DNA of 64,000 nucleotides, from positions 1 through 64,000 of the forward strand of contig NZ_JALU01000024.1 in assembly GCF_000525775.1 (NCBI RefSeq). Direction: 5' to 3'. This DNA is from Mogibacterium timidum ATCC 33093 (GTDB lineage: Bacteria > Bacillota > Clostridia > Peptostreptococcales > Anaerovoracaceae). The position numbers were made by a program, and so were the translations under genes. The notes beneath the pieces were generated by a model. It made no database searches, was not told the origin of the DNA, and saw only the letters and a program-made list of their open reading frames with translations. Below are positions 1-64,000 of the stretch, piece after piece; positions within the stretch are counted from its first letter, which is position 1; every line of letters starts with the position of its first letter.

Positions 1-11
1 TATCTTCTTTC

Positions 12-64
12 AAAAAAGATAAAACCGCTATAGCCATTGAAATTTCAATGGCTATAGCGGTTTT
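12..64 (-). terminator. Intrinsic terminator of the minus-strand rluD-nadK-pepF group
   Basis: Positions 21-64 form a perfect 44-bp palindrome (two 22-base arms meeting at AAATTT). Read on the minus strand, the hairpin runs straight into TTTT, ATC and then six more T (positions 24 down to 12), which is a typical intrinsic terminator. The last codons and the TGA stop (45-47) of the pseudouridine synthase lie inside the right arm, so the coding end and the terminator share bases. On the plus strand a looser T-rich stretch follows after a gap, so weak termination from the other side is possible. Confidence 0.85.
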
Positions 65-944
65 GTAACACGTTTTTTGTCCTATAAGCCGGAAGTGACG
101 CCTCTACAGTTAATTTCTCCTTTGTCATAGGATGCCGAACTGTCATCTGTGCCGCATGTAAAGCCTGACGTTCCATCAGGCCCGGTGCGTCGCCGCCGTA
201 TAGACGGTCTCCGGTGATAGGATGGCCGACATGCTTTAAATGAACCCGTATTTGGTGCGTCCGCCCCGTATGGAGAGTGACCTCAACTAATGTGTTATTT
301 GTAAATCTCTCTAACACACGTACATCTGTTATGGCGTCTTTTCCGCCTTCTTCGAGAACTGTTCTCTTTATTGACTCCTCTCTGGGTCTGCCGATAGGAG
401 CATGAACAGTAAATTCATCTTCATCGATAATCCCATTTACTATAGCTATATACTGCTTATGTACTGTATTGGATCTCATCTGATGTGAGATATCGTTCTG
501 AGCATTGGCGTTCTTGGCTACGATAACAATACCTGATGTATCCATATCAATCCTGTTCGCAAACCTGATTTTATAACTCTGATCGTGATCCTGCATATAT
601 TTCATTATGCCGTTTGCAATTGTATGATGCGGATGCCCCTTGGTAGGATGGACTATAATACCGGGCTGTTTATTGATAAACATCAGATCATCGTCCTCAT
701 ACAGAACAATGACAGGAATATCCTCAACCGGGAAATCACTGGTCTCTTGCGGCAGTCTGATTGAAATCACATCTCCTTCTTCAGGTTTTTTGAATCCGGG
801 TGTTTGTATATCGTTTAGATCAACCAGCTGCTGATATTTCATCTTGGTTTTAAATCTGGATGAGAATTTGAAGTTGGCCTTGATAATCTGGTTGATTGAG
901 AGTCCAACCTCGTCTTGTGTAACGGTGTGATTGTATTTTTCCAT
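45..944 (-). CDS. RluA/RluD-family pseudouridine synthase
   Basis: A 299-residue protein of the RluA family, which isomerises uridine to pseudouridine in 23S rRNA or tRNA. The family signature containing the catalytic aspartate is NRIDMDTSG at residues 130-138, with Asp133 as the expected nucleophile. A later GRTHQIRVH motif also fits the family fold. Residues 1-75 resemble the short S4-like N-terminal part found in RluD-type members. It is the last gene of a minus-strand group after pepF and nadK, and its stop codon lies inside the terminator hairpin. The exact target uridine cannot be told from sequence, because RluD, RluC and YjbO-type paralogues look alike. Confidence 0.92.
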   Translation of the reverse strand: MEKYNHTVTQDEVGLSINQIIKANFKFSSRFKTKMKYQQLVDLNDIQTPGFKKPEEGDVISIRLPQETSDFPVEDIPVIVLYEDDDLMFINKQPGIIVHPTKGHPHHTIANGIMKYMQDHDQSYKIRFANRIDMDTSGIVIVAKNANAQNDISHQMRSNTVHKQYIAIVNGIIDEDEFTVHAPIGRPREESIKRTVLEEGGKDAITDVRVLERFTNNTLVEVTLHTGRTHQIRVHLKHVGHPITGDRLYGGDAPGLMERQALHAAQMTVRHPMTKEKLTVEASLPAYRTKNVLQNRYSH

Positions 945-980
945 TATTTCCTCTTGTTTTAATAGTATTTTCTACATTAT

Positions 981-1787
981 TTATAGTAATTTACCCTTCA
1001 GCTTTTCCCAGTAATCATAGCCCGGGAGCCTAACCAGTTGGATCTGGCTGTCGGACTGCGTGACGTCAATTTTGGAAACTCGGCTAAATTCTCTGGTAAA
1101 TCCGTCATAAGCGAGCAGCAGCTTATCGCCGACTGTACTTTTGCGAGTAATCATTCGTACTTTTTTGGAAGCAGGGTAGAGTATGCTTGATCTAAAGCAC
1201 CTATATGCACTGGTGTTCAAGGGTGCCATAGGCGTCAGCTGCAAAGCATCAAGCTGTGGTGCAACCAGAGAGCCTCCAAGAGAATAGTTGTGTGCCGTAG
1301 AACCAACAGATGTGGATACCAGCATTCCATCACCTATAAACTCCTGTATTGGAGTATCATCCATGATGATGGCAAGGTGTGCAAGTTTAGCGTACATCCC
1401 CATTACAAGTATTTCATTGATGCCGATAAGCTCGTGCACACCGTCTCTATCGGTAACCAAAGCTCTAATAGGCTTGATTTTTTCAATAGTGTATTCTCTG
1501 CGTTCAAAATATTCCACAAACATCTCCAGCTGAGAGGGCATCAACTCCTGAAAAAATCCGAGATGACCTGTATTTATTCCTATTATAGGAGTTTCAGGCA
1601 ATCTGCACTCATGAGCGCAATTCAGGAACGTTCCGTCTCCTCCAATGCACGCAATCAAATCAACTGACTCGTCGTACGTATCAGCGACTTCAATTTGACG
1701 AGCTTCCAAAACTTTAACGAGCTCAGCTCTGGTAGCCTTGGATAGTCCCGTATCATTACTATAGATGTATATCATTGTCGGTTTCAT
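981..1787 (-). CDS. nadK: NAD kinase
   Basis: A 268-residue cytoplasmic enzyme that phosphorylates NAD to NADP. The diagnostic GGDGT motif lies at residues 49-53, followed by the NTGHLGF motif and the GDGMLVSTSVGSTAH region that binds NAD in this family. The length matches Gram-positive NAD kinases. It lies between pepF (15-bp gap upstream) and the pseudouridine synthase (about 35 bp downstream) on the same strand, so a shared transcript ending at the terminator at 12-64 is likely. In many clostridia nadK sits near tlyA, argR and recN. Here it is detached from tlyA, which lies some 52 kb away at 53778. Confidence 0.93.
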   Translation of the reverse strand: MKPTMIYIYSNDTGLSKATRAELVKVLEARQIEVADTYDESVDLIACIGGDGTFLNCAHECRLPETPIIGINTGHLGFFQELMPSQLEMFVEYFERREYTIEKIKPIRALVTDRDGVHELIGINEILVMGMYAKLAHLAIIMDDTPIQEFIGDGMLVSTSVGSTAHNYSLGGSLVAPQLDALQLTPMAPLNTSAYRCFRSSILYPASKKVRMITRKSTVGDKLLLAYDGFTREFSRVSKIDVTQSDSQIQLVRLPGYDYWEKLKGKLL

Positions 1788-1801
1788 TTGAGTCCCTCAA
1801 T

Positions 1802-3604
1802 CTAGATCATCTCATCGAGCTCTGCAACGAGGTTATTGAATGTTGATAACGCAGAAAGAACCGGTTCCTCAGCGCTCATATCTACGCCCGCAATCTTGAG
1901 CAGCTCTATAGGATGGTTAGAATCTCCTGTTGTCAGGAATTTTAAATAATCATCGCGCTCTGCTTCTCCGCCGTTGAGGATTCTGTTTTCGATAGCGTTT
2001 GCTGCAGAGTAGCCTGTTGCATACTGATATACGTAGTACGCACGGTAGAAGTGTGGAATCCTCGACCACTCGTACTGTATAAGGTCATCGTGCTCGATAG
2101 CAGAACCGTAGTACATAGTGTTGAGCTTGTCATACTCCTTATTCAGCGTTTCTGCAGTGAGCGAACCGCCGGCTTCTACAAGCTCATGGGCTAACTTTTC
2201 AAATTCGGCAAACATAGTCTGCCTAAATAGAGTCCCTTTAAATTCGTCTATATAGAAGTTGACAAGATACTTCTTCATATCGTCAGATTCAGAGGTCTGA
2301 AGCAAGTAGTGAATAAGCAAAGTTTCATTCACTGTACTCGCAACCTCGGCAGTAAAAATCGAATGACTGCCATATATATATGGCTGTTCCTTGCGCGTGT
2401 AATACGAATGCATCGAGTGCCCGCCTTCGTGAACAAGCGTAAACACATCTCTGAGATCTCCGCTGTAATTCATCAAAATGTATGGGTAGCTATCATAGGA
2501 GCCAAAACTATATGCTCCCGAGGTCTTGCCTTTATTCTCATAGACATCCACCCAGCGCTCTTCAGTCAAGCCCTTGCGAAGCACGCTGACATATTCCTCA
2601 CCAAGAGGAGCGAGTGCTTTGCATGCGATATCAACAGCCTCTTCAAAGCTGCACTTGAGGCCTTCGGGTTTAACCAGAGGTCTGTATACATCGTACATTT
2701 TAAGCTCGTCTACCCCAAGGGCTCGCTTTCTGAGCTCCATATATCTATGCATAGCCGGTAAGCTTCTGTGCACTGCATCAATAAGGTTCTCGTATACGGA
2801 GATAGGGATGCATTCGCCAGACAACGCACTGTCGAGAGTTGATTCATATTTGCGCATTCGTGACATAATCACATCATGCTTGACGTTGTAGTTGTACATA
2901 ACCGAAATGGAATTGTTAAATTCCTTATATCGTCCATAAAGCAATTCAAAAGCTTGCTTTCTCACGTTGCGATCTTCCGACTCCATGAGCTGTACGTAAT
3001 TGCCATGGGTTAGCTCTACCTCATTGCCGTCATCATCTGTAACAGTGCCAAATGTTAAGTCGGCATCGCTGAACATCGTATATATCTCGTCCGGGGCTTT
3101 TGCCGTCTCACTCAGCTGCGCTATTATTCGTTCTTCATCAGATGAGAGAACGTGCGGTTTGCTGATCATGATGGAATCGAGCATAAACTTATAAACTTTG
3201 AGTTCAGATAGCTCTGCGACATAGCGGTCAATAGTCTCCTTGTCGGTTTCGAGGAGTTCAGGCGTGAAGAATGACAGGTTGGCTGATATCTGAGCTACAA
3301 CTGATAACGATTTGCTGTTCATCTCAGTGTATTTTGAATTTGCATTGTCCTCATCATGACGCATGCGAGAGTATACAAAAGCATTTTCCGCCTTGCGCAT
3401 AATATCGACATACAGGTCGAGAGCGTTCAGCAGATGCGAAGCGGATGATGTAATCGTTCCTCTAAGCGATGAGAATTCCTGACTTTCGGTTAGGGCGGAG
3501 GTTAAATCCTCGTCCCATTTTGATTCGTCAGGATACATAGCTTCAATATTCCATTTATCATAAGCCGCTATCTCGGAGCGGTTTTTTGATTCGTATTTAT
3601 TCAT
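1802..3604 (-). CDS. pepF: Oligoendopeptidase F (M3B metallopeptidase)
   Basis: A 600-residue zinc endopeptidase that trims short peptides in the cytoplasm. The zinc site HEGGH is at residues 392-396, followed about 25 residues later by the FTAEVAS segment with the third zinc ligand glutamate. The length is the usual one for PepF (about 600). No signal peptide is seen. On the minus strand AAGGAG sits 8 bases before the ATG, so the start is well supported. It is the first gene of the minus-strand group and is driven from the symmetric promoter region at 3619-3650, giving an expected leader of about 30 bases. Confidence 0.94.
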   Translation of the reverse strand: MNKYESKNRSEIAAYDKWNIEAMYPDESKWDEDLTSALTESQEFSSLRGTITSSASHLLNALDLYVDIMRKAENAFVYSRMRHDEDNANSKYTEMNSKSLSVVAQISANLSFFTPELLETDKETIDRYVAELSELKVYKFMLDSIMISKPHVLSSDEERIIAQLSETAKAPDEIYTMFSDADLTFGTVTDDDGNEVELTHGNYVQLMESEDRNVRKQAFELLYGRYKEFNNSISVMYNYNVKHDVIMSRMRKYESTLDSALSGECIPISVYENLIDAVHRSLPAMHRYMELRKRALGVDELKMYDVYRPLVKPEGLKCSFEEAVDIACKALAPLGEEYVSVLRKGLTEERWVDVYENKGKTSGAYSFGSYDSYPYILMNYSGDLRDVFTLVHEGGHSMHSYYTRKEQPYIYGSHSIFTAEVASTVNETLLIHYLLQTSESDDMKKYLVNFYIDEFKGTLFRQTMFAEFEKLAHELVEAGGSLTAETLNKEYDKLNTMYYGSAIEHDDLIQYEWSRIPHFYRAYYVYQYATGYSAANAIENRILNGGEAERDDYLKFLTTGDSNHPIELLKIAGVDMSAEEPVLSALSTFNNLVAELDEMI

Positions 3605-3618
3605 TTAGTTAACTCCTT

Positions 3619-3650
3619 ATGCTATAATTGACGATGTATCATTATAGCAT
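3619..3650. promoter_or_regulatory. Symmetric divergent promoter region between pepF and the acidic protein gene
   Basis: ATGCTATAAT (3619-3628) and its exact reverse complement ATTATAGCAT (3641-3650) flank a 12-base spacer. Each arm carries a consensus -10 box: TATAAT at 3623-3628 for the plus strand and at 3646-3641 for the minus strand. The predicted start sites fall back to back near 3634-3635. A minus-strand -35 (TTCACC, 3669-3664) has 17-base spacing. The plus-strand -35 at 3600-3605 is poor. The two polymerase footprints would overlap. Confidence 0.5.
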
Positions 3651-3672
3651 AAATCATTTTAAAGGTGAATTA

Positions 3673-4194
3673 ATGGACAGAGATAAGCTGTACGAAATAT
3701 TGGATATTGAGTCTCCCGACGAGTTCGAGTACTACGAAAATCTGTCAGCTCTGTTGGAAGCAGATGAAATGATAGACAGTGATCTCATTTTAGCCTTGCT
3801 GAAGGAAATAGAGCTCGAAAAACTCGCGGATATGTTAGAATCATACTTTGACGAATGGAACAAGGTAATCCCGGATGAGCTTGCCGAATTGTATGTGACC
3901 ATCGATACCGCAAAGCTCAGTATAATGGGAAATTTCAACGAATATATGACGGATGAAGATTATTCTTCGCTCGCTCAAGCGATATATGATTTTAGACGCT
4001 GGTACGTACTCGAGGATCACGTGCATGACGAGGAGTCGGGAATTGAACTCAATGTGAGGGATGCGCGATACAACTTGAGCGCATCGAGATTCACAGGAGA
4101 CGAATGTAATTACAATTTTGACGATGCATATCAATATGTCGGAGATTCATACTCGGTCAAGGTATCTGACATCATAGAGGCTGAATACAATTAG
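3673..4194 (+). CDS. Unknown acidic protein
   Basis: I do not recognise this 173-residue protein. The ATG at 3673 is chosen because AAAGGTG stands 6 bases upstream. An in-frame ATG at 3628 lies inside the promoter and has no ribosome binding site. About a quarter of the residues are Asp or Glu against roughly a dozen Lys or Arg, so the protein is strongly acidic. It has no signal peptide, membrane segment or known metal motif. The N-terminal 80 residues look helical and the C-terminal part is rich in Tyr, Asp and Asn. It ends 8 bases before the M16 peptidase gene and should share its transcript. A cytoplasmic binding or regulatory role is possible, but nothing in the sequence says which. Confidence 0.75.
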   Translation: MDRDKLYEILDIESPDEFEYYENLSALLEADEMIDSDLILALLKEIELEKLADMLESYFDEWNKVIPDELAELYVTIDTAKLSIMGNFNEYMTDEDYSSLAQAIYDFRRWYVLEDHVHDEESGIELNVRDARYNLSASRFTGDECNYNFDDAYQYVGDSYSVKVSDIIEAEYN

Positions 4195-4202
4195 GAGGAC
4201 AT

Positions 4203-5432
4203 ATGCTGGAAGTTATTGCGCTCGATTCGGGCGTTAGACTAATACTAAATTCGATGGATTCAGTGAGATCGTTATCCATCGGTATATGGTGCAACAACGG
4301 CTCGGTGAATGAGAATGACGATGAGCAGGGGATATCTCATTTTATCGAGCATATGCTTTTTAAAGGTACGGAAAACCGCAGTCACTTCGATATCGTCAAC
4401 GAAATCGACAGTCTGGGCGGTCAGATGAACGCTTTTACAGGCAAGGAAGCCACCTGCTTTTATGTAAAATGCCTTGATGAACATTTTCGTGCGACAGCAG
4501 ATGTGCTTACCGACATGATCTGCCATCCGACGTTTCCGGCAGACGAGCTTGAGAAGGAGAAGCTTGTAATCGTTGAAGAGATCAACATGAATGCTGATGA
4601 TCCTGACGATGTTGCGTTTGACATGCTTGAAGACAGTATTTATGTGGGGATGAGAATGGCGCATCCGGTGCTTGGTACCAAGGAAACTGTGTCTTCGTTT
4701 GATCATGACAAGCTAAATGAGTACTATTTTAATCACTACACAAGAGACGAGATTGTAGTATCGATAGCGGGATCGTTTGACAAGGCGGAGGTGATAGGGT
4801 ACTTTGCCGAAAAGTTTTACAACCTCAAGGAGCACAGAGCAGACAGTACAGTCAAGAATATATCCAAGGTTCCTGATGGCAGCTATCTGGAGATTCGCAA
4901 GGAGATTGAACAGTCGCATTTGGCTATGGGCGTAAGGCTGTTTCCGGCGGATGATGACAGAAGATATCCGATGATGCTCTTATCCAATCTGCTGGGGGGA
5001 GGCATGTCCTCGCGTCTGATGCAAAATGTCCGTGTCAAGAAAGGGCTGGCATATTCAGTCTATGCCATGACTGGCTTCTATGCGCATATTGGAGTATTCA
5101 TCATTTCGGCCGGAGTTGCAAAGGAAAGAACACAGGAAGCTCTCGATGCTATCAGAGAAGAATTGGACAGGCTCAAAGGTGATGATATCAGCCTAATGGA
5201 GTTCAACAGCTCAAAGGAGCAGCTCAAGTCCGGATTTATATTCAGTCAGGAAAGTGTACAGAGCCTGATGATATTTAATGGGCGAAATATGCTCACATAT
5301 GGTCGGTGTATTTCACCTTCTGAAGTGCTTCAGACAATTGAACGTATCACACTCGACGATATTAACGCTATCAAGTACATGATAGCTGATTACGATTCAT
5401 ATAGCATAATTAATGTTACGGGTAAAAATTAA
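4203..5432 (+). CDS. M16-family zinc peptidase (processing-peptidase-like)
   Basis: A 409-residue member of the pitrilysin/M16 family. The inverted zinc motif is HFIEH at residues 46-50, and a conserved glutamate (Glu126) lies 76 residues further on as the third ligand. The length fits single-chain bacterial members such as Bacillus YmxG/MlpA. No export signal is seen, so it should act in the cytoplasm. GGAGG at 4194-4198 overlaps the end of the preceding acidic protein gene, which points to translational coupling. In many Firmicutes this gene stands beside dut, as it does here. Confidence 0.9.
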   Translation: MLEVIALDSGVRLILNSMDSVRSLSIGIWCNNGSVNENDDEQGISHFIEHMLFKGTENRSHFDIVNEIDSLGGQMNAFTGKEATCFYVKCLDEHFRATADVLTDMICHPTFPADELEKEKLVIVEEINMNADDPDDVAFDMLEDSIYVGMRMAHPVLGTKETVSSFDHDKLNEYYFNHYTRDEIVVSIAGSFDKAEVIGYFAEKFYNLKEHRADSTVKNISKVPDGSYLEIRKEIEQSHLAMGVRLFPADDDRRYPMMLLSNLLGGGMSSRLMQNVRVKKGLAYSVYAMTGFYAHIGVFIISAGVAKERTQEALDAIREELDRLKGDDISLMEFNSSKEQLKSGFIFSQESVQSLMIFNGRNMLTYGRCISPSEVLQTIERITLDDINAIKYMIADYDSYSIINVTGKN

Positions 5433-5516
5433 CCGTTAAATATATGAGTTTGCTACTATATACTTCGTACTTATCGTCGAAGCGCTAACGATAAAACAGA
5501 AAGGATATCATTAATT

Positions 5517-5951
5517 ATGGAGCTGAAAGTTATTTCAAGGAGCGGTGTTTTGCCGGGATACGCTACCGACGGAGCTTCAGGTCTGGACCTCAGGGCTTAT
5601 CTGGATGAATCCATTACACTGGCTCCTATGGAGAGACGCTTAATTTCTACCGGTATTTTCATACAGATTCCGGAAGGCTATGAAGGTCAGGTTAGGGCTA
5701 GGTCGGGACTTGCCATTAAGCATGGGATCGGGCTTGTAAACAGCATCGGTACGATCGATTCCGATTACAGAGGTGAGCTCAAGATACCGATGATAAACTT
5801 TGGAAGTGAAGAATTTACTGTTCATAACGGAGACAGAGTTGCTCAGCTTGTAATTGCCGCTTATGAGAGAGTTGAGCCGGTTTTAGTCGAAGAACTGGAT
5901 GATACTGAACGCGGTGCAGGCGGTTTTGGACACACAGGGGTAAAGGGATAG
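5517..5951 (+). CDS. dut: dUTP diphosphatase (dUTPase)
   Basis: A 144-residue trimeric dUTPase that hydrolyses dUTP to dUMP and pyrophosphate, keeping uracil out of DNA and feeding thymidylate synthesis. All five family motifs can be seen, including RSGLA near residue 62, GTIDSDYRG at 78-86 with the catalytic Asp81, and the C-terminal RGAGGFGHTG lid at 132-141. GAAAGG precedes the ATG. The next gene, an HD-type dNTP triphosphohydrolase, starts one base after its stop, giving a small nucleotide-pool-sanitising pair in front of primase. Confidence 0.96.
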   Translation: MELKVISRSGVLPGYATDGASGLDLRAYLDESITLAPMERRLISTGIFIQIPEGYEGQVRARSGLAIKHGIGLVNSIGTIDSDYRGELKIPMINFGSEEFTVHNGDRVAQLVIAAYERVEPVLVEELDDTERGAGGFGHTGVKG

Positions 5952-6971
5952 ATGCTATTAAGACAAGAGCTTGAAGAGCGTGAATATGAACTGCTCGATG
6001 CAAGAGCATCCAAAGCTCTGGCATCCGCCGGCAGAGAGGTTCCCGAAGAAAAGTGCGACTTCCGTACGGACTATCAACGTGACCGTGATAGAATTATTCA
6101 TTCAAAGGCATTTCGGAGGCTTATGCACAAGACTCAGGTATTTCTCGCACCCGAAGGAGACCACTATCGGACGAGATTAACACATACCCTTGAAGTTGCC
6201 CAGGTTGCGAGGACTATAGCCAGAATTCTCAATTACAACGAAGATTTGACCGAGGCGATTGCTCTGGGTCATGATTTAGGGCACACTCCATTCGGTCACA
6301 ACGGCGAGGATGTGCTCAACCGCATTCACGAGGGTGGCTTCCGTCACAACGAGCAGAGCTTGCGAACAGTCGAGCGCCTTGAATGTACTGCCAAAAGAAT
6401 AGGGCTTAACCTTACAAAGGAGGTACGGGACGGGATTCTGAATCATCGCGGTGCAGTAATCCCTATCACACTGGAAGGTCAGATCGTCAAGATTAGCGAC
6501 AGAATCGCCTATATTAATCACGATATTGACGATGCGATTCGCAGCAATGTTATCAGTGCTGCAGATTTACCTGCCGAGGATCTTGATATTCTCGGTCATT
6601 CGCATAGTATGCGCATCAATAATCTGATAACGGACCTCGCCAGAACAAGTGATGGGAAGGATGTCATCAAGCTTAGCCCTGATTATAACGACGCGCTTTT
6701 ACATCTTCGAAAATATATGTTTGATAATGTATATTGCAGCGAACTTGTTAAGAAAGAGGAAGATATGAATAAAGTCGAAGTCGTCATCACTGCACTCTAT
6801 GATTATTTCGTTCAGCATCCTGCCAAAATGCCCGAGCTTTATCGCGAGGTTGCATCGGAGGATGGAACCGGGATTGCAGTTAAGGATTATGTTGCGGGTA
6901 TGACAGATCGCTATGCGATATCTCTATATTCAGAACTTTTCGTTCCTCGCGGCTGGACAGATTTTAAATAA
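5952..6971 (+). CDS. HD-domain dNTP triphosphohydrolase (dGTPase-like)
   Basis: A 339-residue deoxynucleoside triphosphate triphosphohydrolase of the HD superfamily, releasing deoxynucleoside and triphosphate. The metal ligands are in HTLEVAQVA (His78) and GHDLGHTPFGH (His107, Asp108). FRHNEQS further on is typical of dGTPase-type enzymes. The length matches the shorter Gram-positive form rather than the 505-residue E. coli Dgt. It starts directly after dut and ends 42 bases before dnaG, so its product acts on the same dNTP pool used by replication. Its true nucleotide preference cannot be read from sequence. Confidence 0.9.
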   Translation: MLLRQELEEREYELLDARASKALASAGREVPEEKCDFRTDYQRDRDRIIHSKAFRRLMHKTQVFLAPEGDHYRTRLTHTLEVAQVARTIARILNYNEDLTEAIALGHDLGHTPFGHNGEDVLNRIHEGGFRHNEQSLRTVERLECTAKRIGLNLTKEVRDGILNHRGAVIPITLEGQIVKISDRIAYINHDIDDAIRSNVISAADLPAEDLDILGHSHSMRINNLITDLARTSDGKDVIKLSPDYNDALLHLRKYMFDNVYCSELVKKEEDMNKVEVVITALYDYFVQHPAKMPELYREVASEDGTGIAVKDYVAGMTDRYAISLYSELFVPRGWTDFK

Positions 6972-7013
6972 TGATTTATTTTGCGCACAAGCCTAGAGCA
7001 GTAAGGAGAGACT

Positions 7014-8774
7014 ATGGCATTCAACAGCAATTTTGTAGATGAGATTAAATCGAAAGTCAATATTGTAGATGTCATCGGACGTGAAGTCCCCCTCAAGCGT
7101 GCTGGTAGCAATTACAAAGGACTGTGTCCCTTTCACAATGAGAAGACACCATCCTTTATGGTCAACGAGCAAAAACAGATATTCAACTGCTTTGGCTGTG
7201 GAGAGAAAGGTGACGTTATTCACTTCGTTCAGCGATATAACAACCTCGAATTTATGGAGGCATGCGAAAAGCTGGCAGAAGAGTACAACATCGAGCTTCC
7301 TAAGCGTGGTGGTCATAAGAAAGTTGATTTGACTCACTACTACGAGATAAACTCCATGGCTGCCAGATTTTTCTTTGATAATCTGACGAAGCATGCTAAC
7401 CCTGGATACACGTATATCCATAAGCGCGGACTTAGTGATGACACTATTCGCCATTTTGGTCTGGGATACTCGCCTAATTCATGGAATAACCTTTATGACT
7501 ATTTGCGAGATAAAGGCGTGTCCGACGAGGATATGCTCAAGCTGGGGCTTGTCAATAAGGGCAAGAAAGGTCTGTATGACAAATTTCGCGGACGAGTCAT
7601 GTTTCCTATCTTCAACACTCAGAGTAAGATCATAGGCTTTGGAGGCAGGGCGCTTGGTGATGAGATACCTAAATACCTCAATTCTTCGGAGAGTGATGTG
7701 TTCCTCAAGAAGAACAATCTATACGGACTAAACTTCACCAAAAAGTACATTGGAAAGGACGATCAAGTCCTGATGGTCGAAGGATATATGGACGCTATTT
7801 CTCTTTATCAGAGTGGCGTTCGTAATGTTGTCGCTTCGCTTGGAACCGCATTGACGGAGAATCAATGCCAATTGATCACCAGATACACCAAGAATGTCGT
7901 GTTATCATACGATTCCGACAGTGCCGGTATCAAGGCGGCACTCAGAGGTATTGATGTAATGCGCACAGTGCACGCTAACGTCAGGATACTCCAAATTAAA
8001 GGCGGTAAGGATCCTGATGAATTCGTCAAAAAATATGGCAAGGAGGAATTTTTAAAGCTGGTAACAGGGGCGTTGCCGGCCACTGATTTCTCACTGGAGA
8101 TGATTAAGAAGAATTTCAACCTTGACGACAATCTCGAGTTGATTGAGTACGTGCGCAGTTGTGTGCCTATTCTCAAAAAGCTCGGAGCCGTCGAACAGGA
8201 TCTGTATATCAAAAAATTGGCTACAGAGTTTGATATCTCTGAGCATGCAATTCACACGGAGCTTGCTTCAGCTGAAGGGTCAAGAAGATACGGATATAAC
8301 AATAACCGCCTTTCTGACAGACAAGATCGCATTCGTTTAAAATACAGTAATGACGAGCGCATAGAACTGTCGTTACTCTATCTGCTGACAAGGGATGCGC
8401 GTTTTCTCGGGCAATTTGCTGAGGACGGCATTGAGTTCAGAACCGGCATAGGCCAGCAGTTTTTTGAGATTGCCGAGAAGTTAATCAGTGGAAAAGCTGC
8501 TTCGGAAATACGGATAGAGGATGTATATAAAGAAGTGGATCCTGAGGATGAAAAGAAGCTTCGGAACCTGCTCTCAAATATAAGAATAGGTGCGGATGAA
8601 GCTTCGTACTATAGAGAATGTTACGTCAAGTATATGCAGATGCAATATGGGGAAAAGATAATAGAGCTTCAAAACGCGATTGCAGTCGCAGAGAAGCTGG
8701 GAAATGAAGAAGAGATCTCACGTCTTGCGCTGCAGCTACAAGATATAGAAACTAAAAGAAGAAAGGTCAGGTAG
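7014..8774 (+). CDS. dnaG: DNA primase
   Basis: A 586-residue primase that lays down RNA primers at the replication fork. The N-terminal CHC2 zinc ribbon has Cys38, His41, Cys59 and Cys62. The central TOPRIM domain begins near residue 250 with the VEGYMDA motif that holds the metal-binding glutamate. The C-terminal 150 residues are the helicase-binding region. AAGGAG lies 7 bases before the ATG. sigA follows after 3 bases, forming the primase-sigma factor part of the macromolecular synthesis operon. rpsU, which heads that operon in many bacteria, is not present here. An HD dNTPase takes its place. Confidence 0.97.
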   Translation: MAFNSNFVDEIKSKVNIVDVIGREVPLKRAGSNYKGLCPFHNEKTPSFMVNEQKQIFNCFGCGEKGDVIHFVQRYNNLEFMEACEKLAEEYNIELPKRGGHKKVDLTHYYEINSMAARFFFDNLTKHANPGYTYIHKRGLSDDTIRHFGLGYSPNSWNNLYDYLRDKGVSDEDMLKLGLVNKGKKGLYDKFRGRVMFPIFNTQSKIIGFGGRALGDEIPKYLNSSESDVFLKKNNLYGLNFTKKYIGKDDQVLMVEGYMDAISLYQSGVRNVVASLGTALTENQCQLITRYTKNVVLSYDSDSAGIKAALRGIDVMRTVHANVRILQIKGGKDPDEFVKKYGKEEFLKLVTGALPATDFSLEMIKKNFNLDDNLELIEYVRSCVPILKKLGAVEQDLYIKKLATEFDISEHAIHTELASAEGSRRYGYNNNRLSDRQDRIRLKYSNDERIELSLLYLLTRDARFLGQFAEDGIEFRTGIGQQFFEIAEKLISGKAASEIRIEDVYKEVDPEDEKKLRNLLSNIRIGADEASYYRECYVKYMQMQYGEKIIELQNAIAVAEKLGNEEEISRLALQLQDIETKRRKVR

Positions 8775-8777
8775 AAC

Positions 8778-9929
8778 ATGCCAAAAAAGGAAACAGGCGA
8801 AGCAACTGCAAATGAGCGCGTTGAACAGGCTGTCGAGGAGATCATGAAGCTCTCCGAGAACACGGGTAATGAGATTACACTTGCTGAAATTGGAGAGCAT
8901 CTATCAAAGATTAAGCTCAATAAAGACCAGATTGATGAGGTTTATGATCTGGTTGAGAAGAACGGCATCAGTATTGTCGACACTAGGGAGCCTAATGGCA
9001 ATGAGCTTGATGATGTCGAGGATGAGGATGACTCAGCTGATGGGGTTGTGCTTAAAAACAACGGAGAGATCGATGTTGATGCTACAGTTCCTAAATCTCT
9101 TCCTACCGATGATGCCGTCAGAATGTACCTCAAGGAGATCGGAAAGGTACCGCTGCTGACCGGAGAACAGGAGAGAGAGCTCGCAATCCGCATGGAACAG
9201 GGAGACGAAGATGCTAAGAAAAAGCTCTGCGAGTCCAATCTCCGTCTGGTCGTCAGCATTGCTAAGAGATACCTCAATAGAGGTCTGAGCTTCCTCGATT
9301 TGATTCAGGAAGGCAACCTTGGACTGATAAAAGCCGTTGACAAATTTGATTACACCAAAGGCTATAAGTTTTCGACTTATGCAACTTGGTGGATTAGACA
9401 GGCCATTACACGTTCGATTGCTGACCAGGCCAGAACGATCAGAATTCCTGTGCACATGGTTGAGACTATCAACAAGCTGATTAGAATTTCCAGACAGCTG
9501 CTGCAGGAACTAGGGCGCGAACCAACTTCAGAGGAAATCGCTAAGGAAATGGGTATTACGGTGGAAAAGGTTAGAGAGATTAAGAAAATTTCGCAAGACC
9601 CGGTTTCGCTTGAAACCCCAATCGGCGAAGAAGAGGATAGCCATCTCGGAGACTTTATTCCGGATGATGATGTGCCGGCACCGGTTGAGGCTGCAGCTTA
9701 TTCGATGCTCAAGGAACAGCTTATGGAGGTACTCGACACACTGTCAGAGAGAGAAAAAAAGGTACTGATGCTAAGATTCGGACTCGAGGACGGCAGACCG
9801 CGTACACTCGAGGAGGTCGGTAAAGAGTTTAATGTTACCAGAGAGCGTATTAGACAGATTGAAGCTAAAGCTCTCAGAAAGCTTCGCCACCCGAGCAGGA
9901 GCAAGAAGCTTAGAGATTACTTGGAGTAA
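8778..9929 (+). CDS. sigA: RNA polymerase primary sigma factor (SigA/RpoD)
   Basis: A 383-residue housekeeping sigma factor. Residues 1-75 hold region 1.1, followed by a short acidic stretch. Region 1.2 starts at VRMYLKEIG. Region 2 contains the core-binding and -10-recognising helices with [11 protein letters not shown] and [13 protein letters not shown]. Region 3 follows, and region 4 ends with the helix-turn-helix [17 protein letters not shown] and the typical tail [14 protein letters not shown]. Promoters seen in this window (for example TTTACA-17-TATATT before rnpB) match what this factor recognises. It overlaps no neighbour, with trmK starting 2 bases after its stop. Confidence 0.98.
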
Positions 9930-9931
9930 AT

Positions 9932-10672
9932 ATGAAGGCTAGTGACAGAATCAAAGCTATTTGCGCAGCTGTCGCTGAAGGTGAGACTGTTGCGGACATA
10001 GGCACTGACCATGCCTATGTCCCGTTAATTCTATACAAAAGTCAGACTTCACCGTCAGTGATTATGTGTGACATAAGTGAAGAATCGCTATCCAAGGCTA
10101 GATCCAGCTTTCAAAATGCCAACATAGTCATGCCGGAATCTGCATTTAGGGTTGGTAACGGACTTGATGTTATTAAAGCCGGTGAAGTAGATGATGTTAT
10201 AATAGCTGGCCTCGGTGGACTTACGATAGTTGATATATTATCGGAGACTGATAAGCTGTACAGTTTCAAAAAGCTGATTTTGCAGCCTAGAAATAACAGT
10301 GGCTGTGTCAGGAGCTTCCTGTATGAAAAAGGCTTCGACATTATTACGGATTTGCTCGTCATGGAGGGAAATTTCTCGTGTGAAGTTATTGTCGCGCTCA
10401 GAGGAGAGATATGTTTGACGGATAAATATTCCGGTTTATTCACAATAAGAGAGCTGCCCTATAGCAAATCGGACATTCGTTGGAGATACCCGAGGGTTAT
10501 ACTGCAAAGCGAAAAGCGAGTAGTTCTGAATCGTCTTCAACATGCTATAAATAACCATGTTCAGGAGATTAATAACCTGCGCAGAAGCAGAGAAGATAAT
10601 GGCAATCGCATTAGACTTGTGAAGTCCGAGCTTAAATACCTGCGTGAATTAAAGGGTGAGATAGATGAATAA
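9932..10672 (+). CDS. trmK: tRNA (adenine(22)-N1)-methyltransferase
   Basis: A 246-residue SAM-dependent methyltransferase of the TrmK (YqfN) family, which methylates N1 of A22 in the D-loop of some tRNAs. The SAM-binding motif I is VADIGTDHAY at residues 20-29, and the catalytic region II reads AGLGG. A C-terminal coiled-coil segment (about residues 190-246, Arg/Glu/Leu-rich) is also typical of this family. GGAG lies at the end of sigA, 5 bases before the ATG. The sigA-trmK order is conserved in Bacilli and Clostridia. Confidence 0.9.
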   Translation: MKASDRIKAICAAVAEGETVADIGTDHAYVPLILYKSQTSPSVIMCDISEESLSKARSSFQNANIVMPESAFRVGNGLDVIKAGEVDDVIIAGLGGLTIVDILSETDKLYSFKKLILQPRNNSGCVRSFLYEKGFDIITDLLVMEGNFSCEVIVALRGEICLTDKYSGLFTIRELPYSKSDIRWRYPRVILQSEKRVVLNRLQHAINNHVQEINNLRRSREDNGNRIRLVKSELKYLRELKGEIDE

Positions 10673-11735
10673 GCGACTTAATTTTATCGGCGTTGCCACG
10701 ATGTATGTAGGCGTAATTATGGGTGCCGGATTTGCCTCCGGCAGAGAATGCTGGCAATTTTTCGGCATATTTGGAAGCAAGGGATATATTGGAATTATTC
10801 TAAATGGAATAGGCTTTCTGCTGATAGCTGCCATGCTCAACTATGTTGCGATCTCCAAGAACACCATAATGCTCGGGGAATTGATATCTCCTTTCAAAAG
10901 CGTGAGACTCTCAAAGGCAATAGGTGTGATATTAGCATTTATCTACTACACCATGCTAATCGCTATGTCATCTGCCGGCGGTGCTCTAGTCAATCAGGTC
11001 TTCGGTATACCTCAGTGGATTGGCGGGGGAATCATCACTGTGCTTACACTGCTGACAGTTCTCGGTGATTTTTCCAGAGTATCGGAAGTATTCAAGAGAT
11101 TTGTACCTATGCTGTTTGCTATCTGCATATTAGCGATTATATTGGTTCTGTCAGTTCATACAGACGCTCCTGCGGGTAAATCCTTCAAACCCGGAGGCAT
11201 ATCTCCTAATTGGCAGCTGTCCGCGTTGCTGTTCTTGTCATATAATTCGCTCGGTATGATCGCAATGGCCGGATCCTCTGCAGTGAATGCCAAGAACTCA
11301 AAACATGCATATCTTGGTGCAGCATTAGGGTTAGCTTTTCTCACCGGACTTACACTGATGCTCCTGACAGTTCTTCTAAAGGGGCCGGAGTACTCGAGCA
11401 CATTAGGACTTCCGATGGTGGGATGGGCGTCTTTAGTCAATAGAAAATTTGGTTATATATATGCAGTTGCCCTCATGGGAGCGATTTATCAGACTTCATG
11501 CAGCACATACTACGGATTTAGCACTACCATAAAAAAGGGCAAGTATAAAAAGTACGTGCTGATTGTCGGCGCTGTCATCGGATTTGTCCTCGGGCTAACT
11601 GATTTTAAAGATATTGTAGGTGTTCTGTACCCGGCACAGGGATACATAGGGTGGCTAATTTTGCTGTTGATATCATTAAACTTCTTTAATGAACTTATTA
11701 ATAATACAAGAATTGTCAATAATGAATTAAAATAG
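10665..11735 (+). CDS. YkvI-like integral membrane transporter
   Basis: A 356-residue polytopic membrane protein. The first helix contains GVIMGAGFASGRECWQFF, which resembles the opening helix of YkvI-family members of the APC/LeuT-fold transporter superfamily. About ten hydrophobic segments can be counted. The start overlaps trmK by 8 bases, with AAAGGGTGAGAT just upstream, so it should be translated together with it. The substrate is unknown. Family annotations range from branched-chain amino acid carrier-like to unassigned. No terminator is evident before the rnpB promoter. Confidence 0.75.
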   Translation: MNKRLNFIGVATMYVGVIMGAGFASGRECWQFFGIFGSKGYIGIILNGIGFLLIAAMLNYVAISKNTIMLGELISPFKSVRLSKAIGVILAFIYYTMLIAMSSAGGALVNQVFGIPQWIGGGIITVLTLLTVLGDFSRVSEVFKRFVPMLFAICILAIILVLSVHTDAPAGKSFKPGGISPNWQLSALLFLSYNSLGMIAMAGSSAVNAKNSKHAYLGAALGLAFLTGLTLMLLTVLLKGPEYSSTLGLPMVGWASLVNRKFGYIYAVALMGAIYQTSCSTYYGFSTTIKKGKYKKYVLIVGAVIGFVLGLTDFKDIVGVLYPAQGYIGWLILLLISLNFFNELINNTRIVNNELK

Positions 11736-11757
11736 ATTCATCACAATTACTACGTAT

Positions 11758-11786
11758 TTTACACAATGTATTTGTGTTATTATATT
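11758..11786 (+). promoter_or_regulatory. Promoter of rnpB
   Basis: TTTACA (11758-11763) and TATATT (11781-11786) are separated by 17 bases, each matching the SigA consensus at five of six positions. The expected start of transcription is about 11792, which coincides with the 5' end of the RNase P RNA helix P1. Confidence 0.75.
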
Positions 11787-11789
11787 CTG

Positions 11790-12139
11790 AAATGGGTAAA
11801 CTGGATGATCGCATGGTGCTGTGCACCATGAGGAAAGTCCGGGCTCCGCAGGGCAAGGATGCCGGATAACGTCCGGCGTAGGTAACTATAGGGAGAGTGC
11901 AACAGAAACATTCCGCCGAAACGGGTAATGCCGTGGTAAGGTTGAAATGGTGAGGTAAGAGCTCACCGGCATCGTGGAGACATGATGGCCGTGTAAACCC
12001 CATCCGGAGCAAGACTAAGATAGGCATAAAACGCGACGGCCCGTCGCAGCCGGTAGGTAAGTCGCTTGAAGCAGTTAGCAATAGCTGTTCTAGATGGATG
12101 ATCGTCAAATACAGAACCCGGCTTATAGTTTGCCCATTT
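11790..12139 (+). ncRNA. rnpB: RNase P RNA, type A
   Basis: This is the catalytic RNA of RNase P, which matures tRNA 5' ends. The conserved GAGGAAAGTCCGGGCTCC core (P4 5' half region) is at about 11831-11848. Other landmarks are the GAGGTAAGAGCTCACCG element near 11952 and the closing ACAGAACCCGGCTTA at about 12111-12125. The ends pair as P1 (AAATGGGTAAACT with AGTTTGCCCATTT), giving a length near 350 nt. The conserved elements and layout match the ancestral type A fold and not the Bacillus type B fold. It has its own promoter and a terminator downstream. Confidence 0.95.
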
Positions 12140-12165
12140 TAATTTAGGGATACGAGTAAGGGGAC

Positions 12166-12192
12166 GTCTCGATACTCTATCGGGACTTTTTT
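12166..12192 (+). terminator. Terminator of rnpB, touching the next gene's leader
   Basis: GTCTCGAT (12166-12173) pairs with ATCGGGAC (12179-12186), including one G-U pair, around a 5-base loop, and six T follow (12187-12192). The ribosome binding site (AGGTG) of the activase gene begins one base later and its ATG is at 12204. An alternative weaker pairing of upstream CGAG with CTCG would disrupt the terminator stem. Confidence 0.7.
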
Positions 12193-12203
12193 AGGTGTAA
12201 CAT

Positions 12204-15200
12204 ATGAGATTAGGTATTGATGTTGGATCAACTACGGTTAAGCTAATCGTTCTTGATGATTCAAATAATATCGTTTATTCGAAATATGAGCGTCATATGT
12301 CGAATGTTTTTGATAAAGTTGCCGAACTTCTCGGTGATATGGAGGATGAGCTTGGCGACATTGAAGTAAATGCCGTAATTACCGGTTCCGGCGGCATGGC
12401 ATTAGCTCAGATACTGAGAATAAAGTTTGAACAAGAGGTGATAGCTTGCAGCAAGGCCATCGAGACCATTATCCCGATGACTGACGTCGCTATAGAGCTG
12501 GGTGGTGAAGATGCCAAGATCACATTCTTTGAGTCGACTATCGAGCAGAGGATGAATGGTGCATGTGCCGGCGGTACCGGAGCTTTTATCGACCAGATGG
12601 CAGTCCTTCTTCATACAGATGCGGAAGGACTTAATGAAGCGGCCAAAGAGCACACAATGATTTATCCGATCGCTTCAAGGTGCGGTGTATTTGCCAAGAC
12701 AGATATTCAGCCCCTTATTAACGACGGAGCCAAGACTGCGGATATCGCAGCTTCCATATTTCAAGCAGTTGTAAATCAGATGATCAGCGGACTTGCCTGC
12801 GGTCACCCGATCAAGGGACATGTCGCGTTCCTTGGTGGACCGCTCCAGTATCTCTCGGAGCTGAGAAAGCGCTTCGTCGAAACACTGGAGCTCAGCGATG
12901 ATGAGGTTATTTTTCCGGACAATGCAAAATATTTTGTGGCAATTGGAGCTGCAATTCTTGCAAAGAATGAATCCAATAAAGTTTCATTAGCAAAATTGAT
13001 AGACATAGTTCGTCACGCTGATCCGGCTGCTGCCGGAGGAACAGCTTATCTTGATCCGCTATTTAATAGCGAAAACGAGCTCGCGGAGTTTAGAGCCCGC
13101 CACGCCGGGGCAAAAGTCAAGAGAGCCGACATTGCTAATCAGTCAGGTGCTTTGTTCCTCGGCATCGACGCAGGTTCTACGACAACCAAGGCAGCTCTCA
13201 TCAACAGAGATAAGGAGCTGGTTTTCGAATATTATCAGAGCAACGAGGGCGATCCTCTCAACGTAGTACACAACATCATGAATGCTATATACGACAGGAT
13301 ACCTGAAGCTGCATTTATCGGAAGGTCAGTGGTAACCGGCTATGGAGAGGGGCTGGTGAAGGCAGCATATAGACTGGATGCCGGCGAAATTGAGACGATG
13401 GCACATTATAAGGCTGCAGAAGAATTTCTTCCGGGAGTGTCGTTCATCCTGGATATCGGTGGTCAGGATATGAAGTGCATGAAGATTAAGGATGGAGCCA
13501 TAAACAATATCATGCTCAACGAGGCATGTTCGGCTGGTTGCGGTTCCTTTATCGAAACCTTTGCAAAATCAGTAAATACGAATGTAGAGGACTTTGCCGA
13601 ATATGCGCTTGAATCGCGTAGTCCTGTGGATTTAGGTACCAGATGCACAGTATTTATGAATTCTAAGGTAAAGCAAGCTCAGAAGGAGGGTGCTTCTGTT
13701 GCCGACATCTCAGCCGGTCTTTCGTATTCAGTTATCAAAAATGCCCTGTACAAGGTAATGAAGCTCAGGAATCCTCGTGAAACCGGCGACAAAATCGTCG
13801 TTCAAGGTGGTACCTTCCTCAATGAAGCGGTTTTGCGCAGTATCGAATTAATTCTAGGCAAGAATGTCGTTAGACCGGATGCCTCCGGCTTGATGGGTGC
13901 ATACGGTGCGGCCATCATCGGTTATAACGAATACGTTGAAGGTAATAGGTCTACCGTTCTTAGCAAGGATGGGCTTGATAGCTTCTCTGTTGAAACAAGC
14001 AATGACAGATGTCAGAAGTGTGGTAACCACTGTCTGCTCACGATTTCATCATTTTCGGATGGAAGCAAGTACGTCTCGGGGAATAGATGTGAACGAGGAG
14101 CAGGTGATACTGTTAAACCTCACAACAATCCCGATCTGTACAAAGAGAAGATGAAACTGCTGTTCGGCAGATACAATCTCAAGGCAGACGAGGCGAAGCG
14201 TGGTGTTATCGGAATCCCAAGAGTGCTCAACATGTATGAGGACTATCCGTTCTGGCACGGTTTTTTCACAAAGCTCGGGTTTAGCATCGTTCTAAGCCCA
14301 CAGAGTTCCAAGAAGCTATATGAATCGGGTATGGACAGCATCTCATCTGACACTGCATGCTATCCGGCTAAAATCACTCACGGTCATGTCAAATGGCTTG
14401 TCAAGAATGGAGTTAAGAGGATATTCTATCCTTGCGTCAACTTTGAGGTTATAGAAGACAAGACTGCAGCAAACCATTATAACTGCCCGATTGTTGCTAC
14501 ATACCCTGAGGTAATTGACAAGAATATGGCTGAGCTGTTCTACGACAACGGAGTCGAGTTCTATCATCCTTTCCTGCCGTATGATGATGATGACAGAATG
14601 GTTGAAGAGCTGCATAAGTTTTTCTCTGGTAAGCGTAAGATAGATATCGACAGAGTCAGGAACACGGATATCATCAATAAATTTAAAACCGACACTAGAG
14701 AATACGGCCTTTTTGATATGAATATCTCCAGAAGCGAGCTGAGAAAAGCCATAAGAGCCGGCAGAAGTGCGTATCGCGAGTTCAAGGATAACATGGATAA
14801 GCTTGGTACCGAAGCCCTCAAATTCATGGAAGAGCACAACAAGAAGGGAATCATTCTTTCCGGCAGACCCTATCACCTTGACCCTGAAATCAATCATGGC
14901 ATCAACAATGTAATCAACCAGCAGGATATGGTTGTATTGACTGAAGATTCGATTGCCAATAAGATTGAAATTGCCAGAAATGTACGAGTCCTCGACCAGT
15001 GGACATATCACTCGAGATTGTACCGCGCAGCTGTGTTTGCAGGGCAGCGCGATGACCTCGAGTTGGTTCAGCTCAATTCGTTCGGCTGTGGTCTGGATGC
15101 AGTTACTACTGACGAAGTGGATGAGCTGCTTGGGAAAAACAACAAGCTGCATACAGTGCTCAAGATAGACGAAGGTTCAAATCTTGGAGCTGCCAAAATC

Positions 15201-16517
15201 AGAATCAGGTCTCTTAAGGCAGCCCTGGATGAGAGAGAAAAGGCTGGTGCTCACACAAAGGGCATAAACACACCTTACGAGCGCGTTGTCTTCACTAGAG
15301 AGATGAAAGAGGATTACACTCTGCTTGTCCCTCAGATGTCGCCCGTTCACTTCCAGTACTTTGCCCCAATCCTGAAAGCCGCCGGTTACAGGGCTGAACT
15401 TTTGCCGGAGTCTACCAGGAACTCCGAAGAAGAGGGCTTGAGATATATCAACAACGATGCCTGCTATCCGACTATAGTTACGCTTGGTCAGATTATATCG
15501 GCACTCAAGTCCGGCAAATACGACCTCAATAAGGTCGGGGTATTCATGTCGCAGACCGGCGGTGGCTGCAGGGCTAGCAACTATGTTGCACTTCTCCGTA
15601 AGGCTCTCAGAGATCTCGGCATGGAGCAGGTTCCTGTAATCTCATTTAATGCTGCAGGACTTGAGAAGAATCCAGGATTTAAAATTACTCCTAAGATGGC
15701 ACTTAGACTTGTGTTTGCCGTAAACTACGGAGACTTGATCATGAAGTGCTTATACCGCACCAGACCTTACGAAACGGTTAAGGGGAGTGCAGAGAAGATT
15801 ATGAACTCGTGGTATGACAGAATTGTCAGCAACGTACTGGATTGTAAGACAGGTACGTTTAAGAAGAACATCAAGCGGATTGTGAGCGAATACGATAATC
15901 TTCCAATATACGAGGATATCAAAAAACCAAAGATCGGGATCGTAGGGGAGATACTCGTTAAATACCACCCGAATGCCAACAACAATCTGGTTGAAATAAT
16001 CGAGGCTGAGGGAGGAGAAGCCGTTGTTCCGAGCTTCATCGGATTCTTTGAGTACGGCATGCTCAACAAGACCTTTAACTTCAAGAACCTCTCAGGTTCA
16101 CGCAAGGAAATGATCTACAACAGTGCTGCGCTCAAGGCTGTTGAACATTATAGAGAATTCGTAAGGCAGGCTTGCCGAGACAGCAAGCGATTTGAACCCG
16201 ATGATTACATCGAGGAAACAGCTGAGAACGCTGAGCACATATTGTCCGTCGGAAACCAGTGCGGAGAGGGATGGCTTTTAACTGGAGAGATGGTTGACCT
16301 CATCAACTCCGGAGTCAAAAACATTCTCTGTCTGCAGCCGTTCGCCTGCCTGCCTAATCATGTTACCGGAAAGGGCATGATTAAGGTTATGCGCAGCTAT
16401 GACGAGGATGCCAACATCGTAGCTATCGACTACGATCCCGGTGCCAGCAACGTAAATCAGCTCAACAGAATCAAGATGATGATGTCGACTGCATTTAAGA
16501 ATCTTGAAAAGAATTAG
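12204..16517 (+). CDS. Giant 2-hydroxyacyl-CoA dehydratase activase / dehydratase-like fusion
   Basis: A 1437-residue protein combining two ATPase domains of the BcrAD/BadFG (HgdC) type with a DUF2229 region and a C-terminal part resembling 2-hydroxyacyl-CoA dehydratase subunits. The first ATPase starts with GIDVGSTTVK at residue 4 and carries a bridging cysteine (Cys121) in GACAGGTG. The second starts near residue 320 (GIDAGSTTTK) with Cys442 in NEACSAGCGS. In HgdC a cysteine at this site from each subunit binds the 4Fe-4S cluster, so one chain could hold a cluster between its own two domains. The middle and C-terminal parts are rich in conserved Cys (for example DTACYPAK and NDACYPT). Such fusions are widespread in Clostridia but their substrate is not established. 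It is preceded directly by the rnpB terminator. Confidence 0.88.
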   Translation: MRLGIDVGSTTVKLIVLDDSNNIVYSKYERHMSNVFDKVAELLGDMEDELGDIEVNAVITGSGGMALAQILRIKFEQEVIACSKAIETIIPMTDVAIELGGEDAKITFFESTIEQRMNGACAGGTGAFIDQMAVLLHTDAEGLNEAAKEHTMIYPIASRCGVFAKTDIQPLINDGAKTADIAASIFQAVVNQMISGLACGHPIKGHVAFLGGPLQYLSELRKRFVETLELSDDEVIFPDNAKYFVAIGAAILAKNESNKVSLAKLIDIVRHADPAAAGGTAYLDPLFNSENELAEFRARHAGAKVKRADIANQSGALFLGIDAGSTTTKAALINRDKELVFEYYQSNEGDPLNVVHNIMNAIYDRIPEAAFIGRSVVTGYGEGLVKAAYRLDAGEIETMAHYKAAEEFLPGVSFILDIGGQDMKCMKIKDGAINNIMLNEACSAGCGSFIETFAKSVNTNVEDFAEYALESRSPVDLGTRCTVFMNSKVKQAQKEGASVADISAGLSYSVIKNALYKVMKLRNPRETGDKIVVQGGTFLNEAVLRSIELILGKNVVRPDASGLMGAYGAAIIGYNEYVEGNRSTVLSKDGLDSFSVETSNDRCQKCGNHCLLTISSFSDGSKYVSGNRCERGAGDTVKPHNNPDLYKEKMKLLFGRYNLKADEAKRGVIGIPRVLNMYEDYPFWHGFFTKLGFSIVLSPQSSKKLYESGMDSISSDTACYPAKITHGHVKWLVKNGVKRIFYPCVNFEVIEDKTAANHYNCPIVATYPEVIDKNMAELFYDNGVEFYHPFLPYDDDDRMVEELHKFFSGKRKIDIDRVRNTDIINKFKTDTREYGLFDMNISRSELRKAIRAGRSAYREFKDNMDKLGTEALKFMEEHNKKGIILSGRPYHLDPEINHGINNVINQQDMVVLTEDSIANKIEIARNVRVLDQWTYHSRLYRAAVFAGQRDDLELVQLNSFGCGLDAVTTDEVDELLGKNNKLHTVLKIDEGSNLGAAKIRIRSLKAALDEREKAGAHTKGINTPYERVVFTREMKEDYTLLVPQMSPVHFQYFAPILKAAGYRAELLPESTRNSEEEGLRYINNDACYPTIVTLGQIISALKSGKYDLNKVGVFMSQTGGGCRASNYVALLRKALRDLGMEQVPVISFNAAGLEKNPGFKITPKMALRLVFAVNYGDLIMKCLYRTRPYETVKGSAEKIMNSWYDRIVSNVLDCKTGTFKKNIKRIVSEYDNLPIYEDIKKPKIGIVGEILVKYHPNANNNLVEIIEAEGGEAVVPSFIGFFEYGMLNKTFNFKNLSGSRKEMIYNSAALKAVEHYREFVRQACRDSKRFEPDDYIEETAENAEHILSVGNQCGEGWLLTGEMVDLINSGVKNILCLQPFACLPNHVTGKGMIKVMRSYDEDANIVAIDYDPGASNVNQLNRIKMMMSTAFKNLEKN

Positions 16518-16532
16518 GGCTTATGCTATCAT
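16504..16532 (+). promoter_or_regulatory. Promoter of the YebC-family gene
   Basis: TTGAAA (16504-16509) and TATCAT (16527-16532) have 17-base spacing, and a TG dinucleotide one base upstream of the -10 makes it an extended -10. It overlaps the last codons of the activase gene and would start RNA near 16539. Confidence 0.65.
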
Positions 16533-16576
16533 GTTACGGCAAATTGTTAGAAATTAGATAGAAGGAGGTGCCACCT

Positions 16577-17302
16577 GTGGGTAGACATGGCACAATAGCA
16601 GGTAGAAAATCTGCGCAGGACGCAAGAAGAGCAGCAATGTTCACTAAGTATACAAGACAGATTATTGTTGCGACTAAGGAGGGTGGCGACCCAGAGTTTA
16701 ACTCATCGCTTAGAGTTGCAATCGACAAAGCAAAGGCAATCGGCATGCCTAACGATAACATCAGCAGAGCTATCAAGAAAGGAACCGGCGAGTTAGCAGG
16801 TGAGTCGTATGAAGAGCTGGTATTTGAAGGATACGGTCCATCAGGGGTTGCTGTTATTGTCGAGGCACTTACAGATAACAAAAATAGAACCGCTGCATTT
16901 ATCAGATCTACATTTGACAGAAACGGCGGTAATCTCGGAACTCCCGGATGCGTATCATACATGTTCTCAAGAAAGGGTGTCATCGTCATCGCTAAGGCTG
17001 ACGGACTCGATGAAGACTCTGTTATGATGGAAGCGCTTGAAGCCGGTGCCGAGGATATGATTGTCAACGAGGATAACCTCGAGATCAGAACGGAAGCTGC
17101 CGATTTCCATACAGTTCTCGATGCACTCAAGGCCTCCGGTTATGAGATTGTTGAGTCTGAGGTTGAGTTTATTCCCTCGATGGAATCAAACGTAGATGAT
17201 GAAGCCTCAATTAAGGCCTTACACAAGCTGATCGATACGCTGGAGGACAATGACGACGTTCAGAAGGTGTCGTATAACTGCGATTTACCTGATGTAGAGT
17301 AG
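16577..17302 (+). CDS. YebC/PmpR-family protein
   Basis: A 241-residue member of the YebC/PmpR/TACO1 family. The GTG at 16577 is taken as the start because AAGGAGG stands 8 bases upstream and the product then opens with GRHGTIAGRKSAQDARRAA, the usual family N-terminus. An earlier in-frame GTG at 16568 lies inside the ribosome binding site. Family members have been described as DNA-binding regulators and, more recently, as ribosome-associated factors helping translation of difficult stretches. The sequence does not decide between these. It has its own promoter, and a 6S RNA gene follows. Confidence 0.95.
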   Translation: MGRHGTIAGRKSAQDARRAAMFTKYTRQIIVATKEGGDPEFNSSLRVAIDKAKAIGMPNDNISRAIKKGTGELAGESYEELVFEGYGPSGVAVIVEALTDNKNRTAAFIRSTFDRNGGNLGTPGCVSYMFSRKGVIVIAKADGLDEDSVMMEALEAGAEDMIVNEDNLEIRTEAADFHTVLDALKASGYEIVESEVEFIPSMESNVDDEASIKALHKLIDTLEDNDDVQKVSYNCDLPDVE

Positions 17303-17340
17303 TCTGGTTTCCAATCACTAATCGATCGATATTTCAAGTA

Positions 17341-17368
17341 TTGAAATATAATTAATTGGCACTATAAT
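17341..17368 (+). promoter_or_regulatory. Promoter of 6S RNA
   Basis: TTGAAA (17341-17346) and the perfect -10 TATAAT (17363-17368) are 16 bases apart. Transcription would begin near 17376, exactly at the predicted 5' end of 6S RNA. The -35 is part of an inverted repeat (ATATTTCAA, 3 bases, TTGAAATAT, 17329-17349), which could be an operator or a weak end signal for the upstream gene. Confidence 0.75.
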
Positions 17369-17375
17369 TTAAATA

Positions 17376-17571
17376 TAAGTTCTGGGATATGCGTTGTGTA
17401 TCATTAATTGAACCTACACTTCTTGCACGGGATTCCGCGTTCGCTGCTAGGCGATATACTCGATTATCGGGTTTCCGATATATCCGGGAATTACTGAATA
17501 GCGACAGGAAGTACCCACCTTATCTTTCGATAGGGCGTCAATTAAGAGCATGACGGTATTTCGGATCTTTG
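17376..17571 (+). ncRNA. ssrS: 6S RNA
   Basis: This is probably 6S RNA, which binds the SigA holoenzyme by mimicking an open promoter. The 5' and 3' ends pair: the AAGTTCTGGGATA region (from about 17377) with TATTTCGGATCTTT (17557-17570), extended by TGCGT with ACGG. The 3' half has the family look (GGAAGTACCCACC, a small hairpin around TATCTTTCGATAG, then ATTAAGAGCATGACGGTATTTCGG, which parallels the E. coli 3' strand). The middle is a large, weakly paired region as expected. Size is about 195 nt. A strong promoter ends 8 bases before it and an intrinsic terminator follows, so it is an independent unit. A covariance-model search was not possible. Confidence 0.82.
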
Positions 17572-17583
17572 CTTTAAACGCAA

Positions 17584-17615
17584 GCCTCGTCTTTGGACGA
17601 GGCTGTTATTTTAAT
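17584..17615 (+). terminator. Terminator of 6S RNA
   Basis: GCCTCGTC (17584-17591), a TTTG loop and GACGAGGC (17596-17603) form a perfect 8-bp stem followed by TGTTATTTTAATT. The 6S precursor would therefore end about 45 bases after the mature 3' end. Confidence 0.85.
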
Positions 17616-17637
17616 TACAATAATTACATGCTATAAT
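17609..17637 (+). promoter_or_regulatory. Possible extended -10 promoter of the P1 peptidase gene
   Basis: TATAAT at 17632-17637 is preceded by TG one base upstream (TGC), an extended -10. The matching -35 (TTTTAA, 17609-17614) is poor and overlaps the 6S terminator tail. It would give a leader of about 75 bases for the gene at 17719. Confidence 0.5.
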
Positions 17638-17718
17638 GTGATGAATTGATATATACTTGCTGTTTTATATCCGCTTGACGTGTAATTTAATAAGAATCAA
17701 AGCGAAAGGTATCGGAAA

Positions 17719-19083
17719 ATGGGCTTTAAGAGAATTGACGTAAAGGAAATCAAAGGGTTCAAGCTTGGAAATGCCGAAAATCAGGCTACAGGTACTGGTT
17801 GTACAGTTATCATATCGGAAGAAGGAGCAGTCGCCGGGGTTGATATCAGAGGAGGAGGTCCGGCTACTCGTGAAACTGATTTGCTAAAATCAGAAAACAC
17901 CGTCCAGTTCATCAACGCAGTTGTCCTGAGCGGCGGCAGCGCATTTGGCTTGGAAGCAGGAGCAGGAGTAATGAAATACCTCGAAGACAAAGGCGTAGGC
18001 TTTAATATGGGGGACAGATGCATACCGATTGTCACACAAGCATCCCTGTATGATCTAGATGTGGGAAGCGCCGATGTGAGACCTGATGTTGAGATGGGAA
18101 AGCAGGCATGCATCAGCGCATATGAAGACAAATTCGAGCACGGCAACCATGGAGCCGGAACCGGCGCATCTGTTGGAAAGTTATACGGTATGGACAGGGC
18201 TATGAAATCATCTCTCGGTACCTTCGCATGCTCCGACGGTGTGCTTGAAGTCGGGGCAATCGCCGCTGTCAATGCTTTGGGGGACGTGTACAACGGCAAT
18301 AACAACATAATTGCAGGTCTTCTGAGCAAGGATAAGTGTTATATCAAGGGTTCGATCTCTGTGATGAAGAACCATGTTCACGGAGAAGCCGGTCCTGAAG
18401 CTCCAGATATCAGAGATCCATTTAAGAGAGGGGATGTAAACACAACATTTAAATTTGACAACGGTGAAGAAGTTGATTTGGCCGTAGAAGCTTCTGTAGA
18501 GAATAAGGCTGATTATCTCACCGAAGCGGCAATAAAATCGACATTAGAATCTCAAGTTCCGTTACAAGCCAAAGCCGAATCTTTATCGGCGCGTGCTGAG
18601 CCAGAATCCGCAAGTGCCGTAGCCGATGCTTCTATATCTAATGCTGAAGTAACTTCTGTTGACCCCGATACAAGTGGTGAGGTTAATGATATTGAAGCCA
18701 GGATTGAAGAATTACAAGCCGAACTGGATGATGCAGGATCTGATAAGCCTGAATATGAGCCAATTACTATAGAGGAGATGGGCTATGATGTACCATTTAA
18801 CACAACCATTTCATGCTTAATTACCAACGCTAAGCTGACTAAGCCTCAAGCTAACAAGCTCGCTTCAATTCTGCATGACGGCTATGCAAGAGCGATTAAG
18901 CCGGTACACAGTACGTTAGACGGTGATGCAATATTCGTGATGAGCACAAATCAGATTGAGGTCAACTTCGACGCATTTGCAGCACTCGCCACAGATATAC
19001 TTCAGTACAGCGTTATCGATAGCGCGCTTGCCGCCACGGACGCTTATGGTCTGAAGTCTTCGCGTTCAATAATCGGCAAATAA
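17719..19083 (+). CDS. P1-family (DmpA/NylC-like) self-processing hydrolase with an acidic insert
   Basis: A 454-residue member of the P1 (DmpA/endo-type 6-aminohexanoate hydrolase) family, N-terminal nucleophile enzymes made as one chain and cut into alpha and beta parts. The alpha part has VVLSGGSAFGLEAGAG (about residues 75-90) and HGAGTGASVGK. The expected cut is before Thr362 in FNTTISCLITNAKLT, leaving Thr362 as the nucleophile of a short beta chain (residues 362-454). Between the two parts, at about residues 265-355, lies a low-complexity Ala/Glu/Ser/Asp-rich insert that usual family members of around 330-370 residues lack. Family members act on N-terminal residues, beta-peptides or cyclic amides. 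The natural substrate here is unknown. It follows the 6S RNA unit. Confidence 0.85.
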   Translation: MGFKRIDVKEIKGFKLGNAENQATGTGCTVIISEEGAVAGVDIRGGGPATRETDLLKSENTVQFINAVVLSGGSAFGLEAGAGVMKYLEDKGVGFNMGDRCIPIVTQASLYDLDVGSADVRPDVEMGKQACISAYEDKFEHGNHGAGTGASVGKLYGMDRAMKSSLGTFACSDGVLEVGAIAAVNALGDVYNGNNNIIAGLLSKDKCYIKGSISVMKNHVHGEAGPEAPDIRDPFKRGDVNTTFKFDNGEEVDLAVEASVENKADYLTEAAIKSTLESQVPLQAKAESLSARAEPESASAVADASISNAEVTSVDPDTSGEVNDIEARIEELQAELDDAGSDKPEYEPITIEEMGYDVPFNTTISCLITNAKLTKPQANKLASILHDGYARAIKPVHSTLDGDAIFVMSTNQIEVNFDAFAALATDILQYSVIDSALAATDAYGLKSSRSIIGK

Positions 19084-19117
19084 AATTCTTATTTAAGATT
19101 TAAGAGGGAAACTGACA

Positions 19118-21724
19118 ATGAGACTAGTAATAATAGATGGCAATAGCTTGCTCTTCAGAGCATATTTCGCTATGAGGCCAATGATGACAAAGGATGGGGT
19201 GTACACGCACGGTGTGTACGCCTTTATCAATATGCTAAATAAAATTACGTCCGACTACACTCCCGACTACATAGCGGTGTGCTTCGACATGAAGTCGGAG
19301 ACCTTCAGACATCGGCAGTACAGCGAATATAAAGCCGGAAGACAGCAGACGCCGATTGAATTGCTCTCACAGATTCCTCTTATGCACGATGTCCTGCATG
19401 CTATGAATATCAGGGTGTTCGAAAAGGAGTCATATGAGGCAGATGATCTGATAGGTACTATTACGGCGGATGCTTCCCGCATGGGCATTGAATCTATAGT
19501 AATCACCGGTGATAAGGACGAGCTTCAGCTGGTAGACGAAAACACAAAGGTAGTCATCAATAAAAAGGGTATGACAGAGTTTACAATGTATGACGAGGAG
19601 GCTATATTCGAGAGATACTCTCTTACACCGCTGCAATTTATAGATTTAAAAGGCTTGATGGGTGATAAATCAGACAATATTCCGGGCGTTCCCGGCATTG
19701 GTGAGAAAAAAGGAATAGCTCTGCTCAAGGAGTACGGCTCAGTTGAAGGCGTAATAGAACATGCTGATGAGATTAAGGGCAAGATGGGTGATAACATCAG
19801 AGCCAATATCGAGATGGCAAGACTGTCCAAAGCTTTGGCAACAATCATGCGTGAAGTTCCCGTAGCATACGATTTTGATGATCTGAGATACGTTGAGCCT
19901 GATTATGAAACTCTGATCAAAGTGTACAGAGAGCTTGAATTCAACAGCTTAATCAAAAAGCTGCGGTTGAGCAGCAGCGCTGCCGAAGAAGAGGTGTTAA
20001 ATTCAGGCGCAGATATCAGCTCGGAGCTGGCCAAATTCAAACGAGTTGATCCGTCTAAGTTTTACGCTAAAGTATCTGCCGGCAGTGAGGTTGTCGTCCT
20101 GTACGAAGGAGATAACAACCACACCGGTCTTCCTGAACTGAAAAGGCTAATGCTTCTGTCTTATGTCGATAAGCTGTACACAGAGCTGACGCTATCCCCG
20201 CTCAACGTATCAACCGCTTTAACTATTCTTGCAAATCAAGGCTATAGATATATCGGATATGACCTGAAGCCGTTGCTATATTCAATGCTTCGTTACGAGA
20301 TCAGAGGTGTGCGCATTGTACATGATGATTTAATCGCTGAGTACCTGATCGATCCTAACAGGAACAGGTACGGTATAGACAAGATGCTGATCAAGTATAC
20401 GGCGATTGCATATGATGAGTCGGCAGATGAGCTGACACAGCTGTATTATATTTGGATGGTCTGTGTGGAGCAACGCAAGCTTATTGAGTCTAACAATCTA
20501 TCTAAGGTCTATATCGAATGCGAGTTACCTCTGATTGAGACAATGGCCGATATGGAGGCATCAGGAATACGTGTTGATAAGTCGGTTCTCGAGCAGGTCG
20601 GCGTTGAGCTCGATGATAAGATCGCGGCACTTGAGTCCGCTATCTACGATAAGGCCGGCAAGGTGTTCAATATCAAATCGCCCAAACAGCTGGGAATAGT
20701 ACTTTTTGAAGATCTGGGCATCCCATATCCCGCTCGCAGCAAGAAAAAGACCGGGTATTCGACTTCCGTCGACGTGCTGGAGAAGCTACAGACAGACAAT
20801 CCGATTATCGGCGATATTCTCAAGTACAGAAAGGCTACAAAACTGAGAAGCACTTACATCGATGGACTTATCGCTCTAATTGGTGATGACAATAGAATTC
20901 ATCCTCATTTCAATCAGACTGTCGCCGCTACAGGACGTATCAGTTGTACGGAGCCCAATCTGCAGAATATTCCTATCCGCGATGAATACGGGAGAAATAT
21001 ACGCAAGGCGTTCGTAGCTGAGGACAATAATCATACATTTATCGGCGCGGATTATTCACAGATTGAATTGCGTATTCTTGCGGCTCTCAGCGGTGATGAG
21101 GTGCTTTTAGATGCCTTTAACAACAACGAGGACATTCACCGCATAACTGCTTCAAGAGTCTTCAATATACCTCTTGACAAGGTCACAGCTCTCGACAGGA
21201 GCAGAGCTAAGGCGGTTAACTTCGGAGTTATCTATGGCATGAGCGGATTCGGGTTGAGCGAAGAGCTGATGATCTCCAGAGCCGAGGCGCAGAAGTATAT
21301 AGATGACTATTTTGCTAAGCACGAAGCTGTAAAGGCATATCTTGATGAACAGATCAGGATAGGAGAGCGTGACAATGCCGTCAAGACTATTATGGGACGT
21401 ATCAGACAGATACCGGAGTTCACATCGCGCAAATACATGGAGCGTCAACTAGCGCACAGACTTGCTATGAATACTCCCATTCAAGGAAGTGCGGCAGACA
21501 TCATAAAGCTGGCTATGAACAGGGTTTATAGGGAATTGGAGGATAGAAAACTCAAATCAAAGCTCGTCCTGCAAATTCACGATGAGCTGATAATTGAAGC
21601 GGCCAATGAAGAGATTGACGTTGTCAAAGAGCTGCTAAGGCGTAATATGGAGGGTGCTGTCGAACTAAAGGTTAAGCTGTTATGCGACATGCACACCGGC
21701 AGCACATGGTACGATTTAAAATAG
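19118..21724 (+). CDS. polA: DNA polymerase I
   Basis: An 868-residue DNA polymerase I for gap filling and primer removal. Residues 1-290 form the 5' nuclease, including the EADDLIGT and GDKSDNIPGVPGIGEKK segments (H3TH region). Residues about 300-460 hold a 3'-5' exonuclease-like domain in which the metal-binding DxE and the N-x3-D and Y-x3-D motifs are not found, so proofreading is probably absent, as in Bacillus and Thermus enzymes. The polymerase domain has TGRISCTEPNLQNIP, DYSQIELR near residue 644 and QIHDEL near 820. coaE follows 9 bases after the stop, a pairing common in Gram-positive bacteria. Confidence 0.97.
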   Translation: MRLVIIDGNSLLFRAYFAMRPMMTKDGVYTHGVYAFINMLNKITSDYTPDYIAVCFDMKSETFRHRQYSEYKAGRQQTPIELLSQIPLMHDVLHAMNIRVFEKESYEADDLIGTITADASRMGIESIVITGDKDELQLVDENTKVVINKKGMTEFTMYDEEAIFERYSLTPLQFIDLKGLMGDKSDNIPGVPGIGEKKGIALLKEYGSVEGVIEHADEIKGKMGDNIRANIEMARLSKALATIMREVPVAYDFDDLRYVEPDYETLIKVYRELEFNSLIKKLRLSSSAAEEEVLNSGADISSELAKFKRVDPSKFYAKVSAGSEVVVLYEGDNNHTGLPELKRLMLLSYVDKLYTELTLSPLNVSTALTILANQGYRYIGYDLKPLLYSMLRYEIRGVRIVHDDLIAEYLIDPNRNRYGIDKMLIKYTAIAYDESADELTQLYYIWMVCVEQRKLIESNNLSKVYIECELPLIETMADMEASGIRVDKSVLEQVGVELDDKIAALESAIYDKAGKVFNIKSPKQLGIVLFEDLGIPYPARSKKKTGYSTSVDVLEKLQTDNPIIGDILKYRKATKLRSTYIDGLIALIGDDNRIHPHFNQTVAATGRISCTEPNLQNIPIRDEYGRNIRKAFVAEDNNHTFIGADYSQIELRILAALSGDEVLLDAFNNNEDIHRITASRVFNIPLDKVTALDRSRAKAVNFGVIYGMSGFGLSEELMISRAEAQKYIDDYFAKHEAVKAYLDEQIRIGERDNAVKTIMGRIRQIPEFTSRKYMERQLAHRLAMNTPIQGSAADIIKLAMNRVYRELEDRKLKSKLVLQIHDELIIEAANEEIDVVKELLRRNMEGAVELKVKLLCDMHTGSTWYDLK

Positions 21725-21733
21725 GGGTATAAT

Positions 21734-22333
21734 ATGCTAAAAATTGCTATTACCGGCGGAATAGGTGCCGGAAAAACTGCGATTACTGATTATCTCAAGT
21801 ATCTGGACTTCACTGTCATAGACGCCGATGTGATATCAAGGGAAATGACCGGTCCGGGCGGGTGCGCAATCACAGCAATTTGCGAGAAATGGGGATCGGA
21901 TATTGCCAATCCGGAACGCGGCTTGGATCGTGATCTAATGCGTAGCATTATATACAGCAACGAAGTGAGTAAGCGTGAATTTGAGAATATTGTCACCAAA
22001 TCAGTGATTAAAACCGTAGCTCGTCTTCTAAAAGTACATGAACTGCGAGGCAGTAAGGTAGTGTTCGTCGCCGCGCCACTTCTGTTCGAGTGCGATATGC
22101 AGGATGATTATGATGCCGTATGGCTTGTAATCGCAGATAAGGACACACGTGTAGAGCGCGTTTCTGAAAGAGATGACCTGGGATATGAGATTATCAACAG
22201 AATCATTGCTTCGCAGATGAGCGATGATGAAAAAGCAAAATTATCATCAGATGTAATCGAAAATAACGGCAGCCTTCCTGAGCTTAAGAAAAATGTGGAC
22301 AAGCTTTTGAACAAATACGGTCTCGAAGCTTAG
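21734..22333 (+). CDS. coaE: Dephospho-CoA kinase
   Basis: A 199-residue P-loop kinase that carries out the last step of coenzyme A synthesis, phosphorylating dephospho-CoA. The Walker A motif GGIGAGKT is at residues 8-15, followed by DADVISREM, which fits the CoA-binding part of CoaE. It follows polA closely and is the last gene of that unit, because a fresh promoter appears directly after its stop. Confidence 0.93.
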   Translation: MLKIAITGGIGAGKTAITDYLKYLDFTVIDADVISREMTGPGGCAITAICEKWGSDIANPERGLDRDLMRSIIYSNEVSKREFENIVTKSVIKTVARLLKVHELRGSKVVFVAAPLLFECDMQDDYDAVWLVIADKDTRVERVSERDDLGYEIINRIIASQMSDDEKAKLSSDVIENNGSLPELKKNVDKLLNKYGLEA

Positions 22334-22362
22334 TTGAGCATATATAGTATTTGTGATACAAT
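22334..22362 (+). promoter_or_regulatory. Promoter of the ATP-grasp / MurT-like / GatD-like cassette
   Basis: TTGAGC (22334-22339) and TACAAT (22357-22362) are 17 bases apart. The RNA would start near 22369 and reach the ATG at 22395 after GAGGGAG. The promoter begins immediately after the coaE stop codon, so the three downstream genes can be expressed separately from polA-coaE. Confidence 0.65.
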
Positions 22363-22394
22363 TCTATGTCATTATATAGGACGAGGGAGATAGT

Positions 22395-23429
22395 ATGAGA
22401 GCTGATTTTTTATACAAATTAAGAGTTCTTTCGGGAGCAAGATTCTCTAAGCTTAACGAGGTTACAACTGAAATTAACAAGAGATGCGGAAAGAGTAAGG
22501 CCGGCATTATCAAGGATATTTTTCACTGCTACAGGAAGTTTGGAAGTGGATATTATGATTATATAATCTATCATTTTTATGAGCTCGACGACAGTATGCG
22601 TGACACGTACATGACTCGTATGCGCAGCAAGAAGCTCGTAACATTTCTCAACGATCCTGAGATGGCAAAGCTTTTTGATAACAAAAATCAGTTCGATGAG
22701 GTTTTCAAGGAATTTATCTCCAGAGATTACCTGGATGCTGTAAATTGCGATTTAACGGAGGCGACACGCTTCTACAATGAAAATGAAATCGGATTCGCTA
22801 AGATGCTTGACCTTGCGTGTGGCAAGGGGGCGGAAATCATCAGGATGGCCGATTTTGAAAATGCTGAGGCGTTCTACAATTACATCAAGGAAAAGGGATT
22901 TGGTGTAGTAGAGGAATATCTGATCAATCACGATAAAATTAGAGAGGTATACAAGCCGGCTCTCAACACCATGCGAATGATTACTATCATCGGGGACGAT
23001 GGGCAGCCGCACTTGTTTTTTGCGGCACAAAAATTTGGAGTACACGGACGTTTCATTGATGTTCATGGAATTCATGCGCCGATTGATCTCGAGACAGGAG
23101 TTGTACATTTTCCATTCCACAGCGGTAATACCGATACAGATTTGATATACACAAAGCATCCTGATACCGGATATGACCTTACTGAGTATGAGGTTCCGAT
23201 GTTCCGGGAGGCTAAGGATATGATTCTCAAGGCTGCCATGAAGGTCCCTGAGATGAGATATGTTGGCTGGGATGTTGCAGTTACAAATAAGGGACCCAAG
23301 ATTGTAGAAGGCAACGATTACACAGCATATGACTACATGCAGCTGCCACAGCAGAACCCCGGCAGAGTCGGTGTGATTCCTGATATCCTTAAGCTCGTTC
23401 CGAGCTTCAAGGATGAACTGTACAAGTAA
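22395..23429 (+). CDS. Sugar-transfer-associated ATP-grasp protein
   Basis: A 344-residue protein that resembles the sugar-transfer-associated ATP-grasp family (PF14397 type). The C-terminal half shows the ATP-grasp pattern: RMITI, then a hydrophobic strand, GVHGRFIDVHG, and near the end a WDVAVTNKGPKIVEGND segment that holds the metal and ATP ligands. Such enzymes join a carboxylate to an amine or thiol at the cost of ATP. Relatives are found in surface polysaccharide loci. No signal peptide or membrane segment is seen. It has its own promoter and stands 63 bases before a MurT-like gene, so a role in modifying a wall or polymer precursor together with that pair is plausible. The substrate is unknown. 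Confidence 0.75.
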   Translation: MRADFLYKLRVLSGARFSKLNEVTTEINKRCGKSKAGIIKDIFHCYRKFGSGYYDYIIYHFYELDDSMRDTYMTRMRSKKLVTFLNDPEMAKLFDNKNQFDEVFKEFISRDYLDAVNCDLTEATRFYNENEIGFAKMLDLACGKGAEIIRMADFENAEAFYNYIKEKGFGVVEEYLINHDKIREVYKPALNTMRMITIIGDDGQPHLFFAAQKFGVHGRFIDVHGIHAPIDLETGVVHFPFHSGNTDTDLIYTKHPDTGYDLTEYEVPMFREAKDMILKAAMKVPEMRYVGWDVAVTNKGPKIVEGNDYTAYDYMQLPQQNPGRVGVIPDILKLVPSFKDELYK

Positions 23430-23492
23430 GTGATGATAAGTGATAAATTTCTATTGTGATAGGTAAGAATTAGAAAGGTCGGCGTATTTCAG

Positions 23493-24875
23493 ATGGGTAA
23501 ACTGCGTTACTTTTGTGCACTTATAATTGCAAAGCTTTCGATTATAGCGCTGAAGATGACCGGGCATAAGGGAACAAACTTTCCCGGAATAGTTGCAATT
23601 AAAATATGTCCAAATTTTCTCAAGTACATCAAGCTGCCTAACAAAATAATCGGAGTAACGGGTACTAACGGCAAGACTACTTGTTCCAACTTGCTGAGAG
23701 ACTCGCTTGCTGTGCTCGGAGAGAGCGTACTCAACAACTCCGCCGGTTCCAATACTATCACCGGCATCACTGCATCACTGATTACCAGCGTCAATGTGTT
23801 CGGCAAGCAGAGATATGGGACGGCAGTATTCGAGATTGACGAGCTGTCATCAAGGCGGATTTTTCCATATGTGCACATAGATCATCTGATAGTTACTAAC
23901 TTATCTCGCGACTCCATCATGCGAAATGCTCATCCTGAATACATTCGTTCAGTGCTGGAGGCACATATCGATAAATCAACTAAGCTCATTTTAAATGCAG
24001 ATGATCTTGTATCTTCGCAGCTATGTCCTGACGGTGACAGGGTGTTTTTTGGCATCGACCTGCTCAAAAGTGATAAAACTGAGTGCACCAATCTTATTGA
24101 CGATTGTCCAATCTGCCCGGTATGCAATAATAAATTAAAATATACAAGGAATAGATACAGCAATATAGGAAGAGCATACTGTCCTAATTGTGATTTCAAG
24201 TCTCCTGATGCTGATTATCTCGCTACAGACATTAATCTTGAATCAATGACTATGAATATCGAGCTTGAGGGGGAAAGCTGTACATTTAGGCTGTTTAACA
24301 ACGGAACCTTTAACATTTATAATGAGGTTACATTAATAGCAGCGCTTAGCGAACTCAGATATTCAGTAGATGAAATCAAGGCTGCAGTAGACAACGTAAA
24401 TATTACAAAAGAACGTCTTAACCTGTTTAAAGCCGGAGACATCTGTCTTAGCTCAGTACTCTGCAAGGATAGAAATGCTTACGCAAGCTCCCGTGTTTTT
24501 GAATATATAGATGCACAGCCGGGAGACAAGGAGATCCTGCTATTCAATAACAATTTTCAGGATGATGTCAAATGGTCGGAGAACACGTGCTGGCTCTATG
24601 ACGCTGATTTTGAGCTGTTGCGGGACGATAGAATAAAAACCATCATAACTACAGGTTCACGCGGACTTGATTTCAAGCTCAGACTCTTAATGGCCGGAGT
24701 GCAGCCTGACAGAATTAAGTTTGTACGGGACCCTCTATCATGCATTGATGATTTGAAGTTTGCAAAGGGAGAGACGATATATCTCCTTTATGGAACTGAC
24801 CCGTTATCGCCTGCTCGCAAGGTGAGAGAAAAGCTGGAGAAATATCTTAAAGACATGGAAAGGTTAACTAAATGA
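23493..24875 (+). CDS. MurT-like Mur ligase (lipid II isoglutaminyl synthase subunit homologue) with altered motifs
   Basis: A 460-residue Mur ligase homologue of the MurT type. The N-terminus follows the MurT pattern (AKL...GTNFPG), the P-loop is TGTNGKTT at residues 56-63, and a MurT-specific zinc ribbon is present with CPVC (208-211) and CPNC (230-233). The C-terminal DUF1727 region is recognisable through WLYDADFE and ITTGSRGLDFKLRL. In MurT-GatD this enzyme activates the D-Glu of lipid II for amidation. Here two conserved motifs differ: the NLFRDQxDRYGE-like segment reads NLSRDSIMRNAHPE (136-149), and the DNxxDGRDxSW loop reads NNNFQDDVKWSENTCW (352-367). AAAGG is 14 bases from the ATG, which is long. 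The stop overlaps the GatD-like start by 4 bases. Confidence 0.85.
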   Translation: MGKLRYFCALIIAKLSIIALKMTGHKGTNFPGIVAIKICPNFLKYIKLPNKIIGVTGTNGKTTCSNLLRDSLAVLGESVLNNSAGSNTITGITASLITSVNVFGKQRYGTAVFEIDELSSRRIFPYVHIDHLIVTNLSRDSIMRNAHPEYIRSVLEAHIDKSTKLILNADDLVSSQLCPDGDRVFFGIDLLKSDKTECTNLIDDCPICPVCNNKLKYTRNRYSNIGRAYCPNCDFKSPDADYLATDINLESMTMNIELEGESCTFRLFNNGTFNIYNEVTLIAALSELRYSVDEIKAAVDNVNITKERLNLFKAGDICLSSVLCKDRNAYASSRVFEYIDAQPGDKEILLFNNNFQDDVKWSENTCWLYDADFELLRDDRIKTIITTGSRGLDFKLRLLMAGVQPDRIKFVRDPLSCIDDLKFAKGETIYLLYGTDPLSPARKVREKLEKYLKDMERLTK

Positions 24876-25588
24876 TTATTGAAATGCTCTATCCCGAGCT
24901 AAGCAATCTATATGGTGATTCTGCCAACATCAAATATCTGCAGGAATCACACCCTGAGACCAAGATTATCGAGACACACCTAGGTGATAAACCTTTCTTT
25001 ATTGACGGAAAGGTTGACCTTGTCTATCGCGGCACGCTTACCGAGCACGGGCAGCAGCTATTTATCGAAAATGCTGAGCCGTACGTTGGAGGATTTAAGA
25101 CTGCCATTGAACGCGGGCAACATTTCCTCGTGACGGGGAACGCTGTTGAGCTCTTTGGCAACTATATTATAGATAAGTCCGGAGAAAAGATTGACTGTCT
25201 GGAGTTCTTTGATTTTCATGTAGAGCGCGACATAGTCGCAAAAAGATTCAATTCGCTGTATGTAGGCACGTACGCGGATCTCAAGGTTGTAGGGTTCAAG
25301 AGTCAGTTCTCGCAAGGCTTTTATGATAGTGAAATACCGGCTCTTTTTGATACAACAAGAGGTCCGGGCTTCAACCCTGATATCAAACAGGAAGGTATCC
25401 ATTATAACAATTTTATGGGTACATATCTGCTCGGTCCGCTGTTGATACTTAACCCGGATTTCACGAAGGCTTTGGCTGCTGAATTAGGTATAGGCGGTTT
25501 TACGCCTGCGTATTACGACATAGCCAGAGAAGCGTATGCGTTCAGACTCAATCAATATACCGATGCCAGCACCGGATTCTATTACTAG
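24872..25588 (+). CDS. GatD-like class I amidotransferase homologue lacking the catalytic Cys and His
   Basis: A 238-residue protein with the GatD (CobB/CobQ-type glutamine amidotransferase) framework: EMLYPELSNLYGDSANIKYL at the N-terminus and MGTYLLGPLLILNP near the C-terminus. In canonical GatD the nucleophile lies in AICGG and the catalytic His in GTYLHGPLL. Here the same places read LVTGNAVELFG, with Gly89 (codon GGG at 25136) in place of Cys, and GTYLLGPLL, with Leu187 (codon CTC at 25430) in place of His. The frame is open throughout, so this is not an obvious pseudogene. It is translationally coupled to the MurT-like gene. It probably cannot hydrolyse glutamine and may be a structural partner, or the complex may use another amine donor. 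Confidence 0.85.
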   Translation: MIIEMLYPELSNLYGDSANIKYLQESHPETKIIETHLGDKPFFIDGKVDLVYRGTLTEHGQQLFIENAEPYVGGFKTAIERGQHFLVTGNAVELFGNYIIDKSGEKIDCLEFFDFHVERDIVAKRFNSLYVGTYADLKVVGFKSQFSQGFYDSEIPALFDTTRGPGFNPDIKQEGIHYNNFMGTYLLGPLLILNPDFTKALAAELGIGGFTPAYYDIAREAYAFRLNQYTDASTGFYY

Positions 25589-25741
25589 TTGATTAGATCC
25601 GGTTGTTTAAACATTCAGATATTGATTGAGTTATCAAATGAGCGCTCGGATCGCGATTCCCGGAAAATTCTATTTATTTGGAACTTTACCGTTAACGTTG
25701 ATGTTGACATTTACGAAGTTTAACTTATTTTAAGAAATTAC

Positions 25742-25770
25742 TTGCATTTTCACCTGTTTTTTTGTATATT
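25742..25770 (+). promoter_or_regulatory. Promoter of the tRNA-Leu pair
   Basis: TTGCAT (25742-25747) and TATATT (25765-25770) are 17 bases apart. The predicted start near 25777 is 5 bases before the first tRNA. The stretch from 25589 to 25741 holds no gene and no convincing terminator. Confidence 0.65.
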
Positions 25771-25781
25771 TAAGTAGTCGT

Positions 25782-25863
25782 GTGGCTGTGGCGGAATGGC
25801 AGACGCGCATGCTTGAGGGGCATGTGGGAGACCGTGCTGGTTCGAGTCCAGTCAGCCACACCA
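25782..25863 (+). tRNA. tRNA-Leu(GAG)
   Basis: The acceptor GTGGCTG pairs with CAGCCAC, followed by A and an encoded CCA. The anticodon stem GCATGC/GCATGT encloses the loop TTGAGGG with anticodon GAG. A long variable arm (GGGAGACC region) marks a class II tRNA, and TTCGAGTCC is the T loop. Length is 82 bases. Confidence 0.93.
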
Positions 25864-25887
25864 TTTTTTTTACAAAAAATAAGATTT

Positions 25888-25974
25888 GCCGGCGTGGTGG
25901 AATTGGCAGACGCGCGGGATTCAAAATCCCGTGGTAGAAATACCGTATGGGTTCGACCCCCATCGCCGGCACCA
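25888..25974 (+). tRNA. tRNA-Leu(CAA)
   Basis: The acceptor GCCGGCG pairs with CGCCGGC, then A and encoded CCA. The anticodon stem CGGGA/TCCCG encloses a loop with anticodon CAA. The long variable arm (TGGTAGAAATACCGT) and TTCGACC T loop fit tRNA-Leu. It lies 24 bases after the first tRNA and no terminator follows before yajC. Confidence 0.94.
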
Positions 25975-26018
25975 ATCATATTTTCACTTATATTAACGAA
26001 AATATTGGAGGTGCTGAA

Positions 26019-26435
26019 ATGAAGAATGCAGGTGTTTTTAACGTTGTTCTACTGGTAGCTTTTATCGCTTTGATCTACTTTATGATGATCAGGCCGCAGA
26101 GAAAGCGTGATAAGGAAGTTTCCGACATGCGGGCTTCGCTTAAGCCCGGAGATCAGATTGTCACTATCGGCGGTATTGTCGGTAAAGTTGTTAGGATCAA
26201 GGATGATCGTATCCTAATTGAAACCGGTTCCGGCAAAACCAAGATGGAAATTGTAAAGACCGCAGTCGGTAGTGTAGTGGGTAAGCAGGCAACTGAAAAG
26301 CTGGATGATTCCACTTCCGAAAAGGAAGCTGAGCCGGAAATTGAGGAGACTCACGTAAACAGAAGCAAAAAGGTTACTCCTAAAAAGCTTGGAGCTAAAA
26401 AGTCAGAAAACGAGAACGGTAAAACCGACAAATAA
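26019..26435 (+). CDS. yajC: Preprotein translocase accessory subunit YajC
   Basis: A 138-residue small membrane protein associated with SecDF. The ATG at 26019 is chosen because GGAGGTG lies just upstream and the product then starts with a single membrane helix (about residues 6-24, VFNVVLLVAFIALIYFMM), followed by IRPQRKRDKE and the KPGDQIVTIGGIVGKV core typical of the family. The C-terminal 45 residues are a charged tail rich in Lys and Glu. It starts 44 bases after tRNA-Leu(CAA), apparently on the same transcript. A strong terminator follows, so secDF next door is transcribed separately. Confidence 0.93.
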   Translation: MKNAGVFNVVLLVAFIALIYFMMIRPQRKRDKEVSDMRASLKPGDQIVTIGGIVGKVVRIKDDRILIETGSGKTKMEIVKTAVGSVVGKQATEKLDDSTSEKEAEPEIEETHVNRSKKVTPKKLGAKKSENENGKTDK

Positions 26436-26445
26436 CAGTGAACTG

Positions 26446-26477
26446 AAAAGGTGTGCAGCTGCACACCTTTTCCTTTT
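26446..26477 (+). terminator. Terminator after yajC
   Basis: A perfect 26-bp palindrome (26446-26471) made of AAAAGGTGTGCAG and its complement is followed by CCTTTTG. The arms end in A and T runs, so it could stop transcription in both directions. Confidence 0.8.
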
Positions 26478-26635
26478 GCATATTTTTCTCTAATTTGTAT
26501 CAACTGTAACCCCCCGATACGGTATCACAAATTTAAATACCCGAAATGTTCAAAATCCTAGAAAATCCATATTTATCAAGGGATTTATAACTTGAAGAAA
26601 TCGACTATATAATGTAAAATATCTTGAAGTATTAT

Positions 26636-26664
26636 TTGACAATAAGGTCGTGTGACCTTAATTT
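26636..26664 (+). promoter_or_regulatory. Promoter of secDF with an inverted repeat in the spacer
   Basis: TTGACA (26636-26641), a perfect -35, is followed after 17 bases by TAATTT (26659-26664). Inside the spacer AAGGTC-GTGT-GACCTT (26644-26659) forms an inverted repeat that could be a repressor site. The stretch 26478-26635 holds no gene. It contains a second possible -10 (TATAAT, 26608-26613) and the word CTTGAAG twice, 32 bases apart (26591 and 26623). Confidence 0.5.
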
Positions 26665-26708
26665 TGTTTTTATATTTATCATTGATGAAGGAAAGGCAAT
26701 TCACAATC

Positions 26709-28982
26709 ATGAAAACTGGAACAAAGAAGCTTTTGGCGACTATAGTGACTCTCATCATCGTTCTGGGATGGACAGTTGCTATAAAGGGTGTTGGTCCCAT
26801 AAAGAGCATCAGCAAACAGATGAAATACGGTCTTGATATTAACGGCGGTGTATATGTGCTTCTTCAGGCTGACACTAAGGCAAAGGGGTCGGATCTTGCG
26901 AAGCTCATGGATCAGACTAAGAACGTTCTTGAGAATCGTGTCAATGCAATGGGTATATCGGAAGCAACAGTATCTGTTGAGGGAACTAACAAGGTTCGTG
27001 TTGAGATGCCAGGTGTTGATGATGCGGATTCGGCAATCAAGCAGATCGGTAAAACAGCTCAGCTGAGATTCCTCCTCGCTGACGGAACTCAGATAATGAG
27101 CGGTAACGATATCAAGGATGCAGCCTTCAGCACAGATCAGAGCAACGGCGGATACAAAATTACAATGGACTTTACATCTGCAGGTTCTGACAAGTTCGCC
27201 AGGGCAACTGAAAGGACTTCGCGCGGTTCAGTTACTTCGACACTCAAAAATGCCGACGGTACACCTGTAGATGCACAGTCTGTCATCATCATGCTGGACA
27301 ATAAAGTGATTTCAGCCCCGACCGCTAAGAGTGCTATTAACAGCAGAAGCTGTGAAATCACCAGACCTGGCGGCTTTTCCAAAGAAGAAGCGTCACAGAC
27401 GTCATCTCTCATAAGAGGTGGAGCACTTCCTGCAAGCTTGTCGGAGGTTAACTCGTCCGTTGAAACCGCAACCATAGGCGCAAACGCCTTGGTTAAATCG
27501 GTAAAGGCCGGTGTCATCGGTCTGGGACTTGTATTTCTGATCATGTTAGTTGCCTACGGTTTGCTTGGTTTTATCGCTGACCTTGCTCTTTCTCTATATG
27601 TCCTGATAGTGCTGGAGATCATGGCAACTCTCGGAGCAGTTCTCACGCTTCCAGGAATTGCCGGAATTATACTCTCGATAGGTATGGCGGTTGACTCCAA
27701 CGTAATCATCTTTACAAGAATCCGCGAGGAGCTTTCAAAGGGCAAGTCCGTCAGAGCTGCTGTCGATTCGGGATTTAAGTCAGCTCTATCTACTGTTGTA
27801 GACGCTCAGACAACTACGCTGATTGCCTCAATTGTTCTATACCTGATTGGAACGACAGCTGTAAAGGGATTCGCGCTGACCCTGATGATAGGTACTGTCT
27901 GCAGTATTTTTACGGCAGTTATTATCACTCAGTTGTACGTAACACTTCTTGCGGACAGCAAGAGGTTCGGTCATAACAAATTCTTTGGAATCAGAGAAGA
28001 CGGAACTCCAAAGTTCAAAATTAAGCGTCAGTTTAACTTTGTTGCTAACCGCAAGAAGTTCTACGCTCTATCGCTTTGCGTTATCATGATAGGAATTGCA
28101 TGCGCTGGATTTAAAGGCTTTAACTACGGAATTGACTTCACCGGCGGTACAACTATTCAGCTTGAGATGAGCAAGAAGGTAGATATCAACGAAGTAAAGC
28201 AGACTATAGCAAAGCATAAGCTTGACCCTCAGATTGTGTATGCCGGTGCGGGGAACACACAGGTTGTAATCAAGACAATTAAGGCTCTCAAGGCTGATAA
28301 AAGGCAGGATGTAATCAATACAATCGACGCTAAGTATCATCTCAAGAAAGGCGCTGTTTTATCGTCAGAGGAGTTCGGACCAACAGTCGGCAAAGAGCTT
28401 CGTCACAACGCTGTTAAATCTATTCTGATTGCGACATTTTGCATGTTGATATATATCAGGTTCAGATTTAAAAATTGGAATTACGGATTAGCTGCTGTAG
28501 GCGGACTGGCTCACGATGTACTCGTAACACTTGCTCTATATGCGATATTTGGATTTACGATCAACAACCCGTTTATCGCCGGCATCCTGACAGTTGTAGG
28601 TTATTCAATCAACGATACAATCGTTGTATTCGATAGAATTCGTGAGAATACCAAGTTCTACAAGCGTAAGGAAGTTGAAACTCTGATTAACGACAGTATC
28701 AACCAGACACTGTCGAGATCGATTATGACATCATTGACAACGTTAGTCGTCATGATCCCGCTGTTTATTCTTGTGTCATCTGAGATCAGACAATTCCTGA
28801 TTCCACTGATTATCGGTGTATCGGTCGGAACATACTCATCGATATTCCTGTGCAGTCCTCTGCTCTATGAATCAATGCGCAAGAGAAGTATGTCTAAGTA
28901 TGCTAAGCGGGTTGAACAGAATGAAAAGCAACGGAAGAGAATTGAACGTGCAAAGCGCGAAAATGACGGCATAATCAAATAG
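26709..28982 (+). CDS. secDF: Fused protein translocase subunit SecDF
   Basis: A 757-residue fusion of SecD and SecF, the membrane proteins that use the proton gradient to pull exported proteins through SecYEG. The ATG at 26709 is preferred over one at 26685 because the product then opens with a positive stretch and a membrane helix (KTGTKKLLATIVTLIIV). SecD signatures include YGLDINGGVYV and the six-helix block with GMAVDSNVIIFTRIREEL. SecF begins near residue 455 with GIDFTGGTTIQL and has GYSINDTIVVFDRIREN. The first periplasmic loop is short, as in other Gram-positive SecDF proteins. The C-terminus is a basic coiled tail. Confidence 0.93.
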   Translation: MKTGTKKLLATIVTLIIVLGWTVAIKGVGPIKSISKQMKYGLDINGGVYVLLQADTKAKGSDLAKLMDQTKNVLENRVNAMGISEATVSVEGTNKVRVEMPGVDDADSAIKQIGKTAQLRFLLADGTQIMSGNDIKDAAFSTDQSNGGYKITMDFTSAGSDKFARATERTSRGSVTSTLKNADGTPVDAQSVIIMLDNKVISAPTAKSAINSRSCEITRPGGFSKEEASQTSSLIRGGALPASLSEVNSSVETATIGANALVKSVKAGVIGLGLVFLIMLVAYGLLGFIADLALSLYVLIVLEIMATLGAVLTLPGIAGIILSIGMAVDSNVIIFTRIREELSKGKSVRAAVDSGFKSALSTVVDAQTTTLIASIVLYLIGTTAVKGFALTLMIGTVCSIFTAVIITQLYVTLLADSKRFGHNKFFGIREDGTPKFKIKRQFNFVANRKKFYALSLCVIMIGIACAGFKGFNYGIDFTGGTTIQLEMSKKVDINEVKQTIAKHKLDPQIVYAGAGNTQVVIKTIKALKADKRQDVINTIDAKYHLKKGAVLSSEEFGPTVGKELRHNAVKSILIATFCMLIYIRFRFKNWNYGLAAVGGLAHDVLVTLALYAIFGFTINNPFIAGILTVVGYSINDTIVVFDRIRENTKFYKRKEVETLINDSINQTLSRSIMTSLTTLVVMIPLFILVSSEIRQFLIPLIIGVSVGTYSSIFLCSPLLYESMRKRSMSKYAKRVEQNEKQRKRIERAKRENDGIIK

Positions 28983-29014
28983 CCGCACAAAATTCAACTA
29001 TCGGAGGCATCAAT

Positions 29015-31213
29015 TTGCAGGCACAAGCTCCCGTTATGACAACTGAAGAATTTATAGCTCAACTCAAAAGTATTAATCCCAAGTACGATTTACCGCTTGT
29101 TGTTAAGGCTTTTGAAATTGCTAACAGATTACATTCAGGGCAACTTAGGAAAAGTGGCGAGCCGTACATTATCCATCCTATTGCTGTATCTTTTATATTG
29201 GCAAATTTTGGTATGGATACAGAGACAATCATTGCCGGCTTGATGCATGACGTCGTAGAAGATACGCCTTATACGCGCGAGCAGCTTGTCGAGGATTTTG
29301 GTGAAGAGATTGCGCTTCTCGTAGATGGTGTAACAAAGCTCGGCAACATCAAATACGATTCAAAAGAGGAGCTTCAGGCGGAGAACTTCCGTAAAATGTT
29401 CCTCGCTATGTCAAAGGACATTCGTGTATTGATTATTAAGCTTGCCGACAGGCTTCATAACATGCGTACGCTCGAATATATGCCTACCACTAAGCGAGAG
29501 GAGAAGGCTCTCGAAACACTTGAGATATATGCTCCGCTCGCCGGTCGGCTCGGAATTTACAGCATTAAATTTGAGCTTGAGGATCTTGCTCTGATGTACC
29601 TACATCCTACTGAGTACAGGGAGCTATCCAACAAGGTTAATAAGAGGCGTCAGAGCAGGGAAGCCGTTGTTCAGCAGTTAATCACCGAGATTAAAGCGGG
29701 ACTTGACAAGGCAAACATCGAATATGAGGTAACGGGGCGCTCCAAACACCTTTACAGTATTTATAAGAAGATGGTAATCCAAAAGAAACAGCTGGATGAA
29801 ATATTTGATTTGACTGCCATCAGAGTGATTGTCGATAATATCAAGGACTGTTACGCCACTCTGGGGCTTGTTCATACTAGATGGACTCCAATTCCCGGCA
29901 GATTCAAGGATTACATAGCTATGCCTAAACCCAATATGTATCAATCGATACATACGACGGTGCTCGACGATGAAGGAAATCCCTTTGAAATACAGATCCG
30001 CACCAAGGAAATGCATCGCATAGCTGAATATGGTATTGCAGCACACTGGAAATACAAGGAAGGCAAGTCCGACAGCAAGCAAAACGAAGACGAGAAAAAG
30101 CTGGCTTGGCTCAGACAGGCTCTGGAGTGGCAAAAGGAGACGGACGACTCTCTGGAATTTCTCGAGACGCTCAAGGTTGATCTTTTCGACCATCAGGTCT
30201 TTGTATTTACACCTCATGGTGATGTAGTCGAATTACCGGCATCCTCTACGCCGATCGATTTTGCATTTAAAATTCATACCGACGTAGGTGTTAGATGTGT
30301 TGGAGCCAAGGTTAACGGCAAGATGGTTACTATTGACCATAAGCTTATGACCGGTGATATCGTAGAGATTATAACCTCTGCGAACTCTGCCGGTCCGAGC
30401 ATGGATTGGCTCAATATAGCCAAGAGCTCTCAGGCTAAGAACAAGATTCGAAACTGGCTGCGCAAAGCCGATAGAACAAGTGTAGTTGAAAAAGGCAAGA
30501 ATAATATAACCAACTACATTAAGAAAAAAGGGTACGATCCAACGCTTGTAGCTAAGAATGCGTACCTTCTCAGAGCCGTCAAAGATCTGGGTATGAGCAA
30601 TATCAACGAGCTTTACGCATCTATCTCTAGCGGCGGTGCAGCACAGACCAGACTAGGTCAGCGCCTGATTGAGTATTACACTGAGGAAACTCACAGGGAA
30701 GAAAAGAAAAAAGACGAGATAATTAACAAAAAGCCTAATAGAAAGGAACACAACTCAGGAACTCCCGGGATTACAGTGAAGGGCGCCGACAACCTTTTGA
30801 TAAAGGTTGCCAGATGCTGCAACCCTGTTCCCGGAGATGACATAATCGGCTTTATAACTAAAGGGCGAGGCATTACGGTTCACCGTAAGGATTGCACCAA
30901 TATTTTGAGCCTTCCTAATGAGGAGAAGGCAAGGCTTATAGACGTTGAATGGGAAACACCTAAGCTCGGTCAGACGTATTACGCTGATGTAAACGTATCG
31001 GGACAGGATAGAAAGGGAATGTTCAGCGATATCTCCAAGGCATGTGAGGATTTGGATATCAAGTTGTCCGGTGTGAATATGAGGCCGATAGAGGACAATT
31101 TTGTAACATGTACTTTGACCGTCTCAATTTCTGATACGCATCAGATGCAGAGACTTCTCATCGCACTCAGAAATGTTCCCGGAATATCAGAAGTATATAG
31201 GGTTAGATCATAA
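29015..31213 (+). CDS. relA: Bifunctional (p)ppGpp synthetase/hydrolase RelA/SpoT
   Basis: A 732-residue Rel enzyme that makes and breaks the alarmone (p)ppGpp. The N-terminal HD hydrolase keeps its metal ligands (His40, His54, and His78-Asp79 in GLMHDVVEDT), so hydrolysis should be active. The synthetase domain follows (GRSKHLYSIYKKM and the MPKPNMYQSIHT segment), then TGS (VFVFTPHGDVVELP), a zinc-finger/helical part with CCNPVPGD, and a C-terminal ACT domain. The start is a TTG at 29015 with GGAGG 7 bases upstream. An ATG at residue 8 is the alternative. The start of the metallo-hydrolase overlaps its stop by one base. Confidence 0.95.
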   Translation: MQAQAPVMTTEEFIAQLKSINPKYDLPLVVKAFEIANRLHSGQLRKSGEPYIIHPIAVSFILANFGMDTETIIAGLMHDVVEDTPYTREQLVEDFGEEIALLVDGVTKLGNIKYDSKEELQAENFRKMFLAMSKDIRVLIIKLADRLHNMRTLEYMPTTKREEKALETLEIYAPLAGRLGIYSIKFELEDLALMYLHPTEYRELSNKVNKRRQSREAVVQQLITEIKAGLDKANIEYEVTGRSKHLYSIYKKMVIQKKQLDEIFDLTAIRVIVDNIKDCYATLGLVHTRWTPIPGRFKDYIAMPKPNMYQSIHTTVLDDEGNPFEIQIRTKEMHRIAEYGIAAHWKYKEGKSDSKQNEDEKKLAWLRQALEWQKETDDSLEFLETLKVDLFDHQVFVFTPHGDVVELPASSTPIDFAFKIHTDVGVRCVGAKVNGKMVTIDHKLMTGDIVEIITSANSAGPSMDWLNIAKSSQAKNKIRNWLRKADRTSVVEKGKNNITNYIKKKGYDPTLVAKNAYLLRAVKDLGMSNINELYASISSGGAAQTRLGQRLIEYYTEETHREEKKKDEIINKKPNRKEHNSGTPGITVKGADNLLIKVARCCNPVPGDDIIGFITKGRGITVHRKDCTNILSLPNEEKARLIDVEWETPKLGQTYYADVNVSGQDRKGMFSDISKACEDLDIKLSGVNMRPIEDNFVTCTLTVSISDTHQMQRLLIALRNVPGISEVYRVRS

Positions 31214-31836
31214 TGAGTATAATTTTTACAAAGATTGAAGCTGCTCCAATTGGAGAAAACACATATGTAATAAAGGATGAGAGTACCGGTAAATGCGCAG
31301 TTATCGATCCGGGTTGTATGACTGCGTCTATCAACAGGTTTATTTACGACGGATCCGGCCTCGAATATATCCTTCTCACTCATGCGCACTGGGATCACAT
31401 TGCTGCTCTCAATGAGTATGTATCCAAATATCCTGACGCGCGTGTCGTGGCGAGCTTTGATGAGCGGGAGATGCTTATCGATTCGTCGATTAATCACAGC
31501 GCTCGTTATACAGAATCCGCAATATCCAGAGAAGCCGATATATACGTGTCTGACAACGAGGAGCTTTCGCTCGGAAATTCCAAGCTTAGATTTATCGCAA
31601 CCCCCGGACATACAAAAGGCGGGATGTGCATCCTCGTTGACGATAAGCTTTTTAGTGGAGATACACTGTTTCTCAGGAGCGTAGGCAGAACCGACTTATA
31701 TGGTGGCAGCTGGCAAGATCTGAAGGCATCTATCCAAGATAAGCTATTCAAATTGGATGGTTCGACGAAGGTGTATCCCGGTCACGGTCCATCGACAACA
31801 ATTGAATTAGAGATGAGGGAAAATCCTTTTGTATAG
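31213..31836 (+). CDS. MBL-fold metallo-hydrolase (glyoxalase II-like)
   Basis: A 207-residue metallo-beta-lactamase-fold hydrolase. The metal motif HAHWDH is at residues 57-62, with later ligands in TPGHTKGG and the GDTLF strand, and a C-terminal GHGPST. The size and pattern match the glyoxalase II-like group (YqgX/YcbL type), which often hydrolyse thioesters. It sits between relA and hemZ, an order common in clostridia. The exact substrate is not known. Confidence 0.88.
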   Translation: MSIIFTKIEAAPIGENTYVIKDESTGKCAVIDPGCMTASINRFIYDGSGLEYILLTHAHWDHIAALNEYVSKYPDARVVASFDEREMLIDSSINHSARYTESAISREADIYVSDNEELSLGNSKLRFIATPGHTKGGMCILVDDKLFSGDTLFLRSVGRTDLYGGSWQDLKASIQDKLFKLDGSTKVYPGHGPSTTIELEMRENPFV

Positions 31837-33208
31837 ACTGTACGTTAACGGAATAAGCAATGAGCATCATTATTCGGAGCTTGCTCGCGAGTTTTTCAGC
31901 GATGGCGACTACGAGGTAGTTCCGATTTATATTAAAAATGCGGGTGGTCTTGCACTCGGTGCAAACAGTTTCATCTTCAACTCGGAGGATACTCTCGATA
32001 GAGACGGCATCAAAAAAGAGATGTTCTTTCGTCTTTCTTCGATTACCGGTATAACTCCCGATTGGGGAACGCTGACGGGAGTTAAACCTCTTAAGCCGGC
32101 CATGAACCTATATCTTGCAGGTAGCGATCTGGAGGAGGTCGATAATAGCCTGTCAGAGATATATCTTGTATCCGATGCCAAGAGAGCTCTGATCAACGAG
32201 ATTCTTAAGTACCAAACTGAAAATGTACCTGCGGCTGATGACAATAACTGGGCTATCTATACTGGCATTCCATTCTGTCCCAGTATCTGTTCTTATTGCT
32301 CTTTCGGATCTGAATTGGCAAGGGAGAAGTCAATAGCTAGATATCTCCCCGAATTGAATCGTGAGATTTCAGAGTGCGGAAGTCTGTTTAGAAGGAGTGA
32401 TAAGCGAATAGAAAGCGTGTACTTTGGAGGCGGAACACCTACATCACTGAAGGCTTCCGAACTAAAAGCACTATTTGAAAGAATTGAAGCTTCATTCGAC
32501 ATAAGTCTTTCAGACCTTGAAGCCACCGTTGAGGCGGGAAGACCTGACACTATTGATGAACAGAAGCTCAACGCTATCAGAACTGCAGGGGTTAACCGCA
32601 TAAGCATCAACCCGCAGTCGATGAAGGATGAAACCTTGCACAGGATTGGCAGATTACACTCATCCCGTGATATCGCACATGCGTTCGAGCTTGCAGCATC
32701 ATATCGCTTTGAAGTAATCAACTCAGACGTAATCGCCGGACTTCCAGGTGAAGACGCTAACGATGTTGCAGATACGGTTCGCGAACTTATAGAGCTAGGC
32801 GCCAATAATATTACCGTGCATACATTATCGGTCAAGCGAGGCTCCAAGCTTAAGAGCGAAGATCCCGAATACTATCTGCGCGGAGTGAGAGAAGTTGAGA
32901 ATATGCTGGAGCTTACAGCTCAAATCCTACATGAAGCCGGATTTATACCTTATTACGTATATAGACAAAAGCATCAGATGGGCTCTTTTGAAAATACCGG
33001 CTGGTGCAGGCCGGGGCTTCATTCAATGTACAACGTCCGAATTATGGAAGAAATGCAGACTATCATCGGCCTGGGGGCAGGTGCCATAGGCAAGAGATTC
33101 TATAAAGATGACAATCGTCTGGAACGAATTCCAAACATTAATGACTACAGGATGTACGTAGACAGAATAGAAGATATCATAGCAAGGAAACGCAGATATT
33201 TCGATTAA
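31829..33208 (+). CDS. hemZ: HemZ-like radical SAM coproporphyrinogen dehydrogenase
   Basis: A 459-residue radical SAM protein of the HemZ group, predicted to act on coproporphyrinogen III or a related substrate without oxygen. The cluster motif is FCPSICSYC with Cys150, Cys154 and Cys157. YFGGGTPT follows about 40 residues later. An N-terminal domain of about 140 residues ahead of the radical SAM barrel is the mark of HemZ as opposed to HemN. The start is TTG at 31829, overlapping the end of the metallo-hydrolase by 8 bases. No other haem genes occur in this window, so a haem role is a family-based guess. Confidence 0.85.
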   Translation: MYRLYVNGISNEHHYSELAREFFSDGDYEVVPIYIKNAGGLALGANSFIFNSEDTLDRDGIKKEMFFRLSSITGITPDWGTLTGVKPLKPAMNLYLAGSDLEEVDNSLSEIYLVSDAKRALINEILKYQTENVPAADDNNWAIYTGIPFCPSICSYCSFGSELAREKSIARYLPELNREISECGSLFRRSDKRIESVYFGGGTPTSLKASELKALFERIEASFDISLSDLEATVEAGRPDTIDEQKLNAIRTAGVNRISINPQSMKDETLHRIGRLHSSRDIAHAFELAASYRFEVINSDVIAGLPGEDANDVADTVRELIELGANNITVHTLSVKRGSKLKSEDPEYYLRGVREVENMLELTAQILHEAGFIPYYVYRQKHQMGSFENTGWCRPGLHSMYNVRIMEEMQTIIGLGAGAIGKRFYKDDNRLERIPNINDYRMYVDRIEDIIARKRRYFD

Positions 33209-33232
33209 TAATATAATTTTCAGGAGGAGATT

Positions 33233-34486
33233 ATGGCTATCAAAGCACCAAAGGGAACTAAGGATACAATGCCGAAGGACTCGTTTAAAGTGCAATACAT
33301 TGAAAGAGAGTTTGCCGAGCTGTGCCGCCGCTACGGTTTTGGCGAAGTTAGGACTCCGATGTTCGAGAGCACCGAACTGTTCAACCGCGGAGTGGGCGAG
33401 ACAACAGATATCGTTCAGAAGGAAATGTACACTTTTGAGGATCTGGGTCATCGCAGCATAACCTTGAAACCGGAAGGAACATCTCCGGCTGTAAGAGCTT
33501 TTATCGAAAGTCGCGATTACGCTGAAATGCAGCCTACTAAGTATTATTACAACACTCCGTGCTTTAGATATGAGAGACCTCAGGCCGGTAGACTTAGAGA
33601 ATTTCATCAGTTCGGAGTGGAGAGCTTCGGAACGCCTGACATGATGGCAGACGCAGAGGTTATAGCTCTTGCTTCGGATTTTCTGACCAAGGTCGGGATT
33701 GAGGATATCGAACTTCGCATCAACAGCGTCGGCTGCAGAGAATGCAGGCCTGTATATAGAAAGGCACTACAGGATTACCTGCAACCTTATTACGGGGAAT
33801 TGTCCGAAACAAGTAAGACCAGATTTGAATCTAATCCGATGCGTATCATAGACAGCAAGGATCCACATGATCAGGAGATCGCCCAGGCTGCACCTGACAT
33901 GCTTGATTACCTGTGCGATGATTGCAGAGCTGCGTTTAAGGAGCTCAAGTCAAACCTGGATGCTATGGGCATAAGGCATACGATTGATCCTGGAATTGTC
34001 CGCGGTCTGGACTACTACACAAAAACTGCGTTTGAGTTCGTAACTACCGGGATTGGTGCACAGGACACGGTGTGTGGCGGTGGCAGATATGACCATCTGG
34101 TCGAAGAAATCGGAGGACCTTCAATTCCCGGAGTTGGATTTGGATTAGGTAAGGAAAGATTGATAATCCTGATGGAACAAAAGGAATCCTTGATTGAGGA
34201 TAACAATGCTCCGGATATTGCGGTTTCCTTCATAGGTGACAAAGCCAGACTGTACGCACTAGGTCTGGTACACGAGCTGAGGCAGCAGGGCGTAGCTGCG
34301 ATTATAGACACTCTCAACCGCAACCTCAAGGGGCAGATGAAATACGCCAACAAATTAAAAGCCGGATATTCAGTGGTAATTGGTGATGACGAGATTGAGC
34401 ACGGCGTTGTTACACTCAAGGACATGAAGAGCGGAGAGCAGAAGCAAATTAATAGCAAGGATATAACTAAGGAGATTACAAAATAA
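33233..34486 (+). CDS. hisS: Histidyl-tRNA synthetase
   Basis: A 417-residue class II synthetase charging tRNA-His. Motif 2 is seen in CFRYERPQAGRLREFHQFG, the histidine-specific segment in DPGIVRGLDYYTKTAFE, and motif 3 in GVGFGLGKERL. The C-terminal anticodon-binding domain covers about residues 325-417. AGGAGG stands 5 bases before the ATG. Only 24 bases separate it from hemZ, so there is no room for a T-box leader. aspS starts on the last base of its stop codon, the usual clostridial hisS-aspS pair. Confidence 0.96.
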   Translation: MAIKAPKGTKDTMPKDSFKVQYIEREFAELCRRYGFGEVRTPMFESTELFNRGVGETTDIVQKEMYTFEDLGHRSITLKPEGTSPAVRAFIESRDYAEMQPTKYYYNTPCFRYERPQAGRLREFHQFGVESFGTPDMMADAEVIALASDFLTKVGIEDIELRINSVGCRECRPVYRKALQDYLQPYYGELSETSKTRFESNPMRIIDSKDPHDQEIAQAAPDMLDYLCDDCRAAFKELKSNLDAMGIRHTIDPGIVRGLDYYTKTAFEFVTTGIGAQDTVCGGGRYDHLVEEIGGPSIPGVGFGLGKERLIILMEQKESLIEDNNAPDIAVSFIGDKARLYALGLVHELRQQGVAAIIDTLNRNLKGQMKYANKLKAGYSVVIGDDEIEHGVVTLKDMKSGEQKQINSKDITKEITK

Positions 34487-36261
34487 TGTCTACATTACTT
34501 AAGAGAACACATATGTGTGGAGAATTACGACTGGAGGACGCAGGTAAGGACGTTGTCCTAAATGGCTGGGTTGCTAAGGCGAGAAGTCTCGGTAGTCTGG
34601 TATTTGTCGACATTAGAGATAAATCCGGAATTACTCAGGTTACTTTTAATGAAGACATACCCGAAGACCTGCTGGAAAGAGCCAAGTCTCTCCGATCAGA
34701 ATACGTTATAGGAGTTACCGGTGCGGTAAAGGCGAGAGCCTCCAGGAACGCAAAGCTTCCGACAGGCGATGTCGAAGTATTTGCAAACGACTTAGTGATT
34801 TACTCTGAAGCGGATACTCCGCCGATTTACATCAGAGATGACGATAATGTAGATGAGAATTTGAGGTTAAAATACCGTTACCTGGATTTGCGCAAGAACA
34901 AAATGCAGCATAATCTCACCTTTCGCCACATACTAACCAAGCTTGCCAGAGATTATTTTGACGAGAATGGGTTTATCGAGGTTGAGACACCAATGCTCAT
35001 CAAGCCTACACCTGAGGGCGCTAGGGACTACCTTGTACCGAGCAGAGTAAACCAAGGTTCGTTTTATGCACTGCCGCAGTCTCCTCAGATGTTCAAGCAG
35101 CTTCTCATGGTTTCTGGAGCTGACAGATACTTTCAGATAGTAAAGTGCTTTAGAGATGAGGATCTCCGAGCTGATAGACAGCCGGAATTCACGCAGATTG
35201 ACCTCGAGATGTCATTTGCTGATTCTGAGGATGTTATGACCATGCAGGAAGGCTTCCTAAAGCGTGTCATGAAGGAACTCAAGGGTGTAAACCTTAAAGC
35301 TCCATTTCCTAGACTTACATACGCTGAAGCGATGGAGAGATATGGATCGGATAAACCTGACACTAGATTTGAAATAGAGCTCAACAAGCTAAATGATATC
35401 TTCGAAGGAAGCGAATTTAAGGTATTCCGAGATGCTCTCGCTGCAGGCGGAGATATCCGTGGCATCTCTGTTCCCGGCGGAGCAGCTGAGTTCTCACGTA
35501 AGAAGATAGATAAGCTCACAGAAGAAGCCAAGCACTACGGAGCGAAGGGTTTGCTCTGGATTAAGGTGGAGGAAGCCGGGTATGCGTCTTCCGCTAGCAA
35601 ATTCCTCAGCACCGAAGAGCTTGACAAGGTTAGAGAACGCTGTAGATCCAATGTCGGCGATATCATCTTTATAGTATCCGCGGCAACGAAGGTTGTTTTC
35701 GATACTTTAGGTTGGCTCAGAAGAAAGATAGCGAGCCAACTTGGATTACTCGATGATAACAAATTCAACTTCCTTTGGGTCGTTGATTTTCCGATGTTTG
35801 AGGAGGACGAGGATGGTAATCTCAAGGCTATGCATCATCCTTTCACACAGCCTAAGCTCGATGAACTCGATAAGCTTGATGGAGATATACTGTCTCTGAA
35901 CGCCGATGCTTACGATATCGTACTCAACGGAGTGGAGCTCGGTGGCGGTTCAATCAGAATCCACGATAGACAGCTGCAAGACAAAATGTTCCAGGTTCTT
36001 GGTCTTGGTGAAGAAGAACGGATGGAGAAATTCGGATTCTTTATTGAAGCTTTCAAATACGGCGCCCCACCACATGCCGGCCTTGCATACGGACTCGATA
36101 GAATGGTAATGCTGCTACTCGGCGAGAGCAGTATCCGTGAAGTAATAGCATTCCCTAAGAATGCAAACGCTGAGTGTCCTGTTTCCGGGGCACCCGGCAA
36201 GGCAGACAAGGTTCAGCTAGAAGAGCTGGGGCTTGCAATTGTTAAAGAAGATAGTAATTAG
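34486..36261 (+). CDS. aspS: Aspartyl-tRNA synthetase
   Basis: A 591-residue class II synthetase. The N-terminal OB-fold anticodon domain (LNGWVAKARSLGSLVFVDIRDKSG) is followed by motif 2 in CFRDEDLRADRQPEFTQIDLEMSF. The bacterial GAD insertion is present at about residues 290-420, and motif 3 is AYGLDRMVMLL. The length is that of bacterial-type AspRS. Whether it also mischarges tRNA-Asn cannot be told without knowing if the genome has asnS or gatCAB. Its ATG overlaps the hisS stop by one base. Confidence 0.96.
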   Translation: MSTLLKRTHMCGELRLEDAGKDVVLNGWVAKARSLGSLVFVDIRDKSGITQVTFNEDIPEDLLERAKSLRSEYVIGVTGAVKARASRNAKLPTGDVEVFANDLVIYSEADTPPIYIRDDDNVDENLRLKYRYLDLRKNKMQHNLTFRHILTKLARDYFDENGFIEVETPMLIKPTPEGARDYLVPSRVNQGSFYALPQSPQMFKQLLMVSGADRYFQIVKCFRDEDLRADRQPEFTQIDLEMSFADSEDVMTMQEGFLKRVMKELKGVNLKAPFPRLTYAEAMERYGSDKPDTRFEIELNKLNDIFEGSEFKVFRDALAAGGDIRGISVPGGAAEFSRKKIDKLTEEAKHYGAKGLLWIKVEEAGYASSASKFLSTEELDKVRERCRSNVGDIIFIVSAATKVVFDTLGWLRRKIASQLGLLDDNKFNFLWVVDFPMFEEDEDGNLKAMHHPFTQPKLDELDKLDGDILSLNADAYDIVLNGVELGGGSIRIHDRQLQDKMFQVLGLGEEERMEKFGFFIEAFKYGAPPHAGLAYGLDRMVMLLLGESSIREVIAFPKNANAECPVSGAPGKADKVQLEELGLAIVKEDSN

Positions 36262-36271
36262 AAGATACAAA

Positions 36272-36874
36272 ATGAGCAAGATAGCGATATTTGGCGGTAC
36301 ATTTGATCCCATCCATCTCGCGCACATCAGATTAGCTGAAACTGCTGTGGATGAGCTGTACCTTGATAAAGTCATATTCATGCCCAATGCCGTATCTCCG
36401 TTCAAGCTCGACGCCAAGATATCATCTGGTGCAGATCGCTGTAATATGATTGAACTTGCGATACAGGGCAATCCTCAGCTTGAGCTTACGAGGTATGAGA
36501 TTGAGAAGAAAGGAATTTCATATACCTACGAGACCTTGATCGAGTTGTCCAGGATATATAGCTCTCGCTTATACTTTATCCTTGGCTACGACTCCGTGGT
36601 CGCTATAGACAAATGGCACAGAGGGGCAAATATACTTCGTGAGTTTCCACTCATTACGGCTTTACGACCGGGTACAGAAAACGAGATAGGGAAGAACAAG
36701 ATACGAGAATACAGAGAACTGTATAGTGCCGAAATACACATTCTGCATATGCCGCCGATCGATTGCTCATCATCTGCGATAAGAGAGGCTTGCCGAGCGG
36801 GGAACCCTCTCACGGGACTGGTAGATGAGAAAGTCGAGGAATACATAATTGCAAACGAACTATACAAAGATTAA
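36272..36874 (+). CDS. nadD: Nicotinate-nucleotide adenylyltransferase
   Basis: A 200-residue enzyme that joins nicotinate mononucleotide and ATP to form deamido-NAD. The ATG at 36272 is chosen because the product then starts MSKIAIFGGTFDPIHLAH, with the nucleotide-binding GGTFDPIH at residues 8-15. ISYTYET and the SSSAIRE motif confirm the family. The ribosome binding site (AGAAG) is weak, which fits translation coupled to aspS, whose stop is 10 bases upstream. It begins the conserved nadD-yqeK-rsfS set. Confidence 0.95.
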   Translation: MSKIAIFGGTFDPIHLAHIRLAETAVDELYLDKVIFMPNAVSPFKLDAKISSGADRCNMIELAIQGNPQLELTRYEIEKKGISYTYETLIELSRIYSSRLYFILGYDSVVAIDKWHRGANILREFPLITALRPGTENEIGKNKIREYRELYSAEIHILHMPPIDCSSSAIREACRAGNPLTGLVDEKVEEYIIANELYKD

Positions 36875-37442
36875 AGAGCTCGACGAATATCTGAGAAGGG
36901 TTTTAAAGCCTAAGCGTTACACGCATTCGCTAGGTGTCGTAGAAATGGCAGGCACGCTCGCTGAAATTTACGGAGCAGACGTGCAAAAGGCCAGATTCGC
37001 CGGACTCGTACACGATATTGCAAAATGCAATTCATGTGAGATGATGAACCGACTTATCCGCGAATACGGCGTGGAGCTGCGGTATATCAACAACCCGGAG
37101 CTTGCTCATTCCAAGGTCGGAGCAGCAATGCTCAAACAGGATTTTGATATTTGCGATGAAGATGTTCTAATGGCAGTTTCCTCGCACACCGCCGGCCGTT
37201 ACGGAATGACGTTGCTTGAAGAAATTGTATACGTTGCTGATGCGATTGAAATGAACAGGACGTATGCTGAAGCTTCCGCGCTAAGAGAGCTTGCAAAACA
37301 CGACATTGACAAAGCGTGCCTCGAAATTATCGATTACAGCATTGCGCTGCTTGGAAAAAGAGGCATCAAGATAGATACAGATACATACGAAGCAAAACGC
37401 TTCGTACTTGATAAAATTAACCGAAAGGAAGTGTTCATATGA
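36849..37442 (+). CDS. yqeK: YqeK-like HD-domain hydrolase
   Basis: A 197-residue HD-domain protein related to YqeK, a symmetrical diadenosine tetraphosphate hydrolase in Firmicutes. Metal ligands are His26 in RYTHSLGV and His55-Asp56 in GLVHDIAKC, with SSHTAG and YVADAIE further on. The start is a TTG at 36849, inside the end of nadD (26-base overlap). No nearer ATG gives a complete first helix. It also overlaps rsfS by 4 bases. Confidence 0.9.
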   Translation: MQTNYTKIKELDEYLRRVLKPKRYTHSLGVVEMAGTLAEIYGADVQKARFAGLVHDIAKCNSCEMMNRLIREYGVELRYINNPELAHSKVGAAMLKQDFDICDEDVLMAVSSHTAGRYGMTLLEEIVYVADAIEMNRTYAEASALRELAKHDIDKACLEIIDYSIALLGKRGIKIDTDTYEAKRFVLDKINRKEVFI

Positions 37443-37813
37443 CAATGCAGAATAATGCAATCGAGATTGCCAAGGTTTTATCCGAGAAAAAAGCTCGCGA
37501 TATCACAGTGATTAACATTGCGGAGAAGTCATCCTTCGCAGATTTCTTCATCAACGCAACTGCCGGATCTGAAAGGCAACTGAGTGCGCTGCTGGATTTC
37601 GCAGAGGATAAGGCTGCTGAGTTGGGGCTCGAAGAGAAGAGCGTTGAAGGTCTACATGGCTCAGGCTGGGTTCTAGTCGATCTGGGAGATATCATTATAA
37701 ATTTATTTACTGCCGAGACAAGAGACAAGTACACTCTGGACAAGATTTGGAGCGACTGCGAAACTATATACATAGAAGAGCAAAGAGAAAAGGATGAAAT
37801 ATATGAGAGATAA
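37439..37813 (+). CDS. rsfS: Ribosomal silencing factor RsfS
   Basis: A 124-residue member of the RsfS/YbeB/Iojap family, which binds ribosomal protein uL14 and blocks subunit joining when nutrients are short. Family landmarks are [24 protein letters not shown] and the [21 protein letters not shown] strand pair. Two ATG codons (37439 and 37445) are possible. GAAAGGAAG upstream suits the first. It overlaps both neighbours, yqeK and leuS. Confidence 0.94.
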
Positions 37814-40283
37814 GTATAACTTTGAAGAAATCGAAAAGAAATGGCAACAGGTGTGGTCTGACGAGCATGCCTTCAAGACTGTTGACGATGAGACAAAAGA
37901 AAAATATTATGTGCTTGAGATGTTCCCATATCCATCAGGTAAGCTACACATGGGACATGTGCGCAACTACTCAATCGGAGATGCTATAGCCAGATTCAAG
38001 AAGATGAAGGGCTACAATGTGCTGCATCCTATGGGATGGGATTCATTCGGACTGCCGGCTGAAAACGCAGCTATTAAGAACGGCATTCATCCGGCTATCT
38101 GGACTGACAGCAATATCGCTGAGATGCACAAGCAGCTGGCCGGGTTGGGCTTCAGCTATGACTGGGACAGAGAGGTCGCAACATGCAAGGACGACTATTA
38201 TCGCTGGATGCAGTGGCTGTTCATACAGTTCCAGAAAAAAGGGTTGGCATACAAGAAGGAGAATCCTGTAAACTGGTGTCCTTCCTGCCGGACAGTACTT
38301 GCCAACGAGCAAGTAGTCGAAGGCTGCTGTGAGCGTTGTCACACGCCTGTAACTAAGAAGCACCTGTCGCAGTGGTATCTTAAGATTACGGATTATGCAA
38401 ACAGACTTCTCGAGGAGCTCGACACTCTGGACGGATGGCCTAACAAGGTCAAACTGATGCAAAAGAATTGGATCGGAAAGTCCACGGGTGCCCAGATTAG
38501 ATTTGCAATAGACGGAACGGACCGTGAGCTCGAGGTATTTACAACCAGATGTGACACAGTATACGGAGTGACCTTCATGGTTATGGCTCCTGAGCATCCA
38601 TATGTAACTGAGCTGACAAAGGGAACTGAGTACGAACAGGCAACTAACGACTACATAGATGAGTGCACTCACAAGAGCGAAATAGAGAGAGTTTCGCTAA
38701 CCAAGGAGAAAACGGGTGTATTTATCGGTCATTACTGTGTAAATCCGTTTAACGGCAAGAAGATTCCAATCTACATCTCCGATTACGTCATGATGGACTA
38801 TGGTACCGGAGCAGTTATGGCCGTTCCGGCACACGACCAGAGAGACTTTGAGTTTGCCAGGAAATTTGGACTCGATATCGTACCGGTTGTTGACGTCGAG
38901 GATCCGGCTGTAGACCTCAACAACCTGGAGTCTGCTGCTCCTGCGGAGGGAAGGCTTATCAATTCGGGCGAGTTCAACGGTATGGATAACCTCAAGGCGA
39001 TTCCCAGGATAATTGATCTTATCGAAGATAAGAGAATAGGTCAAAAGACAGTTAACTATAAGCTCAGAGACTGGCTTATCTCAAGACAGAGATACTGGGG
39101 CTGCCCAATACCTATGGTTTACTGTGAGGATTGTGGCTGGGTGCCTGAAAACGAAAAAAAACTCCCGGTCAAGCTGCCTACAGATATCGAATTCACGGGT
39201 AAGGGAGAATCTCCAATCGCTACAAGCAAGACTTTTATAGAGACAATCTGCCCGTGCTGCGGCAAGCCCGCAAGAAGAGAGATCGACACAATGGATACAT
39301 TTGTTGATTCTTCCTGGTACTTCTTGAGATACTGCGATCCTAAGAATACCGAGAAGCCGTTTGACAAGCAGAAGGCTGATTACTGGATGAACGTCGACCA
39401 GTATATCGGAGGCGTAGAACACGCAATCCTGCACCTGCTCTATGCCAGATTCTTCCAGAAGGTACTTGCAGATCTCGGTCTTGTTACCGCAACAGAGCCT
39501 TTCCGGAATCTGCTCACACAGGGAATGGTTATCAAGGACGGAGCCAAGATGAGTAAGTCGCTCGGCAACGTCGTAAGCCCCGAAGAGATTCAGAAGAAGT
39601 ACGGAGCTGACACCGCCAGACTGTTTATACTTTTCGCAGCACCACCGGAAAAAGAGCTCGACTGGTCTGACGCCGGAGTTGAGGGCAGCTACAGATTCCT
39701 CAACAGAGTTTACAGACTTGTGTACGAATATGTAACCGATATCAGAGACGCCGACTCCGCAACCGGCGAACTGGTTGTATCCACCTCTGAGGACAGAGCT
39801 CTCAACTATCAGCTCAACAAGACTATCAAGAAGGTCTCTGAGGACGTTGGTGGAAGATTCAGCTTTAATACAGCTATAAGCTCAATCATGGAGCTTGTAA
39901 ATGAGCTATACAAATACAAGCAGCTTGACACCGTGAACATGCCGCTTCTCGACAGAGCTGTCAAGAGCATGATACTCGTTTTGAGCCCATTCACGCCGCA
40001 CATCTGCGAAGAGCTGTGGTCAGAGCTCGGGGAAGAATCTCGTGTGTTCGAAGCTGCTTGGCCTGAGTTTGATGAATCAGCTCTCGTACTTGACGAGGTT
40101 GAGATTATCGTACAAATTAACGGCAAACTTAAGGACAAGCTGACCATGTCCAAGGACGCTTCTAATGAGGAGCTTGAGAAAGCAGCTAGAAGCAGTGATA
40201 AGGTGAAGGAGGTTGTTGGTGAGCTAAGTATTGTTAAGGCCATTATAATTCCTGGCAAACTTGTTAACTTCGTTGTTAAATAA
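37803..40283 (+). CDS. leuS: Leucyl-tRNA synthetase
   Basis: An 826-residue class I synthetase. The HIGH motif is HMGH at residues 49-52 in [14 protein letters not shown], and the KMSKS motif is at about residue 582 ([10 protein letters not shown]). The CP1 editing domain is present between them, with [11 protein letters not shown] and the [17 protein letters not shown] region. Two CxxC pairs near CPSC and CERC suggest a zinc site. The ATG at 37803 is preferred to 37794 because AAAAGGA is better placed. The gene overlaps rsfS by 11 bases, and no T-box leader is present. Confidence 0.96.
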
Positions 40284-40300
40284 GCTCTGATGACACATAG

Positions 40301-42331
40301 ATGACACATATGAGAATAGATAATAATAAAAATAATAATAAAAAGTTCCAGAACGATGACAAGTTAAAATCAGCAGGGACTGATAAAAGAAAGGTTGTTA
40401 AAAATAGTGCCGGAGGAGCTGCTTCGGCGCGAAGCGGCAGCTTCGCGGTCAGTGATAATTCTCGTTCCAGAGCAAAGAGCATGAGGTCACTATTGAGCAA
40501 ATCATCGAGTGACCGTTCTACCGGCAATAACGAGACTCGCAAAAAACGAAATAGCAATAATAACCACAAGAACAATTCAAATAAAAGCAACAATGCCAGA
40601 GGTATTCAAAGTTCCGGGTACAATCGGAAAGCTCAGAATAACAGAAAATATAACAACGGCAGACGCTCAAAGACACCGCTTGAAACTATGCGGATCATGC
40701 CTTTAGGCGGGCTCAAGGAGATAGGCAAGAATATTACGCTTGTTGAGTACAAGGATGACATACTGATTATCGATTGCGGCTTCTCTTTCCCGGAGGATGA
40801 GATGTTTGGTATCGACGTCGTAATACCTGACTTCACATACCTCAAGGAGAACCTTGAAAAAATCCGAGGTCTTATTATCACACACGGGCACGAGGATCAC
40901 ATCGGAGGTGTACCGTTTCTTCTAAAGGAGATCAATATACCTGTATACGCTCCGCCTCTTGCGATGGGGTTGATCAGAAATAAGCTCAAAGAGCATGGCC
41001 TAAGCATGGATGAGCACGTTATTGACGCTGGTGCTGTATTCAATGTGGGTGCATTTAGAATAGAGGCTATCCACACTAATCACAGTATTGCGGATGCGAT
41101 GGCCTATTCGATCAAATGCCCGGCAGGTCACCTCGTGCACACTGGAGACTTCAAGATTGATTATTCGCCGCTCGACGGAAAACGCATCGACCTGGCTAAG
41201 TTCGCACAACTCGGACAAGAAGGTGTTGACGTGCTGATGTGCGATAGCACTAATGTACTCAGACCGGGATATACTCCGTCAGAGAGAGTTGTTGTTGATT
41301 CGATGAACGAGATTTTCTCTAAGACGGATAAGCGTCTTATCATAGCGACATTTTCGTCCAACATATATCGCATCAAATACTTCATGGAGGCTTCCATCAA
41401 GTATGGTAGAAAAATTGCAATTTCAGGACGTTCTATGGAAAATGTTTCGACGCTTGCTCGGGAACTGGGATATCTCGACCTTCCGGAATCAGCGTTTGTA
41501 GATATCCGTAAGATTGGAAATATTCCGGATGCGAACATTACGATTATCACCACCGGAAGCCAGGGAGAGCCTATGTCGGCGTTGACAAGAATGGCAAACG
41601 ATGCTCATAGGGCGGTTAAGCTCAAGAGCGGGGACACTGTCGTATTCTCATCGTCACCAATTCCCGGCAATGCAAAGGCAGTGACCAATATCGTCAACAA
41701 GCTTTACGAGAAAAAAGTTAATGTTTTTCTGTCCGACTTTGTCGATATACACGTCTCAGGTCACGCGTGCAAGGAAGAGCTTAAGTTAATCCACTCGTTG
41801 GTCAGACCGCGCTTTTTCATTCCGGCACACGGTGAATATCGTCATTTGAGAGAACATGCTCATCTAGCCGAGTCCTTGGGCATGGATAGAGGCAACATCT
41901 TCGTAATGAACAACGGAGATGCGCTGAGAATTACCGGCAAGCAAGCCAAGATAGAGCTATCTCAAGCATCCGCAGAGGATGTTCTTGTCGATGGTTACGG
42001 AGTAGGCGACGTTGGCAACGTTGTACTGAGAGACCGCAAACAGCTATCTGAATCAGGATTAATCGTAATTGCCGTATCGATAGACAGCAATTCCGGACTG
42101 CTGGCAGCTCGGCCGGAGCTGATTACTCGCGGATTTATCTATGTAAAGGAAAACATGCCGCTTATCAATGAAGCTACTGATACCGTTTACGATTCAATTG
42201 AAAAATGGAATAGTTCCGGTTCAGAAGATTATAACGCTTTGAAGGGTATTATCAAGGATGACATGAGAGGCTTCATATACAAAAAAACTCGGAGAAGTCC
42301 TGTGATTCTGCCTATAATTATGAATATTTAA
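40301..42331 (+). CDS. rnj: Ribonuclease J with a long disordered N-terminal extension
   Basis: A 676-residue RNase J, the 5'-3' exo- and endoribonuclease that helps RNA decay and rRNA maturation in Gram-positive bacteria. The metallo-beta-lactamase motif HGHEDH is at residues 195-200, followed by the beta-CASP region and a C-terminal domain. The catalytic part starts near residue 130 (MRIMPLGGLKEIGKN). Residues 1-128 are a low-complexity tail rich in Asn, Lys, Arg and Ser, absent from the usual 550-residue form. No clear ribosome binding site is visible before either ATG (40301 or 40310). A GC-rich hairpin lies inside the extension at 40421-40435. Confidence 0.92.
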   Translation: MTHMRIDNNKNNNKKFQNDDKLKSAGTDKRKVVKNSAGGAASARSGSFAVSDNSRSRAKSMRSLLSKSSSDRSTGNNETRKKRNSNNNHKNNSNKSNNARGIQSSGYNRKAQNNRKYNNGRRSKTPLETMRIMPLGGLKEIGKNITLVEYKDDILIIDCGFSFPEDEMFGIDVVIPDFTYLKENLEKIRGLIITHGHEDHIGGVPFLLKEINIPVYAPPLAMGLIRNKLKEHGLSMDEHVIDAGAVFNVGAFRIEAIHTNHSIADAMAYSIKCPAGHLVHTGDFKIDYSPLDGKRIDLAKFAQLGQEGVDVLMCDSTNVLRPGYTPSERVVVDSMNEIFSKTDKRLIIATFSSNIYRIKYFMEASIKYGRKIAISGRSMENVSTLARELGYLDLPESAFVDIRKIGNIPDANITIITTGSQGEPMSALTRMANDAHRAVKLKSGDTVVFSSSPIPGNAKAVTNIVNKLYEKKVNVFLSDFVDIHVSGHACKEELKLIHSLVRPRFFIPAHGEYRHLREHAHLAESLGMDRGNIFVMNNGDALRITGKQAKIELSQASAEDVLVDGYGVGDVGNVVLRDRKQLSESGLIVIAVSIDSNSGLLAARPELITRGFIYVKENMPLINEATDTVYDSIEKWNSSGSEDYNALKGIIKDDMRGFIYKKTRRSPVILPIIMNI

Positions 42332-42366
42332 CATTATAAACAATCAAGTATGCAGGAGGTTATTAC

Positions 42367-42699
42367 ATGAACGTATATGCAAGCGCACATGATCTTGCAG
42401 CTGCAATAAAAGCGAGTAACGAGTATATAGATTTCGAGAGACTTCGCAAGGAGCTCGAACAGGATGCTAATCTAAGCCGGATGATAAAGGATATCGAAAA
42501 GCGTCAGATTGAAATCCAGACTAAGCAGCTTAAAGGGGAAGAGGTTGGACAGGAAGCCGTTGCTCAAATGCAGTCATTATATGCAATGATGGCATCTAAC
42601 CCGAAAGCGGCCGAATACATGCAAGCCGAAGCGAGATTTGCTATAATGATGAAGGACGTATATGAGATCCTTTCGGATGTTGTCAAAGTCAATATTTAA
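42367..42699 (+). CDS. YlbF-family protein
   Basis: A 110-residue, largely helical protein of the YlbF/YmcA family (DUF964). In Bacillus these form a complex with YaaT that affects RNase Y and mRNA processing, competence and biofilm. Evidence is the length, the opening YASAHDLAAAIKASNEY and the SxMIKDIEKRQIEIQ pattern. CAGGAGG precedes the ATG. Its place right after RNase J fits a link with RNA decay. The assignment to a specific paralogue is not possible. Confidence 0.8.
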   Translation: MNVYASAHDLAAAIKASNEYIDFERLRKELEQDANLSRMIKDIEKRQIEIQTKQLKGEEVGQEAVAQMQSLYAMMASNPKAAEYMQAEARFAIMMKDVYEILSDVVKVNI

Positions 42700-42706
42700 A
42701 TTTGAT

Positions 42707-42764
42707 TTGAACATCTGTAAGTATATAAGGTAACATATACATTAGATTGATGATTTAATATAAA
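42707..42764 (+). promoter_or_regulatory. Possible promoters of efp
   Basis: The 95-base gap between the YlbF gene and efp is AT-rich. It contains TATACA (42736-42741) with TATAAA (42759-42764) at 17-base spacing, and a second pair TTGAAC (42707-42712) with TAACAT (42731-42736) at 18. Either could start RNA for efp. Both are moderate matches. Confidence 0.35.
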
Positions 42765-42794
42765 TTGTGATATTTAAAGAAAGAGAGATTAAAT

Positions 42795-43358
42795 ATGATC
42801 AGTGCAGGAGATTTCAGAAAAGGCGTAACTTTTGAGATGAACGGCGAGCCGCATGTTGTACTCGACTTTCAGCACGTTAAGCCGGGAAAGGGTGCAGCTT
42901 TCGTAAGAACTAAGTATAGAAACATCCTTACAGGAGCGACAAGAGAAGAGGCCTTCAACCCTAACGATAAGTTCCCTAAGGCTCATATCGAGACTAAGAC
43001 TATGCAGTACCTCTACAACGATGGAGAGCTCTACTACTTCATGGATCAGGAGACTTTTGATCAGGTTCCTCTAAGCGCTGATCTAGTTGAGGATGCTGTC
43101 AAGTTCATCAGAGAGAATGACACTGCTACAATCAAGTTCTACCAGGGAAATGCATTTGCGGTTGAAGCTCCGAACTTCGTAGACCTTAAGGTCATCGAGA
43201 CTGAGCCGGGAGTTAAGGGCGATACGGCTACCAACGTAACAAAGGCTGCTACGGTTGAAACCGGGGCTGTTATTCAGGTCCCTATCTTTATCGAAGAGGG
43301 AGAGATGATTCAGATTGACACCAGAGATGGTGGAGAGTACCTCGGCAGATCCAAGTAA
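42795..43358 (+). CDS. efp: Elongation factor P
   Basis: A 187-residue EF-P, which rescues ribosomes stalled at proline stretches. The loop that reaches the peptidyl-transferase centre is KPGKGAA, with Lys32 at the tip where many bacteria carry a modification. No modification enzyme is present in the window. The three-barrel layout and the C-terminal [14 protein letters not shown] are typical. AAAGAGAG precedes the ATG, and a separate promoter is likely in the upstream AT-rich gap. Confidence 0.96.
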
Positions 43359-43474
43359 TCCAAGCTCATTGGTATTACAACTATTAATTATTGAATAGAC
43401 GTTTAGGTAATTGTTAGCTGATCTTGATTCGGTATCGATATTGGCTAACATTATTCCTAGTTGTGGGAGGAAAT

Positions 43475-44515
43475 ATGAAGAAATCAGCAAAGAAAGCTTT
43501 GACCATTCTTATTGTGATATTGCTCATCCTAATCGCTTTAAGTGCTACGCTTCTAATCATAAACAGACCAAAGGATAGAAACGATAACACTTTCGTAATC
43601 GTCAAGATTGAAGCAGGATCTTCGACAGACGATATCGCACGCGCACTGCACAAGAAGGGTGTTATAAGCAGTGTGTCTAAATACAAGCTTGTATCCAAGC
43701 TGTGGAGATACGACGGTAAGTATAAGGCTGGAAGCTTCTCTGTTTCTCCCAGCATGAGATCTAGTGATATAGCGCAGACAATTTCAAAAGGGGTATCCAG
43801 CACTAAGAATTTCACGATTCCTGAAGGTTATACGCTCGAACAGACAGCAAAGAAGCTTGACAAGGAAGGCATTGTCAATAAGGACAAATTCCTCGATGTA
43901 GCAAGACATGGGGATTTCAGCAAGTTTAGCTTCCTGAAGGGAGCCCAGTCAGGTGATAACCACCTTGAAGGCTATCTGTTCCCGGATACCTACGCTGTGG
44001 ACTTGGATGCAGATGAAACGCAGATTATCACAACAATGCTCAATCAGTATGACAAGGTATTTACCAAGAAATACAGGGAGCGTGCCAAGGAACTCAACCT
44101 TACGGAAAATCAGATTATCATCATAGCTTCTCTTATAGAGAGAGAGTCACAGTATGACGGAGATAGAGCAAAAATCGCAAGCGTTATCTACAACAGAATC
44201 AAAGCCGGCATGCCTCTGCAGATTGACGCCACTATTCAGTACGCACTTGGGAAAACAAAGGAGAATCTGTCAATTGATGATACTAAGATTGATTCTCCAT
44301 TCAACACATACACCAATAAGGGACTGCCTCCGGGGCCGATCTGCTCACCCGGCAAAGAGTCCATCAAGGCAGCGCTGTATCCCGAAGATACAGATTTTCT
44401 GTACTACGTTGTAAGTGAGAAGCTGGACGGTACACATAACTTCAGCAAGGATTACAACCAGTTCCTCAAAGATAAGGACGCATATTCAAAGGCATTAGCG
44501 GAGAAGAACAAATAA
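43475..44515 (+). CDS. mltG: Endolytic transglycosylase MltG
   Basis: A 346-residue membrane-anchored lytic transglycosylase (YceG family) that cuts new glycan strands and so ends their elongation. The ATG at 43475 follows GGGAGG and gives a basic start, then one membrane helix (about residues 8-30). A LysM-like part follows (residues 40-100). The catalytic domain has ASLIERESQ with Glu222 as the likely catalytic acid, and YNRIKAGMPLQIDATIQYALG, LPPGPICSPG and the FSKDYNQ end. It heads a mltG-methyltransferase-U32 set conserved in Firmicutes. Confidence 0.94.
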   Translation: MKKSAKKALTILIVILLILIALSATLLIINRPKDRNDNTFVIVKIEAGSSTDDIARALHKKGVISSVSKYKLVSKLWRYDGKYKAGSFSVSPSMRSSDIAQTISKGVSSTKNFTIPEGYTLEQTAKKLDKEGIVNKDKFLDVARHGDFSKFSFLKGAQSGDNHLEGYLFPDTYAVDLDADETQIITTMLNQYDKVFTKKYRERAKELNLTENQIIIIASLIERESQYDGDRAKIASVIYNRIKAGMPLQIDATIQYALGKTKENLSIDDTKIDSPFNTYTNKGLPPGPICSPGKESIKAALYPEDTDFLYYVVSEKLDGTHNFSKDYNQFLKDKDAYSKALAEKNK

Positions 44516-45177
44516 TGAGCATAACCGATAAACGAATCATTGAATTCTTAGACTCATTCTATTCTCCGATCAATGGTGAATTAGCTAGGTTAAGGCAGAA
44601 ATGTGAGGATGATAACGTGCCGCTCATCCTGCGCGAGACTGAAAGCTATTTAAACACATTTCTTAAGATAACCAAACCTAAAGACATCCTTGAAATAGGA
44701 ACAGCATATGGTTATTCAGCGTGTTATTTTGCAACAGCATGTGAGGACTCTCACGTAACAACGATAGAGAGAGCCCCGCACATGTATAGAAACGCAGTTT
44801 CGAATATTGAAGCTATGAAGCTGAGCGACAGAATAAATGTAAGATTCGGAGATGCCAACGACATTCTTGATTCTATAATTGGTGATAATAGCCGAGACTC
44901 AGACTTTGACCTTATATTCATCGATGCTGCAAAGAGCCATTATAGGGAATTCTTTGACAGAGCGGAGAAGCTTGCTCGACCCGGTGCCAGCATTGTATGC
45001 GACAACATGCTTATCCACGGATATCTGACAGGTTCAACTGTCGATCCGGGACACAGACACCGGACAAGTGTCAAGAGAATGAAAGAATTTTTGGAGTATT
45101 TAAACGGAAGAAAGGACTTGACCATATCGTTACTGAGCTGCGGTGATGGTCTTTCAATAGTTAAATTAGATGACTAA
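44515..45177 (+). CDS. SAM-dependent O-methyltransferase, TrmR-like
   Basis: A 220-residue class I methyltransferase of the COMT-like family 3. Motif I is EIGTAYGYSACYFA, and FIDAAKSHYREFFD and CDNMLIHG supply the metal and substrate pocket typical of this family. In Bacillus the gene at this place (TrmR/YrrM) methylates 5-hydroxyuridine at tRNA position 34. The U32 protein that makes hydroxyuridine follows here too, which supports the same role. The start overlaps the mltG stop by one base. Confidence 0.82.
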   Translation: MSITDKRIIEFLDSFYSPINGELARLRQKCEDDNVPLILRETESYLNTFLKITKPKDILEIGTAYGYSACYFATACEDSHVTTIERAPHMYRNAVSNIEAMKLSDRINVRFGDANDILDSIIGDNSRDSDFDLIFIDAAKSHYREFFDRAEKLARPGASIVCDNMLIHGYLTGSTVDPGHRHRTSVKRMKEFLEYLNGRKDLTISLLSCGDGLSIVKLDD

Positions 45178-46402
45178 GAAGAAAATCGAACTACTTGCTC
45201 CTGCGGGAGATCTCGAAAAGCTTAAAACCGCCATTATCTATGGTGCTGACGCCGTTTATTTCGGCGGAGAGCTGTTCAGTCTGCGCGCCGGAGCGGGTAA
45301 CTTGTCTATAGATGAAATCAGAGAGGCTATGGACTTTATCCACAAGCATGAGGCAAGAGGATACATGACCATCAATATCTATCCTCATAACGAGGACATC
45401 GCACCTCTCAAATCGTACCTTGAAAAGATAAAGGATATTCCTATCGACGCTTTTCTGATTTCCGATCCGGGAGTTATGACTATCGTCAAGGGGATTATAC
45501 CTGACGCTGAAATTCACATCAGCACTCAGGCAAATACGACCAACTACATGACTGCAGCCTTTTGGGTGCAGCAGATGGGAGCTAGTCGTATCGTAGCTGC
45601 CAGAGAGATGAACCTCGAGGAGCTTCGTCAAATGAAGGAAATACTCCCTCCCGAGACTGAAATTGAAGCCTTTGTTCACGGCGCAATGTGTATGTCATAT
45701 TCCGGACGATGTCTGCTTAGCAACTTTATGGTTGGACGAGATGCTAATCGCGGTGCGTGCACACATCCTTGTCGCTGGCAATACTCTCTAGTTGAAGAGA
45801 AGAGACCTGGTGAATACTACCCGGTTGAGGAGGACGAGCGCGGCAGCTATATCATGAACTCCAGAGACCTATGCATGTTGGACAAGCTTCCTGACCTTAT
45901 TGAGGCAGGCATATACTCACTCAAGATTGAAGGTCGAATGAAGAGCTCCTTCTACGTTGCTACTGTCGTTTCTGCGTACAGGGCTGCACTTGATGCGTAT
46001 ATGGAGGATCCGGAGCACTACGAGTTCCAGGAGAAGTGGTTTGATGAACTATGCAAGGCCAGTCACCGTGACTTCTATCATGGCTTCTATTATTCCAAGC
46101 CGGATAGCTCCGCACAGAATTACGTAAGCAGCGACTACACAAGGGAGTATTCATTTATCGGAGTGGTCAAGGAATGCGAAACGGACACCGGCCTTACTGT
46201 CGTTGAGCAGCGCAACAAGTTCTGTGTGGGAGATGAGATCGAAGTCTTTGGACCTCGCACAGAGTACACTGATGAGATTGTACGCGAGATGTACGATGAG
46301 GACGACAAGCCCATCGGAGCTGCACCTCATCCACAGCAGACAGTCAAGGTAAAGCTTAGCAAGACCTATCCGGCCGAGTTTATTCTCAGAAAGAAAAAAT
46401 AG
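45170..46402 (+). CDS. Peptidase U32-family protein, TrhP-like tRNA hydroxylation factor
   Basis: A 410-residue U32-family protein. The signature is EAFVHGAMCMSYSGRC with the cluster of conserved cysteines that continues through GACTHPCRW. The N-terminal barrel and C-terminal beta-domain fit the TrhP group, which is required for 5-hydroxyuridine at tRNA wobble position 34. Older annotation as a collagenase rests on distant relatives. Bacillus has two U32 genes (YrrN and YrrO) here, but only one is present in this window. It overlaps the methyltransferase by 8 bases. Confidence 0.85.
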   Translation: MTKKKIELLAPAGDLEKLKTAIIYGADAVYFGGELFSLRAGAGNLSIDEIREAMDFIHKHEARGYMTINIYPHNEDIAPLKSYLEKIKDIPIDAFLISDPGVMTIVKGIIPDAEIHISTQANTTNYMTAAFWVQQMGASRIVAAREMNLEELRQMKEILPPETEIEAFVHGAMCMSYSGRCLLSNFMVGRDANRGACTHPCRWQYSLVEEKRPGEYYPVEEDERGSYIMNSRDLCMLDKLPDLIEAGIYSLKIEGRMKSSFYVATVVSAYRAALDAYMEDPEHYEFQEKWFDELCKASHRDFYHGFYYSKPDSSAQNYVSSDYTREYSFIGVVKECETDTGLTVVEQRNKFCVGDEIEVFGPRTEYTDEIVREMYDEDDKPIGAAPHPQQTVKVKLSKTYPAEFILRKKK

Positions 46403-46456
46403 TGTATCGGTAAATTACCGGTAGTTAGTGTAAAGTTTTTGTTGGCATGAGAAGAT

Positions 46457-46487
46457 AAAAAATAAAAAAAGGAAGTCTGAACTTCCC
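46457..46487 (-). terminator. Minus-strand intrinsic terminator in an intergenic region
   Basis: On the minus strand GGAAGT (46486-46481), a 4-base loop and ACTTCC (46476-46471) are followed by seven T, A and six T. There is no minus-strand gene ending here. On the plus strand the hairpin lacks a T run, so it is oriented to stop leftward transcription. Confidence 0.75.
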
Positions 46488-46541
46488 AGATATACAGCAA
46501 TTCTTTAATTTAAAACTAAAATGAATTGTAAGCTTTAATAG
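46457..46541 (-). ncRNA. Candidate short antisense-direction RNA
   Basis: A minus-strand -10 (TATAAT, 46552-46547) with a -35 of TTTTCA (46575-46570) at 17-base spacing would start RNA near 46540, and the terminator at 46486-46457 would end it, giving a product of about 80 nt. An internal CAATTC/GAATTG pair forms a second hairpin. No reading frame with a ribosome binding site is visible. I do not recognise the RNA family. Confidence 0.3.
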
Positions 46542-46575
46542 GCTGGATTATACTGATAAAAAGGGACGCTGAAAA
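46526..46575. promoter_or_regulatory. Overlapping bidirectional promoter before the CNNM gene
   Basis: Plus strand: TTGTAA (46526-46531), 17 bases, TATACT (46549-46554). Minus strand: TTTTCA (46575-46570), 17 bases, TATAAT (46552-46547). The two -10 boxes share the bases 46549-46552, so one melted region could serve both directions. Confidence 0.45.
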
Positions 46576-46601
46576 TACTAGAATTAAGTAAGGAGCATAC
46601 T

Positions 46602-47927
46602 ATGTCACCTGACCCCGTGAGTTGGCCCATATACATACTGATACTGCTGATAGTGATGGTTTCCAACGGATTGGTATCCGCTGCGCTCAATGCGCTCGAC
46701 TCTGTCGACAGGAACAAGCTCAACGAGATAGAAGAAGACGATCCGAACAACAAAAGAGCAGAACTCGTCCATAGCTATATTAAAAAGCCATCCAGATATC
46801 ACTATCCAGACAGGCTGTTTATGTATTCGATGTCCATCGTTGCTATCGTGATATTTAATTTCGGATTCTGCTTCAAGCTCTACTCGTATCGGTTATTGCC
46901 AATCGCAGCCAATGTGATATTTGCGATATTTTACATCGCCTGGGCGGATATATTGCCTAAGAAGCTTTCCGCACAAGCTGCGGAGGCGTATGCGCTTAGG
47001 CTCGCAAGGCTGCAGCGAGTTATCTGCATAGTGCTGCTGCCTATAACCAAGCTTTGTGTCGGTATTGCCAACATCATTCTTCTCATTCTAAGAAAGGATC
47101 TCGATGTTGATGACGCGCAGTTTTCCGAGGACCACGTCAGATCGATGCTCGACAAGGGACAGGAAAGCGGTGAACTCAAGGAAGAGGGCAGGCGTATGAT
47201 TGACTCTATTTTCGAGTTTGATGATCTGCTAGCCTACGAGATCATGACGCCAAGAACGGATGTCTTCATGATTGACCTCGAGGATGATAAAGACGAATAC
47301 TTTGAAGAGCTGATGGAGCTCCGACATTCCAGAATACCTGTCTGCGAGGGTGACACGGACAATATCATAGGTATTCTCCATATCAAGGACTATCTACTCA
47401 AGGGTGCAACTGACGGCTTTGACAGCATCGATATCAAGGAGATACTCAGAGCCCCTTACCTTGTGCCTGAGACAAAAAATATCGACTCACTGTTCGTCGA
47501 GCTTCAAAAGACAAAGCAGCATTTATCTATACTTATAGATGAATACGGCGGCTTTAGCGGAATCGTCTCGATCGAGGATATCATCGAGCAGATTGTCGGA
47601 GACATTGACGATGAGTTCGATGATGAGGATCGTATAATCGAGAAGGTTTCGGATAACGAGTATATTGTGGATGGAAATGTGTATTTGGATGACCTCGATG
47701 AAGAGACCGGAATTGAACTTGAATCAGAGAACAGCGAAACTGTCGGTGGATTTATCATCGATTACATCGGTGAGATTCCTAAGGAGAATTCAACATATAA
47801 GCCGATCCGCTATGAGAATATCATTTTTCAGATATTGGAGGTTAAGGATAGACGCATTGAGAAGGTGCGCATCTCTATAGATGAAACAGATACAGAGATT
47901 GAAAAAGGAGATGATTCTGATGAGTAA
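46602..47927 (+). CDS. CNNM/CBS-domain membrane protein (hemolysin C/CorC family)
   Basis: A 441-residue protein with an N-terminal CNNM (DUF21) membrane domain of about four helices (residues 8-30, 73-92, 96-118, 140-165). A pair of CBS domains follows, with EIMTPRTDVFMID and the LSILIDEYGGFSGIVSIEDIIEQIVGDI segments, and then a CorC_HlyC domain. Relatives are linked to magnesium or other divalent cation export and adenosyl-nucleotide sensing through CBS. The old hemolysin name is not supported by function. GTAAGGAG precedes the ATG. The Asp23-family gene overlaps its end. Confidence 0.9.
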   Translation: MSPDPVSWPIYILILLIVMVSNGLVSAALNALDSVDRNKLNEIEEDDPNNKRAELVHSYIKKPSRYHYPDRLFMYSMSIVAIVIFNFGFCFKLYSYRLLPIAANVIFAIFYIAWADILPKKLSAQAAEAYALRLARLQRVICIVLLPITKLCVGIANIILLILRKDLDVDDAQFSEDHVRSMLDKGQESGELKEEGRRMIDSIFEFDDLLAYEIMTPRTDVFMIDLEDDKDEYFEELMELRHSRIPVCEGDTDNIIGILHIKDYLLKGATDGFDSIDIKEILRAPYLVPETKNIDSLFVELQKTKQHLSILIDEYGGFSGIVSIEDIIEQIVGDIDDEFDDEDRIIEKVSDNEYIVDGNVYLDDLDEETGIELESENSETVGGFIIDYIGEIPKENSTYKPIRYENIIFQILEVKDRRIEKVRISIDETDTEIEKGDDSDE

Positions 47928-48273
47928 TATCGATACGAGCAGCGGCAATATCATGATTGAGGATCAGGTGATTGTCGGTTATGTCACGGAAGAAGTTCAG
48001 AAAATTGAAGGCGTAAGTCGCATGCTTTCCAGTATCTCGGATAGCTTTTCAAAGAATATACTCGGCAGAGACAGCGGTATGAATGGCGTTCGTATCACTC
48101 GCGACGGCAACAACATCACGATTAACATTCATATAATCGTGTACTACGGCATAAATATTCCCAAGATTTCGTATGAAATTCAGGGCGCTGTAAAGCAAAC
48201 AGTAGAGGAATACACGGGGCTTACCGTAGACGCAGTTAATATCGGGATTGAAGGCATCGATCGGGAGAAATAG
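47920..48273 (+). CDS. Asp23/Gls24-family envelope stress protein
   Basis: A 117-residue Asp23/Gls24-family protein (YqhY-like). The ATG at 47920 is chosen because AAAAAGGAG lies 9 bases upstream. It overlaps the CNNM gene by 8 bases. Family features are VIVGYVTEEVQKIEGV and ITINIHIIVYYGINI, followed by VQxQVKxxVEEYTGLxVxxVNIxI-like C-terminal spacing. In Bacillus the equivalent gene also stands before nusB, near acc genes, and affects lipid metabolism. Asp23 itself is anchored under the membrane in staphylococci. Confidence 0.88.
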   Translation: MSNIDTSSGNIMIEDQVIVGYVTEEVQKIEGVSRMLSSISDSFSKNILGRDSGMNGVRITRDGNNITINIHIIVYYGINIPKISYEIQGAVKQTVEEYTGLTVDAVNIGIEGIDREK

Positions 48274-48278
48274 CTTTA

Positions 48279-48689
48279 ATGAACAGAAGAATAATAAGAG
48301 AAAATATAATGCAGCTCGTATACCAGATGGACGTCTCGGATAACTTCGATTACGAAAAGCATAGCTGTGTTGAGGAGGCCGAAAAGGCGCTTAGACAGAA
48401 GCAAGCGATAGAGACCCTTGAAGCGATTCGCGACCACATCGCAGACATCGACCGCCTTATCGCCGATAACATCGACCACTGGGATATCAAGAGATTGCCT
48501 AAAGCTGACCTGGCGATACTCAGAACAGCACTCGCAGAGATGATTTATATCAATACGATTCCTGCAAATGTCTCCATCAACGAGGCGGTAGAGCTCGGCA
48601 AGACATATGGTGACGACCGTTCTTACGCTTTTATTAATTCCGTGCTCGGTAAGATCAACAGGCAGTTACATGAACAACGGCAGATATAG
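48279..48689 (+). CDS. nusB: Transcription antitermination factor NusB
   Basis: A 136-residue all-helical protein that binds boxA RNA with NusE (ribosomal protein S10) to support antitermination of rRNA operons. The N-terminal RRIIRENIMQLVYQMD and the C-terminal IPANVSINEAVELGKTYGDDRSYAFINSVLGKI are classic NusB signatures. It overlaps the following TsaD-like gene by 20 bases. folD, usual after nusB in Bacillus, is absent here. Confidence 0.95.
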   Translation: MNRRIIRENIMQLVYQMDVSDNFDYEKHSCVEEAEKALRQKQAIETLEAIRDHIADIDRLIADNIDHWDIKRLPKADLAILRTALAEMIYINTIPANVSINEAVELGKTYGDDRSYAFINSVLGKINRQLHEQRQI

Positions 48690-49641
48690 TCTAGGCATTG
48701 ACACATCAAACTACAAAACGTCTGTCGCGGTGACAGATGAAAAGAACAATATAATATTTAGTAAATCTGAATTTCTGGAGGTTGAGCATGGCGCGCGCGG
48801 ACTCAGACAGTCTGTCGCTTTCTTTAAGCACGTTAATGTTCTGCCTTCATTTATTGATGACGCACTTTCCGCTGTTAATCCTGATGAGATTGGCTGCATT
48901 GCTGTATCTGAAGCTCCACGCCGATTAGCCGGATCATATATGCCGGTATTCGCGGCAGGAGTGGACGCGGCCAGACTTATAAGCTCCAGCCTTCAGATAC
49001 CGCTGTTCAAATTTTCTCATCAGGAAGGTCATGTGTCTGCTGTGCTTCATTCTTTTCCTGATGAGAGATTAGATGGTAAAATACTATTTTTTCATCTTAG
49101 CGGAGGTACTACTGAGGCGCTGCTGACAGAAATCGAAGACTCACACTACAACCTGCAGATAATCGGAGGAACCAGAGATATAAGTGTCGGTCAGCTTCTG
49201 GATAGGACAGGTGTTGCACTCGGCTATGATTTTCCGGCAGGAAGATATCTGGATAATCTGTCATGTGACAGAGGCTATGACGGTTCAAGACTGCTAAGCA
49301 AAATCAAAGTGACAGACGGCTGGTTCAATCTGTCAGGTACAGAGTTTCAGGTTATGAAGTCCATTGCGGATTCTGGCGACGAAGTCGTGCCCGAATTGCT
49401 GGAGCGGATAAGCATCCTTCTCTGTGATGCCGCGTGCATGCTTGCCGATAAATTTGCAATCGACAGAGTCTATATGGCCGGAGGAGTTTCCTCCAGTCAA
49501 TATTTTAGAATGAGGAGTAGAGCTTTAAATGCTCACGAGAGATTTGAAATGCGCTTTGGGCTTCCCGAATTATCCGGTGATAATGCTGTAGGCATTGCAT
49601 TGCTCGGAGGAAGGGCATTGTGCGAGAAGGGGAATAGATGA
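48670..49641 (+). CDS. TsaD/Kae1-like paralogue (peptidase M22 family)
   Basis: A 323-residue ASKHA-fold protein related to TsaD, the enzyme that makes t6A in tRNA. The start at 48670 gives a product opening with the nucleotide-binding LGIDTSNYKTS strand. The iron-binding motif HQEGH (His117, His121) and the late SGDNAVGI aspartate are retained. The segments HLSGGTTEAL and YMAGGVSSSQYF are also family-like. The overall sequence is divergent from canonical TsaD (for example, EAPRRLAGSYMPVFAAG in place of GPGLxxSLxVG). A clostridial group of such M22 proteins lies between nusB and xseA. Its role is unknown, and a true tsaD should exist elsewhere. Confidence 0.82.
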   Translation: MNNGRYSLGIDTSNYKTSVAVTDEKNNIIFSKSEFLEVEHGARGLRQSVAFFKHVNVLPSFIDDALSAVNPDEIGCIAVSEAPRRLAGSYMPVFAAGVDAARLISSSLQIPLFKFSHQEGHVSAVLHSFPDERLDGKILFFHLSGGTTEALLTEIEDSHYNLQIIGGTRDISVGQLLDRTGVALGYDFPAGRYLDNLSCDRGYDGSRLLSKIKVTDGWFNLSGTEFQVMKSIADSGDEVVPELLERISILLCDAACMLADKFAIDRVYMAGGVSSSQYFRMRSRALNAHERFEMRFGLPELSGDNAVGIALLGGRALCEKGNR

Positions 49642-50777
49642 ATCCATTTTCAATAACACAATTTAACGAATACGTAGCGAGGAAACTTAACAGCGACATC
49701 AACCTCAGAAACATCCCCTTGACAGGTGAGGTTTCCGGAGTTTCGATGAGCAATGGACACATGTATTTTTCCCTAAAGGACGAAAACAGTGTTCTGCGTG
49801 CAGTCGTATGGAGAAACAATATTTCTAGAATCGACACATCACTTATCACAAATGGTAGTAAAATAGTTGCGTTAGGCGACATGAGTGCCTATGCCCGCGG
49901 AGGCAGCTACTCTTTCTCTGTTCGCATGGTCGAAAGCTTCGGAGAAGGTGATCTTGCAAAGGAATACAACAGAGTCAAGAAACTCCTCGAATCAGAAGGT
50001 CTGTTCTCCCGAGAGCACAAGAAGCAAATTCCCCAATTTGCTAAACGCATCGGAGTTGTAACATCTGATACAGGAGCTGCCGTAGAGGATATCAAGAAGA
50101 TCATTACCGACAAAAACGATTACGCTGATATTCTTATATTTCCAACACTCGTGCAGGGTATTGGTGCACCGGCCAGCATTATCAGCAGCATTAAATTAGC
50201 TAACGAGATCAGCCTCGGCGGCACGAAGATAGATGTGCTTATAGTCGGACGTGGTGGTGGTTCCGCTGAAGATCTTGCCGCTTTTAACGATGAAGGTGTT
50301 GCAAGGGCTATATTTGCATCAGAGATTCCCGTCATCAGCGCTGTCGGCCATGAGTCGGATGTATCTATCTCCGATTGGGTCGCTGATGCAAGAGCAGAGA
50401 CACCTACTGCCGCAGCCGATATGGCTGCAATCAACACGTTTGAACTTCGAGAGCAGATTGAACACAATAAGCTCGAGCTCAGAAAATCGATCGACTACAA
50501 GATCAAAACTGAACGCAACAACATCAAGCTTCAGAGAGATCACCTCGTGCACGTCATGAACAGCAAAATTCGCGAGATGAGATTAAGCGTGGATAAGGCG
50601 GTTATAACCCTTAATGCAAACAATCCGAGAAATATTCTCAACAAGGGATACTCACTGGTGACCAAGGATGGGCAAGTGGTCGGAGAAGCGGCAAAGATCG
50701 CTATAGGAGAGATTTATACGGTAACGATGACCGATGGCTCTTTTGAAGCCGAAGCTATCGGTAAAACACAAATTTAA
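49638..50777 (+). CDS. xseA: Exodeoxyribonuclease VII large subunit
   Basis: A 379-residue large subunit of exonuclease VII, which degrades single-stranded DNA. The N-terminal OB-fold contains GEVSGVSMSNGHMYFSLKDE, the catalytic region has IGVVTSDTGAAVEDI and GRGGGSAEDLAAFNDE, and AVGHESDVSISDWVADARAETPTAAA is diagnostic. The coiled-coil region at about residues 275-330 is shorter than in E. coli XseA (456 residues), consistent with clostridial forms. It overlaps the TsaD-like gene by 4 bases. Confidence 0.95.
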   Translation: MNPFSITQFNEYVARKLNSDINLRNIPLTGEVSGVSMSNGHMYFSLKDENSVLRAVVWRNNISRIDTSLITNGSKIVALGDMSAYARGGSYSFSVRMVESFGEGDLAKEYNRVKKLLESEGLFSREHKKQIPQFAKRIGVVTSDTGAAVEDIKKIITDKNDYADILIFPTLVQGIGAPASIISSIKLANEISLGGTKIDVLIVGRGGGSAEDLAAFNDEGVARAIFASEIPVISAVGHESDVSISDWVADARAETPTAAADMAAINTFELREQIEHNKLELRKSIDYKIKTERNNIKLQRDHLVHVMNSKIREMRLSVDKAVITLNANNPRNILNKGYSLVTKDGQVVGEAAKIAIGEIYTVTMTDGSFEAEAIGKTQI

Positions 50778-50814
50778 GGCAAATACATACTCGAATTCAT
50801 GAGGTGAGAGAAAA

Positions 50815-51015
50815 ATGACACAAGCAACAGAAAAGACATTTATGGAGGCTTACCGGAGCTTAGTAGACGCTGCAACCAACATAACCAAACAGACCACGTC
50901 CATAGACGATTCTCTCAGACTGTTTGATGAGGGTATGAAGGATGCAGAGCGCTGCACCAAGATGCTCGACGAAGCGGAACAAAAAATCGAAATTTACACC
51001 AAGGAAGGCAAGTAG
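50815..51015 (+). CDS. xseB: Exodeoxyribonuclease VII small subunit
   Basis: A 66-residue helical small subunit of exonuclease VII. The pattern FMEAYRSLVDAATNI, SIDDSLRLFDEGMK and CTKMLDEAEQKIEIYTKEG is the usual one for XseB. GAGGTGAGAG precedes the ATG. It lies between xseA (37-bp gap) and ispA (8-bp gap). Confidence 0.93.
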   Translation: MTQATEKTFMEAYRSLVDAATNITKQTTSIDDSLRLFDEGMKDAERCTKMLDEAEQKIEIYTKEGK

Positions 51016-51023
51016 AGGTCACC

Positions 51024-51917
51024 ATGCACAGTTACGATGAATATAAAGCGATAATAGAACAGCATCTGCTAGACTACATTCCGAAAATTGATATCAAAGC
51101 CAGAACGCTTTTCGATTCTATGAAATACAGCGTGATGAGCGGCGGTAAAAGACTGCGCCCTGTTATGCTTCTCGCTGCATGTGAGTTTTCAGGCGGAGAC
51201 ATCTACGAGGCTCTGCCATTCGCTTGCGCTCTTGAATACATACACACTTATTCTCTAATCCATGACGACCTGCCGGCGATGGATAACGACGACCTTCGCA
51301 GGGGGAATCCAACTAACCACAAGGTATTTGGCGAGGATATCGCTGTTCTCGGGGGAGATGCTCTGCTCAACACTGCTATGGAAGTGATGTTCAGAGATTT
51401 AACTTACTTCTTCGATGACTCAGAGAAGCTCAAGCGTCACAGCTGTGCCGGTCTCACCATTGCAAAGGCGGCTGGTGTTACCGGCATGATTGCAGGCCAG
51501 GTGGTAGATGTAGAGAACGGCATGGATGATTGCTCACAGGAGTTCGTTGACTTCATCGAGGAAAACAAAACAGGAGCTCTTATTGCTGCACCTGTTATTG
51601 CCGGCTTGGGAATCGGAGGGGCGGACAAAGAAATGATAGATGCATTCACAGTATATTCCAGATGCATCGGCAAAGCATTTCAGATCTCAGATGACATATT
51701 GGATATGACCGGCTCAGTTGACGAACTGGGCAAGACTCCCGGCAAGGACTCGCATCATGAAAGGGCTAATTTTGCCTTAGTCAACGGAATTGACAGCGCT
51801 CGGGCTGAACTTCACACGCTCACGATGTCGGCAATTGAGTCTATTGAGAAATACGAGTCACCCGATAAAAAATTCTTTACAGATCTGGCAATTAAGCTAG
51901 AAAAAAGGAGAGCTTGA
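51024..51917 (+). CDS. ispA: Polyprenyl synthetase (farnesyl diphosphate synthase-like)
   Basis: A 297-residue trans-isoprenyl diphosphate synthase, joining isopentenyl units for quinone or undecaprenyl precursors. The first aspartate-rich motif DDLPAMD is at residues 81-87 and the second is DDILD. SGGKRLRP binds the pyrophosphate. The family members in this place are usually FPP or GPP synthases. Product chain length is not assured. It is followed by dxs, so two isoprenoid steps are co-expressed. Confidence 0.92.
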   Translation: MHSYDEYKAIIEQHLLDYIPKIDIKARTLFDSMKYSVMSGGKRLRPVMLLAACEFSGGDIYEALPFACALEYIHTYSLIHDDLPAMDNDDLRRGNPTNHKVFGEDIAVLGGDALLNTAMEVMFRDLTYFFDDSEKLKRHSCAGLTIAKAAGVTGMIAGQVVDVENGMDDCSQEFVDFIEENKTGALIAAPVIAGLGIGGADKEMIDAFTVYSRCIGKAFQISDDILDMTGSVDELGKTPGKDSHHERANFALVNGIDSARAELHTLTMSAIESIEKYESPDKKFFTDLAIKLEKRRA

Positions 51918-53794
51918 TGAAATACGATCTTGAACATGAAGATCTAATATCAATAATTAAGAATACAGACGAGCACGACTTAGGTGATCTCTGCCATGAT
52001 ATCAGAGAGTTTTTGATACAGAAAATCTCTAGGACAGGCGGCCATCTCGCATCAAATCTCGGTGTTGTTGAACTAACGATAGCGATGCACAAGGCGTACG
52101 ACAGCCCTAATGACAAGCTTATTTACGATGTCGGACATCAGACCTACGTGCACAAGATTATAACAGGTCGAGCAGGCGAATTCGACACACTGCGCAAGTT
52201 CAAGGGGCTCAGCGGATTCCCTAAATCCTATGAAAGCGTGCACGACGCATATGATACCGGTCACAGCAGCACTTCTCTAGGTGCGGCAGCTGGGTATGCA
52301 GTCGCTCGTGACCTCCGAGGCGAGGATAATAATGTAGTAGCTCTAATCGGAGACGGTGCGATGACTGGAGGACTCGTGTATGAGGCTCTCAACAACATCG
52401 GCTCGAGCAGACTCAATATCAAAATTATCCTTAATGATAACGGTATGTCTATTGCCCACAACGTCGGTGCCATGTCCAAGCACCTGCAAAGACTTCGCAG
52501 CTCGTCAAACTATATCAACGCTAAGAAATCCATCCGCACTTCGCTCGATAATGTTCCGTTAATAGGCAAATCTATTTCGAAGGGAATCAGCAGGACTAAG
52601 TCGAGGATTAAACTGTCAGTGCTCGACCAGCAGGGAATTATCTTTGAAGAGCTGGGTATCAAGTATATCGGTCCGGTTGACGGATATGATATTCCTAAAC
52701 TTCTGGGGGCATTCAGAGCCGCAAATGCAGTTGACGGTCCTACGCTCGTGCACGTAATAACCAAGAAGGGACAAGGTTACTCTTGGTCTGAAAAATACCC
52801 GAGGAAGTTCCACGGAGTTGGTCCGTTCAATATAAGTAACGGTAATTTATTATCGTCTGATTGCGTTTCAAAGCCGGTTTCGTTCTCTGAAGTTTTCGGC
52901 AACAAGCTGCTCGATCTGGCCAGACAGGATGACAGAATAGTGGCCATAACCGCTGCAATGGGAACGGCTACAGGACTGGGCCCATTTTACGAAGCCTTTC
53001 CGGATAGATTCTTTGATGTCGGAATTGCCGAACAGCATGCAGTCCTCTTCGCTGCCGGCCTTGCTAAGGCGGGGATGATCCCTGTTGCACCGATTTATTC
53101 ATCCTTTCTGCAGAGAGCCTACGATCAGCTAATCGAGGATGTCTGTATCCAGAACCAACACGTTATCTTTGGAGTAGATAGAGCCGGCTTAGTCGGAGCG
53201 GACGGAGAAACACACCATGGAGCTTTTGATTTGAGCTATCTATCAAGCATTCCTAACATGACAGTCTTGGCTCCTGCGGATGGAACGCAGCTTGAAGAAA
53301 TGCTCGATTACGCTATAAATGAAATGAATTCTCCAGTAGCAATACGCTACCCCAGAGGATCGTCGAAGTTTAAACACCTCAAGCTAAGGCCATTTGCGGG
53401 AAAAAACATCGGGCTGTCCAAGGGCAGTGACGTCACAATTCTTGCTGTCGGCAGCATGCTAGATACAGCACTTGAAGCTGCAAGAGCACTTATGGCAGAG
53501 GGATACAGCGTGGGCGTGACGAGCATCGGAGTGGTAGCTCCATTTGAAGAAGCTTTAACGGAAATCAACACCGAGCTGGTTGTAACCATCGAGGACAATA
53601 TGAAGCGAGGCGGATTTGGAGAGAACTTTGCCGCTGCCGCAATTACTTGCGGTCACAGCTACGGAGTTATCAATATAGCTATTCCTGATGAATTTGTAGG
53701 ACATGGATCTATTGAACAGCTGCGAGATGAGTGCGGCATGATGCCGGACGATATTGTGAAAGGAGCAATTGAGTATTTTGAAAGAAAGGCTTGA
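51917..53794 (+). CDS. dxs: 1-deoxy-D-xylulose-5-phosphate synthase
   Basis: A 625-residue thiamine diphosphate enzyme that makes DXP from pyruvate and glyceraldehyde 3-phosphate, the entry step of the MEP isoprenoid pathway. The ATG at 51917 follows GGAG by 6 bases and overlaps the ispA stop. The ThDP motif is GDGAMTGGLVYEALNN (from about residue 143). FDVGIAEQHAVLFAAG and the transketolase C-terminal domain follow. The rest of the MEP pathway is not in this window. Confidence 0.96.
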   Translation: MKYDLEHEDLISIIKNTDEHDLGDLCHDIREFLIQKISRTGGHLASNLGVVELTIAMHKAYDSPNDKLIYDVGHQTYVHKIITGRAGEFDTLRKFKGLSGFPKSYESVHDAYDTGHSSTSLGAAAGYAVARDLRGEDNNVVALIGDGAMTGGLVYEALNNIGSSRLNIKIILNDNGMSIAHNVGAMSKHLQRLRSSSNYINAKKSIRTSLDNVPLIGKSISKGISRTKSRIKLSVLDQQGIIFEELGIKYIGPVDGYDIPKLLGAFRAANAVDGPTLVHVITKKGQGYSWSEKYPRKFHGVGPFNISNGNLLSSDCVSKPVSFSEVFGNKLLDLARQDDRIVAITAAMGTATGLGPFYEAFPDRFFDVGIAEQHAVLFAAGLAKAGMIPVAPIYSSFLQRAYDQLIEDVCIQNQHVIFGVDRAGLVGADGETHHGAFDLSYLSSIPNMTVLAPADGTQLEEMLDYAINEMNSPVAIRYPRGSSKFKHLKLRPFAGKNIGLSKGSDVTILAVGSMLDTALEAARALMAEGYSVGVTSIGVVAPFEEALTEINTELVVTIEDNMKRGGFGENFAAAAITCGHSYGVINIAIPDEFVGHGSIEQLRDECGMMPDDIVKGAIEYFERKA

Positions 53795-54572
53795 TGTCAT
53801 ACTTGTAAATAAAGGACTGGCTCCTTCCAGAGACAATGCCAAGAGGACCATTATGGCCGGCCTCGTTACTGTAGATGGAGTAGTTGAGACCAAATCGGGT
53901 CAGAAGTTCAACGTTGACAGTGAGTTCGCAGTCAAGGAGAAGCTGCTTAAATACGTGAGCCGCGGCGGGATCAAGCTCGAAAAGGCAATTGATTCGTTTG
54001 GAATTGATCTTGCAAATTGCTATACTGTCGATATGGGCGCGTCAACGGGCGGATTTACCGATTGCATGCTTATGAATGGTGCAGTAAAGGTCTATGCCTT
54101 GGATGTTGGATACGGCCAGCTGGACTACAAGTTGAGAGTGGACTCTCGTGTAATCAACATGGAGAAGACCAATATCCGTTATCTGGATATGAATCTGATA
54201 GCGAAGCCCATCGACTTCATTTCGATCGATGTTTCGTTCATCTCACTGAGACATATGTTTCCGGTTGCATCTGCCTTGCTGAAGGATGACGGGGCTGTTA
54301 TGTGCCTTATCAAACCGCAGTTTGAAGCCGGCAGGGAACAGGTTGGGAAGAAGGGAATCGTAAGAGACGACAGAGTACATTTAGATGTTATAGAGAAGGT
54401 TATCGGGTATGCTGCACTTGAGGGATTATATCCGCATGGCTTGGATTATTCCCCGGTCAAGGGCACAAAAGGCAATATCGAATATTTGCTATATCTCAAG
54501 AAGAGCGAATCAGACTCGGACATTTCACCACGGGAAGTCGTCGCAAGAGCGCATAGCGAATTAGACGATTAG
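53778..54572 (+). CDS. tlyA: TlyA-family rRNA methyltransferase / hemolysin A
   Basis: A protein of about 264 residues with an N-terminal S4 RNA-binding domain (residues 1-60) and an FtsJ-type methyltransferase domain with VDMGASTGGFTDCML as the SAM motif and CLIKPQFE near the active site. TlyA in mycobacteria makes 2'-O-methyl cytidines in 16S and 23S rRNA. The start is uncertain: TTG at 53778 gives the family-like MKERLDVIL with AGGAG 12 bases away, while TTG at 53769 is only 3 bases from it. Either overlaps dxs. argR and recN, which often follow, are absent. Confidence 0.93.
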   Translation: MKERLDVILVNKGLAPSRDNAKRTIMAGLVTVDGVVETKSGQKFNVDSEFAVKEKLLKYVSRGGIKLEKAIDSFGIDLANCYTVDMGASTGGFTDCMLMNGAVKVYALDVGYGQLDYKLRVDSRVINMEKTNIRYLDMNLIAKPIDFISIDVSFISLRHMFPVASALLKDDGAVMCLIKPQFEAGREQVGKKGIVRDDRVHLDVIEKVIGYAALEGLYPHGLDYSPVKGTKGNIEYLLYLKKSESDSDISPREVVARAHSELDD

Positions 54573-54594
54573 AATTTATAGGGGGATTAGCGTC

Positions 54595-57198
54595 ATGGCA
54601 CTATCACCGATGATGAAGCAATATTTTGCCATTAAAGAGCAATACAAGGACTGCCTGCTCATGTATAGACTGGGTGACTTCTATGAGCTCTTTTTTGACG
54701 ATGCACTTACAACATCGAGAGAGCTGGAGTTGACTCTCACAGGCAGAAACTGTGGGCTTGAGGAGCGGGCTCCAATGTGTGGAGTTCCATTTCATGCAGC
54801 AAACTCCTATATAGCGAAGCTCGTGTCCAAGGGATACAAAGTAGCAATTTGCGAACAGATTGAGGATCCCAAGGAAGCTAAGGGGATTGTTAATAGAGAG
54901 GTTATCAGAATTATTACGCCGGGTACGATCGATATTGACGAGGCTACCAGTGCCAAGGACAATCTATATCTTGCATCGATATATGTAAACGGCAGCTCCA
55001 GCGCAATTGCTTATGTCGACATCACAACCGGTGAATTTAATGCGCTTGAGATAAAGGATGACGGTGACTGTGAGCAGCTGATTGCGGAGCTTTCACGAAT
55101 CGTACCAAGGGAGATTATCTGCTACAGTAAAGACGCTTCAGCTTTTATTGACAGATATAGCAAAATGTCACCCGAAACTTATATAAATGAGATAGACGAC
55201 TCATACTTCAAATATTCGTCTTGCGCCGACATTCTCAAGACCCAGTTTGGAGTCACGTCGCTTATCCCTCTGGATATACAGGACAGACGGGAGATAACCA
55301 TTTCAGCCGGAGCGCTGCTGCTCTATCTGATGGAGACCGAGAAGCAGGCTTCGCCTCAGATTAAGCATCTCAATATTAAGGAATCTGACTCCGGCATGGT
55401 ACTTGATCGTTCAACCATGCGAAACCTGGAACTGCTCGAGACTCAATACAACCATAGTCAAAAGGGCTCTCTTCTCGGCGTGATAGACAAGACGCATACC
55501 GCTATGGGAGGAAGACTTATTAGGAGATTTATCAAGGAGCCTCTCAACAATTCCAATGCTATCAACAAGCGACTCGATGCTGTCGAAGTGCTTGTTGATC
55601 TGCCTCTCAACAGAGCAAACATCGTAGCATCGCTCAAACACGTCTACGATTTTGAACGCCTTACTGCCAGAATCGCCAGCATGAGGGCTAACGGGAAGGA
55701 CATGGTGGCACTCAAGACGACGCTTCACGAACTCCCCGCCATCAAGGATGAACTGAAGCACATAGATGCGCCTCTTTTAAATGAAATCTTTTCATCACTC
55801 GATGATTTTTCGTCGTTAGAGGAGCTCATTGAGAACTCTATAGTGGATGAACCTCCGTTTACAATAACTGATGGGGACTTGATTAAGTCCGGATATTCAA
55901 CCGACCTGGATAACCTCAAGCTGTCAATAAAGGATGCGAAGGCTTGGATAACAGGGCTAGAGGCTAAGGAAAAGGAAAGAACCGGCATCAAGAATCTAAA
56001 GGTGGGATTTAACAAGGTGTTCGGATACTATATTGATGTCAGCAAGTCCAATCTACCGCTTGTCCCGGATGATTACGTGCGCAAGCAGACGTTAGTCAAC
56101 AATGAGCGTTACATAACTCCTGAGCTTAAGGAGAAGGAAAGTCTGGTCCTCTCAGCCGAGGCTAAGATCAACAGCTTGGAATACGAGATTTTCAAGGAGA
56201 TCAGAGCTTCTATCGAGCCTTATATCGCGAGGCTGCAGAAAGCCTCAGCTTCTGTTGCGTTGCTCGATGTACTCACAGCTCTTGCAGCTGTAGCATCCCG
56301 GTACGGATACGTCAAGCCGGCGGTTGACGATTCAAATGTAATAGATATCAGAGAGGGTCGCCACCCTGCGGTTGAACAGATGATTGGAGAAGGACTCTTC
56401 GTTTCAAACAGCACCCTGCTCGATACCGTTTCCCGCAGCATGCTGATAATCACCGGACCTAATATGTCAGGCAAGTCTACGTATATGCGTCAGACAGCAA
56501 TAATCGTGCTTATGGCTCAGCTGGGCTCTTTTGTACCTTGTGAGAGTGCTCACATCGGCGTTGTCGATAGGGTATTTACGCGTATAGGTGCTTCAGACAA
56601 CCTTTCATATGGCCAGTCAACCTTTTACATTGAGATGAGTGAGCTAGCCAATATTCTGCGAAATGCAACTGATCGAAGCTTGATCATTCTCGACGAAATC
56701 GGACGGGGCACGAGTACCTTTGACGGGCTATCCATCGCCTGGGCTACAATAGAATATTTATCAAAACCGGGAAACTGCATCCGCACCATGTTTGCAACTC
56801 ATTATCACGAACTGACTGTACTCGAGAGAAGGTTCGCCAATGTCAAAAATCTTTCCGTAGCAGTCAGCGAGCAGGGCAGCGATGTAGTGTTCCTGCACAA
56901 GATTTCTGAGCAACCGGCCAGCAAGAGCTACGGTATACATGTTGCTAAAATTGCAGGTGTTCCGGCGGAGATTAGAAGAAAGGCAAGCACCAAGCTGCGA
57001 GAGTTAGAATCGGATTCCGGCACATCTCCATTGACCAGTGATCAGATTTCTTTCTTTGGACAGAACTTTGAATCCTCGGAGGACGGTCGGTACGACGACG
57101 TAGTAGATGATATCAAGAGTATAGATCTCAATAATATCACCCCAATGGACGCAATGATTAAGCTCAAGGAACTTCAGCACAAGATAGAGGAGTTATAA
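54595..57198 (+). CDS. mutS: DNA mismatch repair protein MutS
   Basis: An 867-residue MutS1-type mismatch-recognition ATPase. The mismatch-binding motif with the conserved Phe appears early as YRLGDFYELFFDDA. The Walker A motif GPNMSGKST is at residues 621-629, and STFYIEMSELANIL and DEIGRGTSTFDG complete the ATPase. GGGGG precedes the ATG. mutL begins on the base after its stop. Confidence 0.97.
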   Translation: MALSPMMKQYFAIKEQYKDCLLMYRLGDFYELFFDDALTTSRELELTLTGRNCGLEERAPMCGVPFHAANSYIAKLVSKGYKVAICEQIEDPKEAKGIVNREVIRIITPGTIDIDEATSAKDNLYLASIYVNGSSSAIAYVDITTGEFNALEIKDDGDCEQLIAELSRIVPREIICYSKDASAFIDRYSKMSPETYINEIDDSYFKYSSCADILKTQFGVTSLIPLDIQDRREITISAGALLLYLMETEKQASPQIKHLNIKESDSGMVLDRSTMRNLELLETQYNHSQKGSLLGVIDKTHTAMGGRLIRRFIKEPLNNSNAINKRLDAVEVLVDLPLNRANIVASLKHVYDFERLTARIASMRANGKDMVALKTTLHELPAIKDELKHIDAPLLNEIFSSLDDFSSLEELIENSIVDEPPFTITDGDLIKSGYSTDLDNLKLSIKDAKAWITGLEAKEKERTGIKNLKVGFNKVFGYYIDVSKSNLPLVPDDYVRKQTLVNNERYITPELKEKESLVLSAEAKINSLEYEIFKEIRASIEPYIARLQKASASVALLDVLTALAAVASRYGYVKPAVDDSNVIDIREGRHPAVEQMIGEGLFVSNSTLLDTVSRSMLIITGPNMSGKSTYMRQTAIIVLMAQLGSFVPCESAHIGVVDRVFTRIGASDNLSYGQSTFYIEMSELANILRNATDRSLIILDEIGRGTSTFDGLSIAWATIEYLSKPGNCIRTMFATHYHELTVLERRFANVKNLSVAVSEQGSDVVFLHKISEQPASKSYGIHVAKIAGVPAEIRRKASTKLRELESDSGTSPLTSDQISFFGQNFESSEDGRYDDVVDDIKSIDLNNITPMDAMIKLKELQHKIEEL

Positions 57199-59142
57199 AT
57201 GATTAGAATTCTTGACGAATTTGTAGCAGATAAAATAGCTGCCGGCGAGGTTATCGAACGACCGCTCTCAATTGTAAAGGAACTTGTTGAAAATTCAATT
57301 GACGCCGGCTCCACACAGATAGTAATAGAGATCAGGAACGGCGGCAAATCATACATACGCGTAACTGACAACGGCTCGGGCATTGAGAGCAACGAAGTCG
57401 AACTGGCTTTTGAGAGGCACGCTACAGGCAAAATCGCGACACTCGGCGACCTCAATCATATAAGCACATTAGGCTTCAGAGGGGAAGCTCTTGCCAGCAT
57501 TACAGCGATATCCCGGCTCACAGTCTATACCAAGACAGAGGCTGATGAGATGGGAACAAAGCTCAAAATGCAGGGAGGTAATACCATAGGTGCCGAGAAG
57601 ACAGGTATGAATACGGGAACCACTATGGTTATCGAAGATGTATTTTACAACACTCCTGCCAGACGAAAATTCATGAAGAGCGATGCTGCTGAAGCTACTG
57701 TAATCATAGATATGATACAGAAGCTGGCTATATACTATTCTCACATAGCTTTTAGACTCATTAACAACAAGCAAACAGTAATATCGACTCCTGGAAATGG
57801 CGATAAACTCACTACCATACAGTCGATTTATCCGACTTACCGAGAATTGATCGAAATACAGGGGGAATATACCCATGGCTTTATATCTGATCCGGGCAGT
57901 ACGAAGAGCAATAAACGCGGTCAGATATTTTTTGTCAACGGCAGGTATATCAACAGTCCCACAATCGAAAAGGGTATAGCAAAAGGATATGGTGATAGAG
58001 TGTTTTCGGGTCATCCGACTGCAATCCTCTTCATTGAGGTTAACCCGGAAGATATAGACGTCAATATCCATCCAAACAAAAAAGAGGTAAAATTTCTGCA
58101 CGAGGATGAAATTGTCAGGGATATAGCAGCTGCAATCTTAAGAGTTATCAGCTCTGAAAATGCAATTCCCGCAGCAATCGGCTCCAGGTCGGAGGATAAG
58201 GCTACAGCCAGTGCTGCTTTTACGTCAACCTACCTTGATGATGACCGGAAAAAAGTAACGGAAGGCGAAAGCACCCAGGTCGACATTCGGTCATTTCTTG
58301 CGAATAGAACTCGGGTCGCAGATAATGATGATAATTGCAAGTCTTACGGAGCAGACAAGAGCATGATTATTGACTCTTCGGAATATTCAAAGGTATCGGA
58401 AGCAGCCGAATCAAACAATATAAACGAAGAAATCATCTCCTCTGTTTCAGCTGATACTGTCGGTTCAAAAAACAACTCGCCCGAGGTATCAAAATCCAAT
58501 GACACTGCTTCCGATAATGATATAATTAGTAAACGTATATCACTTAAGACTCCATCGGTAAGAGCCTTTGAATTCGATCAGCTTATTTACAAAGGGTACC
58601 TTTTCGATACATACATCATCATGCAATCGTCTGATGTCGCTTATCTGCTCGATCAGCACGCTGCACATGAACGAATTATGTACGAGAGATTTATCAATAT
58701 GTACAACGAGGCGGAACACATCTCTCAGCCGATGCTGGTGCCATTCTCGATAGAGACATCCAGCGACGTGTATTCTGATGAACGCTTCTGGATGGATGAT
58801 TTAACCAAGCTTGGATTTGATATCGACGACTTTGGAAATAATACTTTTATTATCAGAGGTATTCCGACATACATGGATAGAGGAGAGGCTGAGACGTTCC
58901 TGCGCACCTACATTGAGGACCCGGAATCACGATCTGAGAGGGGCAACACTGTTGTGGTTGATAAACTGATCATGAGGTCATGCAAAGCGGCTGTAAAGGG
59001 CAATAATCGCCTCAGTACACGAGAGATCAATGAGCTGCTCGAGCAGCTTTCAGGCTGTGTCAATCCATTCAGTTGCCCACACGGCCGACCTACCTTTATA
59101 AGGTTCACTCTATCTGAAATTTCACGCGCATTTAAGCGATAA
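57199..59142 (+). CDS. mutL: DNA mismatch repair endonuclease MutL
   Basis: A 647-residue MutL. The GHKL ATPase has IAAGEVIERP, ELVENSIDAG and TLGFRGEAL. A long, poorly conserved Ser/Asp/Asn-rich linker covers about residues 325-450. The C-terminal domain carries the endonuclease motif DQHAAHERIMYE from Asp485 and the metal-binding CPHGRP at Cys626, so nicking activity is expected. This is normal in bacteria without MutH. miaA follows. Confidence 0.96.
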   Translation: MIRILDEFVADKIAAGEVIERPLSIVKELVENSIDAGSTQIVIEIRNGGKSYIRVTDNGSGIESNEVELAFERHATGKIATLGDLNHISTLGFRGEALASITAISRLTVYTKTEADEMGTKLKMQGGNTIGAEKTGMNTGTTMVIEDVFYNTPARRKFMKSDAAEATVIIDMIQKLAIYYSHIAFRLINNKQTVISTPGNGDKLTTIQSIYPTYRELIEIQGEYTHGFISDPGSTKSNKRGQIFFVNGRYINSPTIEKGIAKGYGDRVFSGHPTAILFIEVNPEDIDVNIHPNKKEVKFLHEDEIVRDIAAAILRVISSENAIPAAIGSRSEDKATASAAFTSTYLDDDRKKVTEGESTQVDIRSFLANRTRVADNDDNCKSYGADKSMIIDSSEYSKVSEAAESNNINEEIISSVSADTVGSKNNSPEVSKSNDTASDNDIISKRISLKTPSVRAFEFDQLIYKGYLFDTYIIMQSSDVAYLLDQHAAHERIMYERFINMYNEAEHISQPMLVPFSIETSSDVYSDERFWMDDLTKLGFDIDDFGNNTFIIRGIPTYMDRGEAETFLRTYIEDPESRSERGNTVVVDKLIMRSCKAAVKGNNRLSTREINELLEQLSGCVNPFSCPHGRPTFIRFTLSEISRAFKR

Positions 59143-59168
59143 TGCGTTTACATAGAAGGGAAAGAAAT

Positions 59169-60098
59169 ATGACGACACTTAATGCGAAAAAGGTGTATAT
59201 AATAGGGGGTCCGACAGCCGCCGGTAAGAGCGTGGTTGCTCTGTATCTCGCCAAGAGAATTCAGGGCGAAATCGTTAATTGCGATTCGGTTCAGCTGTAT
59301 AAACACATGGATATCGGAAGTGCAAAGCCCTCCCTGAAGGATATGGCGGCAGCTCCACATCACCTTTACGGATTTGTAGATCCGGCACATGACATCACTG
59401 TCGCACAGTATCAGAAGCTGGCGTTCGAGCAGATTGATGAAATTATCTCGCGCGGCAAGACGCCGATAGTTGTAGGTGGAACGGGTTTATACCTCAATTC
59501 ATTGATTTACAAGATGTCATTTGCTGCGAAGCCAATTAATCTCAAGAGACGTAGTGAACTCGAGCATCTGGCAGCTGAGCGAGGCAACGAATATCTGTTC
59601 GAACTGCTATCAGCAGTTGATCCTGAGGCAGCCGCACGGATTCATCCCAACAACCTGCGCAAGATTATCAGAGCGATAGAAGCTTACGAGCTTGGCTCAA
59701 AGCTGGAATCTATGGACAAGCTGGAGCCTAACACCGAGTATGACTTCAACATCAATATAATAAGCATGGACCGTAAATGGCTGTATACCCGCATCAACCG
59801 GCGCGTCGACAAGCTGATGGATGAAGGTCTTCTCAAGGAGGTCGAGCACCTGCTCGAGATGGGCTACAATCAGGATACGCCTGCTATGAAGGGAATCGGA
59901 TATAAGGAGCTGATTTCATACCTGAACGGGGATATAACGCTGGATGAAGCCGTTAAAAACATCAAGACAAACACCAGGCACTATGCAAAACGTCAGCTAA
60001 CTTGGTTCAAACGTTATCAAAACGCTCACTGGATAGAGATTCAGAGGGGTCAGACGGTCGGCAACATCGTCGACAACATCCTTGAGACTGGTAAATAA
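59169..60098 (+). CDS. miaA: tRNA dimethylallyltransferase
   Basis: A 309-residue enzyme that adds a dimethylallyl group to A37 of tRNAs reading U-starting codons. The ATG at 59169 follows AAGGGAAAG and places the P-loop GGPTAAGKS at residues 13-21. An ATG at 59142 that overlaps the mutL stop is a less likely alternative. DSVQLYKHMDIGSAKP and the ARQLTWFKR-like end KRQLTWFKR are diagnostic. Its isoprenoid substrate ties it to the MEP genes upstream. hfq does not follow. Confidence 0.96.
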   Translation: MTTLNAKKVYIIGGPTAAGKSVVALYLAKRIQGEIVNCDSVQLYKHMDIGSAKPSLKDMAAAPHHLYGFVDPAHDITVAQYQKLAFEQIDEIISRGKTPIVVGGTGLYLNSLIYKMSFAAKPINLKRRSELEHLAAERGNEYLFELLSAVDPEAAARIHPNNLRKIIRAIEAYELGSKLESMDKLEPNTEYDFNINIISMDRKWLYTRINRRVDKLMDEGLLKEVEHLLEMGYNQDTPAMKGIGYKELISYLNGDITLDEAVKNIKTNTRHYAKRQLTWFKRYQNAHWIEIQRGQTVGNIVDNILETGK

Positions 60099-60109
60099 CT
60101 GGGGAAGAT

Positions 60110-61273
60110 ATGGCTATCAATAAGACTACCGGGGACACCGTTCAAGGTGCCAAGCGGCTCAAAATTCACAACAAAAGCGACAAGCCTGACAATGTGATTG
60201 AGCGTGAAAATGAAATATACATGCAATGCGAGACCGTTGAACGGGAGCTGCCGAGTTTTCTGCGTTCATATTTTGTTTATTTGAAAGGCAATGTTCTCCC
60301 TATGTCGAGACTCGCATACCTCCACGATGTGCGATTTTTCTTTGATTATCTCATTGCAAACACATCGCTCACTGACGCCGACGTGCCAAAGGGAATTAAG
60401 CTCGAAGAGATTCAGCAGATTACCGCCATGGATGTAAATCTCTACATCGATTACTGCCGCAAGTACACGGTCGATGACGGAGACAAAATAATAATTTACG
60501 AGAACAACAACAAGACACTGGCTCGCAAGAAGTCCTCGATTTCCGTGATGTTCAAGCAGCTATACCGAGACGGATTCCTCGAAGCCAATATTACAGATGG
60601 ATTCGACCCCATAAGAGTTCCCAAGCCGGGCGAGCGTGAAATCAAGGCTCTGCAAGATGATGAGGTAATGGTCATGCTCGATGCAGTAACTACAGGTTCG
60701 CATCTCACGCCACATGAACGCAAATACTGGGAGAAGACAAGGCTAAGAGACAAGGCGATTTTAATGCTTTTTCTGACCTACGGACTCAGGCTTTCCGAGC
60801 TGCAGCAGCTCAACATATCTTCATTCAACTTTTCGCGTGGCGAATTTACCATTTATCGCAAGCGAGGTAAGGAATCCAAGATGCCGATCAACAGCTCGAT
60901 CCAGCTGACACTTCAGGATTACCTAGGCAACGAGCGAAGTACCATAGCCGAGGAGTCCGAAGTGGACGAAGACGCGCTATTCCTGTCTTTGCAGGGAAGA
61001 CGTATGACCGCGAGAGCAATACGTGAGCTTGTAAAAAAATATACGGCTATTGCGCTTAACACGACTAAACACAACGGCTACAGTCCACACAAGCTTCGTG
61101 CAACTGCAGCTACCAGCCTTATCGGACGCGGCAATTCAATCTACGACGTGCAGGCGCTGCTTGATCACGAACAGGTTACCACTACACAGCTCTACGCTTC
61201 CCACAAAATGAATGTCAAGCGAGAGCTGGTCAAGGATATGGAATGGGAACTGGAGAGAAAGGACAACGACTGA
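60110..61273 (+). CDS. Tyrosine recombinase (XerC/D-like)
   Basis: A 387-residue tyrosine-type site-specific recombinase. Catalytic residues can be assigned as Arg227 (YGLRLSEL), a lysine in the beta-hairpin near 251-254, His327 and Arg330 (SPHKLRATAA), His353 (LLDHEQ) and the nucleophile Tyr362. The N-terminal SAM-like core-binding domain spans about residues 45-150. It is some 90 residues longer than XerC or XerD, mostly through a charged N-terminal extension. No att-like repeats, excisionase or phage genes lie nearby and base use looks native, so a chromosomal housekeeping recombinase is more likely than a mobile-element integrase. Confidence 0.85.
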   Translation: MAINKTTGDTVQGAKRLKIHNKSDKPDNVIERENEIYMQCETVERELPSFLRSYFVYLKGNVLPMSRLAYLHDVRFFFDYLIANTSLTDADVPKGIKLEEIQQITAMDVNLYIDYCRKYTVDDGDKIIIYENNNKTLARKKSSISVMFKQLYRDGFLEANITDGFDPIRVPKPGEREIKALQDDEVMVMLDAVTTGSHLTPHERKYWEKTRLRDKAILMLFLTYGLRLSELQQLNISSFNFSRGEFTIYRKRGKESKMPINSSIQLTLQDYLGNERSTIAEESEVDEDALFLSLQGRRMTARAIRELVKKYTAIALNTTKHNGYSPHKLRATAATSLIGRGNSIYDVQALLDHEQVTTTQLYASHKMNVKRELVKDMEWELERKDND

Positions 61274-62586
61274 TGACAAGCTATAACAAGCATCTAATTA
61301 AAGACTTTGGCATTAAGCCGGAGGTTCTGGAATTGATAGACAAGGCGGAAGCCAAGCTAAAGGACAAGTTCGATACACTTGAGGATATATGCGCTATTAA
61401 CCAGCTTAAGGTGCTGAACGCATTTCAGGAGAATAACATCAGCGACACTCACTTTAGTTGGAACACCGGCTACGGATATGATGACGCCGGCCGTAATGCT
61501 GTAGAAAATGTATATGCGAGCATTTTCAACACGGAGTCAGCTCTTGTAAGACCTAACATCGTAAATGGGACACACGCTCTGTCGACGACTCTTTTTGGAC
61601 TTCTCAAGCCCGGCGAAGAGCTGATATATGTAACCGGCAGGCCATATGATACTTTGCAAACCGTAATCGGTATTAACGAACACGAATACATGGGCACTCT
61701 GACCGACTATAGTATCCAATACAGCGAAGTTGCGCTAAATGGTGATCTCGATGTCGATCTCGAGGCCATCAAGGCTGCGCTTCACGACAATACAAGAGTT
61801 ATAGCAATGCAGCGTTCGACAGGCTACGACTGGAGACCTGCTATCACACTCGATAGTATTCGCAAGGTCACAAAATTGATACATGAAATTCGTCCTGACA
61901 TCATCGTCATGGTCGATAATTGTTATGGAGAGTTCGTAAGTGAGGAAGAGCCGACAGACTTCGGTGTTGACGTCATCGCAGGATCACTTATCAAGAATCC
62001 TGGTGGCGGCCTCGCACTTTCCGGCGGATATATCTGCGGAAGGAGAGAGCTCGTTGAGCGAATTTCGTACAGACTCACGTGTCCAGGTATAGGGGCGGAA
62101 TGCGGACTTACTTTTGGGCAGAACAGGGCTGTATTACAGGGAATATTCCTCGCTCCAAAGGTCGTAAATGCAGCTCTTCGCGGTGCTATGCTGTGCGGTA
62201 CGGTGTACGACATGCTCGGATATGAGGTATGTCCACCGGTGACGGCTGAAAGAAGCGATATCGTAGAGGCCATCAAATTCAACGATCCTGATCTCGCTAT
62301 CACATTTATCCAGGCTATCCAGTCCGCAGCACCTATTGATGCCTATGTTACGCCAATCCCTTGGGATATGCCCGGTTACGACGAGCAGGTCATAATGGCC
62401 GCCGGCGCATTCGTACAGGGATCATCAATAGAGCTCAGCGCCGATGCGCCTCTGCGTGAACCGTACATAGCCTACTATCAGGGCGGGCTTACTTACGAAC
62501 ACGCTAGATTCGGTATCATCAAGAGCTTGCAGCAGTTAGTGGATAAGGGCTTAATCGATGTCAAGAAAGCACAGAAAAATATCTGA
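61273..62586 (+). CDS. Methionine gamma-lyase-family PLP protein (aluminium-resistance-like)
   Basis: A 437-residue PLP-dependent protein of the PF06838 group, fold type I. The PLP-binding lysine is likely Lys241 in GSLIKNPGGG, and VNGTHALSTTLFGLLKPG is also typical. Annotations vary between methionine gamma-lyase and aluminium resistance protein, and the true substrate is not proven. The ATG at 61273 overlaps the recombinase TGA (TGATG), so it is translationally coupled. Members often occur beside miaA in Firmicutes, which fits here apart from the recombinase in between. Confidence 0.87.
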   Translation: MTSYNKHLIKDFGIKPEVLELIDKAEAKLKDKFDTLEDICAINQLKVLNAFQENNISDTHFSWNTGYGYDDAGRNAVENVYASIFNTESALVRPNIVNGTHALSTTLFGLLKPGEELIYVTGRPYDTLQTVIGINEHEYMGTLTDYSIQYSEVALNGDLDVDLEAIKAALHDNTRVIAMQRSTGYDWRPAITLDSIRKVTKLIHEIRPDIIVMVDNCYGEFVSEEEPTDFGVDVIAGSLIKNPGGGLALSGGYICGRRELVERISYRLTCPGIGAECGLTFGQNRAVLQGIFLAPKVVNAALRGAMLCGTVYDMLGYEVCPPVTAERSDIVEAIKFNDPDLAITFIQAIQSAAPIDAYVTPIPWDMPGYDEQVIMAAGAFVQGSSIELSADAPLREPYIAYYQGGLTYEHARFGIIKSLQQLVDKGLIDVKKAQKNI

Positions 62587-63370
62587 ATACAGAGAACACA
62601 TGCGAGAGACCAAGGAGAGTTGGCGCCTGTTCAAGGAAGACGTGCACGTCAACGTTCAGAATTCAACCTTTAAGAACCGTGTAATCGCTCTCCTCAAGCT
62701 CTTCGTGCTTATTTTTATAATGATAGGGCTTCCAATCATCTTATTTCTGATGTTCAGGAATACATTGTTTAATAAAGATTATCTGTTAAATATTCCAAAT
62801 AAGCTTGAAGATTTTAAGACTTTTGCTTTCATTCCGCTGATTATCTTGCAAATAGTTCAGATTATCGTCTGTTTTATTCCCGGGCAGCCGATACAGTTTG
62901 CTTCCAGTTATTTGTACGGAATACTTGGTGGATATTTGATATCTATTATCGGAGCACTTATCGGTTCGACGATCACTTATTTTCTCGCCAGATTCCTCGG
63001 AAACGAATCGCTTCACCTCATATTTGGAGAGCAGAAGGTAAGCTCATATGTGCGCAAGCTCAACAGCAAACGCTCTTATATGCTTATCTTCCTTATATAC
63101 CTGATTCCGGGTATTCCAAAGGACTTCGTAAGTTATGTAGCCGGAGTTTCTAATATAAGACTGCGTCCATTTCTTGTTCTTTCGACACTGGGAAGGACTC
63201 CTGGAATTATCGAAAGCCTGTTATTTGGTGCTTTTTTAGCCGATAAGAACTACATTGGTCTTGTAATAGTTGTCGCAGTAAGTCTTTCTATCCTTTGGTT
63301 CTGTATTACAAGGCGAGAAGCGATTATGAATTTAATAGGTTCATACGAAGATACTACCGATGATAACTGA
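62558..63370 (+). CDS. TVP38/TMEM64-family membrane protein
   Basis: A 270-residue DedA/SNARE-associated superfamily membrane protein. After a charged N-terminal 45 residues there are about six hydrophobic segments. The family motif region reads FIPGQPIQFASSYLYGILGGYLISIIGALIGSTITYFLAR in the usual place, and a second conserved part is LIPGIPKDFVSYVAG. Relatives are linked with membrane homeostasis or lipid movement, with no settled reaction. It overlaps the preceding gene by 29 bases. The ATG at 62600 is an alternative start with no better ribosome binding site. Confidence 0.85.
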   Translation: MSRKHRKISEYREHMRETKESWRLFKEDVHVNVQNSTFKNRVIALLKLFVLIFIMIGLPIILFLMFRNTLFNKDYLLNIPNKLEDFKTFAFIPLIILQIVQIIVCFIPGQPIQFASSYLYGILGGYLISIIGALIGSTITYFLARFLGNESLHLIFGEQKVSSYVRKLNSKRSYMLIFLIYLIPGIPKDFVSYVAGVSNIRLRPFLVLSTLGRTPGIIESLLFGAFLADKNYIGLVIVVAVSLSILWFCITRREAIMNLIGSYEDTTDDN

Positions 63371-63385
63371 TTAGAAGTCTAAAAC

Positions 63386-63399
63386 GGTGTACACCGTAT
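63386..63399. repeat. Perfect 14-bp palindrome before the YbaK-like gene
   Basis: ACGGTGT followed by its complement ACACCGT, in the 90-base gap between the TVP38 gene and the YbaK-like gene. A partial copy of the half site (ACACCG) follows at 63410-63415. No T run follows, so it is more like an operator than a terminator. Confidence 0.4.
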
Positions 63400-63460
63400 A
63401 ACGGATGACACCGAGATTGTTGCATTTATATTGTAAATTCATAATAAAAAGGAAAATATT

Positions 63461-63949
63461 ATGTCGAAAAAGGACAAAATAGAAAAGACTAATGCGATGA
63501 GACAGCTTGATAGCGTCGGCATTGAACACGCAATAGGAGAATATGAATATGACGAGACAGAACTCTCCGGAGAGCATGCAGCTGAAGCGCTTGGCATATC
63601 AAAAGACGAAATTTTCAAGACACTCGTGACGAGGTCAAACACCGGAGATTACTTCGTGTTTGTAGTTCCGGTAGCTTCTGAGCTCAATCTTAAAAAGGCT
63701 GCATCAGCGGCCGGAGTAAAAAAGATAGAAATGATTCACGTCAAGGAACTTCTACCTCTTACAGGTTACGTACGAGGCGGTTGCTCACCGATAGGAATGA
63801 AGAAACCTTTTCCCACATTTATCGATGAAACAGCCATGCTATATGACAGGATTTACATTTCAGCAGGCAAAAGGGGAGCTCAGATAATTATTAACGGCGA
63901 AGTACTGGCTGATTTTATAGGAGCCTTATTAGTAGATATTACTGCGTAG
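63461..63949 (+). CDS. YbaK/EbsC-family aminoacyl-tRNA deacylase
   Basis: A 162-residue YbaK-like trans-editing protein, predicted to hydrolyse mischarged Cys-tRNA(Pro). Family marks are ALGISKDEIFKTLV, GDYFVFVVPVASELNLKKAA and RGGCSPIGMKKPFPTFID, the last two forming the deacylase pocket. AAAAGGAAAA precedes the ATG. Its 90-base upstream gap holds a palindrome (63386-63399), so it may be transcribed separately. After its stop only 51 AT-rich bases remain in the window, with nothing identifiable in them. Confidence 0.93.
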   Translation: MSKKDKIEKTNAMRQLDSVGIEHAIGEYEYDETELSGEHAAEALGISKDEIFKTLVTRSNTGDYFVFVVPVASELNLKKAASAAGVKKIEMIHVKELLPLTGYVRGGCSPIGMKKPFPTFIDETAMLYDRIYISAGKRGAQIIINGEVLADFIGALLVDITA

Positions 63950-64000
63950 AATGCGTAGAAAATATCGGTAAATGTAATAAAATTTAATATATACAGTCAT

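Follow-up and report, generated by a model that had tools for sequence, protein, structure and literature searches.

The MurT/GatD pairs of S. aureus, S. pneumoniae and S. pyogenes are the closest described systems to the gene pair analysed here. In the S. aureus complex, the third catalytic residue of GatD is supplied by MurT (Asp349), the C-terminal helix of GatD contacts MurT, and glutamine-driven activity is lost or severely reduced in MurT-D349N and in GatD-C94S or C94G (PMC6113224); Arg128 of GatD acts in glutamine capture (PMC6085368). The S. aureus MurT/GatD_C94G enzyme makes no use of glutamine but uses NH3 at pH 8.5, and neither MurT nor GatD is active alone (Munch et al., PMC3266927).

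The window, a stretch of 64,000 nucleotides from Mogibacterium timidum ATCC 33093, encodes on its forward strand, as are all features given below, a GatD-like protein (P0001; 24872–25588) assigned from its open frame, its fold match and the NCBIfam GatD models, which it matches with E values of 1e-14 to 2e-15 and with scores (57 and 54 bits) below the equivalog cut-offs of 450 and 400. Its AlphaFold model (pLDDT 94.4) superposes on S. aureus GatD (6gs2) with Z 26.7 and an rmsd of 2.4 Å over 228 residues, and the six best VIA-align structures are all GatD (Z 24.9–26.7), followed by HisH at 16.8; the predicted fold is that of a class I amidotransferase, nearest to GatD. Read from the sequence, the frame runs uninterrupted for 238 residues and is coupled to the preceding murT-like gene by an ATGA overlap (24872–24875), in which its start lies inside the murT-like stop and four bases are common to both genes. 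In phmmer and family alignments with S. aureus and streptococcal GatD, Gly89 (codon GGG, 25136–25138, in the motif LVTGN) aligns with the Cys of CGG, the site of catalytic Cys94 (S. aureus numbering), and Leu187 (codon CTC, 25430–25432, in GTYLLGPLL) with the His of HGP, the site of catalytic His189. A preliminary description of this locus had reported both replacements and the intact, coupled frame, and rereading the codons and aligning staphylococcal and streptococcal GatD bore it out. The alternative that it had raised, another Cys and His in the active site, is not borne out: the family alignment, with 29 close homologues of P0001, has no invariant Cys or His, so that a relocated catalytic pair is not suggested, and we reject it. 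Nor is the GGGxDxEQ loop conserved in P0001, which reads G54-T-L-T-E58-x-x-Q61, with two of the three Gly gone and G54, E58 and Q61 retained; in other class I amidotransferases the Gly-Gly-Gly loop is the oxyanion site. P0001 almost certainly lacks glutaminase activity.

The partner gene (23493–24875; Pfam MurT_C, 1.5e-20) is the sole MurT_C match in the genome, and the predicted model of its product best matches S. pyogenes MurT (Z 33). Present in the protein are the MurT_C domain, an intact P-loop (GTNGKT, within GTNGKTT), the Mg/ATP glutamates, including the Glu108 equivalent, and the zinc ribbon. The site of the triad Asp349 (by alignment, S. aureus MurT numbering) is occupied by Asn364 (codon 24582–24584), ADGRD-TSWIYD of S. 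aureus MurT reading here as SEN364-TCWLYD. Since the triad is changed in both GatD and MurT and the ATP site is intact, the glutaminase appears to be gone from both subunits and the ligase not, and the MurT-like protein and P0001 very probably make up a live ligase. Two tRNA-Leu genes (gag and caa; 25782–25974) lie between the gatD-like gene and yajC, and the open reading frames listed there are translated tRNA genes.

Homologues were sought in related genomes and in three wider sets: the class (391 genomes), the order to which an Erysipelotrichaceae relative belongs (148) and an actinobacterial order (198). From all matches, a subset of 152 distinct GatD proteins was scored at the two catalytic positions. 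Both Cys and His are present in 62, neither in 86, Gly with His in four and Cys without His in none, a ratio (86:62) that is not the natural frequency because the proteins were partly picked for similarity to P0001. In the dead GatDs the nucleophile is almost always replaced by Gly, mostly within T-G-N, and subtypes can be told apart by what replaces ENHG/S: KSQF (type A, to which P0001 belongs), VNK or INK (type B), QIQM (type C) and smaller groups. Within the set of relatives, type A occurs in 21 genomes, intact GatD in 11 and both in none; in the genome of P0001 itself, one search with P0001 and one for the MurT_C family each found this GatD/MurT locus only, and we reject a coexisting intact GatD. 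The MurT partners have changed with their GatDs: the Asp349 site holds Asp in 60 of 60 partners of intact GatDs, and in the 86 partners of dead ones it holds Asn (42), Asp (18), Glu (14), Thr (9), Leu (2) or Ala (1), a change in 68 of 86. Dead pairs have, in place of the MurT loop DNxADGRD, a longer loop that carries an insertion and differs from type to type. The P-loop and the Glu that binds Mg (Glu108 equivalent) are retained in nearly all MurTs whose sequence spans them.

In a MurT tree whose root was not inferred, one branch (SH-aLRT 99–100) has every sampled Firmicute dead pair to the same side of it, whether the Asp349 loop is included or left out. The exception is L140, which sits on a long branch within the canonical rows and marks a separate loss; a further loss lies in an actinobacterial group (L239–L244). 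As intact forms occur across Firmicutes and Actinobacteria, loss is the simple reading of this history. The predicted loss of glutaminase is common to a large, ancient family of bacteria from the gut and mouth; the preliminary description was right about the loss itself and too narrow in scope, for the change is shared by this family and takes in MurT Asp349, the GGG loop and a remodelled MurT loop.

Several further observations concern individual members. The L140 GatD paralogue (genome G160) has Gly for the nucleophile Cys and retains the His, and the same genome has an intact GatD (L131). Separate nucleophile losses are seen in Actinomycetales, with Gly and His in L239, L241 and L244 and Gly and Gln in L242 and L243; 122 of the 198 sampled genomes of this order have no GatD match. 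A GatD-like protein of genome G007 (L058:9154-10020) carries an Ala/Asp-rich insertion of about 40 residues, and an intact MurT/GatD pair lies beside an M15 peptidase flagged as vanY-like on the Leifsonia shinshuensis plasmid NZ_CP043642.1 (L253:2724-5673). Several relatives have two dead MurT/GatD pairs (L050:5329-11463, L057:80-5061, L043/L042, L045/L044 and L049/L048), sometimes with an ATP-grasp gene between them, and this doubling suggests two related reactions.

Equal change is found in related genomes, including that of the Mogibacterium pumilum type strain (G001, of the same genus, which we take to be M. pumilum NZ_CP016199.1). Between Mogibacterium species the P0001 gene has diverged by 0.19 per non-synonymous site and by about 0.85, a saturated value, per synonymous site, and because the former is far below the latter the gene is under purifying selection. 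Conservation is highest at the former active site, whose columns average 3.25 bits in type A (2.22 overall) and 3.18 bits in type B (2.07 overall), values reached by none of 5000 random sets in either type. The new letters at this site in type A are T88, G89, N90, K143, S144, Q145 and F146. Arg125 (codon 25244–25246), the counterpart of the glutamine-capturing Arg128, is retained, this position being Arg in 97% of type A, 94% of type B and 96% of canonical proteins. In the C-terminal helix of the family R225 is invariant and A221 and Y222 are nearly so. The conservation pattern indicates that the former glutaminase pocket of type A is rebuilt and not decayed. Conservation and purifying selection support the earlier proposal that a protein without glutaminase chemistry has been kept for another job, and of the three jobs then suggested, two still stand, use of ammonia and use of a different nucleophile; a purely structural role is disfavoured, as the old pocket remains the most conserved region of P0001.

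Upstream of the pair lies a gene for a PF14397 ATP-grasp protein (22395–23429; Pfam, 3.2e-33), a probable functional partner for which no credible PDB sequence match was found. Of the 21 type A genomes of the surrounding group, 18 have such a gene adjoining the dead pair, compared to none of the 11 genomes with an intact pair (Fisher p 3e-6, uncorrected for kinship). Its placement varies: it may precede or follow the pair, converge on it, or be flanked by two pairs. The gene is absent in three type A genomes (G014, G494 and G085) and in G227/G489, and in G407 and G491 it lies apart from the pair; we therefore regard it as a frequent and not an essential partner and reject the ATP-grasp protein as a universal one. 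Clustering of flanks found no neighbour common to the other dead types. An MnmA-like gene comes next after the dead pair, with a glmM-like gene behind it, in the two genomes that we take for those of E. limosum and A. woodii (L174:6573-9722 and L173:5897-9082).

Our favoured explanation, which we consider about evenly poised between right and wrong, is that the pair is a MurT-type ligase with a non-catalytic yet obligatory GatD subunit, P0001, joining an amine from a source other than glutamine hydrolysis. The MurT-like protein would use ATP to phosphorylate a carboxyl, by family precedent the D-Glu α-carboxyl in lipid II, which is the probable acceptor, and the activated carboxyl would then be joined to an amine of other origin. 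The P0001 pocket (T88-G89-N90, K143-S144-Q145-F146 and Arg125) would serve, without cleavage, as a binding site for an amino acid or as a gate. The PF14397 enzyme would belong to this pathway too, perhaps extending the D-Glu branch by another residue, as in group B peptidoglycan. That a dead GatD can be obligatory to a live ligase is argued by the S. aureus C94G pair, which uses NH3 and in which neither subunit works alone.

The amine itself may well be an amino acid, as in a group B-like bridge, which we think somewhat likelier than free ammonia. In group B walls of the Schleifer-Kandler scheme the D-Glu α-carboxyl bears an amino acid or bridge; the peptidoglycan of Acetobacterium is of group B, and we know of no identified enzyme for the bridge step at this carboxyl. 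Two genomes that we take to be those of Acetobacterium woodii and Eubacterium limosum have a related dead type, subtype C, as the only GatD detected (P0001 is subtype A), and Eubacterium is listed with group B2α peptidoglycan (PMC11382707). Our lean towards an amino acid stems from this co-occurrence, the rebuilt pocket and MurT loop, and the linked ATP-grasp ligase. The more specific proposal, that dead pairs are amino-acid ligases starting the interpeptide bridge at the D-Glu α-carboxyl (the group B step), with GatD turned into a non-cleaving amino-acid or gating subunit, is put forward tentatively. Counting against the favoured reading are the genomes, some of them type A, in which the ATP-grasp gene is missing, the 18 dead pairs that still have Asp at the 349 site, and the group B link itself, which concerns two sister genera of presumed identity and subtype C, not A. 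Moreover, GatD Cys94 and the ATP phosphate are reported to be more than 20 Å apart even in a modelled closed form (PMC6113224), so that passing an amino acid directly from one to the other would be difficult. Among the papers searched, none gave a peptidoglycan structure for any Mogibacterium relative, and none described a Cys-less GatD or a group B bridge enzyme.

Ammonia-dependent amidation is a somewhat unlikely alternative, in which D-isoglutamine in lipid II would still be made, from free ammonia, with an ammonia-rich habitat or amino-acid fermentation making glutamine needless. The C94G result is the direct precedent for ammonia and not for an amino acid: with a substitution equal to that in P0001, the S. 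aureus enzyme can use NH3 or NH4Cl to amidate lipid II at pH 8.5, a reaction for which GatD is required, but does not use ammonia at pH 7.5 (PMC3266927). The relatives searched carry an intact or a dead pair and never both, as if one had replaced the other, and Asp136 and Arg140 of the S. pneumoniae MurT loop, whose replacement lowers activity (PMC6085368), are retained. However, ammonia would leave unexplained why an ATP-grasp gene is linked to the pair, why the MurT loop was rebuilt and why the new pocket residues are conserved, and this carboxyl probably bears an amino acid in E. limosum and A. woodii.

We judge it unlikely that P0001 is a scaffold or sensor, stabilising MurT or binding glutamine uncleaved to report nitrogen status, or that the pair's acceptor is other than lipid II. 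The Arg128 equivalent, retained without a nucleophile, would fit a sensor, and the invariant R225 and near-invariant A221 and Y222 lie in the helix that touches MurT in S. aureus (PMC6113224), but a pure scaffold would not need the conserved pocket, and every characterised MurT/GatD pair has lipid II or lipid I as its substrate (PMC3266927, PMC6113224, PMC6085368). A decaying relic or sequence artefact has nothing in its favour but the catalytic loss itself and is practically untenable, chance, pseudogene and sequencing error being ruled out by the like change in independent genomes, purifying selection, the nearly invariant TGN and intact frames.

Automatic annotation labels such proteins glutamine amidotransferases or hypothetical, and if glutamine is not hydrolysed, predictions of peptidoglycan chemistry would be wrong for many Firmicutes of the gut and mouth. 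The dead pairs provide a concrete candidate gene set for modification of the D-Glu α-carboxyl in group B and related walls, and the P0001 pair, as a natural counterpart of the C94G and D349N laboratory mutants, could reveal why MurT still needs a dead GatD.

Compared to known systems, the P0001 pair shares with GatD/MurT of S. aureus, S. pneumoniae and S. pyogenes the fold (Z ~25–27 for GatD and 27–33 for MurT), operon order, coupling, P-loop, Glu108, zinc ribbon, Arg128 equivalent and GatD C-terminal helix, but lacks Cys94, His189, MurT Asp349 and the GGG loop, has the DNxADGRD loop replaced, and differs further in its new T-G-N and K-S-Q-F motifs and ATP-grasp neighbour. Like P0001, the S. 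aureus C94G mutant has Gly at the nucleophile position, loses glutamine use and still needs the subunit, whereas it retains His189 and Asp349, and its pocket and loop are unaltered. In mammalian carbamoyl phosphate synthetase I, which uses free ammonia, a dead glutaminase domain persists beside a live synthase; the amidotransferase part of this enzyme, like P0001, lacks the catalytic Cys, but synthase and product are different, and the P0001 pair has further changes, at the His, at the Asp supplied by MurT and in the oxyanion loop. In archaea with MurT-like proteins and no GatD at all (PMC11915815), the MurT family apparently works without a glutaminase, as here, but in the pair described here GatD has been kept, under strong constraint.
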